Positions 1-64,000 of a stretch of 64,000 bases of DNA are shown piece by piece. The number at the start of each line of letters is the position of its first letter. Position 1 is the stretch's first letter. The stretch is from Bacteroidota bacterium (lineage in GTDB: Bacteria > Bacteroidota > Ignavibacteria > Kapaibacteriales > NICIL-2). Under the pieces are notes generated by a model. It searched no databases, had not been told where the DNA came from, and saw nothing but the letters and a program-made list of their open reading frames with translations. Location: contig JAIBAE010000003.1 of assembly GCA_019695345.1 (NCBI GenBank), positions 1-64,000 on the forward strand, in the 5' to 3' direction. A program made the position numbers and the translations under genes.

Positions 1-1411
1 TTTCAATAGATACAATCCAGACTGAGTCTATAACTCTACCCTTTCCCTCTGTGAATGAAGTATCAGCACTGTAGAATAAATGCCCGGGGCTATAATTTGA
101 TAAACTGGAAGTAAATATTGAATATCTCTCGCCAAATCTGAATACCTTTGTTTCAAATCCTAATTGGAAACGGAGGTTAGTTTTGTAATAAGTTTCGCCA
201 AAATCTTTTGTATAATACATTGTATCATTCAAATTCCTTCCCATTGTTAACCCAAAACCAGTCGAATCATAATATAAATTGGTGTGATATGTTAGTGCTG
301 TATTCGTAGCTGAGTTGTATAGTTGCGGCAACCAAGTGGCACCACCATCTGTTGTTCTAAAAATTCTTCCAACCTCGGGTCCGGCAACAAAGCCGGTTTT
401 ACTGTTAAGCCATTTGGCACTCCAGTATGGCGAGAAATTCGATATTACATGCCATGTAACACCCAAGTCTGGAGACATAAAAATTGTGTTATTATACCCA
501 ACACCTATTAGCGTATCTTGCCCCTTTAATATCACTTGTGTAAAAAAATAATGTTTGGTAAGGCGTTCCATTGTTAGGGAACTTACTTGCTTAAATGAAC
601 TATCATCAAAACGGTATGTAACAGGAACAGATAAAAACTTTGATGGATTGGTAATAATTGTTGAAGTCTTATATAGGCCTTTATTACAAACAACAAACGA
701 ACCACCAAACTCTGAAAGAAGTGTCCAGTGCAAACCTTTATCAACGGAATACAATATTGATTGATCTAATAAACAATACAATGTATCATTATGATAAACA
801 ACATTACTTGGTGCGGTGCAATTAGTGCAAAACGACAGTTGTTTAAAGTCAATTGTTTTTTCCAGTTGTAAACTTGGATATGAATGGAACCATAACTTCC
901 CATTTGCATCTGAAACAAGAATGTTATTAGGTATACGATATAGGTGTGCAATTTTCCAGTTTGAATTGAACAAACTATCCTTAAAAGTTCTGGTTTGTAA
1001 ATCAAACGTATAGATTGTTGTTTGTGTTGCGATATATATGGAATTTTTGTTAAATGTAATATCAACTATGGAATCAACAGGAAGTTTACTGATTAATTTC
1101 CATTCTTTACCCTCATCTTCAGAGTAAATAATACTGTTTTTAGTTGTAACTCCTGTATAAAAACCTTCTGAATATTTCATCGAGTGAATTGCCTCACCAC
1201 TATTGGCAACAATCTTTCGTGTCCAGTCTTTTCCATCGTTATAGGATATTGTTAATGTTCCTTCACTACCATACGCAATAATTGTAGAATTTGTACTAAT
1301 GCATCCTGAATATGAAACATCTAATTGTTCATACTTATACTCAACTGAAAATAACGCTGTAGCATTAAGAATAATAAAAGCCAAGCAAGGTAGAATTAAA
1401 AAGGATTTCAT
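1..1411 (-). CDS. Secreted BNR/Ycf48-like beta-propeller protein (3' end beyond window)
   Basis: An uninterrupted minus-strand frame of 470 codons runs from an ATG at 1411 off the left edge of the window. The product begins MKSFLILPCLAFIILNATA, a Sec signal peptide. It then carries at least six Asp-box-like repeats of the type S/T-x-D-x-G-x-x-W (for example SYNDGKDW, SEDEGKEW, SVDKGLHW, SPDLGVTW, TTDGGATW), the hallmark of sialidase/Ycf48-like beta-propellers. By analogy with the gene at 1856-4042 the missing C-terminus probably carries a T9SS sorting domain, but that cannot be seen. It is probably a secreted or surface protein; ligand and activity are unknown. It is divergent from the next gene. 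The small plus-strand frames across this stretch are shadows. Confidence 0.85.
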   Translation of the reverse strand, partial: MKSFLILPCLAFIILNATALFSVEYKYEQLDVSYSGCISTNSTIIAYGSEGTLTISYNDGKDWTRKIVANSGEAIHSMKYSEGFYTGVTTKNSIIYSEDEGKEWKLISKLPVDSIVDITFNKNSIYIATQTTIYTFDLQTRTFKDSLFNSNWKIAHLYRIPNNILVSDANGKLWFHSYPSLQLEKTIDFKQLSFCTNCTAPSNVVYHNDTLYCLLDQSILYSVDKGLHWTLLSEFGGSFVVCNKGLYKTSTIITNPSKFLSVPVTYRFDDSSFKQVSSLTMERLTKHYFFTQVILKGQDTLIGVGYNNTIFMSPDLGVTWHVISNFSPYWSAKWLNSKTGFVAGPEVGRIFRTTDGGATWLPQLYNSATNTALTYHTNLYYDSTGFGLTMGRNLNDTMYYTKDFGETYYKTNLRFQLGFETKVFRFGERYSIFTSSLSNYSPGHLFYSADTSFTEGKGRVIDSVWIVSIE

Positions 1412-1436
1412 TACTTTGAAAGTTATATTAAACAAT

Positions 1437-1455
1437 GGGGGCTGCGATAGCCCCC
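1437..1455. terminator. Perfect GC-rich hairpin with T-rich tail (plus side)
   Basis: GGGGGCT and AGCCCCC pair around a GCGAT loop, followed on the plus strand by GATTTTATTT. It lies 26 bases upstream of the start of the minus-strand propeller gene, so it is not the terminator of a visible gene. The loop-side sequence GGGCTATCGCAG on the minus strand echoes the R1 end. It may block read-through or be a repeat remnant. Confidence 0.35.
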
Positions 1456-1709
1456 GATTTTATTTGATTCTATTGACAAGGATCCATAAAACATGCAGTT
1501 GCTACATGTATTGTATAAATACAAACACGCATTTCCAAAAAGAATTTTCCAAACACATGTGAAATTAACAAAATATCACAATAGAATCTTCTAAATGAAA
1601 CAAGGAACTCTCAATAGTATTTTCTCTTGTAAGTACGGCTCTTATTCTAACTTTTAGAACAAGAAGCAATGCCTAAACAAAACACTGTAAACATCTGAGT
1701 GTGGATTTG

Positions 1710-1769
1710 TTCCGGCAAGGCGATGGTTAGATTGTTAGCTGTTGCTTGGTGCCGTCCGGCGATAGCAAC
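1710..1769 (-). repeat. R1 copy 1 (minus)
   Basis: TTCCGGCAAGG core and TGCCGTCCGGCGATAGCAAC end, 45-90 bases upstream of the plus-strand propeller gene. The rest of the 1412-1855 gap holds only the hairpin at 1437 and AT-rich sequence in which I see nothing else. Confidence 0.7.
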
Positions 1770-1855
1770 AGGTTATTCTTGTTTACTACCTTGCCATTGA
1801 AGTTTTTTTGTGCATGTTGCGTTATTGCTTGTTGTTTACCCGCATGTACATATAT

Positions 1856-4042
1856 ATGATAAGATTTTACCTGTTTGTTTTTTGCTTGAGTTATTGCGCC
1901 TCGGTTGCGCAGGTGTTACATTCGTGGCAAACACCAATGGCGCGTACATGTTTTATAAATGGGTTTATTCCTTTAGGGAATGAACTCTACGTAGCCGTTA
2001 ACAATACTGGTGTGTTTTCTAAACAAGCAGATAGCCAATATTGGGAAACTCAAAACAGTGGCTTACCTCCGTATGCTTACTTGAATATACATTCCAACGG
2101 CACTACCGTTTATACGTTCGATTTTTACGGCAGTGTGTATAAACGTTCCGATAGAAATTCAGCGTGGCAGTTGTGTCCGCCATTTCAGTACACAGTTACC
2201 GGTACCGATTCATCTATCCATGTTTACAACTTGTTTACCACTACAAACAACACCACGTATGCAAGCACAAGCCGCGGCGTGTATGTGTTGGAGAACAACA
2301 ATTGGAATCACATCAATACCGATTTTGACGGCAGAGTTTTGTTGCAACGCGGTGCAGTGTTGTTTGGTGCAGGTACAAACAGTGGCGTGTTCCGTTCCGA
2401 TGACAACGGACAAACGTGGAAGGAACAAAACAACGGACTCAACATCAAAGACTTAGTAAACAACCGCGATTACACACCATACGTAAGCTCGCTTATTTCC
2501 GAAGGTAATACAATTATTGCAGGATGTGTTGAGGGCTTTTTCCGTTCGGTAAACAATGGTGCAACGTGGGTTCGCACCGCACAACAATATGGCAATATTG
2601 GACCCATGTGTAATGGTAATAACGCATCGGTATGGTGTGGCTCGGCAAATGTGTTATTACGTTCCGATGACAGCGGACGTACATGGAATACCATCCCAAC
2701 ATTATCCATCCCGACCGATAGAAGAATCTCTGCATTGTATTCTTCCGGCAATACCGTATATGTTGGTTGCGGACACAGTGGCAACTGGAATGATTTTGTT
2801 GGTGGTTTGTTTCTTTCTACCGATAACGGTTCATCGTGGAGCGAAGTATCTACGCCTTCGGTGCGGTCGTATGTAGGGTTGGATACAACATATTATCCAA
2901 CCTGTTACGGAAGTGATTCGTTGTATTGGTATGTTGGCTCTACAGCCGATGGCATTTACCGTTCGCCCGATAAAGGAAGAACATGGAGCCAAACACAAGA
3001 CACACTCCGCGATCCAATCACGGCAATTGTTTCGCACAATGGTGTGGTGTATGCAGGCACAGCCGATGGCTTGTATTATTCAACCAACAACGGCAACCAA
3101 TGGCATTTTGCGCCACACACTACACCAACTACCTATCACACAATTTATGGTGTTACCGTTGTGCGCGATACCGTTGTAGCACTTACCAGAAACGGAACAT
3201 GGATTATAACCGGAACCGATACAAGCCGAATGCTAAAGCTGTTTAAAGTTAGGTTAAACGAGTTTATTCACGTTGCAACAATTCGCGATACCATGTATGT
3301 AGCAACCGATAAAAGTTTATACTACTCCGGTGACATTGGCCGCACATGGGCAGAACTGCGCAACACAACAGGAACTCTTGGCACTATAACAGGAATGACC
3401 AACAACGGCGTTGTTACTATGCTCTCAACCACAAAAGGAGTATTGCAAGTAACAGGAGACTCAACTCAATGGATTGCACGTAACACCGGGTTAACAATAG
3501 ATGGAGTAGCAACACAACCACTCGTTACTTCCATCACTCATTTTGCTAAACATCTGTATGCAAGTATCTTCAGCGAAACCTATCCCGAAAAAAGTGGCGT
3601 GTACCAAAGTACCGATAATGGTTTAACGTGGTATCCCGCTAACGATGGCTTAACACACCGAAGCATTGTATCGCTAACGGTAATTGATAGTGTTCTTTTG
3701 GCGGCCGTGGACTCCAAAGAAATGCCAAGTTGTGGTGTGTGGTGGTTACAACTACCATACAGCCCACTTACCGATGTAGCCGAAACAGAAACACCTCAAC
3801 AATCTACCCTTGCGTTGTTTCCTCATCCTGCAAACAATGCACTAACAATTACAACACCCGATGGAACACCCATAACGCTAACGGTGTACAATGTAAATGG
3901 CAAACTGATGTACGAGCAGGAAATTACCATGCAATCATCCATCGTACTGAACACATCTCAGTTTGCTAACGGTTGTTATCTGGCAGTTTTGCATTCGCGC
4001 CGTGGGGTACAATCGCAAACGTTTATCGTGCAGCATTACTAA
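1856..4042 (+). CDS. Secreted BNR-repeat beta-propeller with T9SS type A sorting domain
   Basis: The product is 728 aa with signal peptide MIRFYLFVFCLSYCASVAQ. About eight Asp boxes are spread over the middle (SDDNGQTW, SVNNGATW, SDDSGRTW, STDNGSSW, SPDKGRTW, STNNGNQW, SGDIGRTW, STDNGLTW), giving one or more beta-propellers. The last ~75 residues (LFPHPANNALTI, then YNVNGKLMYEQ, ending QTFIVQHY) are a type A T9SS sorting domain. The protein should therefore cross the outer membrane by T9SS and be released or anchored at the surface. Function is unknown; such propellers usually bind glycans or proteins. The ATG at 1856 was chosen because it opens the signal peptide; in-frame starts at 1814 and 1844 are possible. 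R1 copies lie on both sides with their TTGCTATCG ends facing the gene. Confidence 0.88.
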   Translation: MIRFYLFVFCLSYCASVAQVLHSWQTPMARTCFINGFIPLGNELYVAVNNTGVFSKQADSQYWETQNSGLPPYAYLNIHSNGTTVYTFDFYGSVYKRSDRNSAWQLCPPFQYTVTGTDSSIHVYNLFTTTNNTTYASTSRGVYVLENNNWNHINTDFDGRVLLQRGAVLFGAGTNSGVFRSDDNGQTWKEQNNGLNIKDLVNNRDYTPYVSSLISEGNTIIAGCVEGFFRSVNNGATWVRTAQQYGNIGPMCNGNNASVWCGSANVLLRSDDSGRTWNTIPTLSIPTDRRISALYSSGNTVYVGCGHSGNWNDFVGGLFLSTDNGSSWSEVSTPSVRSYVGLDTTYYPTCYGSDSLYWYVGSTADGIYRSPDKGRTWSQTQDTLRDPITAIVSHNGVVYAGTADGLYYSTNNGNQWHFAPHTTPTTYHTIYGVTVVRDTVVALTRNGTWIITGTDTSRMLKLFKVRLNEFIHVATIRDTMYVATDKSLYYSGDIGRTWAELRNTTGTLGTITGMTNNGVVTMLSTTKGVLQVTGDSTQWIARNTGLTIDGVATQPLVTSITHFAKHLYASIFSETYPEKSGVYQSTDNGLTWYPANDGLTHRSIVSLTVIDSVLLAAVDSKEMPSCGVWWLQLPYSPLTDVAETETPQQSTLALFPHPANNALTITTPDGTPITLTVYNVNGKLMYEQEITMQSSIVLNTSQFANGCYLAVLHSRRGVQSQTFIVQHY

Positions 4043-4048
4043 TATATG

Positions 4049-4112
4049 TTGCTATCGCGTGACCGCACCAAATGTTATCTAAGTAAAAACCCACTGCGTG
4101 CGGGAGAGAGAA
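4049..4112 (+). repeat. R1 copy 2 (plus)
   Basis: TTGCTATCGCGTGACCGCAC begins 7 bases after the propeller stop codon. The core is TGCGGGAGAGAGAA. The following gene starts 38 bases later. Confidence 0.8.
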
Positions 4113-4150
4113 TCGCAACATTACAATCGCAACATTTCATAAGAACAGTT

Positions 4151-5011
4151 ATGAAGATAATCAATACATTAATCAATTCTAACATCTACATTGCGCTTGC
4201 CGCCTTGTGTTTAGCTATTGAAACACAGATACAACTCAACTGTAAACCGCAGTTCCATCCGTATCTTATACTGATATTCTTTGCAACCTTGATTGAATAC
4301 AACTTCAACCGATTTGTTACCCTACTCACATACAAGAAATCATTACCAACTCAGGACTTCCAAAGAAGATACAGGAAGTATAAACGTTTCTATGCACTTA
4401 TTACGTTTTCGATACTGGGGTTTACTCTGGCTGTGTTATTGGCTAATGTATATGTACTACTAACATTAATACCAATTGCGTGCATTACTGTTCTTTACTC
4501 ACTCCCTCAATTCAAAAGCAAGTGGAACAAACTAAACTTGCGGCAAATACCATACATTAAAATATTTCTGATTGCATTCGTGTGGTCGGCAGTTACCATT
4601 TTGTTGCCGGTAGTGAAACAGCATACAGCTATAAACCAACCTACCATCTGGTTTATGCTTCTCGAACGCTTCTTATTTGTATTTGCTATTACTATTCCGT
4701 TTGATATCCGCGATATGGAAGCCGACAAACAATCAAATCTTAAAACTATCCCATTGCACCTTGGTAAAGGGAAGGCATTAGCTATATCTATATCCTCGCT
4801 TGGTTGTTTTATGGTGCTTACAACCATTCATTACGTAGTATCCGGTCAGACATATATACTCATACCATTGCTTATCTCTGCAATGAGCACCATAGTATTT
4901 TTGTTAGTTGAAAAACTAAAATCAACCAAATACTATTATTACGGAATATTAGATGGTGCTTTGTTACTACAAGCAGTATTGGTAATTATTGCGGGGGTGT
5001 GGTTTCATTAA
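4151..5011 (+). CDS. UbiA-like prenyltransferase family membrane protein
   Basis: The product is 286 aa with about eight or nine hydrophobic segments. The best family signal is near residue 190: DIRDMEADKQSNLKTIP followed by LGKGKA, which matches the second Asp-rich loop (DxxDxxxD ... T.P) of UbiA-type prenyltransferases. The first Asp-rich motif (NxxxDxxxD) is not obvious; its place is taken by IEYNFNRF, so substrate and even activity are uncertain. UbiA enzymes transfer prenyl chains to quinone, haem or lipid acceptors in the inner membrane. The start at 4151 (MKIINTLINS) follows R1 and avoids translating the repeat. It stands alone, convergent with the next gene. Confidence 0.7.
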   Translation: MKIINTLINSNIYIALAALCLAIETQIQLNCKPQFHPYLILIFFATLIEYNFNRFVTLLTYKKSLPTQDFQRRYRKYKRFYALITFSILGFTLAVLLANVYVLLTLIPIACITVLYSLPQFKSKWNKLNLRQIPYIKIFLIAFVWSAVTILLPVVKQHTAINQPTIWFMLLERFLFVFAITIPFDIRDMEADKQSNLKTIPLHLGKGKALAISISSLGCFMVLTTIHYVVSGQTYILIPLLISAMSTIVFLLVEKLKSTKYYYYGILDGALLLQAVLVIIAGVWFH

Positions 5012-5047
5012 CCCATCCACACACAGTCTTGTTTGAAATATCTTAAA

Positions 5048-5620
5048 CTATCTCATCACGCTATAATTCAGTTCTGTTACACCACATTCAAACCGTTTAG
5101 ATGTTGGTAGAAGTTGTAAGTTAATTTTGTTGTGTACTCCCGCAAACAACGGAATACCCTGCCCAAGTATAACCGGATTAACAAACAACCAAAACCCATC
5201 TATCAGGTTCAGCTTCAATAAAGAATGCGTTGCCGATGGGCTACCAAACAACAGAATTTCACTTCCCGGTTGTTGTTGTATGGTATGAATACTTTCGGGG
5301 AGGTTGTTGCTTATGATTGTTGTGTTTGCTACCGTGGTATCATTCAATGTAGTAGAGAGAACAATTTTATGCGCCTTATTATACCACGCGGAATGTTCAA
5401 TATCATGTGTTGAAGCATTAGGTTTATTACCTGCATCCGGCCAATAACTTTCCATCATGTTGTAGGTTGTTCTGCCATACATGGCTGTATCGGTTTTGCT
5501 AATGCGTTTGCCAACATAATCAAAGATTTCTTCGTTAACGGTAATCCAATTCATTTCTCCATTTGGGCCGGCAACAAACCCATCAAGGGACATGTGCATA
5601 AAAGATATAATGTTTCTCAT
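5048..5620 (-). CDS. Dihydrofolate reductase-fold family protein (RibD C-terminal type)
   Basis: The product is 190 aa and starts MRNIISFMHMSLDGFVAGPNG, the typical opening of the YwjB/YyaP-like DHFR-fold family. It continues with TDTAMYGRTTYNMMESYWP (NADPH-binding region) and ILLFGSPSATHSLLKLNLID near residue 125, which matches the usual G(S/G)xxxxxxLLxxxLIDE stretch. Members are NADPH-dependent reductases of unknown substrate rather than true DHFR. No partner gene is visible. The stop at 5048 faces the stop of the UbiA-like gene 37 bases away. Confidence 0.85.
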   Translation of the reverse strand: MRNIISFMHMSLDGFVAGPNGEMNWITVNEEIFDYVGKRISKTDTAMYGRTTYNMMESYWPDAGNKPNASTHDIEHSAWYNKAHKIVLSTTLNDTTVANTTIISNNLPESIHTIQQQPGSEILLFGSPSATHSLLKLNLIDGFWLFVNPVILGQGIPLFAGVHNKINLQLLPTSKRFECGVTELNYSVMR

Positions 5621-5773
5621 AGTGTTTTTTGTTCGTGGTTAATGGTACGTATATCCTATAAATCCTTCATGCACAAAGATACGGTATTACCGTTGTGTAC
5701 GGAGTTCAACAAAGCGCATCCTGATACGCATTTACTGGCTCAAAGAATTTTGAACTAAGGAAAGTATGTATTT

Positions 5774-5867
5774 CTGCTATCGCCCGACCGCGCTCAATGT
5801 TTACTTATTATCCATCAACAATTTGCGGGAAAGAAACACCAGCATCAAAGAACAACTATCGTTAAAG
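5774..5867 (+). repeat. R1 copy 3 (plus), left border of islet I
   Basis: CTGCTATCGCCCGACCGCG end, TTTGCGGGAAAG core, ACTATCGTTAA right end. It faces minus copy 4 (7190-7299) across a 1.3 kb islet. The 5621-5773 stretch before it shows nothing. Confidence 0.8.
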
Positions 5868-5872
5868 TAGGA

Positions 5873-5954
5873 GTTAAACGAAGTGTTTCCTGACACGTCC
5901 TACTACACTATCGGCAGGACGCCTTTCGCAGACTCAAGAAGTCCTGACGTAACC
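5873..5954 (+). repeat. Repeat module A, copy 1
   Basis: About 80 bp beginning GTTAAACGAAGTGT and including TATCGGCAGGACGCCTTTCG and AGACTCAAGAAGTCC. Closely matching copies are at 35430-35513 (plus) and 37152-37232 (minus), always inside R1-bounded islets. Confidence 0.8.
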
Positions 5955-5996
5955 TAAAAGTGGTTGAAGTTTAACCGAAAAAAAGCAGAAGTTGTG

Positions 5997-6165
5997 GTGA
6001 AGTGTGTCCCGATGCCAACAAACAATACGCATGGTGCCGTACATGCAGCGTTTTTTACTCTTGCACGTGTGCCATTTGCCATAACACACTACAGAAAAAC
6101 TGTCATACTACAGCACACTATACAGTCAACGTAAAAACTTAGGTAGTTGTGCAACAGCTACCCGT
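5997..6165 (+). repeat. Repeat module B, copy 1 (Cys-rich frame)
   Basis: About 170 bp shared with 47822-48003 (minus) and, in part, 37030-37151 (minus). All copies end in a 21-bp near-palindrome (GGTAGTTGTGCAACAGCTACC here, plus strand) directly abutting a GTTAGC cassette border. Each keeps one frame open to a stop, reading CPDANKQ, two CxxC pairs and HYTVNVKT. In this copy the frame is preceded by a stop and lacks an ATG, so I do not call a gene. Confidence 0.8.
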
Positions 6166-7067
6166 GTTAGCAGGCGTTTTATTTTCCAAATAATTTGTCA
6201 ACTAATTTCCAGAGACTTTTATATAGTCAGAGACCTGAAAGTTTTTACTTGGTCTTGGCACATGGTCTACTAAATACATCTTTGCCCACTCTAGAAGAAA
6301 AGTCCACGGAGCTGCACCAAAACTTAAATAATTCTTTTGGTAATCTTCTTTTATTGAAACATTTCCGAGGTTCAAAAATGATTTAATTATTTCTTTATGC
6401 TTTGAATTAGTAAATGAAGCAATTGTGGGTCTAATAGTTTTGTCGTCATTGTAAATGGGCTTAGCTAGAAGTTTTGATTTATAAACATCTTCTAATGTGG
6501 GAATTTCCTTTTTACAAATGTTTGTCAACGCCAAGAGAACAAAATAGTAGTCGGGGCTAATAATTTCTTCTAACACTATTACAACAGAATAGTCTCCGTT
6601 TTCCAATGGGAAAGCATACACATCACCTTTAGGAAGAATTGATTTTGGTGCAATCTTTTTCTTTGGTTTTCTAGGCTTCGGATTAGAAGTCTGGAGTTTT
6701 TCTTTCAACTTTACTAACTCTGCCTTTCTTTTGGTCAAACTCTTTTCGTCAGCTTCACTTTCTCGCCAAGCTGTAATATCAATGTCTTGGTCTATTATTT
6801 TTTCTGCATATTCCTTTACATCATTGTCTAATTGTCCGACTTGCCATTGTAATAAAGCCAATGTCAACCATAAATCAGTATTACTAGATAGATCATCACC
6901 TTCCTTAAATTGCTTTTCGATTTCAATTCTTATGTCGGACAACGTTTGTCCTTTGTCATAAAGATCAAAAAATGTATCCTTAATATCCGCAGCTGTGTCG
7001 TTTGATAATATAGCTGTTCCCCAGTGTCCCATGTTAATTTTGTCTGTCTAGAAAAATGCCTGCTAAC
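6166..7067 (-). mobile_element. Cassette-like single-gene unit bounded by inverted repeats (islet I)
   Basis: On the plus strand the unit starts GTTAGCAGGCGTTTT (6166) and ends AAAAATGCCTGCTAAC (7067): a 10-bp perfect inverted repeat that extends to 14 of 15. It contains one AT-rich minus-strand gene (6202-7032) with almost no spare sequence. Read on the minus strand, the unit is preceded by TGCGGCAATCCTAAC and followed by ACGGGTAGCTGTTG, which are the same flanks seen in other islets. In integron cassettes the simple site at the 3' end of the gene is complementary to the cassette's own 5' end, as here. No integrase is in the window. Confidence 0.5.
6202..7032 (-). CDS. Hypothetical cytoplasmic protein, DUF4259-like N-terminus
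   Basis: The product is 276 aa without signal peptide or membrane segment. Its N-terminus (MGHWGTAILSNDTAADIKD) resembles the MGxWGxxxxxNDxAxD opening of DUF4259-type proteins of unknown function. A Lys/Pro-rich hinge (SNPKPRKPKKK, about residues 115-125) separates an all-helical first half from a C-terminal half that looks like a small beta-rich domain (VYAFPLENGDYSVVIVLEEI). The gene is AT-rich relative to its neighbours and fills a cassette-like unit bounded by GTTAGCAGGC inverted repeats, suggesting it was acquired. Function is unknown. Confidence 0.8.
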   Translation of the reverse strand: MGHWGTAILSNDTAADIKDTFFDLYDKGQTLSDIRIEIEKQFKEGDDLSSNTDLWLTLALLQWQVGQLDNDVKEYAEKIIDQDIDITAWRESEADEKSLTKRKAELVKLKEKLQTSNPKPRKPKKKIAPKSILPKGDVYAFPLENGDYSVVIVLEEIISPDYYFVLLALTNICKKEIPTLEDVYKSKLLAKPIYNDDKTIRPTIASFTNSKHKEIIKSFLNLGNVSIKEDYQKNYLSFGAAPWTFLLEWAKMYLVDHVPRPSKNFQVSDYIKVSGN

Positions 7068-7071
7068 GTTA

Positions 7072-7126
7072 GGATTGCCGCATGGCGGCAATTTTGCCAA
7101 TAGCCGATTAAAACTTGCGGCAATCC
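7072..7126. repeat. Inverted repeat at the 5' flank of the islet I unit
   Basis: GGATTGCCGCA (7072-7082) and TGCGGCAATCC (7116-7126) are perfect 11-base arms. The inner arm abuts the unit at CTAAC/GTTAGC. The sequence TGCGGCAATCCTAACGTTAG recurs at 46440-46459 in front of another unit, so it is a shared insertion flank, possibly half of an attC-like site. Confidence 0.55.
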
Positions 7127-7189
7127 ACCCAATTCTAGGTGGTTTTGCGCAACTGCGTTTTTATTTGATACAAACATAACCAACACTTC

Positions 7190-7299
7190 TTTCACGAACA
7201 ATGGTGTTTGGTAGTTAGCGTTCTGTTCCGCAAGGTAAGGTGGGCGTAAGCAATACGCCCTTACGTATCTTGGTGGTTTGGTGCGGTCTGCGGTAGCAT
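7190..7299 (-). repeat. R1 copy 4 (minus), right border of islet I
   Basis: TTTCACGAACAA, then TTCCGCAAGG, a nested GGGCGTAAGCAATACGCCC hairpin, then TGGTGCGGTCTGCGGTAGCA. Outward of it, CATAACCAACAC (7175-7186) matches the extension after copy 18 in the opposite orientation. Confidence 0.8.
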
Positions 7300-7300
7300 A

Positions 7301-7328
7301 AAAAAAGTCAGGTGGTGTGCCTGACTTT
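7301..7328 (-). terminator. Rho-independent terminator, minus strand
   Basis: AAAGTCAGG pairs with CCTGACTTT around TGGTGTG, with a run of T on the minus-strand exit side. It lies ~180 bases downstream of the formate dehydrogenase alpha stop, so it probably ends that operon. Confidence 0.65.
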
Positions 7329-7388
7329 GTGAGTTTCTTTACCTAAACAACATTGTAGAATTCGCATTGAGTAACAACGTTACGATAC

Positions 7389-7428
7389 TGGATTCCCGAT
7401 AAACGCTCCGCATTTTCGGGAATGACAA
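7389..7428 (-). repeat. R4 repeat copy (CATTCCCGA/TCGGGAATCC type)
   Basis: TGGATTCCCGATAAACGC ... TTTTCGGGAATGACA. The inverted counterpart is at 39201-39244. It resembles the palindromic TCATTCCCG...CGGGAATCC repeats common in bacterial spacers. The rest of 7429-7506 shows nothing recognisable. Confidence 0.6.
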
Positions 7429-7506
7429 TTCTTCTATTACCATTACTGAAACATAGTTCCGTTCGAGCATATCTTCTATTCGCTCCGCGGAACGTCTCTA
7501 CATTTT

Positions 7507-10290
7507 TTATACAGTTTGTGGTTGTGTTTTGAACTTGCCTTTGCTTTTGCGAATGTTTGCCGCAACTACTTTGTATTCGGGGCAGAGTGCTTCGCTATCG
7601 TGTTGGCTGCTGGTAATGTTGTTTATCATGAGTTCGGGGAAGTGGAATGTTGTGCTCATGATACCCGGTTTTACTTCGGTTGTGATGCGCGCTTTTATGT
7701 CAACTTTCCCGCGGGGCGATTCTACACATACCATATCGCCTTCTTCAATAAAGTGGCGCGCGGCATCTTCCGGGTTGATGAGTAATACATCTTCCGTTAA
7801 GATTTTTACGTTGTTGGTGCGGCGCGTCATGGTTCCGGAGTTGTAATGTTCTAACTCGCGGTTGGTTGTTATGATGTACGGATATTTGTCTGCGTGTTGT
7901 TTGGTTTCTTCGGTTTCTTTATACGGTGCAAAGTGGAATTTACCAAGCCCGCGTTTAAATGTTTCGGTGTGGAGTATTTCCGTTCCGTTTCCGTTTGGTG
8001 CAACCGGCCATTGTTTGCCGTTGTTACCAAGTTCGTTCCATTTAACACCGGCAAAGAACGGCACAATGCGCGATACTTCCTGCAAAACAGTATCGGGATG
8101 ATACTCGGGTTGTGCAAAGCCCATGCGGTTCATAATGTCCACCATTATTTGTCCGTCGGGTTTTGTGCCTTCTATTGGCTCTACAACTTTTTGCACTCGT
8201 TGAATTCTGCGCTCGCCGTTGGTAAAGGTTCCGCTTTTTTCTAAGAACGATGCCGCAGGTAATACAACATCGGCAAGTTTACATGTTTCGGTCATGAATA
8301 TTTCTTGCACAACAACTAACTCGAGTTTGTTTAGTGCAGAAACTACCAATTGTGTGTTGGGGTCGGTTTGTGCAACGTCTTCGCCCATTAGCCATATAGC
8401 TTTGAGTTTTCCGGCAAAGGCGGCATCGTACATTTCGGGAATTTTTAATCCTTTACCTATTGGGATAGGCACACCATAAAACTCCGAGTACATTTTATTG
8501 ATTTCCGGATTGTATGCATCAAGATAGCCCGCACCTTGGTGTGGCTGACATCCCATATCGGCTGCGCCTTGTACGTTGTTCTGCCCGCGTAATGGGTTAA
8601 CACCAACACCACGGCGACCGATGTTACCGGTAATCATGGCAAGGTCGGCAATTAACATTACGGTAAACGTTCCCTGGCTGTGTTCGGTAACCCCTAATCC
8701 GTGGAACGACATTGCGTTTGGTGCAGATGCATACGTTATTGCGGCAGAACGCACCAGATGTTTATCTACACCGGTAATGTGTTCAAGTTCATCAATATTA
8801 AGATTAAGAATCTGCTCTTTAAAGCCATCGTATCCTTCGGTTCTGTTTTGGATAAATGCTTTGTCTTCTAACCCCTCGGTAATGATGTAGTATAACATCA
8901 TATTCAGTAATGCAACATTGGTTCCGGGCTTTAACTGTAAGTGATATGTTGCATACCGTGCTAACTCGGTGCGACGTGGGTCGATTACAATTGACGGTTT
9001 ACCTTTCATGGCAAACTGTTTAAGCTTAGCTCCGGTAACAGGGTGTGCATCGGTTGGGTTTGCACCAATAACCATAATGCAATCGGTGTACTTCAAATCA
9101 ATAATGGAATTTGTTGCCGCACCTGTTCCAAACGAGCGTTGCATTCCCAATGCTGTTGGCGAGTGGCACACACGTGCACAGGAATCTATATTGTTTGTTC
9201 CGATAACAGCACGGAAGAACTTCTGCATCAGATAGTTTTCTTCGTTTGTACAACGTGCCGATGAAATACCGGAAATAGAATCGGGTCCGTACTCTTGTTT
9301 TATCTGTGTGAATTTTTCGGCAATGTAATCGTAAGCTTCATCCCACGTAGCAGGTTGAAACTCGCCGTTACGTTTGATAAGCGGCGTGCGTAATCTATCG
9401 GGGTGGTTATAGAACGAAAACGCATACCGACCTTTAAGGCATGTATGCCCTTGGTTTACAGCGGCATCGTACGGTGCCTGAATAGACTTAATGTTGTTGT
9501 TTACCACTGCAACTTCAAGGTTGCAACCAACACCACAGTATGTACAAACGGTCCGAACCTTTTTATCGGCTACAACAGATTTGGATTCAAAGATATCGGA
9601 GATAGCTGAAGTTGGGCATGCTTGTGCGCACGCACCGCAACTAACACAATCGGAATCGGCAAATGTTTGGTCGAGTCCTTTTATAATATGTGCATCAAAC
9701 CCTCTGCCTGCCATACTTAATACAAGCTGCCCCTGAACTTCATCGCATGCACGTACACAACGTGAGCAATTAATACACTTGGAAAAATCCGACGTCATGT
9801 AGGCATGGCTAAGGTCTTTTTGTCTATCTAAATGATTCTTGCCTTCGGGATACCGTACTTTGCGGATACCAACACGGGCGGCAACTGTTTGCAGTTCGCA
9901 GTTATTATTTACTTCGCATGTTAAACAGTCCAACGGGTGGTCGGTTAGTACTAACTCTACTATGTTCTTCCTCAAACGTTCAATTCGGTCGGTATCGGTA
10001 AAGATGTAGGAATCGGGTATTACCGGAGTATGGCATGATGCCTGAACTCTGCGTGAGCCATTTGCCGTAAGTGCAACTTCAACACTACAAACACGGCATG
10101 CACCATAGGGGTCGAGATTCGGTGCATCGCACAGGGTTGGAACGTAATCGTTACCAAAGTGCCTGCGTACAAAGCTGAGAATAGTTTCATTCTCTTGTAC
10201 CGAATATGCAACACCATTGATGTATGCTGTTTTGGTTTCTACGTCCTGTACGGCAACATGATGTCCGTTTGTATATGTAGATGTATTCAT
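7507..10290 (-). CDS. NAD-linked formate dehydrogenase, molybdenum alpha subunit (Cys type)
   Basis: The product is 927 aa and oxidises formate to CO2 at a bis-molybdopterin centre in the cytoplasm. Domains in order: a [2Fe-2S] ferredoxin (Cys54, 65, 68, 86); the His-Cys3 iron-sulfur motif of NuoG-like proteins (H118, C122, C125, C131); two [4Fe-4S] motifs (C172-C182 and C215-C225); the catalytic-domain [4Fe-4S] motif CTYCGVGC (C249-C284); then the molybdopterin domains. The catalytic position in CARVCHSP is Cys375, encoded by TGC, so this is not a selenoprotein. This is the FdsA/NuoG-like layout. The start at 10290 (MNTSTYTNGH) was chosen because it lies 4 bases after the stop of the beta subunit; a longer frame would overlap it. 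Electrons should pass to NAD+ through the beta subunit. Confidence 0.93.
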   Translation of the reverse strand: MNTSTYTNGHHVAVQDVETKTAYINGVAYSVQENETILSFVRRHFGNDYVPTLCDAPNLDPYGACRVCSVEVALTANGSRRVQASCHTPVIPDSYIFTDTDRIERLRKNIVELVLTDHPLDCLTCEVNNNCELQTVAARVGIRKVRYPEGKNHLDRQKDLSHAYMTSDFSKCINCSRCVRACDEVQGQLVLSMAGRGFDAHIIKGLDQTFADSDCVSCGACAQACPTSAISDIFESKSVVADKKVRTVCTYCGVGCNLEVAVVNNNIKSIQAPYDAAVNQGHTCLKGRYAFSFYNHPDRLRTPLIKRNGEFQPATWDEAYDYIAEKFTQIKQEYGPDSISGISSARCTNEENYLMQKFFRAVIGTNNIDSCARVCHSPTALGMQRSFGTGAATNSIIDLKYTDCIMVIGANPTDAHPVTGAKLKQFAMKGKPSIVIDPRRTELARYATYHLQLKPGTNVALLNMMLYYIITEGLEDKAFIQNRTEGYDGFKEQILNLNIDELEHITGVDKHLVRSAAITYASAPNAMSFHGLGVTEHSQGTFTVMLIADLAMITGNIGRRGVGVNPLRGQNNVQGAADMGCQPHQGAGYLDAYNPEINKMYSEFYGVPIPIGKGLKIPEMYDAAFAGKLKAIWLMGEDVAQTDPNTQLVVSALNKLELVVVQEIFMTETCKLADVVLPAASFLEKSGTFTNGERRIQRVQKVVEPIEGTKPDGQIMVDIMNRMGFAQPEYHPDTVLQEVSRIVPFFAGVKWNELGNNGKQWPVAPNGNGTEILHTETFKRGLGKFHFAPYKETEETKQHADKYPYIITTNRELEHYNSGTMTRRTNNVKILTEDVLLINPEDAARHFIEEGDMVCVESPRGKVDIKARITTEVKPGIMSTTFHFPELMINNITSSQHDSEALCPEYKVVAANIRKSKGKFKTQPQTV

Positions 10291-10294
10291 AACA

Positions 10295-11947
10295 TTATGA
10301 AGTAAAGTACGGAGATAGTTCATCGTTAAAATACTGTAGTGCATTTTTAACCGGCAATGGTAGGCCACCGCCTAATGCACATAACGAACCTACCTCTAAA
10401 GTTTCAAGTAAATCGTTCATCAACGTACGTTCTATTTTATAGTCGCTGCCTTTAGCTTTTTCAATCAGTTCATAACCACGTGTAGAACCAAGCCGGCACG
10501 GAAAACATTTTCCGCAACTTTCGTGTGCAGTAAAACGGAACAGATGTTCGATGTAATCTATTATTGGATATTGTTCGGGAATACACACAAACGAAGCATG
10601 TCCCAACAAAAACCCGTTCTGAGAAAATGATTCAAAGTCTATTGTTAACGCATCAATCTTTGAAACAGGAACTAACCCACCTAACGGACCACCAATATGA
10701 ATTGCTTTTATTGGCTGGCGGAATCCTTGCCCTAACTCATCAATGGCTGTGCGTAGCGGAGTGCCCATTTCAACTTCGTAAATCCCCGGACGGTTAAAGT
10801 AACTATCCAACGATAACAACTTTGTTCCAGTTGATTTTCCCGAGCCTAACGTTGCATACGCATCGCCACCAAATTTGATGATAAACGGAACGCACGCTAA
10901 CGTCTCAACATTGTTTACTACTGTTGGGCGGTTAAACAACCCTTCTTGTGTTGGATATGGCGGACGTACCCGAACTTCCGGACGTTGCCCTTCTATGGAT
11001 GAAAGTAATGCAGTTTCTTCACCGCAAATGTATGCACCCTGTGCGCCAATAATCTTAAAGTCAAACGAGAAACCTGAATCACAGATATTCTCGCCTAACA
11101 AACCAAGTGCTTTTACTTCGTTAATTGCCGCTTGTACACTTTCAATACTTTCGGGATACTCGGCACGGATATACAACACACCATATCGTGCATCAATTAC
11201 ATATCCTGTTATCATCATACCTAACAACAAAGCATGGGGACGTTGTTCCATTATGTAGCGGTCGCTATATGCACCCGGGTCGCCTTCATCGGCGTTACAG
11301 ACAACATACTTCACATCGCCGGGTGTATTCTTGCACGATTCCAACTTAAAGCCCATCGGGAATCCTGCACCACCTCTGCCACGAACATTCGATTTCTTTA
11401 TTTCAGCCAACGTGGTATCTGCGCCTTGTTGTAACACATCGCTAAACAACAAATAATACTCCGCAACATTTGTAATCGGGGCGGTAAGTACTGCGGTTCC
11501 TTTGCATTCTACATGATATTGCTCGCGGGTTGTTACGGTATCTTGCACAATCTCAGCAAGATGTTCTATATCACCGCCGGAGTAATTCTTCTTATCAATA
11601 TTAAATGCAGAGTTCTCATGGCAACGACCCAAACAACACATTTCGCCAATTTCATCGGGTTGGAATGTTGTTAGGAGTTGCTCTTTTAGTTTACCCTGTG
11701 TGCCGGCCATTTCGCAAGCACTGCCATTGCACACATACACTTTTTTATTCTTGTTTTCCGGCTTCAGAAAATCGTAAAAAGAAACAGTGCCTTGTATGTT
11801 AGCTTTACCAACTAAAAAGTCGCTGTGCAATTGTTCCATTACATCACGCTCCGGAGTTCCGGAAACAGCGGCAGCAGTTCCCAACTCCTCAAACAAGTTC
11901 TTTTCTAATCCTTGTCGTCCCGATAAATAACTAAGGTTTTTCGACAT
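10295..11947 (-). CDS. Formate dehydrogenase beta subunit (NuoE-NuoF-type fusion, FMN/NAD)
   Basis: The product is 550 aa. The first ~130 residues form a thioredoxin-like [2Fe-2S] domain of NuoE type, with Cys73, Cys78, Cys105 and Cys109 (C-x4-C and C-x3-C). It is joined to a NuoF domain with the FMN loop GRGGAGFPMGFK, the NAD-binding stretch NADEGDPGAYSDR and the [4Fe-4S] motif SCGKCFPCRLG near the C-terminus. The FdsB subunit of soluble NAD-dependent formate dehydrogenases has this build. It passes electrons from the alpha subunit to NAD+. It is 13 bases downstream of fdhD and 4 bases upstream of the alpha subunit, clearly one operon. No separate FdsG- or FdsD-like gene is seen. Confidence 0.93.
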   Translation of the reverse strand: MSKNLSYLSGRQGLEKNLFEELGTAAAVSGTPERDVMEQLHSDFLVGKANIQGTVSFYDFLKPENKNKKVYVCNGSACEMAGTQGKLKEQLLTTFQPDEIGEMCCLGRCHENSAFNIDKKNYSGGDIEHLAEIVQDTVTTREQYHVECKGTAVLTAPITNVAEYYLLFSDVLQQGADTTLAEIKKSNVRGRGGAGFPMGFKLESCKNTPGDVKYVVCNADEGDPGAYSDRYIMEQRPHALLLGMMITGYVIDARYGVLYIRAEYPESIESVQAAINEVKALGLLGENICDSGFSFDFKIIGAQGAYICGEETALLSSIEGQRPEVRVRPPYPTQEGLFNRPTVVNNVETLACVPFIIKFGGDAYATLGSGKSTGTKLLSLDSYFNRPGIYEVEMGTPLRTAIDELGQGFRQPIKAIHIGGPLGGLVPVSKIDALTIDFESFSQNGFLLGHASFVCIPEQYPIIDYIEHLFRFTAHESCGKCFPCRLGSTRGYELIEKAKGSDYKIERTLMNDLLETLEVGSLCALGGGLPLPVKNALQYFNDELSPYFTS

Positions 11948-11960
11948 ACAAATCTATAAT

Positions 11961-12776
11961 TCATGAAACTGTTTCTGTTTCCTGCACTTTACTCCCAATA
12001 CTTTCGGGGTAAGTGTATGCTGTAAATTTATCGCCACGGCAAAATGCAAGTAACGTCAAGCCCGACCGCTGTGCAATATCCACTGCCATTGTTGATGGCG
12101 CTGAAACCGATGCTAAAAACGGAATTCCCGCCACTAATACTTTATTTACTATCTCGTAGCTGATTCTTCCGCTAACGGTTAAACACGCTGCTTTGTGCAG
12201 TGCATTCTGTAACAACAAACTGCCAATAACTTTATCTACTGCATTATGCCTGCCAATATCTTCCTGAACGTCTAATAACTCGCCATTACTTGTAAAAGCA
12301 GCTGCGGCATGTGTACCACCACTTTCATCAAACGCCTGCTGATGCTGACGCATAGCTGTAAACATTTGTTCAATAACAAACCATTCCAACACAGGTTTCG
12401 TTGTTACATCAATTGCAGTGGTTGTGCATTCAAACTCTGTTTTACCGCACATTCCGCACGATGACACCGATGCTACGTTCCTGCTACCGCTAAACTGCTT
12501 CAGAATTTTATCCTTAGGCAGTTCTACATTTACAAGCAATCCCTCATCTTGCCGTGCAAAACTAATACCGAAGTACTTGTTAACATCACGGTAAATTCCT
12601 TCGGTAAATAATAACCCGCGTGCAAGTTCAATTTCTTTACCCGGCGTACACATAGTAACGGTAAATGGCTCGTAGTTTACCGCAATACTAAGTGGTATTT
12701 CGGTTGCCAAACAGTCTGCCACTTCGGTAGCAATACCGTTACGCACAAGTTTTCCATTATATCGCTGCGGAATCAT
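11961..12776 (-). CDS. fdhD: FdhD, formate dehydrogenase accessory sulfurtransferase
   Basis: The product is 271 aa. FdhD carries sulfur from a cysteine desulfurase to the molybdenum cofactor of formate dehydrogenase, which is needed for activity. The sequence shows the family's SSCGMCGKTEFE loop with the two functional cysteines (CGMC), FTEGIYRDVN in the first half, and VQEDIGRHNAVDKVIG, one of the most conserved FdhD stretches. The start at 12776 (MIPQRYNGK) is preferred; the open frame continues upstream through R1 without homology. It is the first gene of the formate dehydrogenase operon. Confidence 0.93.
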   Translation of the reverse strand: MIPQRYNGKLVRNGIATEVADCLATEIPLSIAVNYEPFTVTMCTPGKEIELARGLLFTEGIYRDVNKYFGISFARQDEGLLVNVELPKDKILKQFSGSRNVASVSSCGMCGKTEFECTTTAIDVTTKPVLEWFVIEQMFTAMRQHQQAFDESGGTHAAAAFTSNGELLDVQEDIGRHNAVDKVIGSLLLQNALHKAACLTVSGRISYEIVNKVLVAGIPFLASVSAPSTMAVDIAQRSGLTLLAFCRGDKFTAYTYPESIGSKVQETETVS

Positions 12777-12821
12777 TATTTGTTTTTGAACAACTATTAT
12801 AAAAATGCGTTCCCAATTTCT

Positions 12822-12892
12822 TTTGCTATCGCCGGACGGCTTAGGGCGTTGTTGCCAAACACACCGTTTCCCTGCCGGATAGAACACTCTAC
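12822..12892 (+). repeat. R1 copy 5 (plus), left arm of an empty islet
   Basis: TTTGCTATCGCCGGACGGC end and TTTCCCTGCCGGATAGAA core. It begins 46 bases upstream of the fdhD start and faces copy 6 across ~135 bases with no gene. Confidence 0.75.
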
Positions 12893-13026
12893 ACTAAATC
12901 CGGCTTTAAACTACTGACTTTTTGGTTACAACGTGCGGATGTTAACCAACTTTAATTATACTACAGGTAAATATGGAAAGAAAGCCATTATCAAAGTCGT
13001 TAAGTTACATCTAATCTGGATATGTA

Positions 13027-13088
13027 TCTCTCCCGCAAGACAACGGTTTTTAATTAGTGTGGTTCGGTGCGGTCAGGCGATAGCAAAA
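13027..13088 (-). repeat. R1 copy 6 (minus), right arm of the empty islet
   Basis: TCTCTCCCGCAAGACAACGG core and TCGGTGCGGTCAGGCGATAG end. The sequence between copies 5 and 6 (12893-13026) is AT-rich and I see no frame or motif in it. Confidence 0.78.
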
Positions 13089-13098
13089 GAATACACTG

Positions 13099-13129
13099 TT
13101 TAGGATTACGTGTATTTGGTGTAGTTTTG
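13099..13129 (+). promoter_or_regulatory. Bacteroidota-type promoter candidate for the mutase gene
   Basis: TTTA (13099-13102), a 19-base spacer, and TAGTTTTG (13122-13129), matching the -33 TTTG / -7 TAnnTTTG pattern. The predicted start of transcription is ~20 bases before the ATG at 13156. It lies just outside R1 copy 6. Confidence 0.45.
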
Positions 13130-13155
13130 CAGACACTAAAAACTGAAAGAATACC

Positions 13156-15192
13156 ATGAATACTACCCAAACTCATACAATTACCGAATTAAATGGCTAT
13201 GCCTCTGCAAAACAGACTGTGGCACAAGCAGAACTTGTTAAGCGTTATCAGGAATTGATTCAGCATTTACGCCCCGAAGTAAAGAAGTTGTTGGATGAAT
13301 GGGAAAGTAAAAAAGCGAATTACCAAGGCGAGAATTTCTCGTACACGGTGCGTGGTAAAGAAATTAAAGTGAAGAACTTTATTGAGTCTTTATCCCATTC
13401 GCAGATTCCTAAAATTGCGGTTCCTAAATACGAGGATTGGGGAGAGATTGTTCGTTGGGCAATGCAAGAGAATTTCCCTGGTGAGTTTCCGTACACGGCG
13501 GGTGTGTATCCGTTTAAACGCCAGGGCGAAGACCCAACACGTATGTTTGCCGGCGAAGGCGGACCAGAGCGTACCAACAAACGCTTCCATTATTTGAGTC
13601 ACGGAATGCCCGCAGCGCGTTTAAGTACGGCGTTTGATTCTGTTACCTTGTACGGCGAAGACCCCGACGAACGTCCGGATATTTATGGTAAGATTGGGAA
13701 CTCCGGTGTTAGCATTGCAACCTTAGATGACGCAAAGAAGTTGTATTCTGGTTTTGATTTAAGTGCGCCTTCTACATCTGTTTCTATGACGATAAACGGT
13801 CCGGCACCTATGATGCTTGCTTTCTTTATGAATGCAGCTATTGACCAAGAGTGCGAGAAATATATTAAAGAGCATGGATTAGAAGCGGAAGTCTCCGCAA
13901 AAATTGATGCCTTGTATAAAGAAAAAGGGTTTGAGCGTCCGTGTTACAACAACATAGCCGCAAACGACGGCGTTAATACTCTGCCCGATGGCAACACCGG
14001 GTTAGGGTTGATGTTACTTGGCGTAACAGGTGACCAAGTTCTTCCTGCTGATGTGTATGCGCAGTGTAAAGAAAAGGCGTTGCAATCTGTTCGCGGAACG
14101 GTGCAGGCAGATATTCTAAAAGAAGACCAAGCGCAAAACACCTGTATCTTTTCTACGGAGTTTGCCTTGCGCATGATGGGCGATATTCAGCAGTATTTTA
14201 TTGAAAAGAAAGTTCGCAATTTTTACTCAGTTTCCATTAGTGGATATCACATTGCCGAAGCGGGAGCAAATCCAATAACACAACTTGCTTTAACACTTGC
14301 CAACGGTTTTACTTTTGTTGAGTATTACCTATCGCGCGGGATGAACATCGACGACTTTGCTCCAAATCTCTCCTTCTTCTTCTCGAACGGGATTGACCCT
14401 GAGTATGCAGTGATTGGCAGAGTTGCACGACGCATTTGGGCAAAGGCAATGAAATACAAGTACGGTGGTAACGAACGCTCGCAAATGTTAAAGTATCACA
14501 TCCAAACATCCGGACGCTCGTTGCACGCACAAGAAATTGACTTCAACGACATACGTACAACCTTACAGGCATTGTATGCTATCTACGACAATTGTAATTC
14601 GTTACACACAAACGCGTACGACGAAGCAATTACAACCCCAACCGAAGAATCTGTTCGCCGTGCGGTGGCTATTCAACTTATTATTAACCGCGAACTTGGT
14701 TTAGCCAAAAACGAAAATCCATTACAAGGTTCCTTTATTACCGAAGAGTTAACCGACCTTGTAGAAGAAGCTGTGTACGCAGAGTTTAACCGCATTACAG
14801 AGCGCGGTGGCGTTCTTGGTGCAATGGAGAATATGTATCAACGTAACAAGATTCAGGAAGAGTCTCTCTACTACGAAATGCAAAAACACACGGGCGAGTA
14901 TCCTATTATTGGTGTAAATACCTTCCTTAGTAAAGATGGCTCCAAAACTATAATTCCTGCTGAGGTTATCCGCTCTACAACCGAAGAAAAGAATCAACAA
15001 ATCTCTAACCTGCGTGCTGTGCAACAACGCAACGCAGAGCAATCCCCAACTGCATTAAAAGCACTAAAACAAACGGCAGTTCAAAACGGAAATATCTTTG
15101 AAGCACTTATGGAAGCCGCAAAGGTTTGTTCGTTGGGTCAGATGAGTACGGCGTTATATCAAGTGGGTGGACAGTATAGGAGAAATATGTAA
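13156..15192 (+). CDS. IcmF/methylmalonyl-CoA mutase family catalytic subunit (no B12 domain)
   Basis: The product is 678 aa. It matches the catalytic TIM-barrel part of the fused isobutyryl-CoA mutase Icm[77 protein letters not shown] and [12 protein letters not shown]. IcmF enzymes use adenosylcobalamin to interconvert isobutyryl- and n-butyryl-CoA and related branched acyl-CoAs. Here the usual N-terminal cobalamin-binding and MeaI GTPase domains are absent, and no DxHxxG cobalamin motif occurs anywhere in the protein, so a separate small subunit must exist outside the window. Substrate is inferred from family resemblance only. The start is the single ATG after a promoter candidate. Confidence 0.85.
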
Positions 15193-15217
15193 TCAGGCGG
15201 AGGGCAAATGCTTTTCA

Positions 15218-15252
15218 CGCAAAGGGGCAAAGAGATCTAAGGCGCAAAGGTT
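15218..15252 (+). repeat. GCAAAG-rich repeat before the GxxExxY gene
   Basis: CACGCAAAGGGGCAAAGAG and GGCGCAAAGG. Similar GCAAAGGCGCAAAG strings commonly accompany GxxExxY genes and resemble the R3 repeat at 15864. Confidence 0.5.
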
Positions 15253-15291
15253 GATTTGGAGGTAGGACTAACAATTGCAGAAGGATTTTGC

Positions 15292-15669
15292 ATGACTGAA
15301 AATGAGATAGCTACAATGATTGTTGATATAGGTTTTCATATTCATAAAGACATAGGCTGTGGTCTGTATGAAAAAGTATATCAGATAGTAATGTGCGATG
15401 AGTTGGAACGCCGCGGGCTTTCATTTCAGTCTGAGGTTGATGTTCCTATCGTGTATAAAGAGAGAACTATTGAAAGAGCTTTTCGTGCAGATATTATCGT
15501 GGAAGATAAAGTAATCATTGAGTTAAAATCGTTAGCTGAGATTAGCGATGTTCACAGAAAGCAGTTACATACCTATTTAAAACTTAGCGATAGAAAATTA
15601 GGTCTACTCATAAATTTCGGAAGTATTCTTTATAAGAATGGCGTAGAACGAATTGTAAACAATCTATAA
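15292..15669 (+). CDS. GxxExxY family protein (PD-(D/E)XK-like)
   Basis: The product is 125 aa. It carries the family signature GCGLYEKVYQ (GxxExxY) near residue 25, followed by ADIIVEDKVIIELKS, an E/D ... ELK arrangement like that of PD-(D/E)XK nucleases, and then a helix with HRKQLHTYLKL. Family function is unknown; these genes are often multi-copy and embedded in GCAAAG repeats, as here. The ATG at 15292 was chosen because AGAAGGA stands 9 bases before it; a TTG at 15256 would add 12 residues. Confidence 0.88.
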   Translation: MTENEIATMIVDIGFHIHKDIGCGLYEKVYQIVMCDELERRGLSFQSEVDVPIVYKERTIERAFRADIIVEDKVIIELKSLAEISDVHRKQLHTYLKLSDRKLGLLINFGSILYKNGVERIVNNL

Positions 15670-15722
15670 CTACACTCTACAGAATTTTTTTGCCTCTTTG
15701 CTTACTTTGCTTCTTTGCGTGC

Positions 15723-15812
15723 CGCTATCGCCCGACCGCCCCAAACGGCACATACAACAAACCAATGCTTTGCGGAAGATAACCGCAACTACTAAACAAT
15801 GGTTATCGTGAA
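15723..15812 (+). repeat. R1 copy 7 (plus)
   Basis: CCGCTATCGCCCGACCGCC end, CTTTGCGGAAGATAACC core and GGTTATCGTGAA right end, one of the fullest copies. It begins 53 bases after the GxxExxY stop. Confidence 0.8.
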
Positions 15813-15863
15813 TTTCTGTAACCGCGAATAACACAGATACACACGAATCAATATATTTAGTTG

Positions 15864-15953
15864 CTCGCAAAGTGCGCAAGGGTTTCGGATAAAGGTGCGC
15901 AAGGATGAACGTTGCGTTCTTTGCGTTGTACCTTTGCGTTCTTTGCGTGAACA
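15864..15953 (+). repeat. R3 repeat copy 1
   Basis: About 90 bp: CTCGCAAAGTGCGCAAGGG, GATGAACGTTGCGTTCTTTG, TTCTTTGCGTGAAC. The inverted copy is at 25850-25936. After it, up to 16122, only a weak R2-like string (ACCGGGTTGCGGCGCAC, 16068) is visible. Confidence 0.75.
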
Positions 15954-16122
15954 TACTCTGAAGAATTTGTGTTGCCGGGAGGAGGCGAGGCATCGCGTCT
16001 CTACATTGAAACAACAATTTTATTCTCACTCAAACTGCGATGCTGTATCGGTTGGATCCGACCGGGTTGCGGCGCACAAGGCACGCTGCGGCAGATGTGG
16101 GGTACATTACAAATACTACTTC

Positions 16123-16806
16123 TTACCTGAATAGTTTACTGCGTATTACTACACTTGCCATTTGTAATTCATCGTTACTGATGGTGTGGCCTATATCGGG
16201 GTAGGTGTTGTTAATGGTAACGGCATTCATAGATTTTAGAATTGCTTCTGTTTCGTTGACGCGTTCTTTGGGGATGGTGTCGTCGTCGCTGCCTACACCC
16301 AGAAACACTGTTGTATTTGCAAGACTTCCGGAGTACAGCGAGTAATTGATGGGGTCGCCGGTTAAGCCGGCAGCTAATGCGATAACGCCGCCAAATTGTT
16401 GCGGGTAGCGGGCAACATATTCTAATACAATACTTCCACCTTCGGCAAATCCCATAAAGTAGATTTTGTGGTTGGGAATATTCTTATCGCGTAGTGCTTC
16501 TATTATTCTGCGAACAATATTAATGGCTATACTAAGCCACGGTTCGTTTTGGCGAATGTTGGCGTGAATCTCGTTGGGAAACCACGTTGGTCGTTCGGAT
16601 ACGGGTACGATATAACATGCGTTTTGTATTGCTAACGCGTTACTTAATTTAACAAATGTCTGCGCGCCGCTTCCGCCATGCATCATAATAATAATTTTAT
16701 CTGCCTTGCGTAGCGGAGTGCCTCCATATATTATTTCCAAACCACCAACATCAAGTAGTTCGTGTAGTTCGGTATCGTTTTCGGTTGTGTATGTTGCCGT
16801 TGTCAT
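16123..16806 (-). CDS. Alpha/beta-hydrolase (carboxylesterase-like) lacking the nucleophile serine
   Basis: The product is 227 aa with the fold signals of phospholipase/carboxylesterase-like alpha/beta hydrolases: an oxyanion region MMHGGSGAQ (residues 41-49), a nucleophile elbow, an acid loop VGSDDDTIP and a terminal DIGHTIS with the histidine. The elbow reads MGFAEGGS instead of GFSQGG: residue 121, normally the catalytic serine, is alanine (codon GCC). The Asp and His remain. The protein may be a non-catalytic binding protein or use another residue. It starts 31 bases after the histidine kinase stop and is probably co-transcribed with it, so a sensory partner role is possible (inference). 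Confidence 0.8.
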   Translation of the reverse strand: MTTATYTTENDTELHELLDVGGLEIIYGGTPLRKADKIIIMMHGGSGAQTFVKLSNALAIQNACYIVPVSERPTWFPNEIHANIRQNEPWLSIAINIVRRIIEALRDKNIPNHKIYFMGFAEGGSIVLEYVARYPQQFGGVIALAAGLTGDPINYSLYSGSLANTTVFLGVGSDDDTIPKERVNETEAILKSMNAVTINNTYPDIGHTISNDELQMASVVIRSKLFR

Positions 16807-16837
16807 AACACAAGAGAATGATAAACATTACAATTTA

Positions 16838-18904
16838 TTAAGCACACGGTACTTTTATTGTAAAGGTAGCGCCTTCGCCGGACTGACTTTGCAACGTTAT
16901 TGAACCGTTCATACCTTCTACAAGTTTTTTTGCAATTGATAATCCCAGTCCTGTTGAGCTTTCGCCACCGGTTGGGCGCGCACTTAACCGTGTGAACTTT
17001 TGGAAAACGTTCTTTTTGTCTTCCTCTGTAAATCCCTGACCTGAGTCTTTTACCGAGCAAGCAATCATGGATTCTGTTCGGGTAACAGTTATCCAGATTT
17101 CTTTACCCAACGGTGAATACTTGATAGCATTAGAAATAATGTTTTCAAGTGCCTCGCGTAGTCTGGTAGTATCGGCAAAAGCCATTGCTTCTGAATGTTG
17201 GAAATGGATTATTTGTCCTTTGTTTTCGATATGCGGGCGATATGACTCTAATAATCCATGAACTATATCCGCCACATTTGTTTCTTCCGGACGGAATGTA
17301 ATCTTTCCGGTTTCGAGCGCATTTACATCCAACAAGCTGGATATTAAGTGAGTTATATCGCTTGCTGCGTTTATAATTCGCTCGGCTGTTTTCTGCATGA
17401 TTGGGTCATCTTTGGTGTGTTTGTACCTACGCACACCTTCCGCGGCAAGTTTAATACCTGCCACCAGATTTTTGACATCGTGTGTAACAATGCCAAGCAA
17501 TTCATTTTTCTCGTTGTTGAGTTCCTGGAGTTGTTGGTTAGCATGCTCCAGCTCGTTATTCATCTGAGCAGTAATTTGCTGCTGTTGTTCTATATCGTGG
17601 TATGCCGAAGCAAGTGCTTCCGATTTTTCTTGTAAAGCGGTAATTGCATCGGCCAGTTCAACATTACGCAAGCGGTATATCTCGCGCTCTCGTGCAGTAC
17701 GTTCTATATTAAAGCGGATTTCCATTACGGCAATCAGCTTTTGCTTATCACTTGCCAATATCTCGTTACGGATGCTTGCTGCTTTTTTGTAGAACAAGAA
17801 CGCGTTTTCGTGTTCGCGTAACGATTCAAGCGACCGCGATGCACATTCGTACAATGTTGCTTCCTCGTTCAGCGCGCGGATTTGTTGGGCTAATTCGATG
17901 CCCTGCTTGTAATAGCGTAATGCTCGTTTATGGTCGCGTTTGGAGTGATATATATCACCTATATACCGTAAAGCTTCTAACTCACCAAGTTTATCGCCAA
18001 TGCCACGCATTATTTTTAATGCGGTTGCAAAGTAAGATAATGCAGTAGCGGTTTCTCCTTGAGCGGCGTAAATACGCCCCATGCTGGTGATTGTTGCGGC
18101 AACATTTTGTTGGTCGTCTAATGTTTTTGCCGTAGAAAGTGCTTCGCTTTGATACTCTAATGCTTTTTCGAACTGAGAAAGCTGACCGTACATGTGCCCT
18201 ATGTTGCACAGTGTTTTAGAAATATCAAAAAGGTTTTTACCATCTCGGAACCACGATAATGCCTGTTGCAGGTATTGCAATGCAGTTTCTGTATGCCCCA
18301 ACCGGAAATAAATACCACCAATATTATTGGCAGTGATGGCAATCCCATATTTATCGTTGATTTCTTCCTGTAACTCTAATGCACGTAACAAGTGCTCCAG
18401 TGCAATATCATACTGCCCAATTGCCTGATATGTATTAGAGATATTGGAAAGAACAGATGCTGTACCCTGTGTGTCCCCTTGCTCTTCGCGGATGGTAAGC
18501 GCGTTACTCAAATTCTCCAACGCTTTATCGTAACGCCCCAAGCGGAAAAGAATTCCCGCCAATATCATACACAAACTAGCCTCGTGGGTTTTATCTCCCA
18601 TCGAGGTGTACACGTGTAATGCTTCCGAAATTTCAGTTAAAGCTTCTTCATACTGAGATAAATTATATCGGGCTAAGCCGGCATTATTCAATGCCTCTGC
18701 CATACCTTTAGTATAAACAATATCTTTAGCATAATCAATTGCGCGCTGTGCTAAAGAAAGGGCTAGTGTAGGTTGGACATTACGCTTCTTACTCGCCTCG
18801 GAGTTTAAAATATCCACACGGGAACGGTCATCGGCTGCCTGGTTTAAAAGCAACTCAACCGCTTCGTCTGATACAGGTTGCCCTGTCATCACCGTAAGAA
18901 GCAT
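16838..18904 (-). CDS. Cytoplasmic TPR-containing sensor histidine kinase
   Basis: The product is 688 aa without signal peptide or membrane segment. Residues ~40-400 hold eight or nine tetratricopeptide repeats (A.Y.A...A), followed by a coiled coil (~400-465). A histidine kinase core then has the phospho-acceptor His475 in THDVKN, N-box ENIISNAIKYSP, G1 DSGQGF and G2 GLGLSIAKKL. The TPR array is the likely sensor, binding a peptide or protein ligand in the cytoplasm. No response regulator lies next to it, so it is an orphan kinase. The downstream gene is the Ser-less hydrolase. A good -33/-7 promoter candidate lies at 18984-19015. Confidence 0.9.
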   Translation of the reverse strand: MLLTVMTGQPVSDEAVELLLNQAADDRSRVDILNSEASKKRNVQPTLALSLAQRAIDYAKDIVYTKGMAEALNNAGLARYNLSQYEEALTEISEALHVYTSMGDKTHEASLCMILAGILFRLGRYDKALENLSNALTIREEQGDTQGTASVLSNISNTYQAIGQYDIALEHLLRALELQEEINDKYGIAITANNIGGIYFRLGHTETALQYLQQALSWFRDGKNLFDISKTLCNIGHMYGQLSQFEKALEYQSEALSTAKTLDDQQNVAATITSMGRIYAAQGETATALSYFATALKIMRGIGDKLGELEALRYIGDIYHSKRDHKRALRYYKQGIELAQQIRALNEEATLYECASRSLESLREHENAFLFYKKAASIRNEILASDKQKLIAVMEIRFNIERTAREREIYRLRNVELADAITALQEKSEALASAYHDIEQQQQITAQMNNELEHANQQLQELNNEKNELLGIVTHDVKNLVAGIKLAAEGVRRYKHTKDDPIMQKTAERIINAASDITHLISSLLDVNALETGKITFRPEETNVADIVHGLLESYRPHIENKGQIIHFQHSEAMAFADTTRLREALENIISNAIKYSPLGKEIWITVTRTESMIACSVKDSGQGFTEEDKKNVFQKFTRLSARPTGGESSTGLGLSIAKKLVEGMNGSITLQSQSGEGATFTIKVPCA

Positions 18905-18983
18905 AATGAAATAAAGTCGTTGGGAAACCGAGAAGTTTGTAGAAACAGAGTTGCTGCATTCCGTTTCGTGTTAGCACTGGGTG

Positions 18984-19015
18984 CGAAGATAGTATTTCAA
19001 CATCATCTATCCAAA
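18984..19015 (-). promoter_or_regulatory. Promoter candidate for the histidine kinase gene
   Basis: On the minus strand TTTG (19012-19015), a 20-base spacer, and TATCTTCG (18984-18991). It gives a leader of ~70 bases. Confidence 0.45.
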
Positions 19016-19143
19016 TCAAGTTTTCCTCCTACCGTGTTGAAAAGTATAATGATACAGCGATAACAGTACAGCTTGGAATCGTTTTTTTTCTTGTTGCATC
19101 ATACTGCCCAAGTACTACTATTCATCTTTAATAAAAGGAAATC

Positions 19144-19455
19144 ATGTTAGAGTTTTTTAAAAAATTACTTGGCGGAAACGAAGCCGAAATGGAACAAATC
19201 AGAACAGTGATTGCTAATGGTGCTGTAATAATAGATGTACGTACACAAGGTGAGTTTCGCCGTGGCAATATCAATGGTTCTAAAAATATACCCGTAGATG
19301 ACATTGGTTCTAATGTTAAAAAGATTGAGGCAATGAAAAAGCCCATCGTTTTATGCTGCGCTTCCGGAATGCGTAGTGCACGTGCCGCATCAATACTAAA
19401 AGCAAACGGAATTGCCGATGTGTACGATGCAGGCAGTTGGGTTAATCTTCAATAA
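19144..19455 (+). CDS. Rhodanese-like sulfurtransferase domain protein
   Basis: The product is 103 aa, a single cytoplasmic rhodanese domain. VIIDVRTQGEFRRGNI is the entry motif and CASGMRSARAA holds the active-site cysteine at the head of a CxxGxR loop. Single-domain rhodaneses carry persulfide sulfur. AAAGGAAATC precedes the ATG. It opens a short plus-strand cluster with a small membrane protein, a thioredoxin and an OsmC protein, all thiol chemistry. Confidence 0.9.
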   Translation: MLEFFKKLLGGNEAEMEQIRTVIANGAVIIDVRTQGEFRRGNINGSKNIPVDDIGSNVKKIEAMKKPIVLCCASGMRSARAASILKANGIADVYDAGSWVNLQ

Positions 19456-19468
19456 TACTACACACACA

Positions 19469-19684
19469 ATGCAAACCATTACATCCATACTACAAAACAA
19501 CAAATTTACGGTTGCCGGAGTAGCAATTGGGGCTTTAGCTGGGTACTTGTACTGGAGCCAAATTGGTTGCGCTACAGGAACGTGTGCAATAACATCCGTT
19601 TGGTACAGAAGCACTGTTTACTTTGCTGTTATGGGTGGTTTATTTGGTAGCATTCTACGTCCGACCGTGCAAAAGGAGGGATAA
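19469..19684 (+). CDS. Small DUF6132-like membrane protein
   Basis: The product is 71 aa with two hydrophobic segments (VAGVAIGALAGYLYW and TVYFAVMGGLFGSIL) flanking IGCATGTCAITS. This Gly/Cys-rich loop with two cysteines is what I recall for DUF6132 proteins, which often sit beside rhodanese and thioredoxin genes. The Cys pair may handle sulfur at the membrane (inference). The gap to the rhodanese is 13 bases and to the thioredoxin 4 bases. Confidence 0.75.
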   Translation: MQTITSILQNNKFTVAGVAIGALAGYLYWSQIGCATGTCAITSVWYRSTVYFAVMGGLFGSILRPTVQKEG

Positions 19685-19688
19685 CAGT

Positions 19689-19997
19689 ATGCGAAAAACA
19701 TTTTCCGAACTCATCAACTCCCGTCAGCCGGTATTGGCAGATTTTTATGCCGATTGGTGTATGCCTTGTAAAACAATGTCACCAATATTAAAAGATGTAG
19801 CACAGCAACTAAAAGATAAAGCGGTTATAATTAAAATAGATGTTGATTCACCAAAAAATGCCGCCGTTGTTTCGCGTTACGGAATCACCAGCATACCAAC
19901 ACTAATGCTTTTTAAAGATGGCAAAAATGTTTGGCAACAATCCGGCGTAACATCAGCAACCGATTTACAACAGGTTATTCAGCGCTACGCAGAATAA
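19689..19997 (+). CDS. Thioredoxin
   Basis: The product is 102 aa with the active site ADWCMPCKTM near residue 30 and the cis-proline loop ITSIPTLMLFKDG near 75, typical of thioredoxins. WCMPC in place of WCGPC is a common variant in FCB bacteria. A strong Shine-Dalgarno AGGAGG lies ~10 bases before the ATG at 19689, inside the end of the previous gene; the frame's upstream extension lacks homology. It is cytoplasmic, probably serving the neighbouring rhodanese and OsmC proteins. Confidence 0.92.
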   Translation: MRKTFSELINSRQPVLADFYADWCMPCKTMSPILKDVAQQLKDKAVIIKIDVDSPKNAAVVSRYGITSIPTLMLFKDGKNVWQQSGVTSATDLQQVIQRYAE

Positions 19998-20010
19998 CTA
20001 CAGATACAAA

Positions 20011-20034
20011 GCAGGTTTCTTTCAACCTGCACAA
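20011..20034 (+). terminator. Hairpin after the thioredoxin gene
   Basis: GCAGGTT and AACCTGC around TCTTTC, followed by ACAATTTTATT. A weak terminator or attenuator between thioredoxin and the OsmC gene. Confidence 0.5.
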
Positions 20035-20074
20035 TTTTATTATATACTTTCATCACAACTCACATTTCAACACT

Positions 20075-20518
20075 ATGGATTCACATTATTATCATGTTGA
20101 CGTAACGTGGGACTCCGACCGTAAAGGAACTCTCACATCACCGGAACTACCACAAGCAATACAAGTAGCAACACCTCCGGAATTCCCCAAAGGTATGCCC
20201 GGCATTTGGTCGCCAGAACATTACTTTACAGCAGCTGTCAGTAGCTGTTTAATGACAACATTTCTGGCAATTGCCGAAGCAAGCAACCTGGAGTTTGTAA
20301 GTTTTAACTGTGCCTCAAAAGGAAAGCTCGAAAAGATAGAAGGTAAGTTTTTAATGTCGGAAGTTTTGTTAGAGCCAATGCTTATACTAAAAAACGAAAC
20401 CGACATGGCAAAAGCAGAACGCATTCTGGAAAAATCAGAAAAGGCATGTTTAATATCGAACTCTATCAAATCCACAGTTAGCATGAAACCAACAATAGCA
20501 GTAGCTGCGTTGGTATAA
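20075..20518 (+). CDS. OsmC family peroxiredoxin-like protein
   Basis: The product is 147 aa. Two redox cysteines are visible in the expected places: SSCLMTTFLAIA (near residue 55) and KACLISNSIKS (near 125). The N-terminus has the family's VDVTWDSDRKGTL strand pair. OsmC/Ohr proteins reduce organic hydroperoxides with a Cys pair. The start at 20075 lies after the hairpin; the frame extends upstream into the thioredoxin gene without homology. Confidence 0.9.
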   Translation: MDSHYYHVDVTWDSDRKGTLTSPELPQAIQVATPPEFPKGMPGIWSPEHYFTAAVSSCLMTTFLAIAEASNLEFVSFNCASKGKLEKIEGKFLMSEVLLEPMLILKNETDMAKAERILEKSEKACLISNSIKSTVSMKPTIAVAALV

Positions 20519-20536
20519 CACAAAAAGAACACATTA

Positions 20537-20584
20537 CACAATAGCATCTTGTAGCAACCCCATGCAAGGTGCTATTGTTTTTTA
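20537..20584 (+). terminator. Strong rho-independent terminator (overlaps the convergent stop codon)
   Basis: ACAATAGCATCTTG pairs with CAAGGTGCTATTGT, followed by TTTTTTA. It ends the thiol cluster; the stop codon of the convergent gene (20572) lies in the 3' arm. Confidence 0.85.
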
Positions 20585-20913
20585 GTAAACTGCGCCGAGT
20601 GTTTATCTAAATACTCCTGTGCATCTTCTACGCTAAGACTTGTTTCGTCGGCAATCATCTGTGCCGAAACAACCGGATGCAGTAACATCAACGCGCCAAT
20701 TACCTCACCTACTCTTTTATCCTGATTCTTCTTATCAACATAACTGCTTGCAAACACCACAGCCGAAACAATAGTATGCACCCCTGCAAGCATAAAGGCG
20801 GTATATCTATCTAAAAAAGTTCGTGCATCTTCAAAGCCAACAATACCAAAAAATATATAAAGCAACCCGAATATCCCCGAGAAAATCCCAATCAAATATT
20901 TAATTCTATACAT
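20572..20913 (-). CDS. Small two-helix membrane protein of unknown function
   Basis: The product is 113 aa. Two hydrophobic segments (YLIGIFSGIFGLLYIFFGIV and FMLAGVHTIVSAVVFASSYV) are followed by a charged ~50-residue tail (VVSAQMIADETSLSVEDAQEYL) that resembles a short winged-helix or helix-turn-helix segment. I do not recognise the family. The start at 20913 (MYRIKYLIG) puts the first membrane helix at the N-terminus; the frame can extend 16 residues upstream. Confidence 0.7.
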   Translation of the reverse strand: MYRIKYLIGIFSGIFGLLYIFFGIVGFEDARTFLDRYTAFMLAGVHTIVSAVVFASSYVDKKNQDKRVGEVIGALMLLHPVVSAQMIADETSLSVEDAQEYLDKHSAQFTKKQ

Positions 20914-20988
20914 AACTCGTACTTGGTAATAAAAAGGCAGAGCAAAATTACACCAACACAACCAATTAGTTGTTCACGGTATTTGTTT

Positions 20989-21081
20989 TTGCTATCGCGT
21001 GACCGCACCAAACGTTGAATTTATCACATCCTTAGCATTGCGGAAAATTATGGCGAGTACGTAAACAGCGGTTATCGTGAA
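20989..21081 (+). repeat. R1 copy 8 (plus), left border of islet II
   Basis: TTGCTATCGCGTGACCGCAC end, CATTGCGGAAAAT core, GCGGTTATCGTGAA right end. It faces copy 9 across a one-gene islet. Confidence 0.82.
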
Positions 21082-21110
21082 TATGTTATCATAAGCGTAG
21101 TAAGTAAATA

Positions 21111-21854
21111 TTAATCGAAATTAAATAGAGGTCTACAATGCGGTGCAAATTCTTTCAAGTAGCTTTCCATTTTACGAAACTCTCTTTCTCTGTTTAATTT
21201 TTTGTATGCTATAGCTAAAGCCCATGCAATTTGTATTTTAAGTATAAAGAAGGAATTAGAATATCTTTTCTCTAACTGAAGAATAAGCGTATCATCAAAA
21301 TTACCATTTAGTATTTCTCCAATCTCAATGTATGTAGAATATGCATTCTCAGCAGTTGATCGTCCCGGCCATTTTTTATTGGTACGAGACAATTCCTTTG
21401 CTTGTTTTGATAACTCAAGAGACATCAAAATATCTCTTTTCTGAAGATAATTGTTAAGTGCTATTGCGTTTAACTGCATTGCTCTATACATGGGTACTTT
21501 ATCAGACATATTATAAATACTCATTTCCTTATAAGCATCGTAAAAGTCACCATACAATGACATTACTATAGCTTTAGAGTATGATTTTAAAAATTTACCT
21601 TCAGGTAATGCAGAGGGCTTAATTGTTTTATCGTAATACCTAAGAATGTCATCTAATGATGAGATTCTAAACAATCGTTCAATCTTGACTTTCTTTGCTT
21701 GATAGATAATATAGTTTACGCCTATTATGAATACTGCAAGCATTATTGCCAGATAATTTTGTATTGGGATGAATACGAAGAATATAGCATATACTGTTAG
21801 TAATAAAAGAACTATTGCCACAACCCACAATTTCAGAAGATATTTATCATTCAT
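21111..21854 (-). CDS. Membrane protein of unknown function (islet II)
   Basis: The product is 247 aa. Two N-terminal hydrophobic segments (LWVVAIVLLLLTVYAIFFVF and YLAIMLAVFIIGVNYIIY) are followed by ~190 soluble residues that look all-helical and repeat-like (for example ALNNYLQKRDILMSLELSKQAKEL), possibly TPR-like. I do not recognise the family. It is AT-rich and stands alone between opposed R1 copies 8 and 9, like the other islet genes. The start at 21854 (MNDKYLLK) was chosen; MFINVMNDK is an alternative ten residues up. Confidence 0.72.
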   Translation of the reverse strand: MNDKYLLKLWVVAIVLLLLTVYAIFFVFIPIQNYLAIMLAVFIIGVNYIIYQAKKVKIERLFRISSLDDILRYYDKTIKPSALPEGKFLKSYSKAIVMSLYGDFYDAYKEMSIYNMSDKVPMYRAMQLNAIALNNYLQKRDILMSLELSKQAKELSRTNKKWPGRSTAENAYSTYIEIGEILNGNFDDTLILQLEKRYSNSFFILKIQIAWALAIAYKKLNREREFRKMESYLKEFAPHCRPLFNFD

Positions 21855-21966
21855 AACATTTATAAACATTTGTACCGAAAGCACATCTTGACATAACCAT
21901 CCGATACGTACTTGTCAACATCTCAACTATCGTGTCTCTAACTTACAACTTATTTGCTAATATTCT

Positions 21967-22077
21967 TTCACGAACAACAGGTGTTTGATGCACGCGGTAC
22001 TTTCCCGCTGGTGAACGTGGGCGTATGCAATACGCCCCTACATTACTGTAAGGGCGTGGTGCGGTTTGCGATAGCAA
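21967..22077 (-). repeat. R1 copy 9 (minus), right border of islet II
   Basis: TTCACGAACAACAG, TTTCCCGCTGG, nested hairpin GGGCGTATGCAATACGCCC, then TGGTGCGGTTTGCGATAGCA. Its end lies 22 bases from the stop codon of the VWA-OmpA gene. Confidence 0.82.
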
Positions 22078-22098
22078 AAAACTATTTCTTCCTATTTT

Positions 22099-24828
22099 CT
22101 ATTTTATCAACTTGAATTCTACGCGGCGGTTTAGCTGGCGTCCTTCGGGGGTTGCGTTATCGGCAACGGGAACTGTTTTGCCGTAGCCCTTTGCCGTCAT
22201 GCGGGTTTCGGGAATTCCTTTACTCTTTAGATAGTCAACTGCCGATTGTGCACGCTTTTGCGAGAGCGTGTTGTTGGATGCATCGCTGCCTACGTTATCG
22301 GTGTGCGCGCCTATTTCGATGCGGATGGTTTGGTACTCGTTCAGGAAGCTGAGAAGTTTGTTCATTTCCTCAAAACTTTCCGGACGTAAATCCCATTTAC
22401 CGGTATCGAAGAACAAGTTTTTGAGTTTGAAGGTCATTCCTTTTTCTATTGCCGTTGCTATGGATGTTACCATTAAGTCCTGTGTTATTACACTTCCTTT
22501 TTTGGTGGTGCGCATATCAACATCGGCCGGTGTTGGGATGTACTCCTTTACGCTTGGTGTTAAGCGGTAGATGTTTCCTTCGGGTATTTCGATTGAGTAC
22601 GCGCCGTTTGCATTTGTTTCAATTTCTTTTACCAATGCAAGTGTGGTTGCGTCTTCTATTTTAATCTTTGCCTGTTTTGGTGTTTTGTTTTCGTCCATTA
22701 CAACTCCTTTCAGAATTGTTCTGGGTTGCTTTAAGGTGAAGTTTTGTGTGAGTGTATCAAACTTGTTTGTATTTGGTACTTGCACGGTTGCTTTTTCGGG
22801 AGAATGGTCGTCGGCCGATGCGGTTAACTCCAATCGTTTGCCTTTGGGTACTTCAAACTCGTACTCGCCCGATAGCGCATTTGTTTTATATGTTTGGCGA
22901 GACTTGCCATCTACAACGGCTTCGATGTTTGCAGCAAGGTTCCAGCCGCTTTCGCTTTGTACAACACCGCGTAAAATGGTTGTTGGTATAACTACCGGTG
23001 GTTTCTCTTTATAACTAATTTGATAGGTTGTTGTAATCTCGCCACTGATGTCATCGAGAATAGAATTAAATGGATTTTTAATACTGTATTCTTTACCAAG
23101 TGTAAGACGCGTAGTAAAACCTGCGTTGTGGTTATCGGGGTTTATCACGCCATATAAATGAACTCCTTTGTTCCATAGTTTTTCAGTTACGTCTTTTTCG
23201 GAGTAATCGGTGTTGTCCTGATAACTACAGTCGTCGGTTATTAAGATGGCTATTTTCTCAGCACTATCGCGGTAAGGAATGGTTGCTGCATGGGCAATCG
23301 CTTCGGATGTTATCTCATCGTATCCCGTTGCGGCTGCTTGTGCAAAAAACGTATTAAATTCGTTTAGGTTTGTTGTTGGAGCTAGTGTTGCAAACACGTC
23401 CTCTTTGTATAATATCGAACCAATGCGGTAATCAATGTTTCTATTAGCAAGCGAACGTGCAAAGTTCTGAACGTTTGTACGTACCGAAGCGATTTGCGTA
23501 CCCATACTACCGGAACAATCCATTAATATCATAAAGTCCGCTGCTACTTTTTTCTGTGATGCAACCTGAGAAAACTGTGTTACCTGTTGGTTGGTATCGG
23601 TTAATGTAAACGACTCTCTTTTTAATCCGCTTACGGTACGTCCGTTTGCGTCGCGCACACGGAAGATAACTGTAGTTTCAACTTGCGATTTTACAATGGT
23701 GTCTACAACAATGTCATAACCGGCAACCGAGCGTACTATACTTGTTTTACCACTACTAAATCCTGCCATAGTAGGTTTAACACCATAATACTTCTGGCCT
23801 ATTATGGAATACAAGGAATCGTGATTAGGCGACATAGCGTGGAGCATTCCGTAAAAGTCCCTGTAATCACTGCCTGCCATCTGCATTTTATTCATTAACT
23901 GCGATGGGGGATCTACACTAAGTTTGTCTAACCATTTACACGCCGTTGGGCGGCAGACGGCATCGCGCCGTGAGCCATACGAAGAACCGGTAGTTCTGCC
24001 GGACCTAAGCGCAGCGGCATATACAGGCAATTCGGAATTATCGTCATCCTGATAACGAAGTAATAATACGCCATCGGCATTTCCGGTTTTAGGAGAGTTG
24101 TATAATTCGCCAAGAGTATAACCATCAAACTTTAATTCAACTCCAATTCTGTACGATTCACGTTGCGGAATTGTCATAGCAGAAACAGTAAGGAAATCCA
24201 ACGGAACCAAACTAATACCTGCCTGATATAACATGTCGTCTTTAAACACTCCTGTTTTAGTTGCAATATCAACCGAGCCATGCAACGATGCCCACGAAAC
24301 AGGTGTAAATGCCGCCGCTACGCTTCCTACATAAATATCCGATTGTTGGGTGTACATATTGTTTACCCCTGCGGAAAGCCATACCATGTTGTAGGGGGAA
24401 TAAATAACTGAGACATTTGCCCGCAAGTTATCCGACACTTTTAACGAGTCAACCATGCGATACATTCCGCTTACGCCCAGTAACATTGTACGGGATTTAT
24501 TTAATGTAAATCCTAAACCTCCCATATAAGCAGTTGGCGAGGTACTATCTTGTTTTGCAGAATATCCAAAACCAACAGGACCTAACTTTGCAAACAAATG
24601 CAACCGAGATGTAGAGTTATCGCTCACATCTTTACCATGTTCCAGCGCACCAAGAATATCATACCCGCCGGAGTTTAACCCAAGCAAAGCAGGATTCCAC
24701 GCCGTAGCTGAGGCATCGTTAATAAAGCCTAACCTACGGTTAGTAAATGTAGGTGGTTGGAATTGAACTTGAGCAAAGGTAGTAACCGATACAATACAAC
24801 CTATTATTATGAGTATTGAATACTTCAT
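22099..24828 (-). CDS. Outer-membrane barrel - VWA - OmpA fusion protein
   Basis: The product is 909 aa with signal peptide MKYSILIIIGCIVSVTTFAQ. Residues ~20-260 look like an outer-membrane beta-barrel of the PorV/UPF0164 kind (NDASATAWNPALLGLN at the start). A von Willebrand A domain follows (~430-600) with an intact MIDAS start DCSGSMG. Two carboxypeptidase-regulatory-like beta domains (TILRGVVQSESGWN; TILKGVVMDENKTPKQAKI) come next, and finally an OmpA peptidoglycan-binding domain with HTDNVGSDASN and LSQKRAQSAVDYL. It would span the outer membrane, bind peptidoglycan and present a metal-dependent adhesion domain. The domain set is unusual in one chain. R1 copy 9 abuts the stop. Confidence 0.85.
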   Translation of the reverse strand: MKYSILIIIGCIVSVTTFAQVQFQPPTFTNRRLGFINDASATAWNPALLGLNSGGYDILGALEHGKDVSDNSTSRLHLFAKLGPVGFGYSAKQDSTSPTAYMGGLGFTLNKSRTMLLGVSGMYRMVDSLKVSDNLRANVSVIYSPYNMVWLSAGVNNMYTQQSDIYVGSVAAAFTPVSWASLHGSVDIATKTGVFKDDMLYQAGISLVPLDFLTVSAMTIPQRESYRIGVELKFDGYTLGELYNSPKTGNADGVLLLRYQDDDNSELPVYAAALRSGRTTGSSYGSRRDAVCRPTACKWLDKLSVDPPSQLMNKMQMAGSDYRDFYGMLHAMSPNHDSLYSIIGQKYYGVKPTMAGFSSGKTSIVRSVAGYDIVVDTIVKSQVETTVIFRVRDANGRTVSGLKRESFTLTDTNQQVTQFSQVASQKKVAADFMILMDCSGSMGTQIASVRTNVQNFARSLANRNIDYRIGSILYKEDVFATLAPTTNLNEFNTFFAQAAATGYDEITSEAIAHAATIPYRDSAEKIAILITDDCSYQDNTDYSEKDVTEKLWNKGVHLYGVINPDNHNAGFTTRLTLGKEYSIKNPFNSILDDISGEITTTYQISYKEKPPVVIPTTILRGVVQSESGWNLAANIEAVVDGKSRQTYKTNALSGEYEFEVPKGKRLELTASADDHSPEKATVQVPNTNKFDTLTQNFTLKQPRTILKGVVMDENKTPKQAKIKIEDATTLALVKEIETNANGAYSIEIPEGNIYRLTPSVKEYIPTPADVDMRTTKKGSVITQDLMVTSIATAIEKGMTFKLKNLFFDTGKWDLRPESFEEMNKLLSFLNEYQTIRIEIGAHTDNVGSDASNNTLSQKRAQSAVDYLKSKGIPETRMTAKGYGKTVPVADNATPEGRQLNRRVEFKLIK

Positions 24829-24872
24829 AACTGATACCCCTGATATTTGGTAATTGCGTTAATTAATCGTTA

Positions 24873-24880
24873 CAAAGATA
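24873..24880 (-). promoter_or_regulatory. -7 box candidate for the VWA-OmpA gene
   Basis: TATCTTTG on the minus strand fits TAnnTTTG; no clear -33 TTTG at the right distance. The leader would be ~38 bases. Confidence 0.3.
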
Positions 24881-24936
24881 TGGAGAGAACTGCCATAGTA
24901 TATTACTACCTTTCTACTACCTACTAAAGTAGAAGT

Positions 24937-25659
24937 TTAGCCAAGCATAGCAGATATTTCTACACGTACACGCTCAACAAGCTCTTTTTCTTCTTGCCGT
25001 GTAAACTCTTTCCCGGCAACATTAATGGGTTTACCGTATCTAACCGTAATTGTTCCCGGGTTAAAACGAGCAGAGTTTGTTGGTAACACATCACGTGAAC
25101 CTGCAATAGCAACGGGAACAATTGGTTTCCCCGATTTGATTGCCATTACAAATGCACCGCGTTTAAACGGTTGAAGATTTCCATCTTTCGTTCGTGTACC
25201 TTCGGCAAATACCGATACAGAAGCAGGGTGGCGTTGGATATCGGCTACAGTTTCATCTATACTGCTCATTGCATCACGTGCATCGGTGCGTGTAACAGGA
25301 ACAAACGTAGAATATTTTAATGCCCAACCCATAAACGGAACCTTTTGCAGCTCCCGTTTATACATAATACGTACATCGCACGGCGAAGCAACAATAATAG
25401 CAGGAATATCAAACTGAGAAGCATGGTTGCTTATCAAAATATAGGTCTCGTTGTTCCTGATATTTTCCGCACCTTCAACTTGAAGTCGCACACCGGCAAC
25501 AGATAATAAAAACGAGCACCATTTTTTAGTATAACGATACGTTACCTGCGCATTGCCCGATACAAACCTGTGCAGTAGAAAAGCAATGGCATACAGCATT
25601 GTACCAACAAGTAACACTGTTGTTCGTGCGTAGTATTCAATTGCCGAGTATTGTTTCAT
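24937..25659 (-). CDS. plsC: 1-acyl-sn-glycerol-3-phosphate acyltransferase
   Basis: The product is 240 aa. The PlsC signature is complete: NHASQFD (HxxxxD, near residue 90) and FAEGTRTKDG (substrate-binding EGTR, near 160), with PIVPVAIAGSRDVLP after it. An N-terminal hydrophobic segment anchors it to the inner membrane, where it acylates lysophosphatidic acid to phosphatidic acid in phospholipid synthesis. It lies 108 bases upstream of the VWA-OmpA gene in the same direction. Confidence 0.92.
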   Translation of the reverse strand: MKQYSAIEYYARTTVLLVGTMLYAIAFLLHRFVSGNAQVTYRYTKKWCSFLLSVAGVRLQVEGAENIRNNETYILISNHASQFDIPAIIVASPCDVRIMYKRELQKVPFMGWALKYSTFVPVTRTDARDAMSSIDETVADIQRHPASVSVFAEGTRTKDGNLQPFKRGAFVMAIKSGKPIVPVAIAGSRDVLPTNSARFNPGTITVRYGKPINVAGKEFTRQEEKELVERVRVEISAMLG

Positions 25660-25766
25660 TAACGGTGCTTTTTATTGCAAGCTACAAATAAACACTATCA
25701 GTACGAAAAATTAGCTAAAGATATTTACAGTGTTTAACCAGTACTATAGAATTGTTTCCCACATCT

Positions 25767-25813
25767 GCCGAAGTGACCCATACTGCGCCGTCACCCGGGC
25801 GGAGCCAACTGTT
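25767..25813 (+). repeat. R2 repeat copy 1
   Basis: TGCCGAAGTGACCC then GCGCCGTCACCCGGGCGGAG. The 25 bases from 25786 are identical to 58537-58561. Confidence 0.8.
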
Positions 25814-25849
25814 ACAGCATCGCAAAGAGGTCAGATATTCTTGATATGT

Positions 25850-25936
25850 TCACGCAAAGAACGCAAAAGTACAACATAACGAACGCAACGTTCATCATTG
25901 CGAACCTTTATGCGAACCCTTGCGCACTTTGCGAGT
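25850..25936 (-). repeat. R3 repeat copy 2 (inverted)
   Basis: TTCACGCAAAGAACGCAAAA ... CGCAACGTTCATC ... CCCTTGCGCACTTTGCGAG, the inverted counterpart of 15864-15953. Confidence 0.78.
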
Positions 25937-25978
25937 AATCACCTGTATTAATTCGTGTTATTCGTAGTCACCCCACAA

Positions 25979-26068
25979 CACGATAACCATTTTTTTGTAG
26001 TTGCGGTTCTTTCCCGCAAAGTATTGGTTTGTGGTGTGTGCCGTTTGGTGCGGTCTGGCGATAGCAAC
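25979..26068 (-). repeat. R1 copy 10 (minus)
   Basis: CACGATAACCATT right end, TTCTTTCCCGCAAAG core, TGGTGCGGTCTGGCGATAGC end. It borders the tyrosine phenol-lyase gene upstream; the 25660-26157 gap is otherwise filled by R2 and R3. Confidence 0.85.
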
Positions 26069-26090
26069 AACAAATAAATTAGTGTAATAT

Positions 26091-27546
<1,456 letters not shown>

Positions 27547-27569
27547 TACCATACCTAACATTATCTTTT

Positions 27570-27634
27570 TTTGCTAACGCAGGACGGCACCGAGCCTCCT
27601 GCGTTTTTTTTATTGCCATCACATTGCCAGAAGT
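27570..27634 (+). repeat. R1 copy 11 (plus), short and terminator-like
   Basis: TTTGCTAACGCAGGACGGC end, then TTTATTGCCATCACATTGCC, which aligns with the middle of copy 20 (TTTTACTGCCATTACCTTGC). The left half doubles as the terminator at 27577. Confidence 0.65.
27577..27611 (+). terminator. Terminator of the tyrosine phenol-lyase gene
   Basis: ACGCAGGA and TCCTGCGT pair perfectly around a 12-base loop, followed by eight Ts. It is built from the R1 end. Confidence 0.85.
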
Positions 27635-27655
27635 AAACTCAACAAATATAGTAAG

Positions 27656-27689
27656 GGTGGGTTCGCACAGGGTTGGCGCGCTGAACGGT
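27656..27689 (-). repeat. R2-like fragment
   Basis: GGTTCGCACAGGGTTGGCGC then GCTGAACGG, a diverged version of the 44-bp repeat at 58860. Confidence 0.5.
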
Positions 27690-27710
27690 TTGAGATAGTG
27701 TGAGAGGAAC

Positions 27711-27750
27711 AAAAAAAATACCCTGCTTACAATACTGCAAACAGGGTATT
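27711..27750 (-). terminator. Terminator of the 27.8-35.2 kb minus operon
   Basis: AATACCCTG and CAGGGTATT around a 16-base loop; on the minus strand the exit is a run of eight Ts. It lies 20 bases after the last lipoprotein stop. Confidence 0.85.
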
Positions 27751-27769
27751 AAAAACAGAGCTGGTAAAA

Positions 27770-28117
27770 CTATAAACGTTTTAACTCATCAACTGCCCAT
27801 GCACCCATCTCTACAATCTCCGGATTATTGTGGCGGGCAAACTCGTAGGGGTATCCCCAGTACAACAGTTTGCCACCTTTATAGGCAGCAAAGTAATCGG
27901 CTTTATAATTACCAACCACAATTTGAAACACCTGTACCTCTAAATTCTTCGAAGCATTTACAAGTGTCTCGCGCGGTCCCTTTGAAACCTGATTAAGTAC
28001 TTCCGTTGGTGCCATACCTTTTTGCAAGGTATTTGCGTCGGCAAGTGTAAACACGGCACACGATTGTGTAAAGAAAACAACGGAAACAGATGCCAGAAGT
28101 ATGATAAATTTTTTCAT
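27770..28117 (-). CDS. Small lipoprotein, BamE/SmpA-like domain
   Basis: The product is 115 aa with a lipoprotein signal MKKFIILLASVSVVFFTQSC. The mature part reads LQKGMAPTEVLNQV, then a beta-rich stretch ending GGKLLYWGYPYEFAR. The KGM-x-x-x-x-V helix followed by a strand ending in LLYWG is shared with the next upstream gene and resembles the BamE/SmpA fold. It is probably an envelope lipoprotein of unknown role. It is the last gene of the operon, 4 bases after its paralogue. Confidence 0.75.
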   Translation of the reverse strand: MKKFIILLASVSVVFFTQSCAVFTLADANTLQKGMAPTEVLNQVSKGPRETLVNASKNLEVQVFQIVVGNYKADYFAAYKGGKLLYWGYPYEFARHNNPEIVEMGAWAVDELKRL

Positions 28118-28121
28118 TATG

Positions 28122-28556
28122 TTACTTGGTATAAATGGAGTAATATTCTTTATAGATTAACGGCGCAAGTTCGCTGATTGGGCTTTCATCGCTTTTACTA
28201 AAGTCGTTCATAAATCCCCAATACACTAAACGTTTCTCATAATAAAGACATATCATTGGCGATGCTGATGAATGTGTTGTCGTAGTTGTATAAGTAACCC
28301 CACCCGGACCATACGAAGAACTGGACGTTGTGTATTGCGATGTTTGCAACATATATGTTTCCACATTATAAGATTTATCGCCCGATGTAACCTTAAACAT
28401 ATCTTTGGGATTCATATCTAACATCTTGGAAACATCCTCGGGCGACATTCCCTTGTGTATGGGTTTCATTTCGTCGAACGATGCCATATTTTTAGCACAC
28501 GATTGCAACATTACAATCATAACCAAGGCACTAAGTATTGATATTATCTTATTCAT
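28122..28556 (-). CDS. Small lipoprotein, paralogue of the downstream gene
   Basis: The product is 144 aa with signal and lipobox MVIMLQSC-type (VMIVMLQSCAKN). It carries HKGMSPEDVSKMLDM and YYEKRLVYWGFMNDF, parallel to KGMAPTEVLNQV and GGKLLYWGYPYEF in the neighbour, so the two arose by duplication. A Ser/Thr-rich insert (SSSSYGPGGVTYTTTTT) lies between. BamE/SmpA-like fold suspected; function unknown. Confidence 0.75.
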   Translation of the reverse strand: MNKIISILSALVMIVMLQSCAKNMASFDEMKPIHKGMSPEDVSKMLDMNPKDMFKVTSGDKSYNVETYMLQTSQYTTSSSSYGPGGVTYTTTTTHSSASPMICLYYEKRLVYWGFMNDFSKSDESPISELAPLIYKEYYSIYTK

Positions 28557-28581
28557 ACCGTAACTAATCTGGTTAGTAAAC

Positions 28582-29184
28582 CTATTTTTTCGTAACCATC
28601 ATCTCTGCTTTTTCAATTGGATTATCCCGTTCGTCGCGCGGTAAGTTCACAATTTTATCTGCCACTTCCATCCCACGCACAACCTGACCGTACACGGTAT
28701 ATTTATTATCCAAACTGGATGCATCATCTACACAAATAAAAAACTGCGATGTAGCACTATTGGGGTCGTTAGAACGCGCAGCCGATACAATACCACGTTT
28801 GTGTGGTGTAGAGTTAAACTCAGCCGGAACTTTAGTTTGTCCGGGGTCGCCAAAACCCCATGTGTTTTTAGGTTTCGACTTACTGTTTGGGTCACCACCT
28901 TGAATAACAAAACCGGGAATTACACGGTGAAAAGCGGTTCCATTATAAAACCCAACACTAACTAAGCTATCAAAATTGCGTACATGTTTAGGGGCAAGAT
29001 CTTTAAACAACTCTATCTCTATTTCACCAATACTCTCTCCACCAACCTTAACACTTATTACATAATGTGGGTTATTATTTTTAGCGGCGGCCGCTGTTGA
29101 ACCGACAGATGTTGTTTCTGTTTTAGATGAACCGCACGATGCAAGGAAGCCTACGGCTATACAAAGTGCAATAAAATATTTCAT
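28582..29184 (-). CDS. Peptidyl-prolyl isomerase, cyclophilin type, lipoprotein
   Basis: The product is 200 aa, a lipoprotein (GFLASCGSS, lipobox LASC) with one cyclophilin domain. The signature FHRVIPGFVIQGGDP and the later ATSQFFIC holding the catalytic Arg/Phe region are intact. It catalyses proline cis-trans isomerisation in envelope proteins, probably anchored in the periplasmic face of a membrane. It is the third of three cyclophilin genes in a row and lies 2 bases after the second. Confidence 0.92.
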   Translation of the reverse strand: MKYFIALCIAVGFLASCGSSKTETTSVGSTAAAAKNNNPHYVISVKVGGESIGEIEIELFKDLAPKHVRNFDSLVSVGFYNGTAFHRVIPGFVIQGGDPNSKSKPKNTWGFGDPGQTKVPAEFNSTPHKRGIVSAARSNDPNSATSQFFICVDDASSLDNKYTVYGQVVRGMEVADKIVNLPRDERDNPIEKAEMMVTKK

Positions 29185-29186
29185 GC

Positions 29187-29852
29187 TTACTTATCCCCTT
29201 TAATGGTTTTTGTTGCGGGCTTCGCTTTTTGTTTTGCTGCACTTCCGGCTACATTAATTTTCTCAATGGTCATTGATACTTTTTCGTTCGGGCGGTCTTG
29301 AGAGTTACGCGGTGTGTTTACAATCATATCGGCAACTTCCATTCCGCTTAACACCTGACCGTATATGCTATACTGATTATCCAACCAAGGTGAATCGGCT
29401 ACACACAAAAAGAACTGCGATGTTGCACTGTTAGGGTCGTTTGTACGAGCTGCCGAAATAATACCGCGTTTGTGTGGCAATTTACTGAACTCCGCCGGTA
29501 CACGTGTTTGCGATGGATCTCCGGTACCCCACAAATTGATTTTAGAATCATCTTTTGTATTTGGGTCGCCACCCTGAATCATAAAGTTTGGAATAACACG
29601 GTGGAAAGCTGTACCATTATAAAAACCAGCACTTACCAAACTATCAAAGTTATGTGCGTGTTTCGGCGCAATATCAGGGAACAACTCAATAACAATATCG
29701 CCAAGGTGTTTGCCCGATTGCGTAACCGAAATTTTATACTGCGGACGCTTAACGCCCGATGTGTTAGGCACAGTTGGTTGTGCTGAACTTTCCATCATAA
29801 ATCCAATCATCAAAAGTGTAACAAATAATAACGTTTTCAAAGTAACCTCCAA
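29187..29852 (-). CDS. Peptidyl-prolyl isomerase, cyclophilin type, secreted
   Basis: The product is 221 aa with signal peptide (LLFVTLLMIGFMMESSAQ) and no lipobox, so it should be soluble in the periplasm. FHRVIPNFMIQGGDP and TSQFFLCVADSPWLDNQYS are typical of cyclophilins. A Lys-rich tail (KQKAKPATKTIKGDK) ends the protein. It is closely similar to the downstream lipoprotein cyclophilin, indicating duplication. Confidence 0.92.
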   Translation of the reverse strand: MEVTLKTLLFVTLLMIGFMMESSAQPTVPNTSGVKRPQYKISVTQSGKHLGDIVIELFPDIAPKHAHNFDSLVSAGFYNGTAFHRVIPNFMIQGGDPNTKDDSKINLWGTGDPSQTRVPAEFSKLPHKRGIISAARTNDPNSATSQFFLCVADSPWLDNQYSIYGQVLSGMEVADMIVNTPRNSQDRPNEKVSMTIEKINVAGSAAKQKAKPATKTIKGDK

Positions 29853-29885
29853 AAATATATAATACTATTAATTAATTTCAATTGT

Positions 29886-29981
29886 ATGCTAACGCAAACC
29901 GCACCAAACAGCGGTATACCTCCAACTCTTCATCTGCGGGAAAGAACCATTGCGCCTTCTCAAACGTACATCGTGAACAAG
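29886..29981 (+). repeat. R1 copy 12 (plus) inside the cyclophilin operon
   Basis: ATGCTAACGCAAACCGCAC end, TCTGCGGGAAAGAACC core, ACATCGTGAAC right end. It separates two co-directional cyclophilin genes, so the operon may be interrupted here or the repeat is transcribed. Confidence 0.8.
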
Positions 29982-30024
29982 TTGTTCTTAGTTCGGTCAG
30001 ACGCTTCACCAACCTCCTAAGAAA

Positions 30025-30753
30025 TTACTTCACTTCCTTAAGTTCAATCGTAACAATCTTCACCGGATGTTTTGGTGTTTGCCCGGTTCCATCGTTTTCA
30101 TCGGGCTCACCTTTTTCAATAGTATGGATAGTATTCATACCATCAAGTACTTTCCCAAAGATGCTGAACATCGGGCGTAAATGGGTAGCTTTATCCAAAC
30201 AAATAAAAAACTGACTTGACCCAGTATTGGGCTTTAACTCTGTTGCCATGGCTACAGTTCCAAGTTTATACCCTTCCATCATAGCTACCGATGTTGTGTC
30301 CACTTCATCGGGTAACGGTTTGCCATTAAAAGTGTCGCCACCATTTCCCCACTGAGCTTTTTTTGTAGTATCTCTTGTTAATGGGTCGCCGGCTTGTAAC
30401 ACAAACCCTTTTGCTACCCGGTGGAAGAGAATTCCATCGTAATACTTGCGCTTACAAAGTTCTGTAAAGTTACGTACTGTTATTGGGGCGTTTTTCCCAA
30501 ACAAACCAATGGTAATATTCCCAACCGAAGTTTTCATTATAGCTATATGAGTAACAGCGGCAGTATCAAAACTCATGCTATCGGCCATCATGGTAGAATC
30601 ACGGTGTGCCGATTGTTGTGCCTGCGGTGGTTGTAGCTCTATAAGGTGTTGTTCCTGAACTTTAGAGTCCGAACAACTGCTTACAACAACACAGTACAAT
30701 ACTGCAATTGGCAGTATATAATAACTGATTTTACTGTACTGTCTGGAATACAT
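30025..30753 (-). CDS. Peptidyl-prolyl isomerase, cyclophilin type, lipoprotein
   Basis: The product is 242 aa. Start at 30753 (MYSRQYSKIS) gives a lipoprotein signal ending VVVSSCSD. The cyclophilin domain has FHRVAKGFVLQAGDP, a looser signature than its two neighbours, and SSQFFICLDKATHL. It belongs to a different cyclophilin subgroup (GDTFNGKPLPDEVD insert), so the three genes are not simple recent copies. It lies 7 bases after the degenerate OmpA-like gene. Confidence 0.9.
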   Translation of the reverse strand: MYSRQYSKISYYILPIAVLYCVVVSSCSDSKVQEQHLIELQPPQAQQSAHRDSTMMADSMSFDTAAVTHIAIMKTSVGNITIGLFGKNAPITVRNFTELCKRKYYDGILFHRVAKGFVLQAGDPLTRDTTKKAQWGNGGDTFNGKPLPDEVDTTSVAMMEGYKLGTVAMATELKPNTGSSQFFICLDKATHLRPMFSIFGKVLDGMNTIHTIEKGEPDENDGTGQTPKHPVKIVTIELKEVK

Positions 30754-30760
30754 AAACGCC

Positions 30761-31549
30761 TTAATCTTCCAGTAAGCTTTTAACAACACCAACTGTAACA
30801 CGAACATTCTTTACACCATTAGCAGGATTAACTGCTTCACCTTGTTGATACGAAATACGTAAATCAGCATTTTTAACATCGGTAAAATATTGCTTTAATG
30901 CCGCAACACGTGCATCGTAAATGGCATTGTTAATACCTGTGGGTGGTGGCGGTTCTACAGGTGCTACAACTTCCGGAACCGGAGCACCTTTTTTACCTTT
31001 AGCGGGTTTCTTTGCAGGTTTTGTTTCTTTTTTAGGAGCTGGTGGCGGTGGCGGAAAATTCTCCTGCCCCACCGTAACAACAACGCGCAAATCTCTGTTG
31101 CCACGTAATGCTTCAATCACTTCTGCCAAGGCATGTTGGGCAGATGCAAGTACTGCCGATTGACCGCCATCAAACGCCGATACATTCGCCATTTCATCAC
31201 CCTGAATAATGGTGCGTACTTTATAGTCGTGGCGTTCTTCGCGGTATTTTTGTGTTGCGGGTAAATCAAGTGTTTCGGTCTTCTTAAACACTGCAAAACT
31301 TTTGAATGTGAGTGTGTACACATCTCCCGATGGCAATGGTTGTAAATACTCACCCGATTTACTGTTTACTTTTACTGTAAATTTCTTCCCGGTATTTTGC
31401 CCAACAACTTCCATATCCATTTCTTTACCAATGGGTTTTCCTGTAACTTCATCGGTAACAAATCCTTTAATGTTAATCGAAGCGTTCTGAGCAAATGCCG
31501 TAGTTGCCAGTACGGCAACCGCAATGCAATACAATAATGCTCTCATCAT
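30761..31549 (-). CDS. Secreted protein: regulatory beta domain plus interrupted OmpA-like domain
   Basis: The product is 262 aa with signal peptide (LLYCIAVAVLATTAFAQ). Residues ~25-95 are a carboxypeptidase-regulatory-like beta domain (INIKGFVTDEVTGKPI). From ~130, ALAEVIEALRGNRDLRVVVTVGQ matches the first helix and strand of an OmpA domain. A Pro/Lys-rich insert (PPPPPAPKKETKPAKKPAKG) then replaces the HTD peptidoglycan-binding loop, after which YDARVAALKQYF and a closing strand resume the fold. It probably does not bind peptidoglycan in the usual way. It may be an assembly or adaptor protein. Confidence 0.75.
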   Translation of the reverse strand: MMRALLYCIAVAVLATTAFAQNASINIKGFVTDEVTGKPIGKEMDMEVVGQNTGKKFTVKVNSKSGEYLQPLPSGDVYTLTFKSFAVFKKTETLDLPATQKYREERHDYKVRTIIQGDEMANVSAFDGGQSAVLASAQHALAEVIEALRGNRDLRVVVTVGQENFPPPPPAPKKETKPAKKPAKGKKGAPVPEVVAPVEPPPPTGINNAIYDARVAALKQYFTDVKNADLRISYQQGEAVNPANGVKNVRVTVGVVKSLLED

Positions 31550-31562
31550 AATTCCTCTACGT

Positions 31563-32321
31563 TTATTGTTGTAAGAATGATTGAATTCCGTTTTTACAAT
31601 CGTCGGTCATGCGGGTTATGGCATTCATCGATGCGGCATACCGTAAGCCGGCATCTAAATCCATTCCGTGTAAGTTCTCCAGCATTTTTTTGGTAAGTGC
31701 CACCGACGACGAACTATTGTTAGAAAGTGTTTCTGCTACCGATTGTACTTTATCTGTTAACTGGTCATCATCAACAGCATGGGTAATAAGCCCAATTCGT
31801 TCAGCTTCTTCTGCCGAGATATTTTCTGCGCTTAGTAACAACCTCCGGGTTTGGGTATCACCTATTTTCCGTAATAAATATACACTTACTACGGCTGGGA
31901 TAAATCCAATCTTTACTTCCGAATACCCAAACAACGCCTTTGTTCTTCCGGCTATTACAAAATCACATACTGTTGCCAAACCACAACCACCGGCAATGGC
32001 CGCACCATGTACTTTTGCAATAGTAGGTTTAGGACATGTATAAATAGTATGGAATGTTTGCTGAAGATGTGTTGAATCTGCAAGATTCTCCATGACAGAG
32101 AATTGGCTTACTTGCTGTAAGTACCCAAGGTCTGCACCGGCACAGAATGCTTTACCGTTTGCTTCAAGAATTATAACTCTAACTTCCGGGTTTGCGCCAA
32201 GTTCTTCAAAGGTTGAACGCAGCTCGGTGAGTAGCTGTGAGTTTAGTGCATTGCGTTTTTCCGGACGGTTAAGCGTAACCGTTGCTATACCATTGTGAAT
32301 GGCAAGTTGTAATGTGTCCAT
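31563..32321 (-). CDS. Enoyl-CoA hydratase/isomerase family protein
   Basis: The product is 252 aa. The crotonase fold is clear: LNRPEKRNALN, the oxyanion residues in KAFCAGADLGYL, AAIAGGCGLATVCDFVIAG, and GYSEVKIGFIPAVVSVYLLRK where the glutamates of hydratases are expected. The Glu in SEVKIGF is present; the second catalytic Glu is replaced by Val in PAVVS, so hydratase activity is uncertain. It probably acts on acyl-CoA in fatty or amino acid breakdown. The start at 32321 (MDTLQLAIHNG) lies 25 bases after the protease stop. Confidence 0.88.
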   Translation of the reverse strand: MDTLQLAIHNGIATVTLNRPEKRNALNSQLLTELRSTFEELGANPEVRVIILEANGKAFCAGADLGYLQQVSQFSVMENLADSTHLQQTFHTIYTCPKPTIAKVHGAAIAGGCGLATVCDFVIAGRTKALFGYSEVKIGFIPAVVSVYLLRKIGDTQTRRLLLSAENISAEEAERIGLITHAVDDDQLTDKVQSVAETLSNNSSSSVALTKKMLENLHGMDLDAGLRYAASMNAITRMTDDCKNGIQSFLQQ

Positions 32322-32346
32322 TAGAATAGAATAATACCAACATGTT

Positions 32347-35187
32347 TTAGCGGAGAACCACCAGTGGCATTGTAACGGTTTCACCACCGGCTGTAATCAC
32401 AACGGCGTAAGTACCCGATTGCAGTTCGGAGGTTGACAATCTGTAGATTGTGTTTCCGTTCACTTGAATAGTCTCACAATCTGCCATCTGATTTCCAAGC
32501 AACGAATATACGATAACCTTTGCAACTGAAGCAGAGGAATGAATGGTTATATCTACAATATCCTTTGCCGGCACCGGTGCAATTTCCACCGATAGCGATT
32601 CAGAGCCGTTTTGTGGCTCGGATACAGCAGAAAGCGATGGATTTAGAATCGTACGTAAACGCCCATAGAGTGCGTGGGCGGTACTGTCGGCACCAAATAC
32701 GGTAGTAAACTCGCGTGTATCGTTTGGTTGCCACGGGCCTAAAAACTTCATCCCCGATACACAACTAATGTCGCCCACGCCGTTCCACATCATGGTTGTA
32801 CCGCTATTTAGCGTTTGCATTTTGAAATCGTTGGTAAACCCAGCGCCATCGTAGGTTGGAAGATTTTCTAACCCTGCTGCTTGTGCCTGTGCCGCAAGTG
32901 TTGGGGTGTAAGAAAGCACACCAACATGGGGATAATCGCCTGTCTTACGCTCTGCTAAAAGCGCGGCTGCATGCCCTTCGTAATTATCAGGGATTACCTC
33001 GCTCATAAATCGGATGGTGTTACTATCGGCATATTCTCCTATATCAAAATCAAAGAAGTATCCCAATGCTACATCGTTCAACACTTTGCCCGATGTGTTT
33101 TTTGCCGTAGTAATAATTTTTACAAACGGGTTGTTATCCTGCGGTGGAACCACCCGTTGCGATATTTCTAAGCCAATACGTAACGAGTCCAGTGCACGGG
33201 AATCATTGATAATTCCTACCGTTGGGTCTGTGCCGTAAAATGGCTTTACAGTTTCAAAGTCATCTTTATAATTTGGGTAGTTAGTACGCACGGTACTTAC
33301 AACCCTGTTACTTGGTTGTTCGGTTGCTATTAAGCCGCCTTCAAATAACGTATTACAATAATCTTTGTAAATGTACCCCACGCCACCTGTTCCATTTACA
33401 GGCGAATCAAAGCCAACACGTCCGCGGTCGGAAAGTGAGAACGAAACAATATTATTACGCCAGGTTGTGAACTGCGGAAAAGGCGTGAATGGTATCAGGC
33501 AGAAATCGGTATAAGGTTGGTTGGTTTCGCCTGTTCCTTGCATGTCAATTCTGAAGAACAACTTAGCTCTGCTTTGTTTAAGGACTCTGAATTTAAAACT
33601 ACTTATTGTAACAATGCTATCTGTTGCTACTGATGTTGCTGTAGCAACGGAATCTATTATTTGTATTACGTTGGCAGTGTCTTCGGCAGTTGATAACACA
33701 AAACGGATGTTACGACCCAAGCCAAGGTGATTTTTAAACCGCACCGAGAAACTTACGGTATCGTTAGGAATTACCCTGGAAACTGCTGCATTGTTAATAC
33801 TGTACTCCCAATCTTCGGGAACTAACGAGGGATGTGAGAACGGGTCGATGGAAACAGCTTTGTACACGTTAATCCGTCCCGGTATCATGCGAGTATATTT
33901 TGTTTGCAGAACATTTTCTTTTTCAATGTTATCGGTACTTAAACGCACGTGCTCGGAAGCTTGTTCGGCAGTGAGTTGTGGAAAGCGACCACGTACTAAT
34001 GCCACGGCACCTGTAACAATTGGTGCAGCACCCGATGTACAGCAGAACTTTAAGTACCAACCTTCGTCGGCTGTTGTAAATGCCTGATTTCCCGGAGCAA
34101 AAATATCCATGTGCGAACCAAAGCTCGACATCGGGGCAATGGTATCGGTGGGTTCGCATACACCAACGCCAAGTACACCTTTATAGGCCGATGGATAAAA
34201 CGCCGATGAATTACCATTATTACCGGCGGCACCAACAACCGATACACCTTTTGCCAACGCGTAATCAATAATTGATTGCTGAATACACGAATACGCCCCG
34301 CCTCCCCAACTCATATTAATAACCTTAATGTTGTTTTCGGCGGCATACATAATTGATTGATAACCGTACAAAATGCCGTTGTAATTATTGGGCATTGTTT
34401 TCATGGGAACAAACCGCGAACGGAATCCAATTCCGGCCACACCTTTTTTATTATTTACTGTAGCACTTGCAATACCTGCTACCCCTGTACCGTGACCGTT
34501 AAGTGTATTACGGGTATTACCCGGCTTAGTGCTATCATCGGCAAAGGCAAAGTTTACGCCGTTCCAATCATCAACATACCCATTCCCGTCATCATCAATT
34601 CCGTTATCGGGAATTTCGTTTGGGTTATGATATAATGTGCCTTCGTAGTCTTCGTGTGTTTGTAAAATTCCACTGTCGCTAATTCCAATCAAAACGTTTG
34701 TATCGCCCTGAAACACATCCCACGCTTCGTACACTTGCAGTTTGGTCATCATCAGGTCTTGGTACATTATCGAGTCATCATTTGGGATAAACTTTCCCGT
34801 TACCTGTTGCACATACACCGGTTCTGCGTGTTCAATAGCATTACACATCCGGCGGAGTTTCTCGCAGAACATGTTTGTATTTTGTACGTTTCTGGTAATC
34901 AACATATACGTACGTTCAAGTTCATCGGTAGCACGTTGCAACTTGATAGCATTGTTGATAGTTAAGGTTGCCTGCATTGGTTGAACCTTACGTTGCAGTA
35001 AAGGAATTGCCGTTTTGATATTCACAAACGCCGGAATAGTTTCCAATGCTTGCAAAGTTGCCCCTTTATGAAGCCGCACATATACTACATTAGGAAGCAC
35101 CGTGTGCTGTTCCAATTGGGCAGTTGCCCCTAAACTCAACAACACAAAAAACAGGAGAATAAAAACAGTTTTATAGCTGCGAACCAT
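32347..35187 (-). CDS. Subtilisin-like (S8) serine protease with T9SS sorting domain
   Basis: The product is 946 aa with signal peptide VFILLFFVLLSLGATAQ. The catalytic triad is intact: Asp171 in GISDSGI, His232 in NGHGTGVAG and Ser385 in CTSGAAPIV. A Ca-binding-like stretch NGIDDDGNGYVDDWNG lies between Asp and His. Residues ~450-850 form beta-rich accessory domains, and the C-terminus (IAPVPAKDIVDITI, VYSLLGNQMADC, ending PLVVLR) is a type A T9SS sorting domain. It is a secreted or surface protease. It heads a long minus-strand gene run; R1 copy 13 lies upstream. Confidence 0.93.
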   Translation of the reverse strand: MVRSYKTVFILLFFVLLSLGATAQLEQHTVLPNVVYVRLHKGATLQALETIPAFVNIKTAIPLLQRKVQPMQATLTINNAIKLQRATDELERTYMLITRNVQNTNMFCEKLRRMCNAIEHAEPVYVQQVTGKFIPNDDSIMYQDLMMTKLQVYEAWDVFQGDTNVLIGISDSGILQTHEDYEGTLYHNPNEIPDNGIDDDGNGYVDDWNGVNFAFADDSTKPGNTRNTLNGHGTGVAGIASATVNNKKGVAGIGFRSRFVPMKTMPNNYNGILYGYQSIMYAAENNIKVINMSWGGGAYSCIQQSIIDYALAKGVSVVGAAGNNGNSSAFYPSAYKGVLGVGVCEPTDTIAPMSSFGSHMDIFAPGNQAFTTADEGWYLKFCCTSGAAPIVTGAVALVRGRFPQLTAEQASEHVRLSTDNIEKENVLQTKYTRMIPGRINVYKAVSIDPFSHPSLVPEDWEYSINNAAVSRVIPNDTVSFSVRFKNHLGLGRNIRFVLSTAEDTANVIQIIDSVATATSVATDSIVTISSFKFRVLKQSRAKLFFRIDMQGTGETNQPYTDFCLIPFTPFPQFTTWRNNIVSFSLSDRGRVGFDSPVNGTGGVGYIYKDYCNTLFEGGLIATEQPSNRVVSTVRTNYPNYKDDFETVKPFYGTDPTVGIINDSRALDSLRIGLEISQRVVPPQDNNPFVKIITTAKNTSGKVLNDVALGYFFDFDIGEYADSNTIRFMSEVIPDNYEGHAAALLAERKTGDYPHVGVLSYTPTLAAQAQAAGLENLPTYDGAGFTNDFKMQTLNSGTTMMWNGVGDISCVSGMKFLGPWQPNDTREFTTVFGADSTAHALYGRLRTILNPSLSAVSEPQNGSESLSVEIAPVPAKDIVDITIHSSASVAKVIVYSLLGNQMADCETIQVNGNTIYRLSTSELQSGTYAVVITAGGETVTMPLVVLR

Positions 35188-35273
35188 AATTGCTTACCTA
35201 AAGTAAAGTGAATCTTGCTTATGCAGTAAAAAAGGAAAATACAAATCGTTTCTGTATCGTGCTTCATATTATT

Positions 35274-35370
35274 CTGCTATCGCCCGACCGCGCCAAACGT
35301 TTGATACAATTTCACACCTTTACTTTGCGGAAAAGAAACACAACTTCCAAACACCGTTGTTCGTGGATGG
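35274..35370 (+). repeat. R1 copy 13 (plus), left border of islet III
   Basis: CTGCTATCGCCCGACCGCGC end, CTTTGCGGAAAAGAAAC core, GTTGTTCGTGGATGG right end with the GTATGTTTGTAGGTAAG extension. It faces copy 14 at 37397. Confidence 0.82.
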
Positions 35371-35429
35371 TTTGTGTGGTATGTTTGTAGGTAAGATAAT
35401 TAATGTAACCGAAGTCGAATCGGGCGGGA

Positions 35430-35513
35430 GTTAAATGATGTGCCCCCTGACACTATACCAATCGGTAGGACACCTTTCGTAGACTCAAGAAGTCCAACCG
35501 GAACGTAATTAAC
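35430..35513 (+). repeat. Repeat module A, copy 2
   Basis: GTTAAATGATGTGCCCCCTG, ATCGGTAGGACACCTTTCGT, AGACTCAAGAAGTCCAACCG. More diverged than the other two. The remaining 35514-35588 shows nothing. Confidence 0.75.
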
Positions 35514-35588
35514 TAATTTTTAGCATGAAGAAATTAGATGTTTCTCTTACTATAACAATGTAACACTTACCTCTACAGGATTCTCAAA

Positions 35589-36437
35589 ATGAAATTTATA
35601 CAGATACTCTGTTTTACACTTTTGACAACCTACGCATATGGACAGACCTTATCAAATGAGGTGGATAGCATTTATAACTTTAAACCGAGTAAAATAACTG
35701 AAAACGAAAAGAGACGTATAGGTACTGTATTAGATAAGTTTTGGGAAAAAGTAAAAAATGATACGACGCGTTTTTTACAGCAACTTAGGGCTGAGCTACA
35801 AACCAATAAACATAAGCCATTCTTTTATTACGATGGTAGTAGCTTGCTATTATCGCTTACAAACAGTATAGCTGATAAGGAACTTGCAATTGAAGCAATT
35901 GCTAAATGCGACGTAGATGACATTAGTCGGGAAATTTATGTTAAAACGTTGAACCGTCTTGCGAACGAAGGTTTCAATGTAACGAAACCTTCCATTAAAA
36001 TTTTATATGAAGATAACTTTTCATTTTTCATCCCTCAACATGCAATGACTTTTAATCAAGGATACTGCTTAACATATTTACTGTTGCCTCAGAAAAATGT
36101 AAACTATGTTGACACCTTGATTAAAATTTTTGCATCTGTGAAACCCGAAGCTCAAGAATCAATCATTACTACACTTTGGTTTGATTGCACGTGCAAAGGT
36201 GACCAATTTCTCAATTCCATCTATGCAGACACCAAAATAGATAAATCAGTTAGAGAATATGCAAAGAAAATTATGGGATACAAACTAAGAGAACATCAAC
36301 AAGAATATGTCAATGCAATGAGTAAAGATCAACTAGACAGTCTGAGAAAAGAAGTCCTCACCTTGTTTAGTGATGAAGCTATTGGGTTATTAGACCTGAC
36401 AACACGAGCAAGAAGAAAGGAAAACAAATGCCCTTAA
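35589..36437 (+). CDS. Secreted protein of unknown function (islet III)
   Basis: The product is 282 aa with signal peptide MKFIQILCFTLLTTYAYGQ. The mature part is mostly helical, with an N-terminal region KPSKITENEKRRIGTVLDKF and a tail VREYAKKIMGYKLREHQQEY that suggests HEAT-like helices. No catalytic motif is recognised. The gene is clearly more AT-rich than the surrounding core genes and lies between R1 copies 13 and 14, next to a cassette-like unit. A CDC pair (WFDCTCKG) may form a disulfide after export. Confidence 0.75.
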   Translation: MKFIQILCFTLLTTYAYGQTLSNEVDSIYNFKPSKITENEKRRIGTVLDKFWEKVKNDTTRFLQQLRAELQTNKHKPFFYYDGSSLLLSLTNSIADKELAIEAIAKCDVDDISREIYVKTLNRLANEGFNVTKPSIKILYEDNFSFFIPQHAMTFNQGYCLTYLLLPQKNVNYVDTLIKIFASVKPEAQESIITTLWFDCTCKGDQFLNSIYADTKIDKSVREYAKKIMGYKLREHQQEYVNAMSKDQLDSLRKEVLTLFSDEAIGLLDLTTRARRKENKCP

Positions 36438-36503
36438 TAACATCAATGTAACTCTTAGCTGTAACAAAAAAATGAATAATCCAAAAACTTCCTCTATAAA
36501 CAA

Positions 36504-37029
36504 GTTAACACCAATGCAATGAAGACAACAACAATAATATTATTGCTACTAACAATCTTGACAAATTCCTATGGACAAGACGGGTCAGATATTAGATATT
36601 TTAAAGTTCAAGGGGTAGACAGCACTTTAATTGGACAAGATGTTCATTTTGACTTTCTCAATCGTTCTTTTGGCGGGCGGACAATTGATACCATTATAAT
36701 AAATATTGACAACAGACCAATAAAGTTTGTGGAAATAAGAAAGGACGATGGATTTAACAATTGGTTTTCTCAACAGAGCCTTCAATCTACCAATAAAATT
36801 GACGGACTGACAATCAGAATTTCAAAGTTCAAACTCGACAGCATTACTTCTACATCATTCCAGGTTACAATATATGTTGACTTTTATGGCACCGACAATA
36901 AATTACTTGCAGACAAATCCCGACAAATTGAATATTCGTTTGACAAAAAAGAAATTACTGAAGTACTTGTAAAATCAACACAACGATAAAGTGATCGCTG
37001 ACCTTCCGATAAGATGCACTGGTGCTAAC
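36504..37029 (+). mobile_element. Cassette-like single-gene unit bounded by inverted repeats (islet III)
   Basis: Starts GTTAACACCAATGC (36504) and ends GCACTGGTGCTAAC (37029); the ends are complementary at 12 of 14 positions. One AT-rich gene fills it, its ATG touching the left end. The right end runs directly into module B with ACGGGTAGCTGTTG, as in islets I and V. Confidence 0.5.
36519..36989 (+). CDS. Secreted protein of unknown function (cassette gene)
   Basis: The product is 156 aa with signal peptide MKTTTIILLLLTILTNSYGQ. The mature region (~135 aa) is beta-rich (FKVQGVDSTLIGQDVHFDF, TFQVTIYVDFYGTDN-like strands) and looks like a small immunoglobulin-like or beta-sandwich domain. No family is recognised. 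The gene occupies a cassette-like unit with almost no flanking sequence, supporting recent acquisition. Confidence 0.75.
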   Translation: MKTTTIILLLLTILTNSYGQDGSDIRYFKVQGVDSTLIGQDVHFDFLNRSFGGRTIDTIIINIDNRPIKFVEIRKDDGFNNWFSQQSLQSTNKIDGLTIRISKFKLDSITSTSFQVTIYVDFYGTDNKLLADKSRQIEYSFDKKEITEVLVKSTQR

Positions 37030-37151
37030 ACGGGTAGCTGTTGCACAACTACTAAGTTTTTACGTTGACTGTATAGAGTGCTGTAGTATTATAGTTTTTG
37101 TGTAGTGTGTTATGGCACATAACACAGGTAAAAGTACAAGAAACGGTTTTA
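37030..37151 (-). repeat. Repeat module B, copy 2 (shortened)
   Basis: ACGGGTAGCTGTTGCACAAC followed by the minus-strand Cys-rich frame CTFTCVMCHNTLHKN ... YTVNVKT. Here the frame runs into module A instead of the CPDANKQ part, so B is truncated and fused to A. Confidence 0.78.
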
Positions 37152-37232
37152 GTTACGGCCGGACTTCTTGAGTCTGCGAAAGGCGTCCTGCCGATAGTGT
37201 AGTAGGGCGTGTCAGGAGACACTTCGTTTAAC
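37152..37232 (-). repeat. Repeat module A, copy 3 (inverted)
   Basis: GGACTTCTTGAGTCTGCGAA, AGGCGTCCTGCCGATAGTGT, GACACTTCGTTTAAC: nearly identical to copy 1 in inverted orientation. Confidence 0.82.
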
Positions 37233-37303
37233 CCTTTATACAACATGAAAGACGTTAACTACACAATGTAAATAATGCAATACCCTCAACCGTCCTGCGG
37301 ACA

Positions 37304-37324
37304 CCTTCTCCCAATGGGAGAAGG
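37304..37324. repeat. Perfect hairpin in spacer
   Basis: CCTTCTCCCA and TGGGAGAAGG are 10-base arms around one base, within a CCCTTCCTTCTCCC...-type spacer repeat seen in many bacteria. It may also stop transcription. The rest of 37325-37396 shows nothing. Confidence 0.55.
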
Positions 37325-37396
37325 AAGGGATGAGGGAACAACTCTCACAACAATTTTCCACACCCAGCACGATACCCACTCTCTCTTTCTCGCGCT

Positions 37397-37478
37397 TCTT
37401 TCCCGCAAGGTAAGACTGTTGGGACAGAAAATTTTCTGCCCGTACACAAACGTTTGGTGCGGCAATGCGCAAGCAGAA
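37397..37478 (-). repeat. R1 copy 14 (minus), right border of islet III
   Basis: TTCTTTCCCGCAAGG core, a nested CAGAAAATTTTCTG palindrome, GTTTGGTGCGGCAATGCGC end. Confidence 0.8.
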
Positions 37479-37576
37479 AAATATATTTGAACCTTTTACT
37501 ACCTTACGTGTACAGTACCAGCGAAAGTACTTTCATGTTAACTTCGATTCCAAGAACAATACTACAATACACAACT

Positions 37577-39055
37577 ATGAAACTACATGTTTATATTCTG
37601 ATTCTTTGCGTTGCGCTTGTTACCGGCGGCTATGCACAACAAGCAGATGTTCCCCAACCTATTCCGCAATACGCACAAGATAACCGCGGACACAATTGGT
37701 ATGTGCACCAGCTTGCGTTATGGGAAGCCGAGTGCGCTAAAACACCAACCAAAGAGGGCGCGTGGTACAACCGCTTTAAGGCACAACGGTATTCGTTTTT
37801 CGAGGACACTACCGTAACACAAAAACAACACGCCGAAACATTTACTAAACTGCTTGCCGATATGAAAAAGGCAATCCCCGATTCATGGGAATACCATCTT
37901 TCCGTATGGCGCAACGGTGGCAACAATACCGAGCTTTCCGAACACCTTGATCGTGCATACCAACTAAACCCAACCTTTGTAGAAATAATTGAAGAATTAG
38001 TTACCTTCTACGAAGTAAACATGAACCGCACCAAACGCGATGAGTTTATTAAACAGTGGTATGCGGCTAAATCGTTTTCGCCGTCGTTACTGGGCTACGC
38101 ATATAATGCTTTAACAACTCTGGAGCCCAATGCAATACTTGTAACCTGTGGCGATAACGATACCTATCCGTTCTGGATGTTACAGGTTGCTAAAAACATT
38201 CGCCCCGATGTTGTAATCATGAACACAAGTTTGATGTGCCACCCAGAGTACCGCCCAAAGTTTCTGAAGTTGTATTCTATACAGGCAGATACCTCGTTAC
38301 TGGGCGATGAACACATGGCTAAAACCTCGTACGAGCAATCGGTTCAGGAGTTTATTCGCTCGGTTGCACAAAGTAACAAACGTCCGTTTTATGTTTCCAT
38401 AACGGTAGACCCCATGTTCAGCGAGTTAATAAAAGACGATTTGTACTTAACCGGTTTGGCAAACAAATATTCGCCCAAACGGTTCGATAACATTGCCGTA
38501 CTAAAACGCAACTGGGAAGCAATGCACTTAGACTACCTAACACAAACATTCTACGAGGAAAACTACGGCTTTAACACTAAGTGGTTGCCGTTACTAAATA
38601 TGAATTACATTCCGCTTACCGCATTATTGTATGAACACTACAAACTATCGGGCGACGAAACCAAAGCAGAACATATCAAAAACTTTGCGCTAACATTAGC
38701 AACAGCCGCACATCAGGAACAAAACACACAAGAGTACTTCGAATCCATTGCAAACAGCAGTACAACAACAACCAACACAACAACAACCGTTAGCACCAAC
38801 ACGCAACAACCCGATGCAACTTCGCCGCTAACACTTGCACCAAACCCTGCATCCACAACATTAACGCTAACATTACGTGGCATACAACAAGCCGAAATAC
38901 ACATAACCAACGTACAAGGCAAAGCAGTATATTCCACGCGCATGGACTCCACCGAACAAGCAGTAGATATATCGCAGTGGGCAAACGGCGTGTACACCGT
39001 ACGCACAACAACTATAAACGGCACGTACAACACCATGTTTACTATTAACAGATAA
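37577..39055 (+). CDS. Secreted protein with DUF2723-like soluble domain and T9SS sorting domain
   Basis: The product is 492 aa with signal peptide LHVYILILCVALVTGGYAQ. Near residue 190, ILVTCGDNDTYPFWMLQVAK and NIRPDVVIMNTSLM match the soluble C-terminal region of DUF2723 (protein O-mannosyltransferase-like) proteins, but the membrane part of that family is absent. A Thr/Asn-rich linker (STTTTNTTTT) precedes a type A T9SS sorting domain (LAPNPASTTLTL ... YNTMFTINR). It is probably surface or secreted; function unknown. The start at 37577 opens the signal peptide; the frame runs on upstream through R1. Confidence 0.85.
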   Translation: MKLHVYILILCVALVTGGYAQQADVPQPIPQYAQDNRGHNWYVHQLALWEAECAKTPTKEGAWYNRFKAQRYSFFEDTTVTQKQHAETFTKLLADMKKAIPDSWEYHLSVWRNGGNNTELSEHLDRAYQLNPTFVEIIEELVTFYEVNMNRTKRDEFIKQWYAAKSFSPSLLGYAYNALTTLEPNAILVTCGDNDTYPFWMLQVAKNIRPDVVIMNTSLMCHPEYRPKFLKLYSIQADTSLLGDEHMAKTSYEQSVQEFIRSVAQSNKRPFYVSITVDPMFSELIKDDLYLTGLANKYSPKRFDNIAVLKRNWEAMHLDYLTQTFYEENYGFNTKWLPLLNMNYIPLTALLYEHYKLSGDETKAEHIKNFALTLATAAHQEQNTQEYFESIANSSTTTTNTTTTVSTNTQQPDATSPLTLAPNPASTTLTLTLRGIQQAEIHITNVQGKAVYSTRMDSTEQAVDISQWANGVYTVRTTTINGTYNTMFTINR

Positions 39056-39086
39056 CTCGTGGTTCCCTACTGCACCGCAGTAACCG

Positions 39087-39135
39087 GAACAGCGCGCAAA
39101 CCCGGTGCGAGCCGTACCTTCAGCGCCGCAAGTGA
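39087..39135 (+). repeat. R2 repeat copy (diverged)
   Basis: GAACAGCGCGCAAACCCGGT, GCGAGCCGTACCTTCAGCGC, related to CGCCAACCCGGTGCGAGCCG of the 44-bp R2 form read in reverse. Confidence 0.55.
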
Positions 39136-39200
39136 TAGTGGAACTATTTAAGCATTTAGGCAAATGTTATGAAGAAAATATTAGTTCTTTAAAACGAAGA

Positions 39201-39244
39201 TTGTCATTCCCGAAAACGCTGATTAAGCGTTTATCGGGAATCCA
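39201..39244 (+). repeat. R4 repeat copy 2
   Basis: TTGTCATTCCCGAAAACGCT ... GCGTTTATCGGGAATCCA; also pairs with itself as a hairpin. Confidence 0.65.
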
Positions 39245-39339
39245 AAAATCTCTACATACGTAGTCTGGATGCCCGATTTGCTCGGGCATGACAGTTATTA
39301 AATATTTCTTGAGTAGCACATTTTATAAAACAACACAGC

Positions 39340-39951
39340 ATGGGATTATTTGGAACATCATATCATCAGCTAACCGATGAGCAGTTGATGGAACTTGTGG
39401 GGCGGGGAAAATCCTCCGCCCTTAACGAGTTGTATGCACGCTATTCCAAACGATTGTTGTTTTACTTCCGCAGGATGTTGAACGGTGATATACACAAAGC
39501 CGAAGACTTCCTGCACGATGTATTCTTACGGGTAATTGAACGCCCGCATGTATTTGACGGCGCGCGTAGTTTTTCAACATGGATATTTTCGTGCGCACAC
39601 AACGCATGTAAAAACGAATACCGTCGCTTACAAGTACGCAGCGAACACAACGCACCCGATGCCGATTACGAGTTCGACGAATTAGTACAAGCAGATGCCG
39701 ATGCAATAGAACGTATAGACGGCGAAACATTCCGCACGATGCTAAACGCTACATTAGATGACGTTCACCCCGATAGCAAAACGATATTCCTTCTACGCTA
39801 CGCCGAGGACTTCACACTCCCCGAAATAGCGGAAGTAACAGGAATTCCGTTGGGCACAGTTAAGTCGCGGTTGTTTTATCTTATTCGCCATGTTGCACAA
39901 CAACTCAAAATGTTTGCACCAAACACCTGCAACAATTCAACAAGAACCTAA
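39340..39951 (+). CDS. ECF-type RNA polymerase sigma factor
   Basis: The product is 203 aa. Sigma region 2 (ALNELYARYSKRLLFYFRRM ... KAEDFLHDVFLRVIERPHVF ... FSTWIFSCAHNACKNEYRR) recognises the -10 element. Region 4 (FLLRYAEDFTLPEIAEVTGIPLGTVKSRL) holds the -35-binding helix-turn-helix. A long acidic linker (DADYEFDELVQADADAIER) joins them. It redirects transcription on an envelope or stress signal. The next gene, 12 bases downstream, encodes its probable membrane anti-sigma factor. Confidence 0.93.
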   Translation: MGLFGTSYHQLTDEQLMELVGRGKSSALNELYARYSKRLLFYFRRMLNGDIHKAEDFLHDVFLRVIERPHVFDGARSFSTWIFSCAHNACKNEYRRLQVRSEHNAPDADYEFDELVQADADAIERIDGETFRTMLNATLDDVHPDSKTIFLLRYAEDFTLPEIAEVTGIPLGTVKSRLFYLIRHVAQQLKMFAPNTCNNSTRT

Positions 39952-39963
39952 ACCACAACTATT

Positions 39964-40653
39964 ATGAACAACCAACACTCTCAACATACCATAGAAGAAC
40001 TTGCAGCACGATGCACGTTTAACAACCTCACCCCACCCGAGCAAGAGTTTGTGTTAGAACAGTTGCAATCAGCCGAACGCTTCGATGAACTTCATGCTAC
40101 TATCCGTTCATCTCGTGCTTCCTTCATTGCCGAAATGGAAAGCATACAACATTCAACAACTGCGCCTGCGGCATTGCACTCTGCATTACGCAACCAACGC
40201 AACTCAGGCACAACATTGTTATTACGCCCCATGCCGTTGTATCAAACATTGGTTGTTGCGGCAGCTTGTGTTGCATTTGTTATGGTTATCTACAAACCGC
40301 AAGCAAACACCATGGCACTTGCAACCCAACAGCCCGATACCGTGCGCACTATTGTATATCAGATATTTAACCGAGACTCACTTGCGGTACTACTTGCCGA
40401 TAGCATAGAGAACGTTTTGGCAAAGCACATACATCAATCTGCACTTGCAACTGTTGCGCGAACCCGCACTAACAAACGGGATGAAGTTCCCCATATTCAG
40501 GAACAAGAATTATCGCCATCGGTTGCTGATAACCAATCGCCAAACCGCTATGTGGGCTTAGCAAACATGCCATCGGTATTAGAGCAAAAACGCGGTCGTA
40601 CAGTAGCCGACGAGCCAAACCTTCATAAACTTACGTTTACTATGAATCGGTAA
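39964..40653 (+). CDS. Membrane-anchored anti-sigma factor-like protein
   Basis: The product is 229 aa. An N-terminal helical part (EELAARCTFNNLTPPEQEFVLEQL) resembles the cytoplasmic domain of anti-sigma factors. One membrane segment (TLVVAAACVAFVMVIY) lies near residue 95, and a disordered periplasmic tail follows. A zinc HxxxCxxC motif is absent. The topology and position directly after the ECF sigma gene support the assignment; the sequence alone is weak. Confidence 0.72.
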   Translation: MNNQHSQHTIEELAARCTFNNLTPPEQEFVLEQLQSAERFDELHATIRSSRASFIAEMESIQHSTTAPAALHSALRNQRNSGTTLLLRPMPLYQTLVVAAACVAFVMVIYKPQANTMALATQQPDTVRTIVYQIFNRDSLAVLLADSIENVLAKHIHQSALATVARTRTNKRDEVPHIQEQELSPSVADNQSPNRYVGLANMPSVLEQKRGRTVADEPNLHKLTFTMNR

Positions 40654-40680
40654 TCGCAATTTTCTTGTTGTACGTTCTCA

Positions 40681-40740
40681 TCCGCAATGTGTAGGTTTGC
40701 AGTTGCACAGCCGCATGGTGCGGTCACGCGATAGCAAAAA
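40681..40740 (-). repeat. R1 copy 15 (minus)
   Basis: TCCGCAATGTG core, CATGGTGCGGTCACGCGATA end, only 16 bases before the next ATG. Confidence 0.75.
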
Positions 40741-40755
40741 ACAACAAGTAACTTT

Positions 40756-41433
40756 ATGATAAAACGTATTCTGAAAATTACAGCGTGGAGCGTAGGCGGG
40801 TTAGTTGGATTTGTTGGGCTGTACATGGGCCTGGCGTATTTGCTATCGCGCATGAGTGTAGAGCGTGAACAAACAACTGAAGCAACTATTCCGGTGTACA
40901 TAAAAACAAATGGTGTGCATACCGATATTGTTGTGCCTGTGCATACCGATGTAATTGATTGGAGTAAACAGATAACGTACGCTAATACAAAAGGGAAAGA
41001 TACTACGGCTGAGTATCTGGGAATGGGATGGGGCGATAAAGGGTTTTACTTAGAAACACCAACGTGGGCAGACTTAACCGCCAAGACTGCATTTAAGGCA
41101 ATGTTTGGGTTAAGCACAACAGCAATTCACGCTACGTTTCACAACACACTTACCGAAAACGACTCGTGCAAAAAAATACTGCTTAGTAAACAGCAATACA
41201 TCCGTTTGGTTACGTACATCCGGAACGACCTGCAAACCGATTCAGCCGGGAATGTACGCAACATTGTTACCAATGCTAATTACGGTTTACACGATGCCTT
41301 CTACGAGGCACATGGTACGTACAGTTTATTCCACACCTGTAATACGTGGGCTAACAATGCGTTAAAATCGTGCGGACAAAAAGCATGTGTGTGGACTCCG
41401 TTTGATACCGGCATTTTTTATCAGTACAAATAG
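40756..41433 (+). CDS. DUF2459/TIGR02117 family protein
   Basis: The product is 225 aa with one N-terminal membrane anchor (ITAWSVGGLVGFVGLYMGLAYLL). The soluble part has the family's opening VYIKTNGVHTDIVVPV, GMGWGDKGFYLETPTWADL and a terminal LFHTCNTWANNALKSCG in which a Cys/Asn-Thr-Trp block resembles a cysteine-peptidase-like centre. The biochemical role of DUF2459 is unknown. It lies alone, convergent with the DUF2892 gene. Confidence 0.85.
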   Translation: MIKRILKITAWSVGGLVGFVGLYMGLAYLLSRMSVEREQTTEATIPVYIKTNGVHTDIVVPVHTDVIDWSKQITYANTKGKDTTAEYLGMGWGDKGFYLETPTWADLTAKTAFKAMFGLSTTAIHATFHNTLTENDSCKKILLSKQQYIRLVTYIRNDLQTDSAGNVRNIVTNANYGLHDAFYEAHGTYSLFHTCNTWANNALKSCGQKACVWTPFDTGIFYQYK

Positions 41434-41448
41434 CACATTACTAAACAA

Positions 41449-41474
41449 GCCGACACAAACAATGTTGTGCCGGC
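41449..41474. terminator. Bidirectional hairpin between convergent genes
   Basis: GCCGACACAA and TTGTGCCGGC with one mismatch, loop ACAATG. It lies between the stops of the DUF2459 and DUF2892 genes. Confidence 0.55.
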
Positions 41475-41497
41475 CTGAGTGGTGAATTTACTACAAC

Positions 41498-41707
41498 TTA
41501 CTTTTGCTCTACGGGGCAAGTGCTTAACCCAAACGGTGCATAGAGTGGGCAAAAGCCAACCAGACTTGTTAATACAAACACACCGCCAAGAACTAACAAT
41601 ACAAGTCCAACCGTTCCGCTGATAACATTGGTAAAATAAAGAATTGCTATTACTATTGCGGCGGCAATACGTGCCATTTTATCCGCGCTGCCTATGTTCT
41701 TTTTCAT
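41498..41707 (-). CDS. DUF2892 small membrane protein
   Basis: The product is 69 aa. MKKNIGSADKMARIAAAIVI followed by two hydrophobic helices and SLVGFCPLYAPFGLSTCP is the classical DUF2892 (YgaP transmembrane) pattern, with conserved NxGxxDRxxR-like start and FCPxYxxxGxxTC. Such proteins accompany rhodanese and sulfur or redox genes. The start at 41707 (MKKNIGS) fits the family. It forms a run with a micro-protein and a Crp regulator. Confidence 0.88.
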   Translation of the reverse strand: MKKNIGSADKMARIAAAIVIAILYFTNVISGTVGLVLLVLGGVFVLTSLVGFCPLYAPFGLSTCPVEQK

Positions 41708-41720
41708 AACAGAATAGTAG

Positions 41721-41816
41721 TTAGTGAACAAAATACTGAACCAACAAAACAATGGCACTAACTGTTGCTATACACAACACACAAACCAACGCCATTTTAG
41801 TTATCTTGTTGTTCAT
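41721..41816 (-). CDS. 31-residue single-helix membrane micro-protein (candidate)
   Basis: An ATG at 41816 opens MNNKITKMALVCVLCIATVS, followed by a hydrophobic helix and a stop at 41721. It lies between the DUF2892 gene (14 bases downstream) and the Crp-type regulator, same strand. A positively charged N-terminus and one membrane helix are all that can be seen. It may be a real small protein of this operon or chance. Confidence 0.4.
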   Translation of the reverse strand: MNNKITKMALVCVLCIATVSAIVLLVQYFVH

Positions 41817-41880
41817 ACGTTTTTCCTGATACAAAACTATGGCAGGTGCAAGCAACAAAACGGTGACTTACATCACCACG

Positions 41881-42507
41881 CTAAAAAATTTCTATACTAT
41901 TTTGATGCTGACGTATTTTTTGTTCGTTCTCTAACTTTTTAAGCACACGCGTAATTACCTCGCGGGCAGTACCAAGCTCGGCAGCAATTTGCCGGTGCGA
42001 TATTTTAAGCGGATTCTTCTTCACCGCGTCCGATTTATTCTTCAGGTAATCGTACAAACGCACATCCAACGTACTAAACAACAAATGGTGGATAGTAGTT
42101 AACAACTCGCTATACCGCTGGTTATACTGTTTAAAAAACAGCGTATTGATATCGGGGAATTGTGCCGTCCAGCCAACAACCTTTTCTACTGGCAACAGTA
42201 TAATGGTAGAGTCTTCTTCGGTAACGGCAAAGATTTTACTTGGCTCGCGTTGCAAAGCCGCCGCGAACGACATAATACAACTCTCATTCGGCTTGATATA
42301 ATACAACAGCAACTCTTTGCCATCGTACTGCGAGTACACTTTAATCAATCCCTTAACCACAAGCGGAATCACCGATACATATTGTCCCTCGTGCAAAAGT
42401 TCGGTATTCTCGGGCACATCAACAATCTTGGCGCATTCAAGTATTTGTGTGGCAAGTGCGGGGTTCACCAATGCTAACACATCGTTCAGTTCGGGGCTTC
42501 TTTCCAT
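41881..42507 (-). CDS. Crp/Fnr family transcriptional regulator
   Basis: The product is 208 aa. A cyclic-nucleotide-binding beta-roll (LLHEGQYVSVIPLVVKGLIKVY ... IKPNESCIMSFAAAL) is followed by the dimer helix and a winged helix with HRQIAAELGTAREVITRVLKKLE as recognition helix. Fnr-type iron-sulfur cysteines are absent. The neighbouring DUF2892 gene suggests redox or sulfur control (inference). The start is the ATG at 42507; a TTG at 42513 is in frame. Confidence 0.9.
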   Translation of the reverse strand: MERSPELNDVLALVNPALATQILECAKIVDVPENTELLHEGQYVSVIPLVVKGLIKVYSQYDGKELLLYYIKPNESCIMSFAAALQREPSKIFAVTEEDSTIILLPVEKVVGWTAQFPDINTLFFKQYNQRYSELLTTIHHLLFSTLDVRLYDYLKNKSDAVKKNPLKISHRQIAAELGTAREVITRVLKKLENEQKIRQHQNSIEIF

Positions 42508-42570
42508 AAACAATCATATTGTACGGTGTAACTGCATGTAATTTACACACAGAGTTGCAAACAGTTTGTA

Positions 42571-42662
42571 TTTGCTATCGCCAGACCGCACCAAACGGCT
42601 TACTCCAAACGCCCTTTCCATGCGGAACAGAATCGCGACTATTACACATCATTTATCGTGAA
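42571..42662 (+). repeat. R1 copy 16 (plus), left border of islet IV
   Basis: TTTGCTATCGCCAGACCGCA end, CATGCGGAACAG core, TTTATCGTGAAC right end. It faces copy 17 at 43550. Confidence 0.85.
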
Positions 42663-42716
42663 CTACTACACGTAAAATTACTATGTTCGCAACAGACATA
42701 TTATAAGGAACCGGTT

Positions 42717-42998
42717 ATGCACACAGAATACATACAAACGTTGCACCCCCAAGAAGGGAAAACCAACAAACGTATATCGTTAGAAAAATATACGGTAATC
42801 CGCGAGCAACTTATTGCTATTCTCACCAAATCTGAACTAACACACACCCAACTTATGGAAGAACTCTATGCAAGTGTCCATGATACTTTTCAGGGTGGCG
42901 TGCAATGGTACGGCGAAACCGTAAAACTTGATTTAGAAGCACGAAATGTAATTGAACGCACCAACACAAAACCAGTTATGTATAGGTTGAAGAGGTAG
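42717..42998 (+). CDS. Small helical protein of unknown function (islet IV)
   Basis: The product is 93 aa, soluble and charged. The predicted order helix (EKYTVIREQLIAIL), helix (THTQLMEELYASV), then WYGETVKLDLEARNVIERT and a short strand is like a small winged-helix DNA- or protein-binding fold; I recall similar sequences under DUF6958 but cannot confirm it. ATAAGGA precedes the ATG. It lies between opposed R1 copies with a lipoprotein gene. Confidence 0.72.
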   Translation: MHTEYIQTLHPQEGKTNKRISLEKYTVIREQLIAILTKSELTHTQLMEELYASVHDTFQGGVQWYGETVKLDLEARNVIERTNTKPVMYRLKR

Positions 42999-43076
42999 GT
43001 AATTGTCAGGTGAGAGAATACTAATACCGTACAGCTCCACAATTTTTGTTATTCTGGAAAGCCCCGTCAACAAACA

Positions 43077-43481
43077 ATGAAAAACATGATAAGAATCAGC
43101 CTATTATTGATATTCTTTCTATCTCTCTTAGCATTGACTCAATGCAAAAGATTTAATAAAAGAACCTTTAACCCCATTGATAGAGCATCAATAGATTCGG
43201 TTATTATAGAATTACACGATAACCCTTCCCAGCACTCAAAAAAACTAACCGCTGTTCAAGTTGATGAACTGGTTAAAAATATTAACTCAGCAAAACCTGT
43301 TGGACCTTACAAAGGTGTAGTGACCTATCGCTTTTACATCTACCAAACTAAGCCTTTGTCTAAAGACACTTCAACACGGTTTATTATGGCATCTGAATCA
43401 CTTTTTAAATTCAAACACGAACTAGGTGATGATACATTTGAGGTTCCAGACGCAACGCTTTTTGAAAGACTTTCTCGCTAG
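43077..43481 (+). CDS. Small lipoprotein of unknown function (islet IV)
   Basis: The product is 134 aa with signal and lipobox FLSLLALTQC. The mature part is an alpha-beta domain: VIIELHDNPSQHSKKLTAVQ, a VTYRFYIYQTKPLS strand region and RFIMASESLFKF. No family is recognised. AT-rich relative to the adjacent TonB receptor gene. Confidence 0.75.
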   Translation: MKNMIRISLLLIFFLSLLALTQCKRFNKRTFNPIDRASIDSVIIELHDNPSQHSKKLTAVQVDELVKNINSAKPVGPYKGVVTYRFYIYQTKPLSKDTSTRFIMASESLFKFKHELGDDTFEVPDATLFERLSR

Positions 43482-43549
43482 TTAAGATTATTTCTACTTG
43501 GAAGTGATTCCAACTCCCATCTCGGTAACCGCCGTTTTGTCTGCAAGGT

Positions 43550-43611
43550 TCTTTCTCGCATGGCAACTGTGCTACAGAAAACAAACGTGAGGCGCGGTCG
43601 GGCGATAGCAA
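43550..43611 (-). repeat. R1 copy 17 (minus), right border of islet IV
   Basis: CAAGGTTCTTTCTCGCATGG core, GCGCGGTCGGGCGATAGC end, 47 bases before the TPP riboswitch. Confidence 0.78.
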
Positions 43612-43657
43612 AAAAAATATCTCGTACATACTACACTCTTTGTAATTTCGCGTCGCT

Positions 43658-43752
43658 CCGTTAGAGGTGCCGTTGGTTTATATAGTGTTAAACGCAACGG
43701 CTGAGATGATACTCTTGGAACCTGATCCGGTTAATACCGGCGTAGGAAAACG
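43658..43752 (+). promoter_or_regulatory. TPP (thi-box) riboswitch
   Basis: P1 pairs CCGTT (43658) with AACGG (43752). Conserved elements are all in place: AGAGGTGCC, the optional P3 arm GTTGGTTTA/TAAACGCAAC, GGCTGAGATGATACTC, ACCTGATCC, P4 CCGGT/ACCGG, and GCGTAGGAA. It senses thiamin pyrophosphate. It stands 67 bases upstream of the TonB-receptor ATG, so TPP should repress that gene. No poly-U terminator hairpin follows, so control of translation initiation is more likely. Confidence 0.95.
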
Positions 43753-43819
43753 GCGTGGATATACCTCCGCACTCTCTCCAACTCTCGGGGCTTCTTGTTT
43801 CACTTTTTCAAGATGCTCT

Positions 43820-46234
43820 ATGATTCACTCTCGTTTTTTATTTGCGGTTTTTATAGTTGGTTGCTGGTTTACAACTTCGCATGCCCAACAACAAAAGAAA
43901 TCCAACCGTAAAGATACTACTGTATATGTTGCTCCGTCGGTTACGGTTACTTCTACCAAAGCAACAGAAGGGAAAAGTCCGGTTACGTTTAACGAACTTA
44001 CTAAAGCAGAACTGCGCGAGCAATACACCGTGCAAGATGTACCCAAACTGCTTTCGGATTTACCCTCTACCGTGTTTTACTCGGAGAATGGAAATGGAAT
44101 CGGGTATTCGTACATTTCGTTACGGGGGTTCGACCAACGCCGTATTGCCGTGTTGGTAAACGGCATTCCCCAAAACGACCCAGAAGACCACAATGTGTAT
44201 TGGATTGACCTGCCCGACCTAAGCAGTTCAGTTGAGAATGTTCAGGTACAACGTGGTGCAGGGTTAGTGAATTACGGTCAGCCCGCAATTGGTGGCTCGA
44301 TTTCTATGATGACCTCTAACTTTGCCAACAAGCGTTTTGTGCGGTTTACAGGCGGCATTGGTTTGCAGGAATACACAGGGTTGGATAATCTTATTCCTAC
44401 CGATGCCCCGGCATTGCACCAATCAAAAACATCGTTGGAAGTATCGTCGGGGTTGGTTGATGAGAAGTACGCAGTGTATGCACGTGTTTCACGAATTGCA
44501 TCGCGCGGATACAGAGATTACTCGTGGGCAGATTTACATAGTTACTTTCTTAGTGCTGTCCGCTTTGATGATAATGTAACAACACAAATAAATGTTTTTG
44601 GCGGACCGTTAGCAGATGGGCTTGCCTACACCGGAATGCCTAAAGAATATATTAACAACCCAACATTGCGCCGAAGTAATCAAAACTATTGGGAGTACGA
44701 TTCTACATTACGCGCAGTTGGGTATTCGGCAAACAGACGTCCGCAGGAGATAGAGAATTTCTCGCAACCGCATTATGAAATACTAAATGATATTACGCTT
44801 AGTGATTCGCTTACGGTAAAATCATCACTTTTTTATTACACGGGCGATGGCTTCTTTGATTTTGACGGTTCGTGGGCAGATGCTGCTACGCTACGTTTAG
44901 ATAAACTTCACAGCGGAATAGATTCTGCCGCACCAACTAATGCAATACTTCGTGCAAGTGTTAGCAACAAACATGGCGGATGGATTCCACGCGTTGTATG
45001 GAAACACACCGATGGCGAGTTAACCGCAGGGGCAGAACTGCGTTGGCATCGTTCCGAACATTGGGGAACAATTTCCTATGCCGAGAATTTACCGGTTGGC
45101 TATAATCCCGATTTCCGAATGTACACCTATAACGGATTGCGAAACATCGCCTCGGTATTTGCACGCGAGCAATACCGTAACTCCGAGAATATTACAACTA
45201 CCATTGAAGCACAGCTGGTGTCATCGGTATATGCAATCAGCAACGAGCGTGCAGGAAACATCTTTACACAGTACACAACAACAGATAATACAACAATTGG
45301 GAATGGCAATGAACTATTCAGAGTGAACTATCTGTTTCTTAATCCGCGTGCCGGAGTTAACTGGCGCATAGATGGCAACAACAGTGCGTATATGTCGGTT
45401 GCATACACACACCGCGAGCCACGTATGGGTAACCTGTACAAAGCCGATGAAGCATATTACTCCGGTGCCGCACCATTATTCGAAACCGATACAACCGGAG
45501 GCGTAACACGCTATAACTTTACCAAACCACTTATCAAACCCGAAAAGTTGTTGGATGTAGAGCTTGGCTATACACATCGCACACAAAGCTATATGGTAGC
45601 GGCAACGGCATACCTTATGGACTTCCGCGATGAGTTAGTAAAAAGTGGTAAGCGCGATATATTTGGCAACCCTATTGATGGTAACGCACCACATGCCCGC
45701 CACATTGGAATAGAGTTGCAAGCAAGTGCTGTTGTACTGCAACACTCACAGCATACACTGGAGGTACTTGCCAATGCAACCATCAGCCAAAACAGATTTT
45801 TAGACTACACGTATAATATTGGTAATGTTGCCATAGACTTAGCAAACACTCCGCAAGGAAAGGGAAATCAGATTGCAGGGTTCCCCGAGCAGATGGCAAA
45901 CGTATCTTTGCGTTATACATACAACGGGCTTACGGCGCAGGTTACAGGCAAGTACGTCGGCGAGATGCGTAGCGATAACTTTGGCGAAAACATCAGCTAC
46001 TATCAAAGTCTGGGTGCGGCAATTCCCTATGCCGATAACCGCATAGACCCTTACACGGTTATTAACGCAAACATTGGATACCGAATCAACAATATACTTT
46101 CGCTCAACAGTCTGCGGTTACAACTGCAAGTAAACAATCTTTCTAATCAGTTATATGCAGCGGGTGCAAACGGCGCAGAGTTCTTTCCCGCAGCCGAACG
46201 TAACTGGTATCTTGGAATTGAAGCAGAATTATAA
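43820..46234 (+). CDS. TonB-dependent outer-membrane receptor, probable thiamin uptake
   Basis: The product is 804 aa. The start at 43820 opens signal peptide MIHSRFLFAVFIVGCWFTTS and lies after the riboswitch; an upstream frame that runs through the aptamer is not translated. Residues ~55-180 are the plug domain (VPKLLSDLPSTVFYSENGNG, YISLRGFDQRRIAVLVNGIP, GAGLVNYGQPAIGGSISMMT). The rest is a 22-strand barrel ending in an aromatic-rich strand (NWYLGIEAEL). It imports a ligand across the outer membrane with energy from TonB. The thi-box upstream makes thiamin or a precursor the likely substrate, as for the thi-box-controlled receptors of Bacteroides. Confidence 0.93.
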   Translation: MIHSRFLFAVFIVGCWFTTSHAQQQKKSNRKDTTVYVAPSVTVTSTKATEGKSPVTFNELTKAELREQYTVQDVPKLLSDLPSTVFYSENGNGIGYSYISLRGFDQRRIAVLVNGIPQNDPEDHNVYWIDLPDLSSSVENVQVQRGAGLVNYGQPAIGGSISMMTSNFANKRFVRFTGGIGLQEYTGLDNLIPTDAPALHQSKTSLEVSSGLVDEKYAVYARVSRIASRGYRDYSWADLHSYFLSAVRFDDNVTTQINVFGGPLADGLAYTGMPKEYINNPTLRRSNQNYWEYDSTLRAVGYSANRRPQEIENFSQPHYEILNDITLSDSLTVKSSLFYYTGDGFFDFDGSWADAATLRLDKLHSGIDSAAPTNAILRASVSNKHGGWIPRVVWKHTDGELTAGAELRWHRSEHWGTISYAENLPVGYNPDFRMYTYNGLRNIASVFAREQYRNSENITTTIEAQLVSSVYAISNERAGNIFTQYTTTDNTTIGNGNELFRVNYLFLNPRAGVNWRIDGNNSAYMSVAYTHREPRMGNLYKADEAYYSGAAPLFETDTTGGVTRYNFTKPLIKPEKLLDVELGYTHRTQSYMVAATAYLMDFRDELVKSGKRDIFGNPIDGNAPHARHIGIELQASAVVLQHSQHTLEVLANATISQNRFLDYTYNIGNVAIDLANTPQGKGNQIAGFPEQMANVSLRYTYNGLTAQVTGKYVGEMRSDNFGENISYYQSLGAAIPYADNRIDPYTVINANIGYRINNILSLNSLRLQLQVNNLSNQLYAAGANGAEFFPAAERNWYLGIEAEL

Positions 46235-46241
46235 TTGGTAG

Positions 46242-46352
46242 TTGCTATCGCCCGACCTCACCAAACCACATTTACATAGGGGCGTATAACATACGCCCAC
46301 GTTCCTCTGCGGGAAAGTACCTTCAGCTACAAACACCCTTGTTCGTGAAAGA
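46242..46352 (+). repeat. R1 copy 18 (plus), left border of islet V
   Basis: TTGCTATCGCCCGACCTCAC begins 8 bases after the receptor stop. It has the nested GGGGCGTATAACATACGCCC hairpin, CTGCGGGAAAGTACC core and TTGTTCGTGAAAG end. The extension TGTTGGTTATGTTTGTG (46354-46370) matches that of copy 4. Confidence 0.85.
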
Positions 46353-46454
46353 TGTGTTGGTTATGTTTGTGTAAAGCATAATTGAGTGTCGTTAATCCTA
46401 CCTATATTGGGTGGATAAACGACATTGTAATAACAGTACTGCGGCAATCCTAAC

Positions 46455-46922
46455 GTTAGCACCAATGGTAAGACGACACAACAACAGACCAATGATAAAC
46501 ATAAAGGCAATATACTTTTTGACACTTTTGACTTTCACATTAACCGCTTGTGGACAGACTAAAGGTGACAGAACTATTCTTGGAAAAGAATTCGCTGAGC
46601 AGGAACTTAAATCTTCACTTGCCGACAAATCAAAGCACAACGTAATTGACAACAAGACAGCAATTATTAAAGACAGTCTAACCGCAATAAATGTAGCCGA
46701 ACCAATCCTTTTCAGTATTTACGGCAAAGACAACATAACTAAACAACGACCTTACGAAGTTTATTTCAAAGACAATTATTGGTTAATTACTGGGACACTT
46801 CCTTCGGGTTGGAAAGGCGGGACATTTCTAATTATCATTGACTCACGAGACTGTAAGGTTATTAGAATATCTCACGGAAAATGACAAGGACAATGCGACA
46901 CGAATGAACCACTGGTGCTAAC
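46455..46922 (+). mobile_element. Cassette-like unit with an immunity-like lipoprotein (islet V)
   Basis: Starts GTTAGCACCAATGG (46455) and ends CCACTGGTGCTAAC (46922): 13 of 14 complementary. The left flank TGCGGCAATCCTAAC is shared with islet I. The right end is the R'' part of the attC-like site at 46917-47047. Confidence 0.55.
46492..46884 (+). CDS. NTF2-fold immunity-like lipoprotein (cassette gene)
   Basis: The product is 130 aa with a lipoprotein signal (FLTLLTFTLTAC, lipobox LTAC). The C-terminal ~60 residues, ILFSIYGKDNITKQRPYEVY, then YWLITGTLPSGWKGGTFLII and KVIRISHGK, match what I know of NTF2-fold immunity proteins frequent in Bacteroidota polymorphic-toxin loci. No toxin gene is adjacent. 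As a cassette it may be an orphan immunity gene giving protection against neighbours' toxins (inference). ATG 46465 is an alternative start. Confidence 0.8.
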   Translation: MINIKAIYFLTLLTFTLTACGQTKGDRTILGKEFAEQELKSSLADKSKHNVIDNKTAIIKDSLTAINVAEPILFSIYGKDNITKQRPYEVYFKDNYWLITGTLPSGWKGGTFLIIIDSRDCKVIRISHGK

Positions 46923-47047
46923 AGGCGTTTGGCAAAAAAGCGGGTTCTGTGCTTAAATGAAGCTTTGTGCTTCGTATCAAGTTCATTACTGGCAGACAGT
47001 TTAGTACTTCGAAATCCGCTTCTTCGCCAAGCGCCAAACCGTTAAGG
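46917..47047 (+). other. attC-like recombination site
   Basis: GCTAAC (46917-46922) and GTTAAG (47041-47046) are the outer simple-site-like ends. Inside them AGGCGTTTGGCAAAAAAGCG (46923) pairs imperfectly with CGCTTCTTCGCCAAGCGCC (47017-47035). The centre (~46944-47015) has its own AAGCTTTGTGCTT hairpin. Total 131 bp, in the attC size range, with arms that pair but carry mismatches as real attC sites do. It lies exactly between two short genes. Confidence 0.6.
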
Positions 47048-47821
47048 GCAAGTTTTGACACGTGAACCAACCATTCTACATATTGCTCATTGCACTTTTG
47101 TTGACAGCTTGTAACCAAAAGGGCTCGACATCGACTGACAACAAAATAGCAGACACTTTAACCACCATAAATCTCCCTGACAAACCTGGCGTGCAGTCGA
47201 AAGTTGAAAATGATACTATATTATATTCTGACACGACTGTTATTTTAGGCAGAACTTATTACGCGTATTCATTACGGAATGACCTATTCCTAATAAAAGA
47301 TAAGCAAGATGACACTCTGCTTATCGAAAAAGAACTTCCTCCCAATTTCGAGTTTAAAGATTTTAATGGTGATGGATGTGAAGATGTCATGTTGTATCAT
47401 TATTCTTCAAATACAGGTGGTGTATATGATTTAATACTTTATGACAGAGTGAAAAAAACATTCAGGTTTATAGAAAATTTCCCCGATTTCCCTGAACCAA
47501 TAAAAATTAGAAATACTAAATTCTATTATTCATATCATAAAAGCGGTTGCGCGGATATGAATTGGGATAGCGATTTATTCTATATTGATAACTTCAAAAC
47601 AATTAGAATTGGGAACATATCTGGAGAAGGGTGTAATAATAGAAACATGAAAGATGGCATTTATATCTACAAGATTAGAGGCAAGAAAGAAACCCTTTTT
47701 ACAACTTTACCAATCTCTACAATTGAAAAATACACAGATTACAAATGGGGTTTTATAAAGGAGTATTGGACAAATAACTGCAATGATTTTTCCAAATGAC
47801 AATAGCAAATCAGCCGCTAAC
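47042..47821 (+). mobile_element. Second cassette-like unit of islet V
   Basis: Begins TTAAGGGC after the attC-like junction and ends GCCGCTAAC (47813-47821), complementary at 7 of 9 to its own GTTAAGGGC start. One gene fills it. The right end runs into module B with ACGGGTAGC as in the other two islets. Confidence 0.45.
47062..47799 (+). CDS. Lipoprotein of unknown function (cassette gene, GTG start)
   Basis: The product is 245 aa with signal and lipobox YILLIALLLTAC. Mid-protein, FKDFNGDGCEDVMLYHY is a Ca-binding-like FG-GAP/EF-loop motif (DxNxDxxxD). The rest is beta-rich, ending in an Asn/Tyr-rich stretch. Translation probably begins at GTG 47062, the only start that opens the signal peptide, 15 bases after the attC-like site. 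AT-rich. Function unknown. Confidence 0.75.
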   Translation: MNQPFYILLIALLLTACNQKGSTSTDNKIADTLTTINLPDKPGVQSKVENDTILYSDTTVILGRTYYAYSLRNDLFLIKDKQDDTLLIEKELPPNFEFKDFNGDGCEDVMLYHYSSNTGGVYDLILYDRVKKTFRFIENFPDFPEPIKIRNTKFYYSYHKSGCADMNWDSDLFYIDNFKTIRIGNISGEGCNNRNMKDGIYIYKIRGKKETLFTTLPISTIEKYTDYKWGFIKEYWTNNCNDFSK

Positions 47822-48003
47822 ACGGGTAGCTGTTGCACAACTACCTAAGTTTTTACGTTGACTGTATAGTGTGCTGTAGTATGATAGTTTTTCTGTAGTG
47901 TGTTATGGCACATGGCACACGTAAAAGAGTAAGAAACGGTGCATGAACCGCAGTATGTGTGTTGTTTGTTGGCATCGGGGCACACTTCACCAAACCACAA
48001 TCC
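47822..48003 (-). repeat. Repeat module B, copy 3 (fullest)
   Basis: ACGGGTAGCTGTTGCACAAC, then on the minus strand the frame GEVCPDANKQHTYCGSC ... TCAMCHNTLQKN ... HYTVNVKT. It matches 5997-6165 in inverse order at most positions. An ATG-started minus frame (47845-48078) covers it but begins inside R1 copy 19. Confidence 0.82.
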
Positions 48004-48013
48004 GTTACACACT

Positions 48014-48108
48014 CCTTCACGATAAACAGTGTTATGCGCTGAACGTTTTTTCCCGCAAGGTAACGTTGTTTGTTGCACGATGTTTGGTGCGAATTGCGTT
48101 AGCAGAAA
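48014..48108 (-). repeat. R1 copy 19 (minus), right border of islet V
   Basis: TTCACGATAAACAG right end, TTTTTCCCGCAAGG core, TTTGGTGCGAATTGCGTTAG end. It abuts the TAG stop of the next gene. Confidence 0.82.
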
Positions 48109-49008
48109 CTAAAAACTAATTGATGTACCAATACGAAAACCATCGAATATCATAGGGCTGCTGCTTTTAAATGGAAAATGTTGTGTTGAACGGCGTAACT
48201 CGCTAAACCCAAACGATAACGCTGTGCGAAGTATAAGGTTTGCTACGGGCAACGATTTTACCGACTTCTTTTTCATGCCGTCCATAACCATTCCATCTAA
48301 CAACCCAACGCCAATTTGTTCTATCAGTACACTACCCACCCAACCAAAAAACGAGAAATCGTTATAGAGAACGCCACGCTGCCATTGTGCATCGAGTGCT
48401 ATGCCGTTTGTTACATTGTACCGTACTATTGCTCCGGTTTGATAGCCAAAGTACGAATGGTCGAACGCGGTTATACTTGGTCCATCCAGATTACCGGCAG
48501 GTATGGTAGAGTTTACGGAAGTCCATACTATACTGCCTTCGTGTAATAAGGATAGCGTTGGTTCTTTATCTGTATCAAGGTAAGCATAACCACTTGTGTT
48601 CAGGAAGCCAATCTTCCAGCCCTTAACAATTGGTTTGGTAGTATCTGTTTTGGAAGTGTATTCGGGAGAAAAGAATCCGAGCAGAAGTCCTGTGCGGCTT
48701 ACCTCGCCCACGGTATTCTCTTTATCAATTGGGCGAACACGTACTCCACCGAATCCTACATCTATACTTCCAACCGTATTGATGGTAGAAGTATTACCAT
48801 GAATAGAAACACCGCTTACGCCGTACAGCATAGTGATTGTTGGCTTTTTAAGAGTAACCGACGGACTTGATGCACCCAGACTAAACCCGCCTTTGCCAAA
48901 GCTAATGCCCGATGGGGTTGCAGTGCTATCGGTTGACGTTGAATCGGTTTGCGCGTGTGTAAATGCTGTACAACATAGTAGCAACAGAAGTGGTAGAAGT
49001 AATTTCAT
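48109..49008 (-). CDS. Secreted/outer-membrane protein of unknown function
   Basis: The product is 299 aa with signal peptide MKLLLPLLLLLCCTAFTHAQ. A Ser/Thr linker is followed by a Gly- and aromatic-rich region with alternating residues (ISFGKGGFSLGASS, GWKIGFLNTSGYAYL, YFGYQTGAIVRYNV) ending DGFRIGTSISF. This is consistent with a small outer-membrane beta-barrel. I do not recognise the family. The start at 49008 was chosen for the signal peptide; it is divergent from the YggS gene. Confidence 0.78.
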   Translation of the reverse strand: MKLLLPLLLLLCCTAFTHAQTDSTSTDSTATPSGISFGKGGFSLGASSPSVTLKKPTITMLYGVSGVSIHGNTSTINTVGSIDVGFGGVRVRPIDKENTVGEVSRTGLLLGFFSPEYTSKTDTTKPIVKGWKIGFLNTSGYAYLDTDKEPTLSLLHEGSIVWTSVNSTIPAGNLDGPSITAFDHSYFGYQTGAIVRYNVTNGIALDAQWQRGVLYNDFSFFGWVGSVLIEQIGVGLLDGMVMDGMKKKSVKSLPVANLILRTALSFGFSELRRSTQHFPFKSSSPMIFDGFRIGTSISF

Positions 49009-49058
49009 AAGATTCCTATATGTAATGGTATTTGTTATTCCGAGCGCAACTGACGCAA

Positions 49059-49124
49059 CAAAGCTACAATATGTTTCGTTCCGCGTCAGAATTGTTTTTG
49101 GTAACGTTTGTGTTCGTAGTTTTG
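49059..49124. promoter_or_regulatory. Divergent -7 box candidates
   Basis: TAGCTTTG on the minus strand (49059-49066) for the barrel-like gene and TAGTTTTG on the plus strand (49117-49124) for yggS. Both fit TAnnTTTG; -33 boxes at proper spacing are not convincing. GGAGG at 49136 serves yggS. Confidence 0.35.
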
Positions 49125-49146
49125 AAGAGATTATTGGAGGTGGATA

Positions 49147-49860
49147 ATGACTGAATCGGATTTGAAATTTGTACAAGAACACGTAAACGCATTGCAAAAA
49201 CGTGTTCGGAATGCTTGTAAGGTAAGCGGAAGAAATACAACGGATGTTACCATTGTAGCGGCATCCAAAACCAAACCCGCCGAGTTGATTCGTGCTGCGT
49301 ACAACGAAGGCATTACATGCTTTGGCGAAAATTATGTTCAGGAGTTAACTACAAAGCGCGACCAACTGATTGACACAGATATACAATGGCATTGTATTGG
49401 GCATTTGCAAACAAACAAAGTAAAGTACATTGCAAAGTTTGTGCAGATGATTCATTCGGTGGATTCGTTTAAACTTGCAGAAGAAATTTCTAAATGTGCC
49501 GCAAAGAACAAACGTACTATTGATATTCTTTTACAGGTAAACACATCGGGGGAAGAGTCAAAATCGGGCGTTGAGCCAGATGCGGTTTTAGCGTTAGCAA
49601 AAGAATGTAGTATGCTTCCTAATATCAGGCTGTGCGGACTTATGGCATTGCCCGAACCACAAGATGATATTGAGCAGGTACGCCCGGAGTTCCGGTTATT
49701 ATCTTCGCTTCGCAACGAGATACAAAACACACTGCACCTTGAATCGTTCATCCATTTATCAATGGGAATGAGCGACGACTTTGAGATTGCTATTGAAGAA
49801 GGCGCAACGCTTATCCGTCCCGGTACGGTGGTATTTGGGGCACGTTCTTACAACAACTAA
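49147..49860 (+). CDS. YggS/PLPBP family PLP-binding protein
   Basis: The product is 237 aa. VTIVAASKTKPAELIRAAYN holds the PLP lysine, followed by CFGENYVQEL, WHCIGHLQTNKVKYI, LCGLMALPEP and LSMGMSDDFEIAIEEGATLIRPGT, all typical of YggS. It is a cytoplasmic, non-catalytic PLP carrier involved in vitamin B6 and amino acid balance. TTGGAGG precedes the ATG. The rfaE2-like gene follows 6 bases later. Confidence 0.95.
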   Translation: MTESDLKFVQEHVNALQKRVRNACKVSGRNTTDVTIVAASKTKPAELIRAAYNEGITCFGENYVQELTTKRDQLIDTDIQWHCIGHLQTNKVKYIAKFVQMIHSVDSFKLAEEISKCAAKNKRTIDILLQVNTSGEESKSGVEPDAVLALAKECSMLPNIRLCGLMALPEPQDDIEQVRPEFRLLSSLRNEIQNTLHLESFIHLSMGMSDDFEIAIEEGATLIRPGTVVFGARSYNN

Positions 49861-49866
49861 TATATT

Positions 49867-50334
49867 ATGATACTATCAAGAACCGAGCTGGCTGATGTTT
49901 GTAACCAACTTCGCACACAAGGGAAGAACATTGTATTTACCAATGGTTGTTTTGATATACTGCATGTTGGGCATGTAACGTATTTACAACAGGCACGTAT
50001 GCGCGGAGATGTTCTGATAGTTGGTGTTAACACTGATGCATCGGTACGCAGATTAAAAGGCGAGTCGCGCCCGGTTAATACAGAACAAGACCGAGCAATT
50101 GTACTTGATGCTTTACGTTCGGTAGATTACGTAACCTTATTTGATGAAGACACACCGTTAGAACTTATTACAGCGTTATTACCTAATGTATTAGTGAAAG
50201 GCGGCGACTACACACCAAGCACCATTGTTGGGGCTGATGTTGTAACACAACACGGCGGCACAGTAGAAGTGATTCCGTTAGTAGAAGGGAAATCCACTAC
50301 CAACATTATAAAAACAATAGAACGATTAGGGTAA
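49867..50334 (+). CDS. rfaE2: D-glycero-beta-D-manno-heptose 1-phosphate adenylyltransferase
   Basis: The product is 155 aa. [20 protein letters not shown] has the HxGH nucleotidyltransferase motif, [20 protein letters not shown] the second signature, and GKSTTNII the closing motif. It transfers AMP to heptose-1-phosphate in ADP-heptose synthesis for lipopolysaccharide core. It is the stand-alone form of the HldE C-terminal half; the kinase half (RfaE1) is not in the window. Confidence 0.95.
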
Positions 50335-50354
50335 GAATAATCCTTTACCGCAAA

Positions 50355-50828
50355 TCAATCATCGCTACCGCGTTGCAGGGCGCGTTTGTTTTCACGGTCT
50401 TTAATATCTGCGCGTTTATCGTAGAGTTTTTTTCCTTTTACAACACCAAGTTCTACTTTTACAAATGCTCCTGAAAAGTATAACGATAGCGGTACCAATG
50501 TTAGTCCTTTTTCGTTTACAGCTTGGCGGAGTTTAAGTGCCTCGCGTTTGCTTACCAATAATTTTCGTTGGCGCATAGGCACATGGTTTTCTCTGTTGCC
50601 AAAGTCGTACGGAGAAATATGCAGACTCATCAGGAACAACTCAAAACTGTTTTTGTTTGGGAAGTACGCATACGAATCTTGCAGGTTAGCCCGACCTGCA
50701 CGCAGCGACTTTACCTCGGTGCCGGTTAATACAATTCCTGCCTCTAACCGCTGCAGCACAAAATATTCGTGTTCGGCTTTACGGTTGGAGACAATCAGTT
50801 TTTGCGGACGTTCTACTGGTGCAGGCAT
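50355..50828 (-). CDS. smpB: SsrA-binding protein SmpB
   Basis: The product is 157 aa. IVSNRKAEHEYFVLQRLEAG, VLTGTEVKSLRAGRANLQDS and the basic tail with KGKKLYDKRADIKDRE are diagnostic. SmpB binds tmRNA and delivers it to stalled ribosomes. It is the last gene of a four-gene minus run (SDR, patatin-barrel, sixA, smpB) and lies 12 bases after sixA. No tmRNA gene is seen nearby. Confidence 0.97.
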   Translation of the reverse strand: MPAPVERPQKLIVSNRKAEHEYFVLQRLEAGIVLTGTEVKSLRAGRANLQDSYAYFPNKNSFELFLMSLHISPYDFGNRENHVPMRQRKLLVSKREALKLRQAVNEKGLTLVPLSLYFSGAFVKVELGVVKGKKLYDKRADIKDRENKRALQRGSDD

Positions 50829-50840
50829 TCTTATAGTTCC

Positions 50841-51341
50841 TTATGCAATTTCAAATTTCTTAGGATAATCGTACGAAATCAATGTCCCGGTTCCCCTGCC
50901 TACTTCAGCCCACGTTGTAGCTTTAAAATCAATGCGAACAATTCCGCATGTTGGCAGGTGAGACATAAATTCACCCGTCAGGTAGTTAACAAAATTTGAT
51001 ACACCCGGGTTATGGGCTACTACCATAGCTGTAACGCCGGAATCGGGTAATGCGTTGATATTTTTAAGCAGTGTTTTTTCATCCGATAAATACAACTCAC
51101 GTTTCCCAACAATATCGTCTTCGGGGTATTGCAGTTCTTTTGCAATAAGTTGCGCAGTTGTAAAAGCACGCGAAGCTGTGCTGGCAAGTAATACATCCGG
51201 TTTAACACCTTGCCCTGCAAGATACTTCCCCATAAAAGGGGCATCACGCAATCCGCGCTTGTTTAACGTACGCTCGTAATCGCTTGCCTGCGGGTCATCC
51301 CAATCAGATTTAGCGTGGCGAATAATATATAAGGTTTTCAT
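50841..51341 (-). CDS. SixA-like phosphohistidine phosphatase
   Basis: The product is 166 aa. The histidine phosphatase signature LYIIRHAKSDWDDP (RHG motif as RHA) opens the protein; the second histidine is in VAHNPGVSNFVNYL. This is the short SixA branch that dephosphorylates phosphohistidine on signalling proteins. It starts 4 bases after the patatin-barrel stop. Confidence 0.92.
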   Translation of the reverse strand: MKTLYIIRHAKSDWDDPQASDYERTLNKRGLRDAPFMGKYLAGQGVKPDVLLASTASRAFTTAQLIAKELQYPEDDIVGKRELYLSDEKTLLKNINALPDSGVTAMVVAHNPGVSNFVNYLTGEFMSHLPTCGIVRIDFKATTWAEVGRGTGTLISYDYPKKFEIA

Positions 51342-51345
51342 AATG

Positions 51346-54039
51346 CTATTGTATTCGTGTTCCTATCCCAAAGTACAGTAAGTACGGACCAAATACTGCC
51401 GAGTTAGGATTAGTGATAAAATAAAAACTACGTCCAACAGAAAACTTTGCAGGGCCTAGTGGTGTATCCCATGCAATAGTTGCACCTATACCGTGGCGTA
51501 ACGAAGAAAGTTTGATGGATTCCATTTCTTGCCATACCCTGCCTAAATCGTATCGCACAGAAAAGTATGTTTCAAACAAAATGTTGATTGGTGATTTTAC
51601 ACGGTACTCCAATTGTGCAAGTGCAAGCTGGCGTCCGCGTTCTTCCTCCTCACGCAACCCGAAGAACACATCCTGACCTCCAAAATTAAAGAACTCAGGC
51701 ACAGGCAATGTAGCATCGGCAAATCCAAACTGGAATACAGGACGTATTGTATGGGCACCAAGTGTAAATGTATTAGAAACCTTAAACTCAGCTTTAGCAA
51801 AACCAATTCCGTTTGGTTGCTCTAAAATTGTTTTTTCTAAACTTATGGATAAGATCCTACCTTGTGTTGGGAAGTCCGCTCGGTTTTCTGTATCAAACAA
51901 CGTGCTTAGCGTTATAGAAGTTAGTGGCAAAAATGCCCGTGAAGTAGTAAAATTCCCTAACGTAAAAATACGTTGTACCTCGTAACGCAATTCAACGCCA
52001 ACTCGACCGGAAGTCTCTATCTGTCTGCCAAACAATGCCTTAAAGCCGGCGTGTTGTTCGTTCTGCTCAGCTGTTTGCACACGCTCATATTCCGTTCGTG
52101 GTAGTCCGCCAACATTCTCATACACTCGTATAGTGCGTGAGTTCCAAAAAGCGCGGATAGCTCCGGTCCAATACGAATTCAAAATACGCGGTACATCAAA
52201 CCGCAGAATACCAATGCTGTTTCTTCCACCGCCGCCAATACGCAACCCGGCACGTATTCCACTTGATAGCACATTCTCATGAATAAAATCAGCCGTAAGC
52301 TGTGTGTTCCGTTCGTTGTCAATTCTGCCACCAAGCCGTATAATCTGCGAGCCAACTTCCTCCACATTAATCTTAATGCCTATCCCGGAGTTCTCGTGGC
52401 TAAGTTGTCGCACTTCAATACCAACCTCGCTAAACAATTCCGTATTCAGGATATTCTCCCAACCTTGCACAATTCTCTCTGCCGTAGGTGCATCGCCAAT
52501 TTCAAACTCAAGCTCACGCGATATAAACAAATTCGTTGCCTGTTTATTCCCTGCAATTTCTATCACTCGTACTGTTCCGCTATCAAGAGTAATAGTGAGA
52601 ATATTTTTTTCTTTGTCCAAGCCAACCAAACGTACATCAACAAAACTCTCTCCATGTTGGCGAGAGAACCGCAGTATATGTTCCGTAATGGTTCGCACCG
52701 ACGCAACAGAATACCGCGTACCAATAAACGGGCGAACAATACTATCGGGAACAGAATACCCAAGAACTCTAATCTCGGAAAGCACAGGGTTTACTTCAGC
52801 AGATAGCATTAACGATTGTGCTGCATTATCATAACTCAACGTTAGCTGCTTGTAATCGCCCGATTGTATCAACTCTCTTATAACACGAACAAGCTCAGCC
52901 TTTGTATAGTGAGCATTTGTTGTAATACCTGAAGAATGTTTAGGCAGAATGTTATTTGTTGTAAGCGTAACCGATGTACCCGACGAAAAGATTGTACGTT
53001 CAGCAAAAAATTGTTCGGTTATAATTGAATCGTACGCCCTGTTGTACGCGTCAACAACCTGCTTTGATTGTTGTTCCCACGCACTTCTTCCTAATCTGAT
53101 AAGCGAATCAAGTCCGTTAAAATCTGTGTTCTCATGGATTCCAATACTTGGCTCGATTAGAAATGTAGCTTGTGTTTGTGATTGCTTCTTAAAGTGTTGC
53201 ATCATTACCGATACAACCTGGTCTGCAACATTCCAGGGTTTATCCAACGCAGTTGGCGGAAGCAACGGCGATGTTGTATTAATAGCAACAACCATATCCG
53301 GGTGAAATTCTTTTGTAGCTTCTACGGGAATGTTTGCAAACAACCCGCCATCTACAAGTACCATCGAGTCTATTCTAACAGGTGTGTAGCGCAACGGCAA
53401 GGTAGCACTTGCCCGTATTGCCGTTACCAGATTCCCCTCTTTTAACGATACCGACGTGCCGCGAACAATATCAGTTGCTACGGCTCTGAACGGAACGCGC
53501 AGGTTGTTGAAGTTGCCGTTATCGTGGTATATACCATTCCATAACAAGCGTTGCAACAATGCGGTAAACCGCACACCACCACTAAACGACTGCGGAATAA
53601 CAAAACCAAAATCCTTAAACCGTAAGGTTAACAAACTTCTGTCTTGCTCGTACTTTTGGTCTAAGAATAAATCGCCGCGCACACGCTCATTCCCCAACGA
53701 GAATACTTCGCCCCACGGCACAGCGCGAACAATAGAATCCATTTGGTTAGAGGTATATCCGGCACTCCATAATCCGCCAACTACTGCACCAATGCTTGTT
53801 CCTATAACATAATCGGGTTGTATGCCTGCACGTTCCATCTCTTGCAACACGCCAATTTGTGCCATACCACGTGCGCCCCCGCCGCTTAATACTAAAGCAA
53901 TCCGAGGTTTGGGCACAGCGTCCGCCGAAACCGACCAAACGGAGCGCGACTGTTCTTTCGGCGAAGTGATTTGCCCGTTTACAACAGCCCACGGTGCGGC
54001 CGCAATGAAAAAGAATATGATTATATACTTACGTATCAC
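51346..54039 (-). CDS. Patatin-like phospholipase fused to a POTRA/outer-membrane barrel
   Basis: The product is 897 aa from a GTG at 54039, which opens VIRKYIIIFFFIAAAPWAVV, a signal peptide; the frame extends upstream into the SDR gene. Residues ~40-300 are a patatin domain with the oxyanion GGGARG, nucleophile Ser in GTSIG and Asp in VDGGLFANIP. A POTRA-like region (~390-560) and a 16-strand Omp85-type barrel (ending YLLYFGIGTRIQ) follow. This is the layout of type Vd patatin autotransporters (PlpD/FplA): a lipase passed to the surface by its own barrel. Its start overlaps the SDR stop by 11 bases, so translation is probably coupled. Confidence 0.9.
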   Translation of the reverse strand: MIRKYIIIFFFIAAAPWAVVNGQITSPKEQSRSVWSVSADAVPKPRIALVLSGGGARGMAQIGVLQEMERAGIQPDYVIGTSIGAVVGGLWSAGYTSNQMDSIVRAVPWGEVFSLGNERVRGDLFLDQKYEQDRSLLTLRFKDFGFVIPQSFSGGVRFTALLQRLLWNGIYHDNGNFNNLRVPFRAVATDIVRGTSVSLKEGNLVTAIRASATLPLRYTPVRIDSMVLVDGGLFANIPVEATKEFHPDMVVAINTTSPLLPPTALDKPWNVADQVVSVMMQHFKKQSQTQATFLIEPSIGIHENTDFNGLDSLIRLGRSAWEQQSKQVVDAYNRAYDSIITEQFFAERTIFSSGTSVTLTTNNILPKHSSGITTNAHYTKAELVRVIRELIQSGDYKQLTLSYDNAAQSLMLSAEVNPVLSEIRVLGYSVPDSIVRPFIGTRYSVASVRTITEHILRFSRQHGESFVDVRLVGLDKEKNILTITLDSGTVRVIEIAGNKQATNLFISRELEFEIGDAPTAERIVQGWENILNTELFSEVGIEVRQLSHENSGIGIKINVEEVGSQIIRLGGRIDNERNTQLTADFIHENVLSSGIRAGLRIGGGGRNSIGILRFDVPRILNSYWTGAIRAFWNSRTIRVYENVGGLPRTEYERVQTAEQNEQHAGFKALFGRQIETSGRVGVELRYEVQRIFTLGNFTTSRAFLPLTSITLSTLFDTENRADFPTQGRILSISLEKTILEQPNGIGFAKAEFKVSNTFTLGAHTIRPVFQFGFADATLPVPEFFNFGGQDVFFGLREEEERGRQLALAQLEYRVKSPINILFETYFSVRYDLGRVWQEMESIKLSSLRHGIGATIAWDTPLGPAKFSVGRSFYFITNPNSAVFGPYLLYFGIGTRIQ

Positions 54040-54928
54040 TCGTATTGTTTTTGTTGTTTGTTCTCTCGGCGTACTCTTGCATAACGCCAAGATAAAACGG
54101 AAGCATCTGATGTTCGGATGCACTACGATTTTGCGCCGTTAGTAATGCTTGCTCTTCGGTGCCCGCGTGAGTAAATACATCGGTGTGCGGCGGCTGAAGA
54201 ATGCTCTCAACTATAATGTGTGCCGCATCGTGTGCGGACATCATTTTGGTAAGCGGCGCAAGTGGCAGCCCACGTTGTTCTGCTATTGAGCGCGAACGTT
54301 TAATGCCTCGCCCAAATAACATCCCGATTGAATCGCCCTCGGTAACGTCTGCCCATTCGGTACTTACACCTGCCGGACATATAACCGTTGCCTCTACACC
54401 AGTATCAACAAGTTCAGTTCGTAAAGCGGCCGTAAAACCAACCACAGCATGTTTTGCCGCAACATACGCACTATTACAGGGAAAGCCCTGTTTGCCGGCA
54501 ACCGATGCAATGTTTATTATCTGTCCTTTTTTGTTACGTTTCATAACAGGCAATGCCGCGGCTGTTGTATGCCACAATGAAAACACATTCAACGTAAACA
54601 TACTATCTATCATTTCCTGCGTAGTATCTTCTACGCTTCCGTAGGTGCCGCGCCCTGCATTATTTACAAGAACATCAATTGTGCCGTAGTGCGCAATACA
54701 CTGTTCCACAAAACCACGGGCTTGGCTTGGTACGGAAACATTGGCAACAAGTTCCAACACGGTTGCTCCTTTTGCGCGAGCTTCTTCTGCTATAGTATGT
54801 AATCGTTCTTTGCGGCGTCCGCATATAGCCAGCCGTACATTGTATTCTGCCAAAGCAACTGCCAGTGCTGCACCAATACCGCTTGTGGCTCCGGTTATTG
54901 CCACCACACATTCGTTATTCAAAATCAT
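54029..54928 (-). CDS. Short-chain dehydrogenase/reductase
   Basis: The product is 299 aa. NAD(P)-binding TGATSGIG near the N-terminus, NNAGRG, and the catalytic YVAAKHA with the preceding Ser in IINIASVAG are intact. ICGRRKERL suggests an NADPH preference. Substrate is unknown; ~50 C-terminal residues extend beyond the usual 250-aa fold. The start at 54928 (MILNNECVV) is preferred; the frame has nine more residues upstream. It is first of the minus run ending at smpB. Confidence 0.9.
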   Translation of the reverse strand: MILNNECVVAITGATSGIGAALAVALAEYNVRLAICGRRKERLHTIAEEARAKGATVLELVANVSVPSQARGFVEQCIAHYGTIDVLVNNAGRGTYGSVEDTTQEMIDSMFTLNVFSLWHTTAAALPVMKRNKKGQIINIASVAGKQGFPCNSAYVAAKHAVVGFTAALRTELVDTGVEATVICPAGVSTEWADVTEGDSIGMLFGRGIKRSRSIAEQRGLPLAPLTKMMSAHDAAHIIVESILQPPHTDVFTHAGTEEQALLTAQNRSASEHQMLPFYLGVMQEYAERTNNKNNTSDT

Positions 54929-54989
54929 AGAGTTCTCTTTGTAAAAGCAATCCAAATTACGGACAATAGAGTAATTAGGCGCGTATTAT

Positions 54990-55055
54990 CCGCTATCGCA
55001 AGACCGCACCGAGCCGCCTATGTGTTTTACTGCCATTACCTTGCGGGAAAGATTC
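54990..55055 (+). repeat. R1 copy 20 (plus), left border of islet VI
   Basis: CCGCTATCGCAAGACCGCAC end, CTTGCGGGAAAGATTCC core. It lacks a clear GTTATCG right end and faces copy 21. Confidence 0.8.
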
Positions 55056-55177
55056 CGCATGGTATTTATTAAGGATTTATTCCCAATGCTCGTTTTTGCT
55101 ACAATGTTAATATGAGTGTATGAGTATTTTGTGCATAAAAGTACAACGAGTGCAAAACTTTACGATATTTGCCACAT

Positions 55178-55750
55178 ATGAACTTAGCCCAACAAATGAA
55201 AGAGTTTTTCGACCAGTACCATGTTGCTCCGCTGGAGGAATGGTCTGCGTTTGCACGTCTTCTGCAACCGGCTACGTTTACGAAGAATCAAATCATTAAA
55301 GAAGAATTTGGCGTAGAGAACTCGCTTCATTTTATCATTAAAGGTTCTGCCGGATGTTTTGTATGGAAAGATAACAATGCGGTGTGTTTGGATTTGCTGT
55401 ATGAAAATGATTTTCTGAGCGATTACATGAGTTTACTTACCCAAAAGCCAAGCCCTATTTATATCCAAGCTATCGAACCATTACATGTTGTAAGTATTAC
55501 GGGCGAGAATCTTCAGCGGGTGTACCACCACGTACCTATGGCAGAGCGCGTTGGGCGTATTGCAGCAGAATCGTTGTTTATCCATAAACAAGTTCAGCAA
55601 ATTGATTTGCTTACCCTAACTGCCGAACAACGCTATCAAAAGTTGTTAGACCGCCAACCACAAATTATTCTGCGCACACCACAAAAGCACATTGCCAGTT
55701 ACCTTGGCGTAACGCCCGAATCATTCAGCAGAATACGCCGTAATATTTAA
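55178..55750 (+). CDS. Crp/Fnr-type cyclic nucleotide-binding regulator (islet VI)
   Basis: The product is 190 aa. A cNMP-binding beta-roll (HFIIKGSAGCFVWKDNNAVC ... LYENDFLSDYMSLL) is followed by a short HTH (TPQKHIASYLGVTPESFSRI). Such single-domain Crp-like regulators with a C-terminal SFSRIRR helix are common in Bacteroidota and act on nearby or unlinked genes. The gene lies alone between R1 copies 20 and 21. The start at 55178 (MNLAQQ) is preferred to one 9 bases upstream. Confidence 0.88.
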   Translation: MNLAQQMKEFFDQYHVAPLEEWSAFARLLQPATFTKNQIIKEEFGVENSLHFIIKGSAGCFVWKDNNAVCLDLLYENDFLSDYMSLLTQKPSPIYIQAIEPLHVVSITGENLQRVYHHVPMAERVGRIAAESLFIHKQVQQIDLLTLTAEQRYQKLLDRQPQIILRTPQKHIASYLGVTPESFSRIRRNI

Positions 55751-55802
55751 CAGGGAAGTAAATAAGTACTGCGTGTTGCTACTATTCTACCAATCTTTCC
55801 TT

Positions 55803-55897
55803 TTCACACGATGTTGTTGTTACATATACTGCGGTTCCTTCCCGCAGATGAACGCTGTTGTGCTGCCAAGGTTTGGTGCGGCAATGCGATAGCAACA
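55803..55897 (-). repeat. R1 copy 21 (minus), right border of islet VI
   Basis: TTCACACGATG right end, TTCCTTCCCGCAGATG core, TTTGGTGCGGCAATGCGATA end. Confidence 0.82.
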
Positions 55898-55910
55898 ATT
55901 ACAAACAACA

Positions 55911-55939
55911 AACCCTATCTGTACATTACAAATAGGGTT
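55911..55939 (-). terminator. Terminator after flagellin 1
   Basis: AACCCTAT and ATAGGGTT around a 13-base loop; the minus-strand exit is TTGTTGTTTG. It lies ~40 bases after the flagellin stop. Confidence 0.65.
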
Positions 55940-55977
55940 GCTGTGTGGTGATTATGTGTTCTGGTAATAGAAATCTA

Positions 55978-56910
55978 TTAGCGGAACAACGATAAAAATG
56001 TTGAAGGTGCCTGATTTGCCTGTGTTAACGAAACGATAGAAGCTTGTTGTAAGAATTGAGCTCGTACAAGTTCTAATTGTTCTTTTGCAACATCTGCATC
56101 TTCTATACGGGAGATAGCTGCATTGTAATTGGTGATTTGTGAGTTCAACGCTGTTGATTGTGAGTCCAAACGGTTTGTCACTCCACCAAGATATGCCGCA
56201 ACTTTGTTTACGTTATCGAGTGCGTTTGATAAACTTGTGAGTGTTGTTTGGATTTGTGTTGAACTGAAAATACCCAGTGCCGATGATGTAACACTATTTA
56301 ACGAGCTTAAGTTTAACCCCGATACACCTGCAAAGTTTGTAGATGTAATTCCGGTGTTAAATCCGTTGCTTCCCGCAAGGTTAAAATCACTATTGCCGGT
56401 TGTTAAGTCAACCGCAAGAGTAAGTAAGGAATTGGAAGAGTTTGATGCAATAACAAACTCTGCAGAGAATGAACCTGCTAACAATTGCTGACCGCCAAAT
56501 ACGGTAGAATCAACAACTGTTTGTATTTGCTGTGTTAAGCGATATGCAGATTTAGCAAGCGCTACTTTTTCGTCGGTGCCTAACGAGCCCGAAGCTGCGG
56601 ACGAAGCTGCATCCTTAATTTGGGTAATAAGATTGCTGATATTATCCAAACCGTCGGTTGAGATATTCGTTACGTTCTGTGCATCGCCTACTGCGGTTAA
56701 AGCTTGCTTTAACGTACCTACGCGGCTTTGCAACGAGCGGGAAGTAATATATCCCGATACGTCGTCCGACGCAGAGTTAATGCGCTTTCCGGTAGAAAGG
56801 CGAAGTTGACGAACAGCGATGGATTTGTTTGCAGCATCGAGTGCATTATAAGCGTTCTCGGCTGATGTATTGGTGCGAATACGCGCACCATTAGCGATTG
56901 CGGATGGCAT
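55978..56910 (-). CDS. Flagellin 1
   Basis: The product is 310 aa, short for a flagellin: the conserved N-terminal D0/D1 (RIRTNTSAENAYNALDAANK, RQLRLSTGKRINSASDDVSG) and C-terminal D1/D0 (NAAISRIEDADVAKEQLELV, FLQQASIVSLTQANQAP) enclose only a small middle domain. It polymerises into the flagellar filament after export by the flagellar type III system. GGAGG lies 8 bases before the ATG at 56910. A sigma-28 promoter lies ~75 bases upstream; the open frame's further upstream codons run through it and are not used. Confidence 0.95.
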   Translation of the reverse strand: MPSAIANGARIRTNTSAENAYNALDAANKSIAVRQLRLSTGKRINSASDDVSGYITSRSLQSRVGTLKQALTAVGDAQNVTNISTDGLDNISNLITQIKDAASSAASGSLGTDEKVALAKSAYRLTQQIQTVVDSTVFGGQQLLAGSFSAEFVIASNSSNSLLTLAVDLTTGNSDFNLAGSNGFNTGITSTNFAGVSGLNLSSLNSVTSSALGIFSSTQIQTTLTSLSNALDNVNKVAAYLGGVTNRLDSQSTALNSQITNYNAAISRIEDADVAKEQLELVRAQFLQQASIVSLTQANQAPSTFLSLFR

Positions 56911-56982
56911 GAGCGACCTCCATGAAACTTGTGGTGATTTGGTCGGCTTCCTTGCTCGGTTATTTGATATGTCCACTGGAGA

Positions 56983-57009
56983 TTTTCGGCAGAAGCACAA
57001 AGAACTTTA
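56983..57009 (-). promoter_or_regulatory. Sigma-28 (FliA) promoter candidate, flagellin 1
   Basis: On the minus strand TAAA (57006-57009), exactly 15 bases, then GCCGAAAA (56983-56990), against the consensus TAAA-N15-GCCGATAA. Only one base differs. Confidence 0.75.
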
Positions 57010-57017
57010 GTGTACAA

Positions 57018-57051
57018 TAAAAAAAGCACTTCTGTAGCAGGCAGAAGTGCT
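57018..57051 (-). terminator. Terminator after flagellin 2
   Basis: AGCACTTCTG and CAGAAGTGCT around TAGCAGG, with seven Ts on the minus-strand exit. Immediately upstream of the flagellin 1 promoter, so the two flagellins are separate units. Confidence 0.85.
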
Positions 57052-57107
57052 TCTCTATTCAGTTTTTTAGTATGGGTAATACTACCACAATAAAAAGTGC
57101 CGGATAA

Positions 57108-57142
57108 GCGGCGGAAAGCTCACCACAAACTTTCTCGCCGCC
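57108..57142 (-). terminator. Second hairpin after flagellin 2
   Basis: GCGGCGGAAAG and CTTTCTCGCCGCC pair with one bulge. The minus exit reads TTATCCGGCACTTTTTATTG, a weaker terminator in tandem with the one at 57018. Confidence 0.55.
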
Positions 57143-57206
57143 GTTGTTTCAATGTTGAATGTGTCCCTCTGTTAACGTGTGTATGAGGTATCCGGCATTA
57201 TTTCTC

Positions 57207-58139
57207 TTAGCCTCGGATAAGCTGTAAAAATCCTTGCGGACTTTGATTTGCCTGCCCAAGCGAAGTTATGGAAGCTTGTTGCAAGAACTGCGATTTAACA
57301 AGCTCTAATTGTTCTTTTGCAACATCTGCATCTTCTATACGAGAGATTGCAGCGTTGTAATTTGTTATCTGTGATTTTAAGTTGTCTTCTTGCGAGGTTA
57401 ATCTGTTGGCAATACCACCAAGGTACGACGCAACTTTATTTACGTTGTTCAACGCATCAGCCAAACTGGTTAGTGTTGACTGAATAGCCGTAGAACTAAA
57501 TATACCCAAGTTTGATGTTGATACAGAATTTAACGACTGTAAATTCAACCCATTAATTCCGGCAAAGTTTGTGGCAGTTGCCGTTACCTGGAAGCTATTG
57601 CTTGCAACATTAAAATCTGTATTACCTGTTGTTAAATCAATTGCTAAGGTAAGAAGCGAGTTATCTGCTTTAGAACCAATCACAAACTCAGCCGAGAACA
57701 AACCATCAAGTAGTTGGCGTCCGCCAAATACGGTAGATTCTACTACTGTTTGAATTTGTTGTGCAAAGCGGAAAGCTGCTTTTGCAAGTGCAACTTTTTC
57801 GTCGGTGCCAAGTGCGCCCGATGCTGCCGATGCTGCCGACTCTTTAATTTGTGTTAGCAGGTTGTTGATATTATCTAAACCGTCTTGCGCAATATTGGTT
57901 ACGTTACCGGCATCGCCAACAGCATTTAGTGCTGCTTTAAGCGAACCATTCCGTGCTGTTAAAGCGCGAGTTGTAATATACCCTGCAACGTCATCGGCTG
58001 CCGAGTTAATTCTTTTTCCGGTTGATAAACGTAACTGACGTGTAGCAATGCTTCGGTTGGCCGAATCAAGCGAGTTATAGGCATTTTCTGCCGGTGTGTT
58101 AGTGCGAATCCTCGCACCATTGGTTATTGCTGATGGCAT
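57207..58139 (-). CDS. Flagellin 2
   Basis: The product is 310 aa, the same length as flagellin 1 and highly similar over the ends (RIRTNTPAENAYNSLDSANR; NAAISRIEDADVAKEQLELV); the middle differs more (ATNFAGINGLNLQSLNS). Tandem flagellins of this kind are often used in different filament parts or conditions. GGAGG lies 8 bases before the ATG. A sigma-28 candidate lies further upstream and two terminators follow, so it is an independent unit. Confidence 0.95.
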   Translation of the reverse strand: MPSAITNGARIRTNTPAENAYNSLDSANRSIATRQLRLSTGKRINSAADDVAGYITTRALTARNGSLKAALNAVGDAGNVTNIAQDGLDNINNLLTQIKESAASAASGALGTDEKVALAKAAFRFAQQIQTVVESTVFGGRQLLDGLFSAEFVIGSKADNSLLTLAIDLTTGNTDFNVASNSFQVTATATNFAGINGLNLQSLNSVSTSNLGIFSSTAIQSTLTSLADALNNVNKVASYLGGIANRLTSQEDNLKSQITNYNAAISRIEDADVAKEQLELVKSQFLQQASITSLGQANQSPQGFLQLIRG

Positions 58140-58274
58140 GTTACCTCCATGTAACTAAAAACTGATAGAATTCATCCTTGAATTTGTAAACCTTGTATTA
58201 TATAAGCATTTGCTTACATCATCCTGAATTATATACAGGGTTTACCCATCGTTCATTCAATGTGCTACAAGCAA

Positions 58275-58301
58275 GTATCGGAAGTGTTTTTCAGAAGTTT
58301 A
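58275..58301 (-). promoter_or_regulatory. Sigma-28 promoter candidate, flagellin 2
   Basis: On the minus strand TAAA (58298-58301), 15 bases, TCCGATAC (58275-58282): six of eight against GCCGATAA. The leader would be ~130 bases. The same 15-base spacing as at flagellin 1 supports it. Confidence 0.55.
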
Positions 58302-58517
58302 ATACTATCTAAAAAAAAATCTATTGCCGTGCTATATAACCATTGTTCATTACCAGACGAACCTTAACCAACCCATTGTTACTGTACAATTACTGTGTAA
58401 ACATCATAGTCCGGAAACAACTATCCTTTGTACAAATGCAGGTGTTACAATCATGATGCCAGTTTTTCTAAATCACGCATTTTGTATCAAAATTCACATA
58501 AATAATATTCCCCGCCT

Positions 58518-58564
58518 TTGCCGAAGCAATCCTTGTGCGCCGTCACCCGGGCGGAGCCAACCGA
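58518..58564 (+). repeat. R2 repeat copy (plus form)
   Basis: TTGCCGAAGCAATCCTT then GCGCCGTCACCCGGGCGGAG; the second part is identical to 25786-25810. The 58302-58517 stretch before it shows nothing recognisable. Confidence 0.8.
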
Positions 58565-58728
58565 TGCAGCGGCACGATGTTTTATGTACGAATTACAGTT
58601 TCCGAAATCAAAAATAAAACACCACGTACGGGCGAATTGATATTCGCCCATGAGTTGAAAGATTATGTGTTTCTGCTACAATAACTAGAGGTACTTCGTG
58701 TTGACCTGAATGACAAACCGGAACGTTG

Positions 58729-58800
58729 TAGCTGTCATGCTGAACGAAGTGAAGCATCTACGGTTATACAGATTCTTCGCGTTGCTCAGAATGACAACAG
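58729..58800. repeat. GTCATGCTGAACGAAGTGAA-type spacer repeat
   Basis: GCTGTCATGCTGAACGAAGT, GAAGCATCTACGG, CAGATTCTTCGCGTTGCTCA, GAATGACA: a short palindromic family widespread in bacterial spacers. Single copy here. Confidence 0.6.
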
Positions 58801-58859
58801 AGTCTGAGTGTATGAGGCGTGCGCGTAATCCGTCATTCGTAATTATCTGCGAAGCAGGT

Positions 58860-58903
58860 CGTGCGGCTCGCACCGGGTTGGCGCGCTGAAGGATTGCTTC
58901 GGC
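58860..58903 (+). repeat. R2 44-bp direct repeat, left of the heparinase-like gene
   Basis: CGTGCGGCTCGCACCGGGTT, GGCGCGCTGAAGGATTGCTT, CGGC. Differs by one base from 61775-61818. Confidence 0.9.
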
Positions 58904-58963
58904 TTACAAGGGAAACATCCCTATATTCGCACATCTTGTTTTACATCCCTGAAAGATGTTGCT

Positions 58964-61615
58964 ATGGTAAAGTACCTTGTTATTCTATTTGTATTGGTGT
59001 TTGCTGCTGCTGCCCAAGATGGAACGTGGCTTCCCGTTAACGGGCATATGCAACGCCCACGTATATTACTTACCCAAAAAGATTCCTCGGAAATTGTACA
59101 ATTACTATCAACTGATAATATACGGCGTGGCTTATGTGCCGAAGTTACCTTGGCTGCCTTTGCACCGGTACCAACAGGCAATACATCAAGTGCCGAGAGG
59201 CGTGCAAGGGCTACACTTGCAAAGAATATTGCATTTGTGTTGTACACTAATGTAAAAGTGGAGGGAGGTCAGGTTGTACCGCTTACCCAACAAGAGCAAG
59301 CCCTGCTGCAATCAAATCTGCGTGAGCTGTTAAGTACTATTAATACATCCGTAGAAGAAATAACTCTTACAAATCTATCGGCATACGATGAATGGCAATG
59401 GCGTACTAAAGAACTGATTGATTATTGTGCGGCATTTGATATATACAAAGCAATAAAGCCGCAATCGGCAGATAGTATTTACAAACCACTCCATGTGTTT
59501 GCCTCCCATTTGTTTACGGAATCAACCAGAAATGTTGTGGGATTCCATTTCTTTGATATTGTAAAAAACAACCACGCATTAATGACGGCGGGTGCACTTG
59601 GTGTTGCCGCTGTTGCACTTGGCGAATATGGCTCGGCAAGTAGTAACGAACAACCTGCACGGTGGATGGAGACTTCGTTATATGTTCTAGATAATGTGAT
59701 GTGGAGTGATACAGCCGCACAAAGCACACGCGGCGTTATTGCAGGCTATGCCGAGGGTCCGTATTATTTTCGTTATGCTATGCTTAACTGTTTTCCGTTG
59801 TTCCGTGCTTTGTATAATGTAGTGCCGGATACAACATTTACCGCTAAGTCTCAAACTGGAATAAAACAGGTACGGCACCCCTACTACGATACTGATTACA
59901 AATACCTTTATAGTTGGATACACGATATACTCTTGCCTAATGGCTGTTTGCCTCCTATAGGCGATACATACATCAATACGGCATTTCCGGAACTACCTTT
60001 GGTTGGATATAGCCTTCAAGAAGGACACTGGCGTTCTCCTAATGGACTTTCATTATCGGAACAATTAAATAGTACAGTGGATATGCGGGCTAATATGCTG
60101 TGTGTGAAAGATATTTTTAGAAATATTGATAAAGTTTCGTATCTAAAAACAAATACGGAATCCGGTGATATAGTTTTCAGGCAACGATATAATACTCCAA
60201 GTGACTTATATCTACATATTGTTGCAAAAAATGGGAAGGCAAGAACAAGCGGAGCAGGGCATAGCCAATCGGACGCGGCATCGTTTATGATGTACGGCTT
60301 AGGCGAAACTCTTGCGCTCGACCCCGGATATATTAGTTATGCACGCCGTAACGAAGTTGGTAAAGCAACAAACCACAATAGTATTCTTGTTGATGGAACA
60401 GGTCCGCCCAATGGTGCACCGCTTGCACCCGGAGGAAGCGATGCGAACATAACTACATCGTTTATGTATGGAGCTAAACATTTTGGGTTGGCAAATGTGC
60501 AGACATCATATAACGGTGCAACTATTTCACGTACATTCTTTATGATGGATAACGGTCGCGTTGGTATTGCCGATGTTATTAAATCAACTTCGCCGCATAC
60601 ATATACGTGGCAGTTGCACGGCAATGGAATTATTGATGGCTCCGTACAGCAAGGTAATGCGACAGTTACCATTGATACCAATAAGGCAATGGGTGTGTGG
60701 AATGTAAACAAATCAAAACTATTTGCACAAGTATCGGGAACTCATTTTACCAACGCACGTGCGGAACATGCCGTACACGAAACACGATATAACGATACAG
60801 CAGAACACACTGTGTTGCGATGCAATACACGCAAATCAACACGAGGTAGTTTTGGTGCAATACTAACCACTAGTATAGGCAATGAAATACCACAGTTCGA
60901 CATTTATAACAGCGATCAATACACATCATATACTCATCAACAAAACGATAGTATTAGTGATGTATTTTTTGTTAGAGATACAACCGGTACTGATAAAGAG
61001 ATTATATACAATGGGCCATTTAGTTCAATAACCACCGATGCCGAATGTGGCTATCTGCAATACGAAAATTACCGTGGAACGGCATTGTTATTTAATGTTG
61101 CGAGTGGCTACATTCCACTTATCGCATACTTTGAATCGGATAAGAATGTATCCCTTGCTATGTCAACAGTTGAGGGAACAAAGCAATTTTTAAACGGGTA
61201 CGTAAACCAACCATGCAAGATATTTTTTAGACCAAGTGCGTGGATACCTGAATACGGCTATAAACTCACAAATGTATCAGGCGATTCCATTGAATCCGTG
61301 TATGATAACTTTATTAAATTTAAAGGTGCAAGCACATTTCAATTTGGTTGGTTAGCAACAGATGTTCGGGATGAGGAACACAACATTCAAATACTACCTA
61401 ACCCAATACAAGATGTAGTTCATATTTCATTAACCGATAACGAAGTACAGAAAGTTGAATTTATAGATGTGCTGGGCAACACCGCATTAACAACACAACA
61501 TAACAATGCCACGGCAGTTCATGTGTCTGTACAATCATTACCTGTGGGCATGTACCACGTTCGCATCACAACAAGTACCGGACTTGTAACTAAACAAGTA
61601 ATTGTAGCGCGATAA
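58964..61615 (+). CDS. Heparinase II/III-like secreted protein with T9SS sorting domain
   Basis: The product is 883 aa with signal peptide YLVILFVLVFAAAAQ. After an alpha-helical toroid region (residues ~40-400, with FRYAMLNCFPLFRALY) comes a beta-rich heparinase II/III-type part: GAGHSQSDAASFMMYGLGET, GYISYARRNEVGKATNHNSI, VDGTGPPNGAP. The His in GAGHSQ and Tyr/His nearby are in the place of catalytic residues of these polysaccharide lyases. The C-terminus (ILPNPIQDVVHISL ... KQVIVAR) is a type A T9SS domain. It probably cleaves uronic-acid polysaccharide outside the cell (inference). It is flanked by 44-bp direct repeats. Confidence 0.88.
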   Translation: MVKYLVILFVLVFAAAAQDGTWLPVNGHMQRPRILLTQKDSSEIVQLLSTDNIRRGLCAEVTLAAFAPVPTGNTSSAERRARATLAKNIAFVLYTNVKVEGGQVVPLTQQEQALLQSNLRELLSTINTSVEEITLTNLSAYDEWQWRTKELIDYCAAFDIYKAIKPQSADSIYKPLHVFASHLFTESTRNVVGFHFFDIVKNNHALMTAGALGVAAVALGEYGSASSNEQPARWMETSLYVLDNVMWSDTAAQSTRGVIAGYAEGPYYFRYAMLNCFPLFRALYNVVPDTTFTAKSQTGIKQVRHPYYDTDYKYLYSWIHDILLPNGCLPPIGDTYINTAFPELPLVGYSLQEGHWRSPNGLSLSEQLNSTVDMRANMLCVKDIFRNIDKVSYLKTNTESGDIVFRQRYNTPSDLYLHIVAKNGKARTSGAGHSQSDAASFMMYGLGETLALDPGYISYARRNEVGKATNHNSILVDGTGPPNGAPLAPGGSDANITTSFMYGAKHFGLANVQTSYNGATISRTFFMMDNGRVGIADVIKSTSPHTYTWQLHGNGIIDGSVQQGNATVTIDTNKAMGVWNVNKSKLFAQVSGTHFTNARAEHAVHETRYNDTAEHTVLRCNTRKSTRGSFGAILTTSIGNEIPQFDIYNSDQYTSYTHQQNDSISDVFFVRDTTGTDKEIIYNGPFSSITTDAECGYLQYENYRGTALLFNVASGYIPLIAYFESDKNVSLAMSTVEGTKQFLNGYVNQPCKIFFRPSAWIPEYGYKLTNVSGDSIESVYDNFIKFKGASTFQFGWLATDVRDEEHNIQILPNPIQDVVHISLTDNEVQKVEFIDVLGNTALTTQHNNATAVHVSVQSLPVGMYHVRITTSTGLVTKQVIVAR

Positions 61616-61621
61616 ATAGTT

Positions 61622-61718
61622 ATTGCTATCGCCTAACCGCACCGAACGTAGTGGTATCTACAAGTCTCTATCTTGCGGGAAAGGAGCTTAAGCTATGCAC
61701 GGGCAGTTATCGTGATAT
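61622..61718 (+). repeat. R1 copy 22 (plus)
   Basis: ATTGCTATCGCCTAACCGCA begins 7 bases after the heparinase-like stop; CTTGCGGGAAAGG core, CAGTTATCGTGAT right end. Confidence 0.85.
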
Positions 61719-61774
61719 GTGATATAACAGAGGTAATTACTTAAATGATATATACTACCTCATGCGACGCATAA

Positions 61775-61818
61775 CGTGCGGCTCGCACCGGGTTGGCGTG
61801 CTGAAGGATTGCTTCGGC
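61775..61818 (+). repeat. R2 44-bp direct repeat, right of the heparinase-like gene
   Basis: Same as 58860-58903 except GGCGTGCTG for GGCGCGCTG. Direct orientation, 2.9 kb apart. Confidence 0.9.
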
Positions 61819-61840
61819 AGTAGCGGGGAACCATATATGT

Positions 61841-62407
61841 TTAAGTAATCTGTTGCGCTTGCTCGAACTCTTGTGGAGTGTTGATGTTGGTAAAAGTATT
61901 GGATTGAAAAGAATTACAATCAAGTACGTTGAGCGAGAAATGCTGAATGAGTTGTTGGAGTTTTCGCTCGCCTTGTTGAATACATTGTTGCCATTGTTCG
62001 CTACACGTGGTTGCATACACGCCGCATAACGGATGAAGTTGATTGTTGTGTTGCGGTATGGTTATTTGTGTTTGTTGTGCGTGGGAAAGAATATATTCAA
62101 TTACCGATGTTGTTATAAACGGTGTATCGCAACTGATAATAAAATTTTGTTCTGCGCGTGAATGTTGTAACACCGTTGCTATGCCGCCCGCCGGACCAAG
62201 ATTGGGAACGTTGTCCCTGAGTAACTCATACCCGAATTGTTTATACTCCGGATTTGTTGTTAGTATTGTGATAGATGGCACTATCGGGCGTACTGTTTCT
62301 ATAACATAATTGACCATTGGTTTGTTGTGCAGAAGTAAGAGTCCTTTATCGGCTCCCATTCTGCTGCTTAACCCACCTGCAAGAATATACGCGTGCGTTG
62401 AGTTCAT
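61841..62407 (-). CDS. mobA: Molybdenum cofactor guanylyltransferase MobA
   Basis: The product is 188 aa. LAGGLSSRMGADKGLL is the nucleotide-binding signature, PAGGIATVLQ and FIISCDTPFIT follow in the usual order. It links GMP to molybdopterin to make the guanine-dinucleotide cofactor that the formate dehydrogenase uses. The start at 62407 (MNSTHAYIL) lies 1 base after the TauE/SafE stop; the frame extends upstream inside that gene. Confidence 0.93.
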   Translation of the reverse strand: MNSTHAYILAGGLSSRMGADKGLLLLHNKPMVNYVIETVRPIVPSITILTTNPEYKQFGYELLRDNVPNLGPAGGIATVLQHSRAEQNFIISCDTPFITTSVIEYILSHAQQTQITIPQHNNQLHPLCGVYATTCSEQWQQCIQQGERKLQQLIQHFSLNVLDCNSFQSNTFTNINTPQEFEQAQQIT

Positions 62408-62408
62408 T

Positions 62409-63152
62409 CTACACCGTAAGCAGTTTAATTGCTGCCACCAACAGTACCAATGCCAGCACACGTTGAAGTACAACGTTGTTAAACCTTTTTGTTCCGATGT
62501 ACGCGCCAAGAATTCCACCAACAAATGCAACACCTAACATTTGCATCATAAAACTATCTATTGCAGTATTTTGTTGGAACTGCCCTACCAAGCCCGATAT
62601 TGAGTTTACAAAAATGAAGAGTGCAGATATTCCGGCACTTTGTTTTGCATTTGCCCAATGCAGCAGCAAAAGCAATGGCGTTAGAATGATACCACCGCCA
62701 ATTCCTATCATTCCCGATAGTAATCCAATTACCGCGCCAATGCCTAATGCTAATGGCAAAACAAATGGTTTAACGTCGGTTGATAGCGATGCAAATTTGA
62801 ATCCTGAAAGTCGGACGATAGGAAGTAACAATAACACGCCAAGTATCTTCTTATAGATGCTTGCATCTACGTGAATTTTAGCACCAAGAAATGCAAACGG
62901 TATGGATGCTAATGCTAACGGTATAAATAATTTCCAGTTAAAGTAACCGCCACGGTAGTACTGTATAAATGCAATAAGCGAAACTAGAATGTTCAACATT
63001 AACGCTGTTGGTTTCATAACCGCCGGAGTAAACGAAAACAAAGCCATAAGCACAAGGTAGCCGCTTGCTCCGCCATGCCCAACACTGGAATACAAAAACG
63101 CAACAACAAACAACGCAGCAAAGAATAACAAAAGTGGTACTTCCTGTGGCAT
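62409..63152 (-). CDS. TauE/SafE family membrane transporter
   Basis: The product is 247 aa with about eight membrane helices. SVGHGGASGYLVLMALF in the first half and GIGGGIILTPLLLLL in the second are the two TauE/SafE repeats. Family members move sulfite, sulfonates or small acids; substrate here is unknown. It lies between moeA and mobA with 11- and 1-base gaps, so molybdate- or sulfur-related transport is possible (inference). Confidence 0.92.
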   Translation of the reverse strand: MPQEVPLLLFFAALFVVAFLYSSVGHGGASGYLVLMALFSFTPAVMKPTALMLNILVSLIAFIQYYRGGYFNWKLFIPLALASIPFAFLGAKIHVDASIYKKILGVLLLLPIVRLSGFKFASLSTDVKPFVLPLALGIGAVIGLLSGMIGIGGGIILTPLLLLLHWANAKQSAGISALFIFVNSISGLVGQFQQNTAIDSFMMQMLGVAFVGGILGAYIGTKRFNNVVLQRVLALVLLVAAIKLLTV

Positions 63153-63163
63153 GGCTTAATGGG

Positions 63164-64000
63164 TTACATAAAAGATGTTGGTAAAAGATGCACGGTTACG
63201 ATATCCCCGTTTTGCATATGCTCTGTACCCTCGGGTATTACAGCCAAACAGTTTGCCTGTGCGTACGACCGCATGATGTACGATTCCTGTCCGCCCAAAA
63301 TGCTGACAGATGTAAAATCGGTCACTGCTTTTGTAAAGTGTGTTAAACCACTTTTTTTAGAATATGGCGTTACAAGTGGCAGTTGCATTATTGGTAGGAA
63401 AGGTACATCATGTCCCATTGAGATTCTCAACGCAGGGTACACGTATTCGTAAAAACAAGTGAGTACCGATGCAGGATTTCCCGGCAATCCAAACACAAGT
63501 TTCTTACCTTTAACACCAAAGAACAATGGTTTACCGGGTTTCTGTTTTACTTTGTAAAATACTTTGCGCACACGTTCTTGTTGCAAAGCAGTACCAACGT
63601 AATCGTAATCACCAACCGATATACCTCCGGTACACAAAACAATATCGGCAGATTCCAATGCCTTCTGCACGGCACGACGTGTAGCGGCAATATTATCCTT
63701 AACTCGCAATACCGTACACGTATCAACTCCGCATGCACGTAAAGCACCCTGCAAAGCAAGTGAGTTCGATTCAAATATCTTCCCGGGTTGGAGAGTTGTG
63801 CCGGGCTGTTGTAACTCCGAACCCGTTACAATGATAGTAACCGCAGGTTTTCGGAAAACATCAACATGGCTAACACCCATCGAACCAATAAATCCTGCAA
63901 CCGATTCCGTTATACGCGTGCCCTTACGTACAGCAAGCGACTTCTTGGCAATGTGCGATGCTTTGCTACGAATATTAGCTCCTTGCTGTATCGCATCACT
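63164..64000 (-). CDS. moeA: Molybdopterin molybdotransferase MoeA (5' end beyond window)
   Basis: At least 278 residues of MoeA. The right-edge part (QQGANIRSKASHIAKKSLAV) is followed by VTIIVTGSELQQPG, CGVDTCTVLRVKDN, VLCTGGISVGDYDY and FGLPGNPASVLTCFYEY, all MoeA signatures. It inserts molybdate into adenylated molybdopterin. The gene runs off the right edge; an internal ATG at 63880 is not the start because the homology continues upstream. It heads the moeA-tauE-mobA run. Confidence 0.93.
   Translation of the reverse strand, partial: SDAIQQGANIRSKASHIAKKSLAVRKGTRITESVAGFIGSMGVSHVDVFRKPAVTIIVTGSELQQPGTTLQPGKIFESNSLALQGALRACGVDTCTVLRVKDNIAATRRAVQKALESADIVLCTGGISVGDYDYVGTALQQERVRKVFYKVKQKPGKPLFFGVKGKKLVFGLPGNPASVLTCFYEYVYPALRISMGHDVPFLPIMQLPLVTPYSKKSGLTHFTKAVTDFTSVSILGGQESYIMRSYAQANCLAVIPEGTEHMQNGDIVTVHLLPTSFM

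Follow-up and report, generated by a model that had tools for sequence, protein, structure and literature searches.

In canonical attC sites, the R''-L'' arm has two or three extrahelical bases, and the first of these mainly sets the choice of strand (PMC2727003). The I2 insert is held to give integron integrases their capacity for single-strand recombination; it is reported from no other protein, intermediates are lacking, and its deletion kills IntI1 (PMC7790495). For Bacteroidota, IntegronFinder 2.0 lists one complete Bacteroidetes integron, in Salinibacter ruber, with only In0 found before (PMC9024848), and the taxon-specific attC models list no member of the phylum (PMC8352920). Among the known systems closest to the one described below is the 'Integron-like' subgroup of simple tyrosine recombinases of Smyshlyaev et al. 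2021; where members lacking the insertion are concerned, the consulted parts of that paper report neither cassettes nor sites (PMC8138268). We found no description of cassette sites with I2-less integrases in the openly licensed PMC literature, and a prior description elsewhere is possible.

Here, we analyzed a candidate site in a 64,000-nucleotide stretch of a Bacteroidota genome (GCA_019695345.1, contig JAIBAE010000003.1, positions 1 to 64,000; "the window"), where a preliminary description had proposed an attC-like palindrome between two cassette genes. That finding is real and was understated: the element is very probably the attC-equivalent of an integron-like platform whose recombinase lacks I2. 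As a putative cassette site, it lacks two of the features that define canonical integrons (the I2 insert in the enzyme and the extrahelical bases in the site) and shows others. The data are best read as a variant of the integron that is widespread in Bacteroidota and has apparently not been described before.

The window element and its copies

The ends and arms named in the preliminary description (GCTAAC, GGCGTTTGGC, GCCAAGCGCC and GTTAAG) were all found in place on reading the window letters (Table 1). The fold energy of the element is -21.9 kcal/mol, compared with -14.6 +/- 2.6 kcal/mol in shuffles (z -2.8), and on either strand its fold beats 199 of 200 shuffles. A chance origin of the palindrome is excluded because homologous copies exist, including a nearly identical one (91%, E 1e-44) on contig C42 of the same genome and others in 13 of the 40 relatives searched. 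Within the window's genome, BLAST returns four further places and covariance model R1, whose training set includes the window copy, returns 12-14 (at least 12 copies).

Table 1. Coordinates of the element, its parts and the associated cassettes in the window
Feature	Position	Strand	Basis
Cassette 1, from start GTTAGCACCA to base before GTT of its own R'	46455..47040	+	Own-start match
Cassette 1 gene, predicted lipoprotein with NTF2-fold immunity domain (PF15631)	46492..46884	+	Pfam 83.5 bits, cut-off 26
attC-like recombination site, whole (putative)	46917..47046	+	Covariance model R1, homologues, covariation
Extended R'' box TGGTGCTAAC	46913..46922	+	Complementary to own cassette start
Left end GCTAAC	46917-46922	+	Read in sequence
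L'' arm GGCGTTTGGC	46924..46933	+	Pairs with 47026-47035; covarying columns 8-17 of alignment A1
Inner stem, left arm GCGG	46940..46943	+	Pairs with 47016-47019; covarying columns 24-27 of A1
Terminal (central) region	46944..47015	+	Alignment A1 and array elements
Inner stem, right arm CCGC	47016..47019	+	Covariation in A1
L' arm GCCAAGCGCC	47026..47035	+	Covariation in A1
Right-hand spacer AAACC (left-hand spacer, a single A)	47036..47040	+	Sequence and bottom-strand folds
R' box GTTAAG	47041..47046	+	Putative exchange point at its 5' side; GTT part of junction
Cassette 2 gene, predicted lipoprotein with XAC2610-related domain	47062..47799	+	NCBIfam NF047539 41.4 bits, cut-off 35
Cassette 2 site remnant: R'' GCCGCTAAC, ACGG, then insertion-end GTAGC	47813..47830	+	Junction type

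We aligned 16 full copies by sequence alone (alignment A1). These share the ends TAACA...CGTTA and a conserved centre, and their arms differ (types include AGGCGTTTGGC, AGCACCTACCC and ACGGGTTTTGC) yet remain complementary. Across the 16 copies, 88.9% of cells pair in the named 22-pair structure, and 62 cells are double-changed, compared with 22.9 +/- 3.3 in shuffled and 6-16 in slid controls; because the arms covary well above both kinds of control, we conclude that the hairpin structure is under selection. The attC-like R and L boxes and the long terminal region are borne out as well, and the element shows the hairpin with conserved arm pairing expected of an attC. Its centre of roughly 70 bases had been called variable, which holds across the wider family, where more distant array members vary there too, but not among the close copies of A1.

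A further part of the original proposal was not supported. In 78 bottom-strand folds we found no recurrent extrahelical base; the features seen instead are a 1x1 mismatch within the L stem, which is frequent, and a bulge of 4 nt on the R'-L' side. The "extra unpaired bases" likened to those of attC are actually symmetric mismatches plus an asymmetric spacer. As a control, a standard integron in G001, a genome from the family of the window's genome, has a 60-bp attC with two extrahelical bases. We infer that the element folds as a single strand, and folding and use of the bottom strand are plausible: outside one conserved mismatch position, G-T pairs number 64 on the bottom and 32 on the top strand, an excess that, counted over copies that are not independent, weakly favours the bottom strand.

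Elements were detected in at least 170 of 393 sampled Bacteroidota genomes. An R1 search of 30 genomes from other phyla with more distant recombinase relatives, a set that held no positive control, returned no element. Two chimeric elements (L017 7329-7457 on C18, and L096 2504-2635 in G023) combine arms of different types and have lost pairing; either these sites are dead or they arose when homologous recombination took place in the conserved centre.

Cassette layout and boundaries

A cassette of a true integron has passed through a circular form in which its first bases were joined to its own attC, and because of this joining R'' is expected to match the start of its own cassette rather than the current right neighbour. 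Cassettes here are laid out as GTT, ORF and element, and across 55 neighbouring pairs R'' matches its own start at 4.18 of 6 variable positions, with 60% of pairs at 5 or more. The corresponding values are 2.42 of 6 (1.8% at 5 or more) for the right neighbour and 2.08 of 6 (3.1%) for unrelated elements. An exact 9-nt own-start was present within 3.5 kb upstream of 49 of 76 elements, as opposed to 3.0% in a control with elements of other genomes. The 49 cassettes delimited in this way have a median length of 871 bp; in 45 of them the longest ORF lies on the element strand, and the ORFs begin about 44 nt past the junction and stop about 18 nt ahead of R''. Along with the arrays described below, these are the cassettes that characterize integrons, with a single gene apiece, a common orientation and a site at the end of each. 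AAC and GTT are nearly invariant in the R boxes, with outer bases that vary freely, compared with the RYYYAAC/GTTRRRY of attC. We read the complementarity between R'' and own start as the imprint of a circular cassette, and it is as such an imprint in sequence that exchange at GTT via a circular intermediate, as in integrons, can be recognized here. Cassettes also tend to begin GTTRNNNGCAAT...AAAAGACGAC, so that a leader some 30 nt long is common to them; examples are window 46455-46480 and L015 8838-8865.

Within the window, GTTAGCACCA at 46455 is a 10/10 reverse complement of the extended R'' box, with one other matching place in the window, and the ORF of cassette 1 stops 38 nt ahead of R''. 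The earlier claim of a cassette recombination site between two cassette genes is supported. The stretch holds one full and one truncated site, the latter of a junction type (R'', ACGG, insertion end) that recurs at about 10 places in the window's genome; a further element lies at C41:77037. This arrangement suggests a detached two-cassette, CALIN-like piece in which an insertion element has interrupted the second site. A second full site at 47815-47868 (54 nt) was considered and rejected, its fold being no better than chance (z -0.7) and the segment being the insertion end.

The insertion element, with ends GTAGCTGTTGCACAACTAC / GTAGTTGTGCAACATGCAC, sits inside sites at window 47826-47844, 37039-37052 and 6143-6156 and also occurs on contigs C7, C13, C18, C42, C44, C45, C89, C95, C145 and C160. 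Nearly all copies lie between R'' and L'' in one orientation, a habit that resembles that of IS1111-attC elements. Its 14-mer end occurs 18 times in the window's genome (reversed control, 0), and we identified no transposase for it. A TPP riboswitch (43653-43765, + strand, 74.7 bits) sits right before the long ORF that ends at 46234, immediately 5' of the two cassettes.

Recombinase loci and the enzyme

When 99 genomes of the order were searched with the integron integrase model TIGR02249, three true IntI were recovered, together with another set of proteins whose match is split in two because the middle of the model has no counterpart. Element arrays in one orientation adjoin these two-piece recombinases, with 13 elements in G015, 6 in G017 and about 8 in G037, and in Flavobacterium enshiense ten same-strand elements lie behind the recombinase. 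At the named Bacteroidota loci nearly all element matches are downstream on the recombinase strand; in family f3 (G037, G051, G082, G025) the array instead lies on the side from which the recombinase gene points away. Among the cargo of the G017 array (L069) and of G025 (L084) are a GmrSD-type restriction enzyme and a nucleotidyltransferase with kinship to lincosamide and streptomycin adenylyltransferases; the first cassette in G025 is a nucleotidyltransferase related to that one.

Using R'' of the first element as bait, we located the start of the first cassette at about 20 loci, the window's genome included. It lies 67-240 nt away from the recombinase gene and is preceded by a conserved attI-like core, about TGCGTATATAaa.gA|GTTR. 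The conserved core and the exact first-cassette starts give these loci the attI beside the integrase that is expected of an integron. In two of them (G015 and G049) the 1000 bp that lead up to GTT are identical and the sequence past it is unrelated (25% alike), and in another pair (G076 and G092) the first cassettes diverge at the base after GTT. The G015 and G049 loci (L067 and L085) come from two species of one genus and share an identical recombinase and attI region of at least 1 kb with different cassettes, reflecting either recent transfer or strong conservation. In the window's genome, the recombinase gene (C37 7625-8743) is followed by the attI core, a cassette start at 8838 and then the contig end; because C37 ends before any element behind its attI, the link between element and recombinase in this genome rests on homology.

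Elements and recombinase also co-occur. In the order, 18 of 20 genomes with the recombinase have elements vs. 16 of 79 without it (p 1e-8, odds ratio 35, uncorrected for kinship), and in the phylum the counts are 97 of 126 vs. 73 of 267 (p 1e-20, odds ratio 8.9, likewise uncorrected for kinship). The 73 element-bearing genomes lack a recombinase at a strict cut-off, which may be due to gaps in draft assemblies, to loss of the integrase or to another enzyme that moves the cassettes. At one locus (L075, G094:C29), an element lies amid two adjacent, closely similar recombinases of the wider group, outside the main tree clade.

The recombinase retains the catalytic residues R, K, H-R, H and Y, and has 20 residues where V. 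cholerae IntI has 64, in the region of the I2 insert. The C37 protein matches TIGR02249 in two pieces (9-179 and 238-315), below cut-off, and the IntI-specific I2 insert is absent in the window's genome. The C37 protein scores above the cut-off of NCBI NF040815 ('site-specific tyrosine recombinase/integron integrase'), a model with the short name XerA_Arch that is silent on cassettes. For an AlphaFold2 model of a Flavobacterium member (pLDDT 82, pTM 0.53), the best match among solved structures to the predicted fold is the integron integrase 2A3V (E 2.7e-15). In the tree, IntI form one clade (100) and the array-associated proteins another (SH-aLRT 85, modest support), both apart from host Xer (99) and not nested in each other. 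Most sampled recombinases carry about 70 extra N-terminal residues related to HARP (Pfam match in 4 of 20 members, best E 6.8e-7; PDB 4O66 profile E 0.014), and recombinases without this domain also have arrays; that it reads the hairpin is a guess.

Rival readings and comparison with known systems

In the mechanism we favour, the cassette at 46455-47040 would end in an imperfect hairpin of about 130 nt, and in the circular cassette the R'' flank would pair with the cassette's own first bases, completing the site. A tyrosine recombinase would then join the cassette 5' of GTT, either into the attI-like core or beside another element. The enzyme would be an I2-less relative of integron integrases, represented in this genome by the C37 member with attI and a first cassette start behind it, and catalysis by this recombinase is inferred from these associations. 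The fuller proposal, that Bacteroidota hold a second widespread integron branch in which an I2-less integrase recombines folded sites without extrahelical bases, seems to us somewhat better than an even bet. Recognition in such a branch would go through the asymmetric spacer, the strand-specific stem mismatch and, mostly, the added HARP-like domain.

The strongest rival, still unlikely, keeps the same recombinase and lets it act on duplex DNA, with the arms serving as two inverted enzyme-binding sites as in Xer sites. It draws on the absence of both I2 and extrahelical bases, through which a folded strand is known to be read, and on Xer enzymes, which lack I2 and act on duplex DNA (PMC7790495). 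Against it, the arms change freely with complementarity kept, which duplex recognition does not require, and R'' stays complementary to its own cassette start over 9-10 nt in boxes that are otherwise dissimilar. Far less probable, and the least credible of the readings weighed here, is that gene ends carry a dispersed REP/MITE-like repeat or a terminator-type RNA hairpin. A multicopy hairpin close behind stop codons would suit it, and covariation also suits RNA, but it does not predict that R'' should match the beginning of the gene unit before it, or that junctions should fall exactly at an attI next to a recombinase gene; Rfam holds no family matching the element, and top-strand G-U pairs are not favoured. 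We dropped the REP/MITE reading after the own-start test.

That the element is an ordinary attC served by a standard, I2-bearing IntI, with the I2-less recombinase a bystander, is very improbable. We counted in its favour the ends of the element, which we take to resemble VCR-type attC, and canonical IntI does occur in 3 of the 99 genomes of the order, including G021, which also has elements. On the other side, the window's genome has no IntI above the family cut-off (an IntI1 family search gave partial matches only), and a standard IntI was rejected there as the partner. Around the IntI genes of G001, G021 and G013, R1 detects no element, the G001 IntI array has the canonical 60-bp attC described above, and elements track the I2-less enzyme across genomes. 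Since the associated recombinase is not a standard IntI, an IntI1 assay could fail even on a functional site.

If the favoured reading is true, a large unseen cassette pool exists, with elements in at least 43% of the 393 sampled genomes of the phylum. A natural cassette platform without I2 or extrahelical bases would also make the role of I2 in single-strand recombination directly testable.

Compared with attC sites such as the Vibrio cholerae VCR, the elements have the same TAAC...GTTA ends, R and L boxes and terminal structure, the same placement at the 3' end of a single-gene cassette and putative exchange next to GTT, and their length falls within the attC range of 57-142 nt (PMC2727003). 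Unlike attC, they have no recurrent extrahelical bases, their spacers are 1 and 5 nt, and their R boxes are variable, with 9-10 nt complementary to the start of their own cassette. The recombinase shares with IntI (VchIntIA, 2A3V) the C-terminal SPxDxL end and the catalytic residues; unlike IntI, it is missing the I2 insert, and most sampled members add the HARP-like N-terminal domain, a relative of the HARP domain of SMARCAL1 (PF07443, 4O66) that is here fused to a recombinase. Site and enzyme are thus both without the two features that interact in canonical integrons, since the one has no extrahelical bases and the other no I2, and the name attC is probably right in function but not in family detail.
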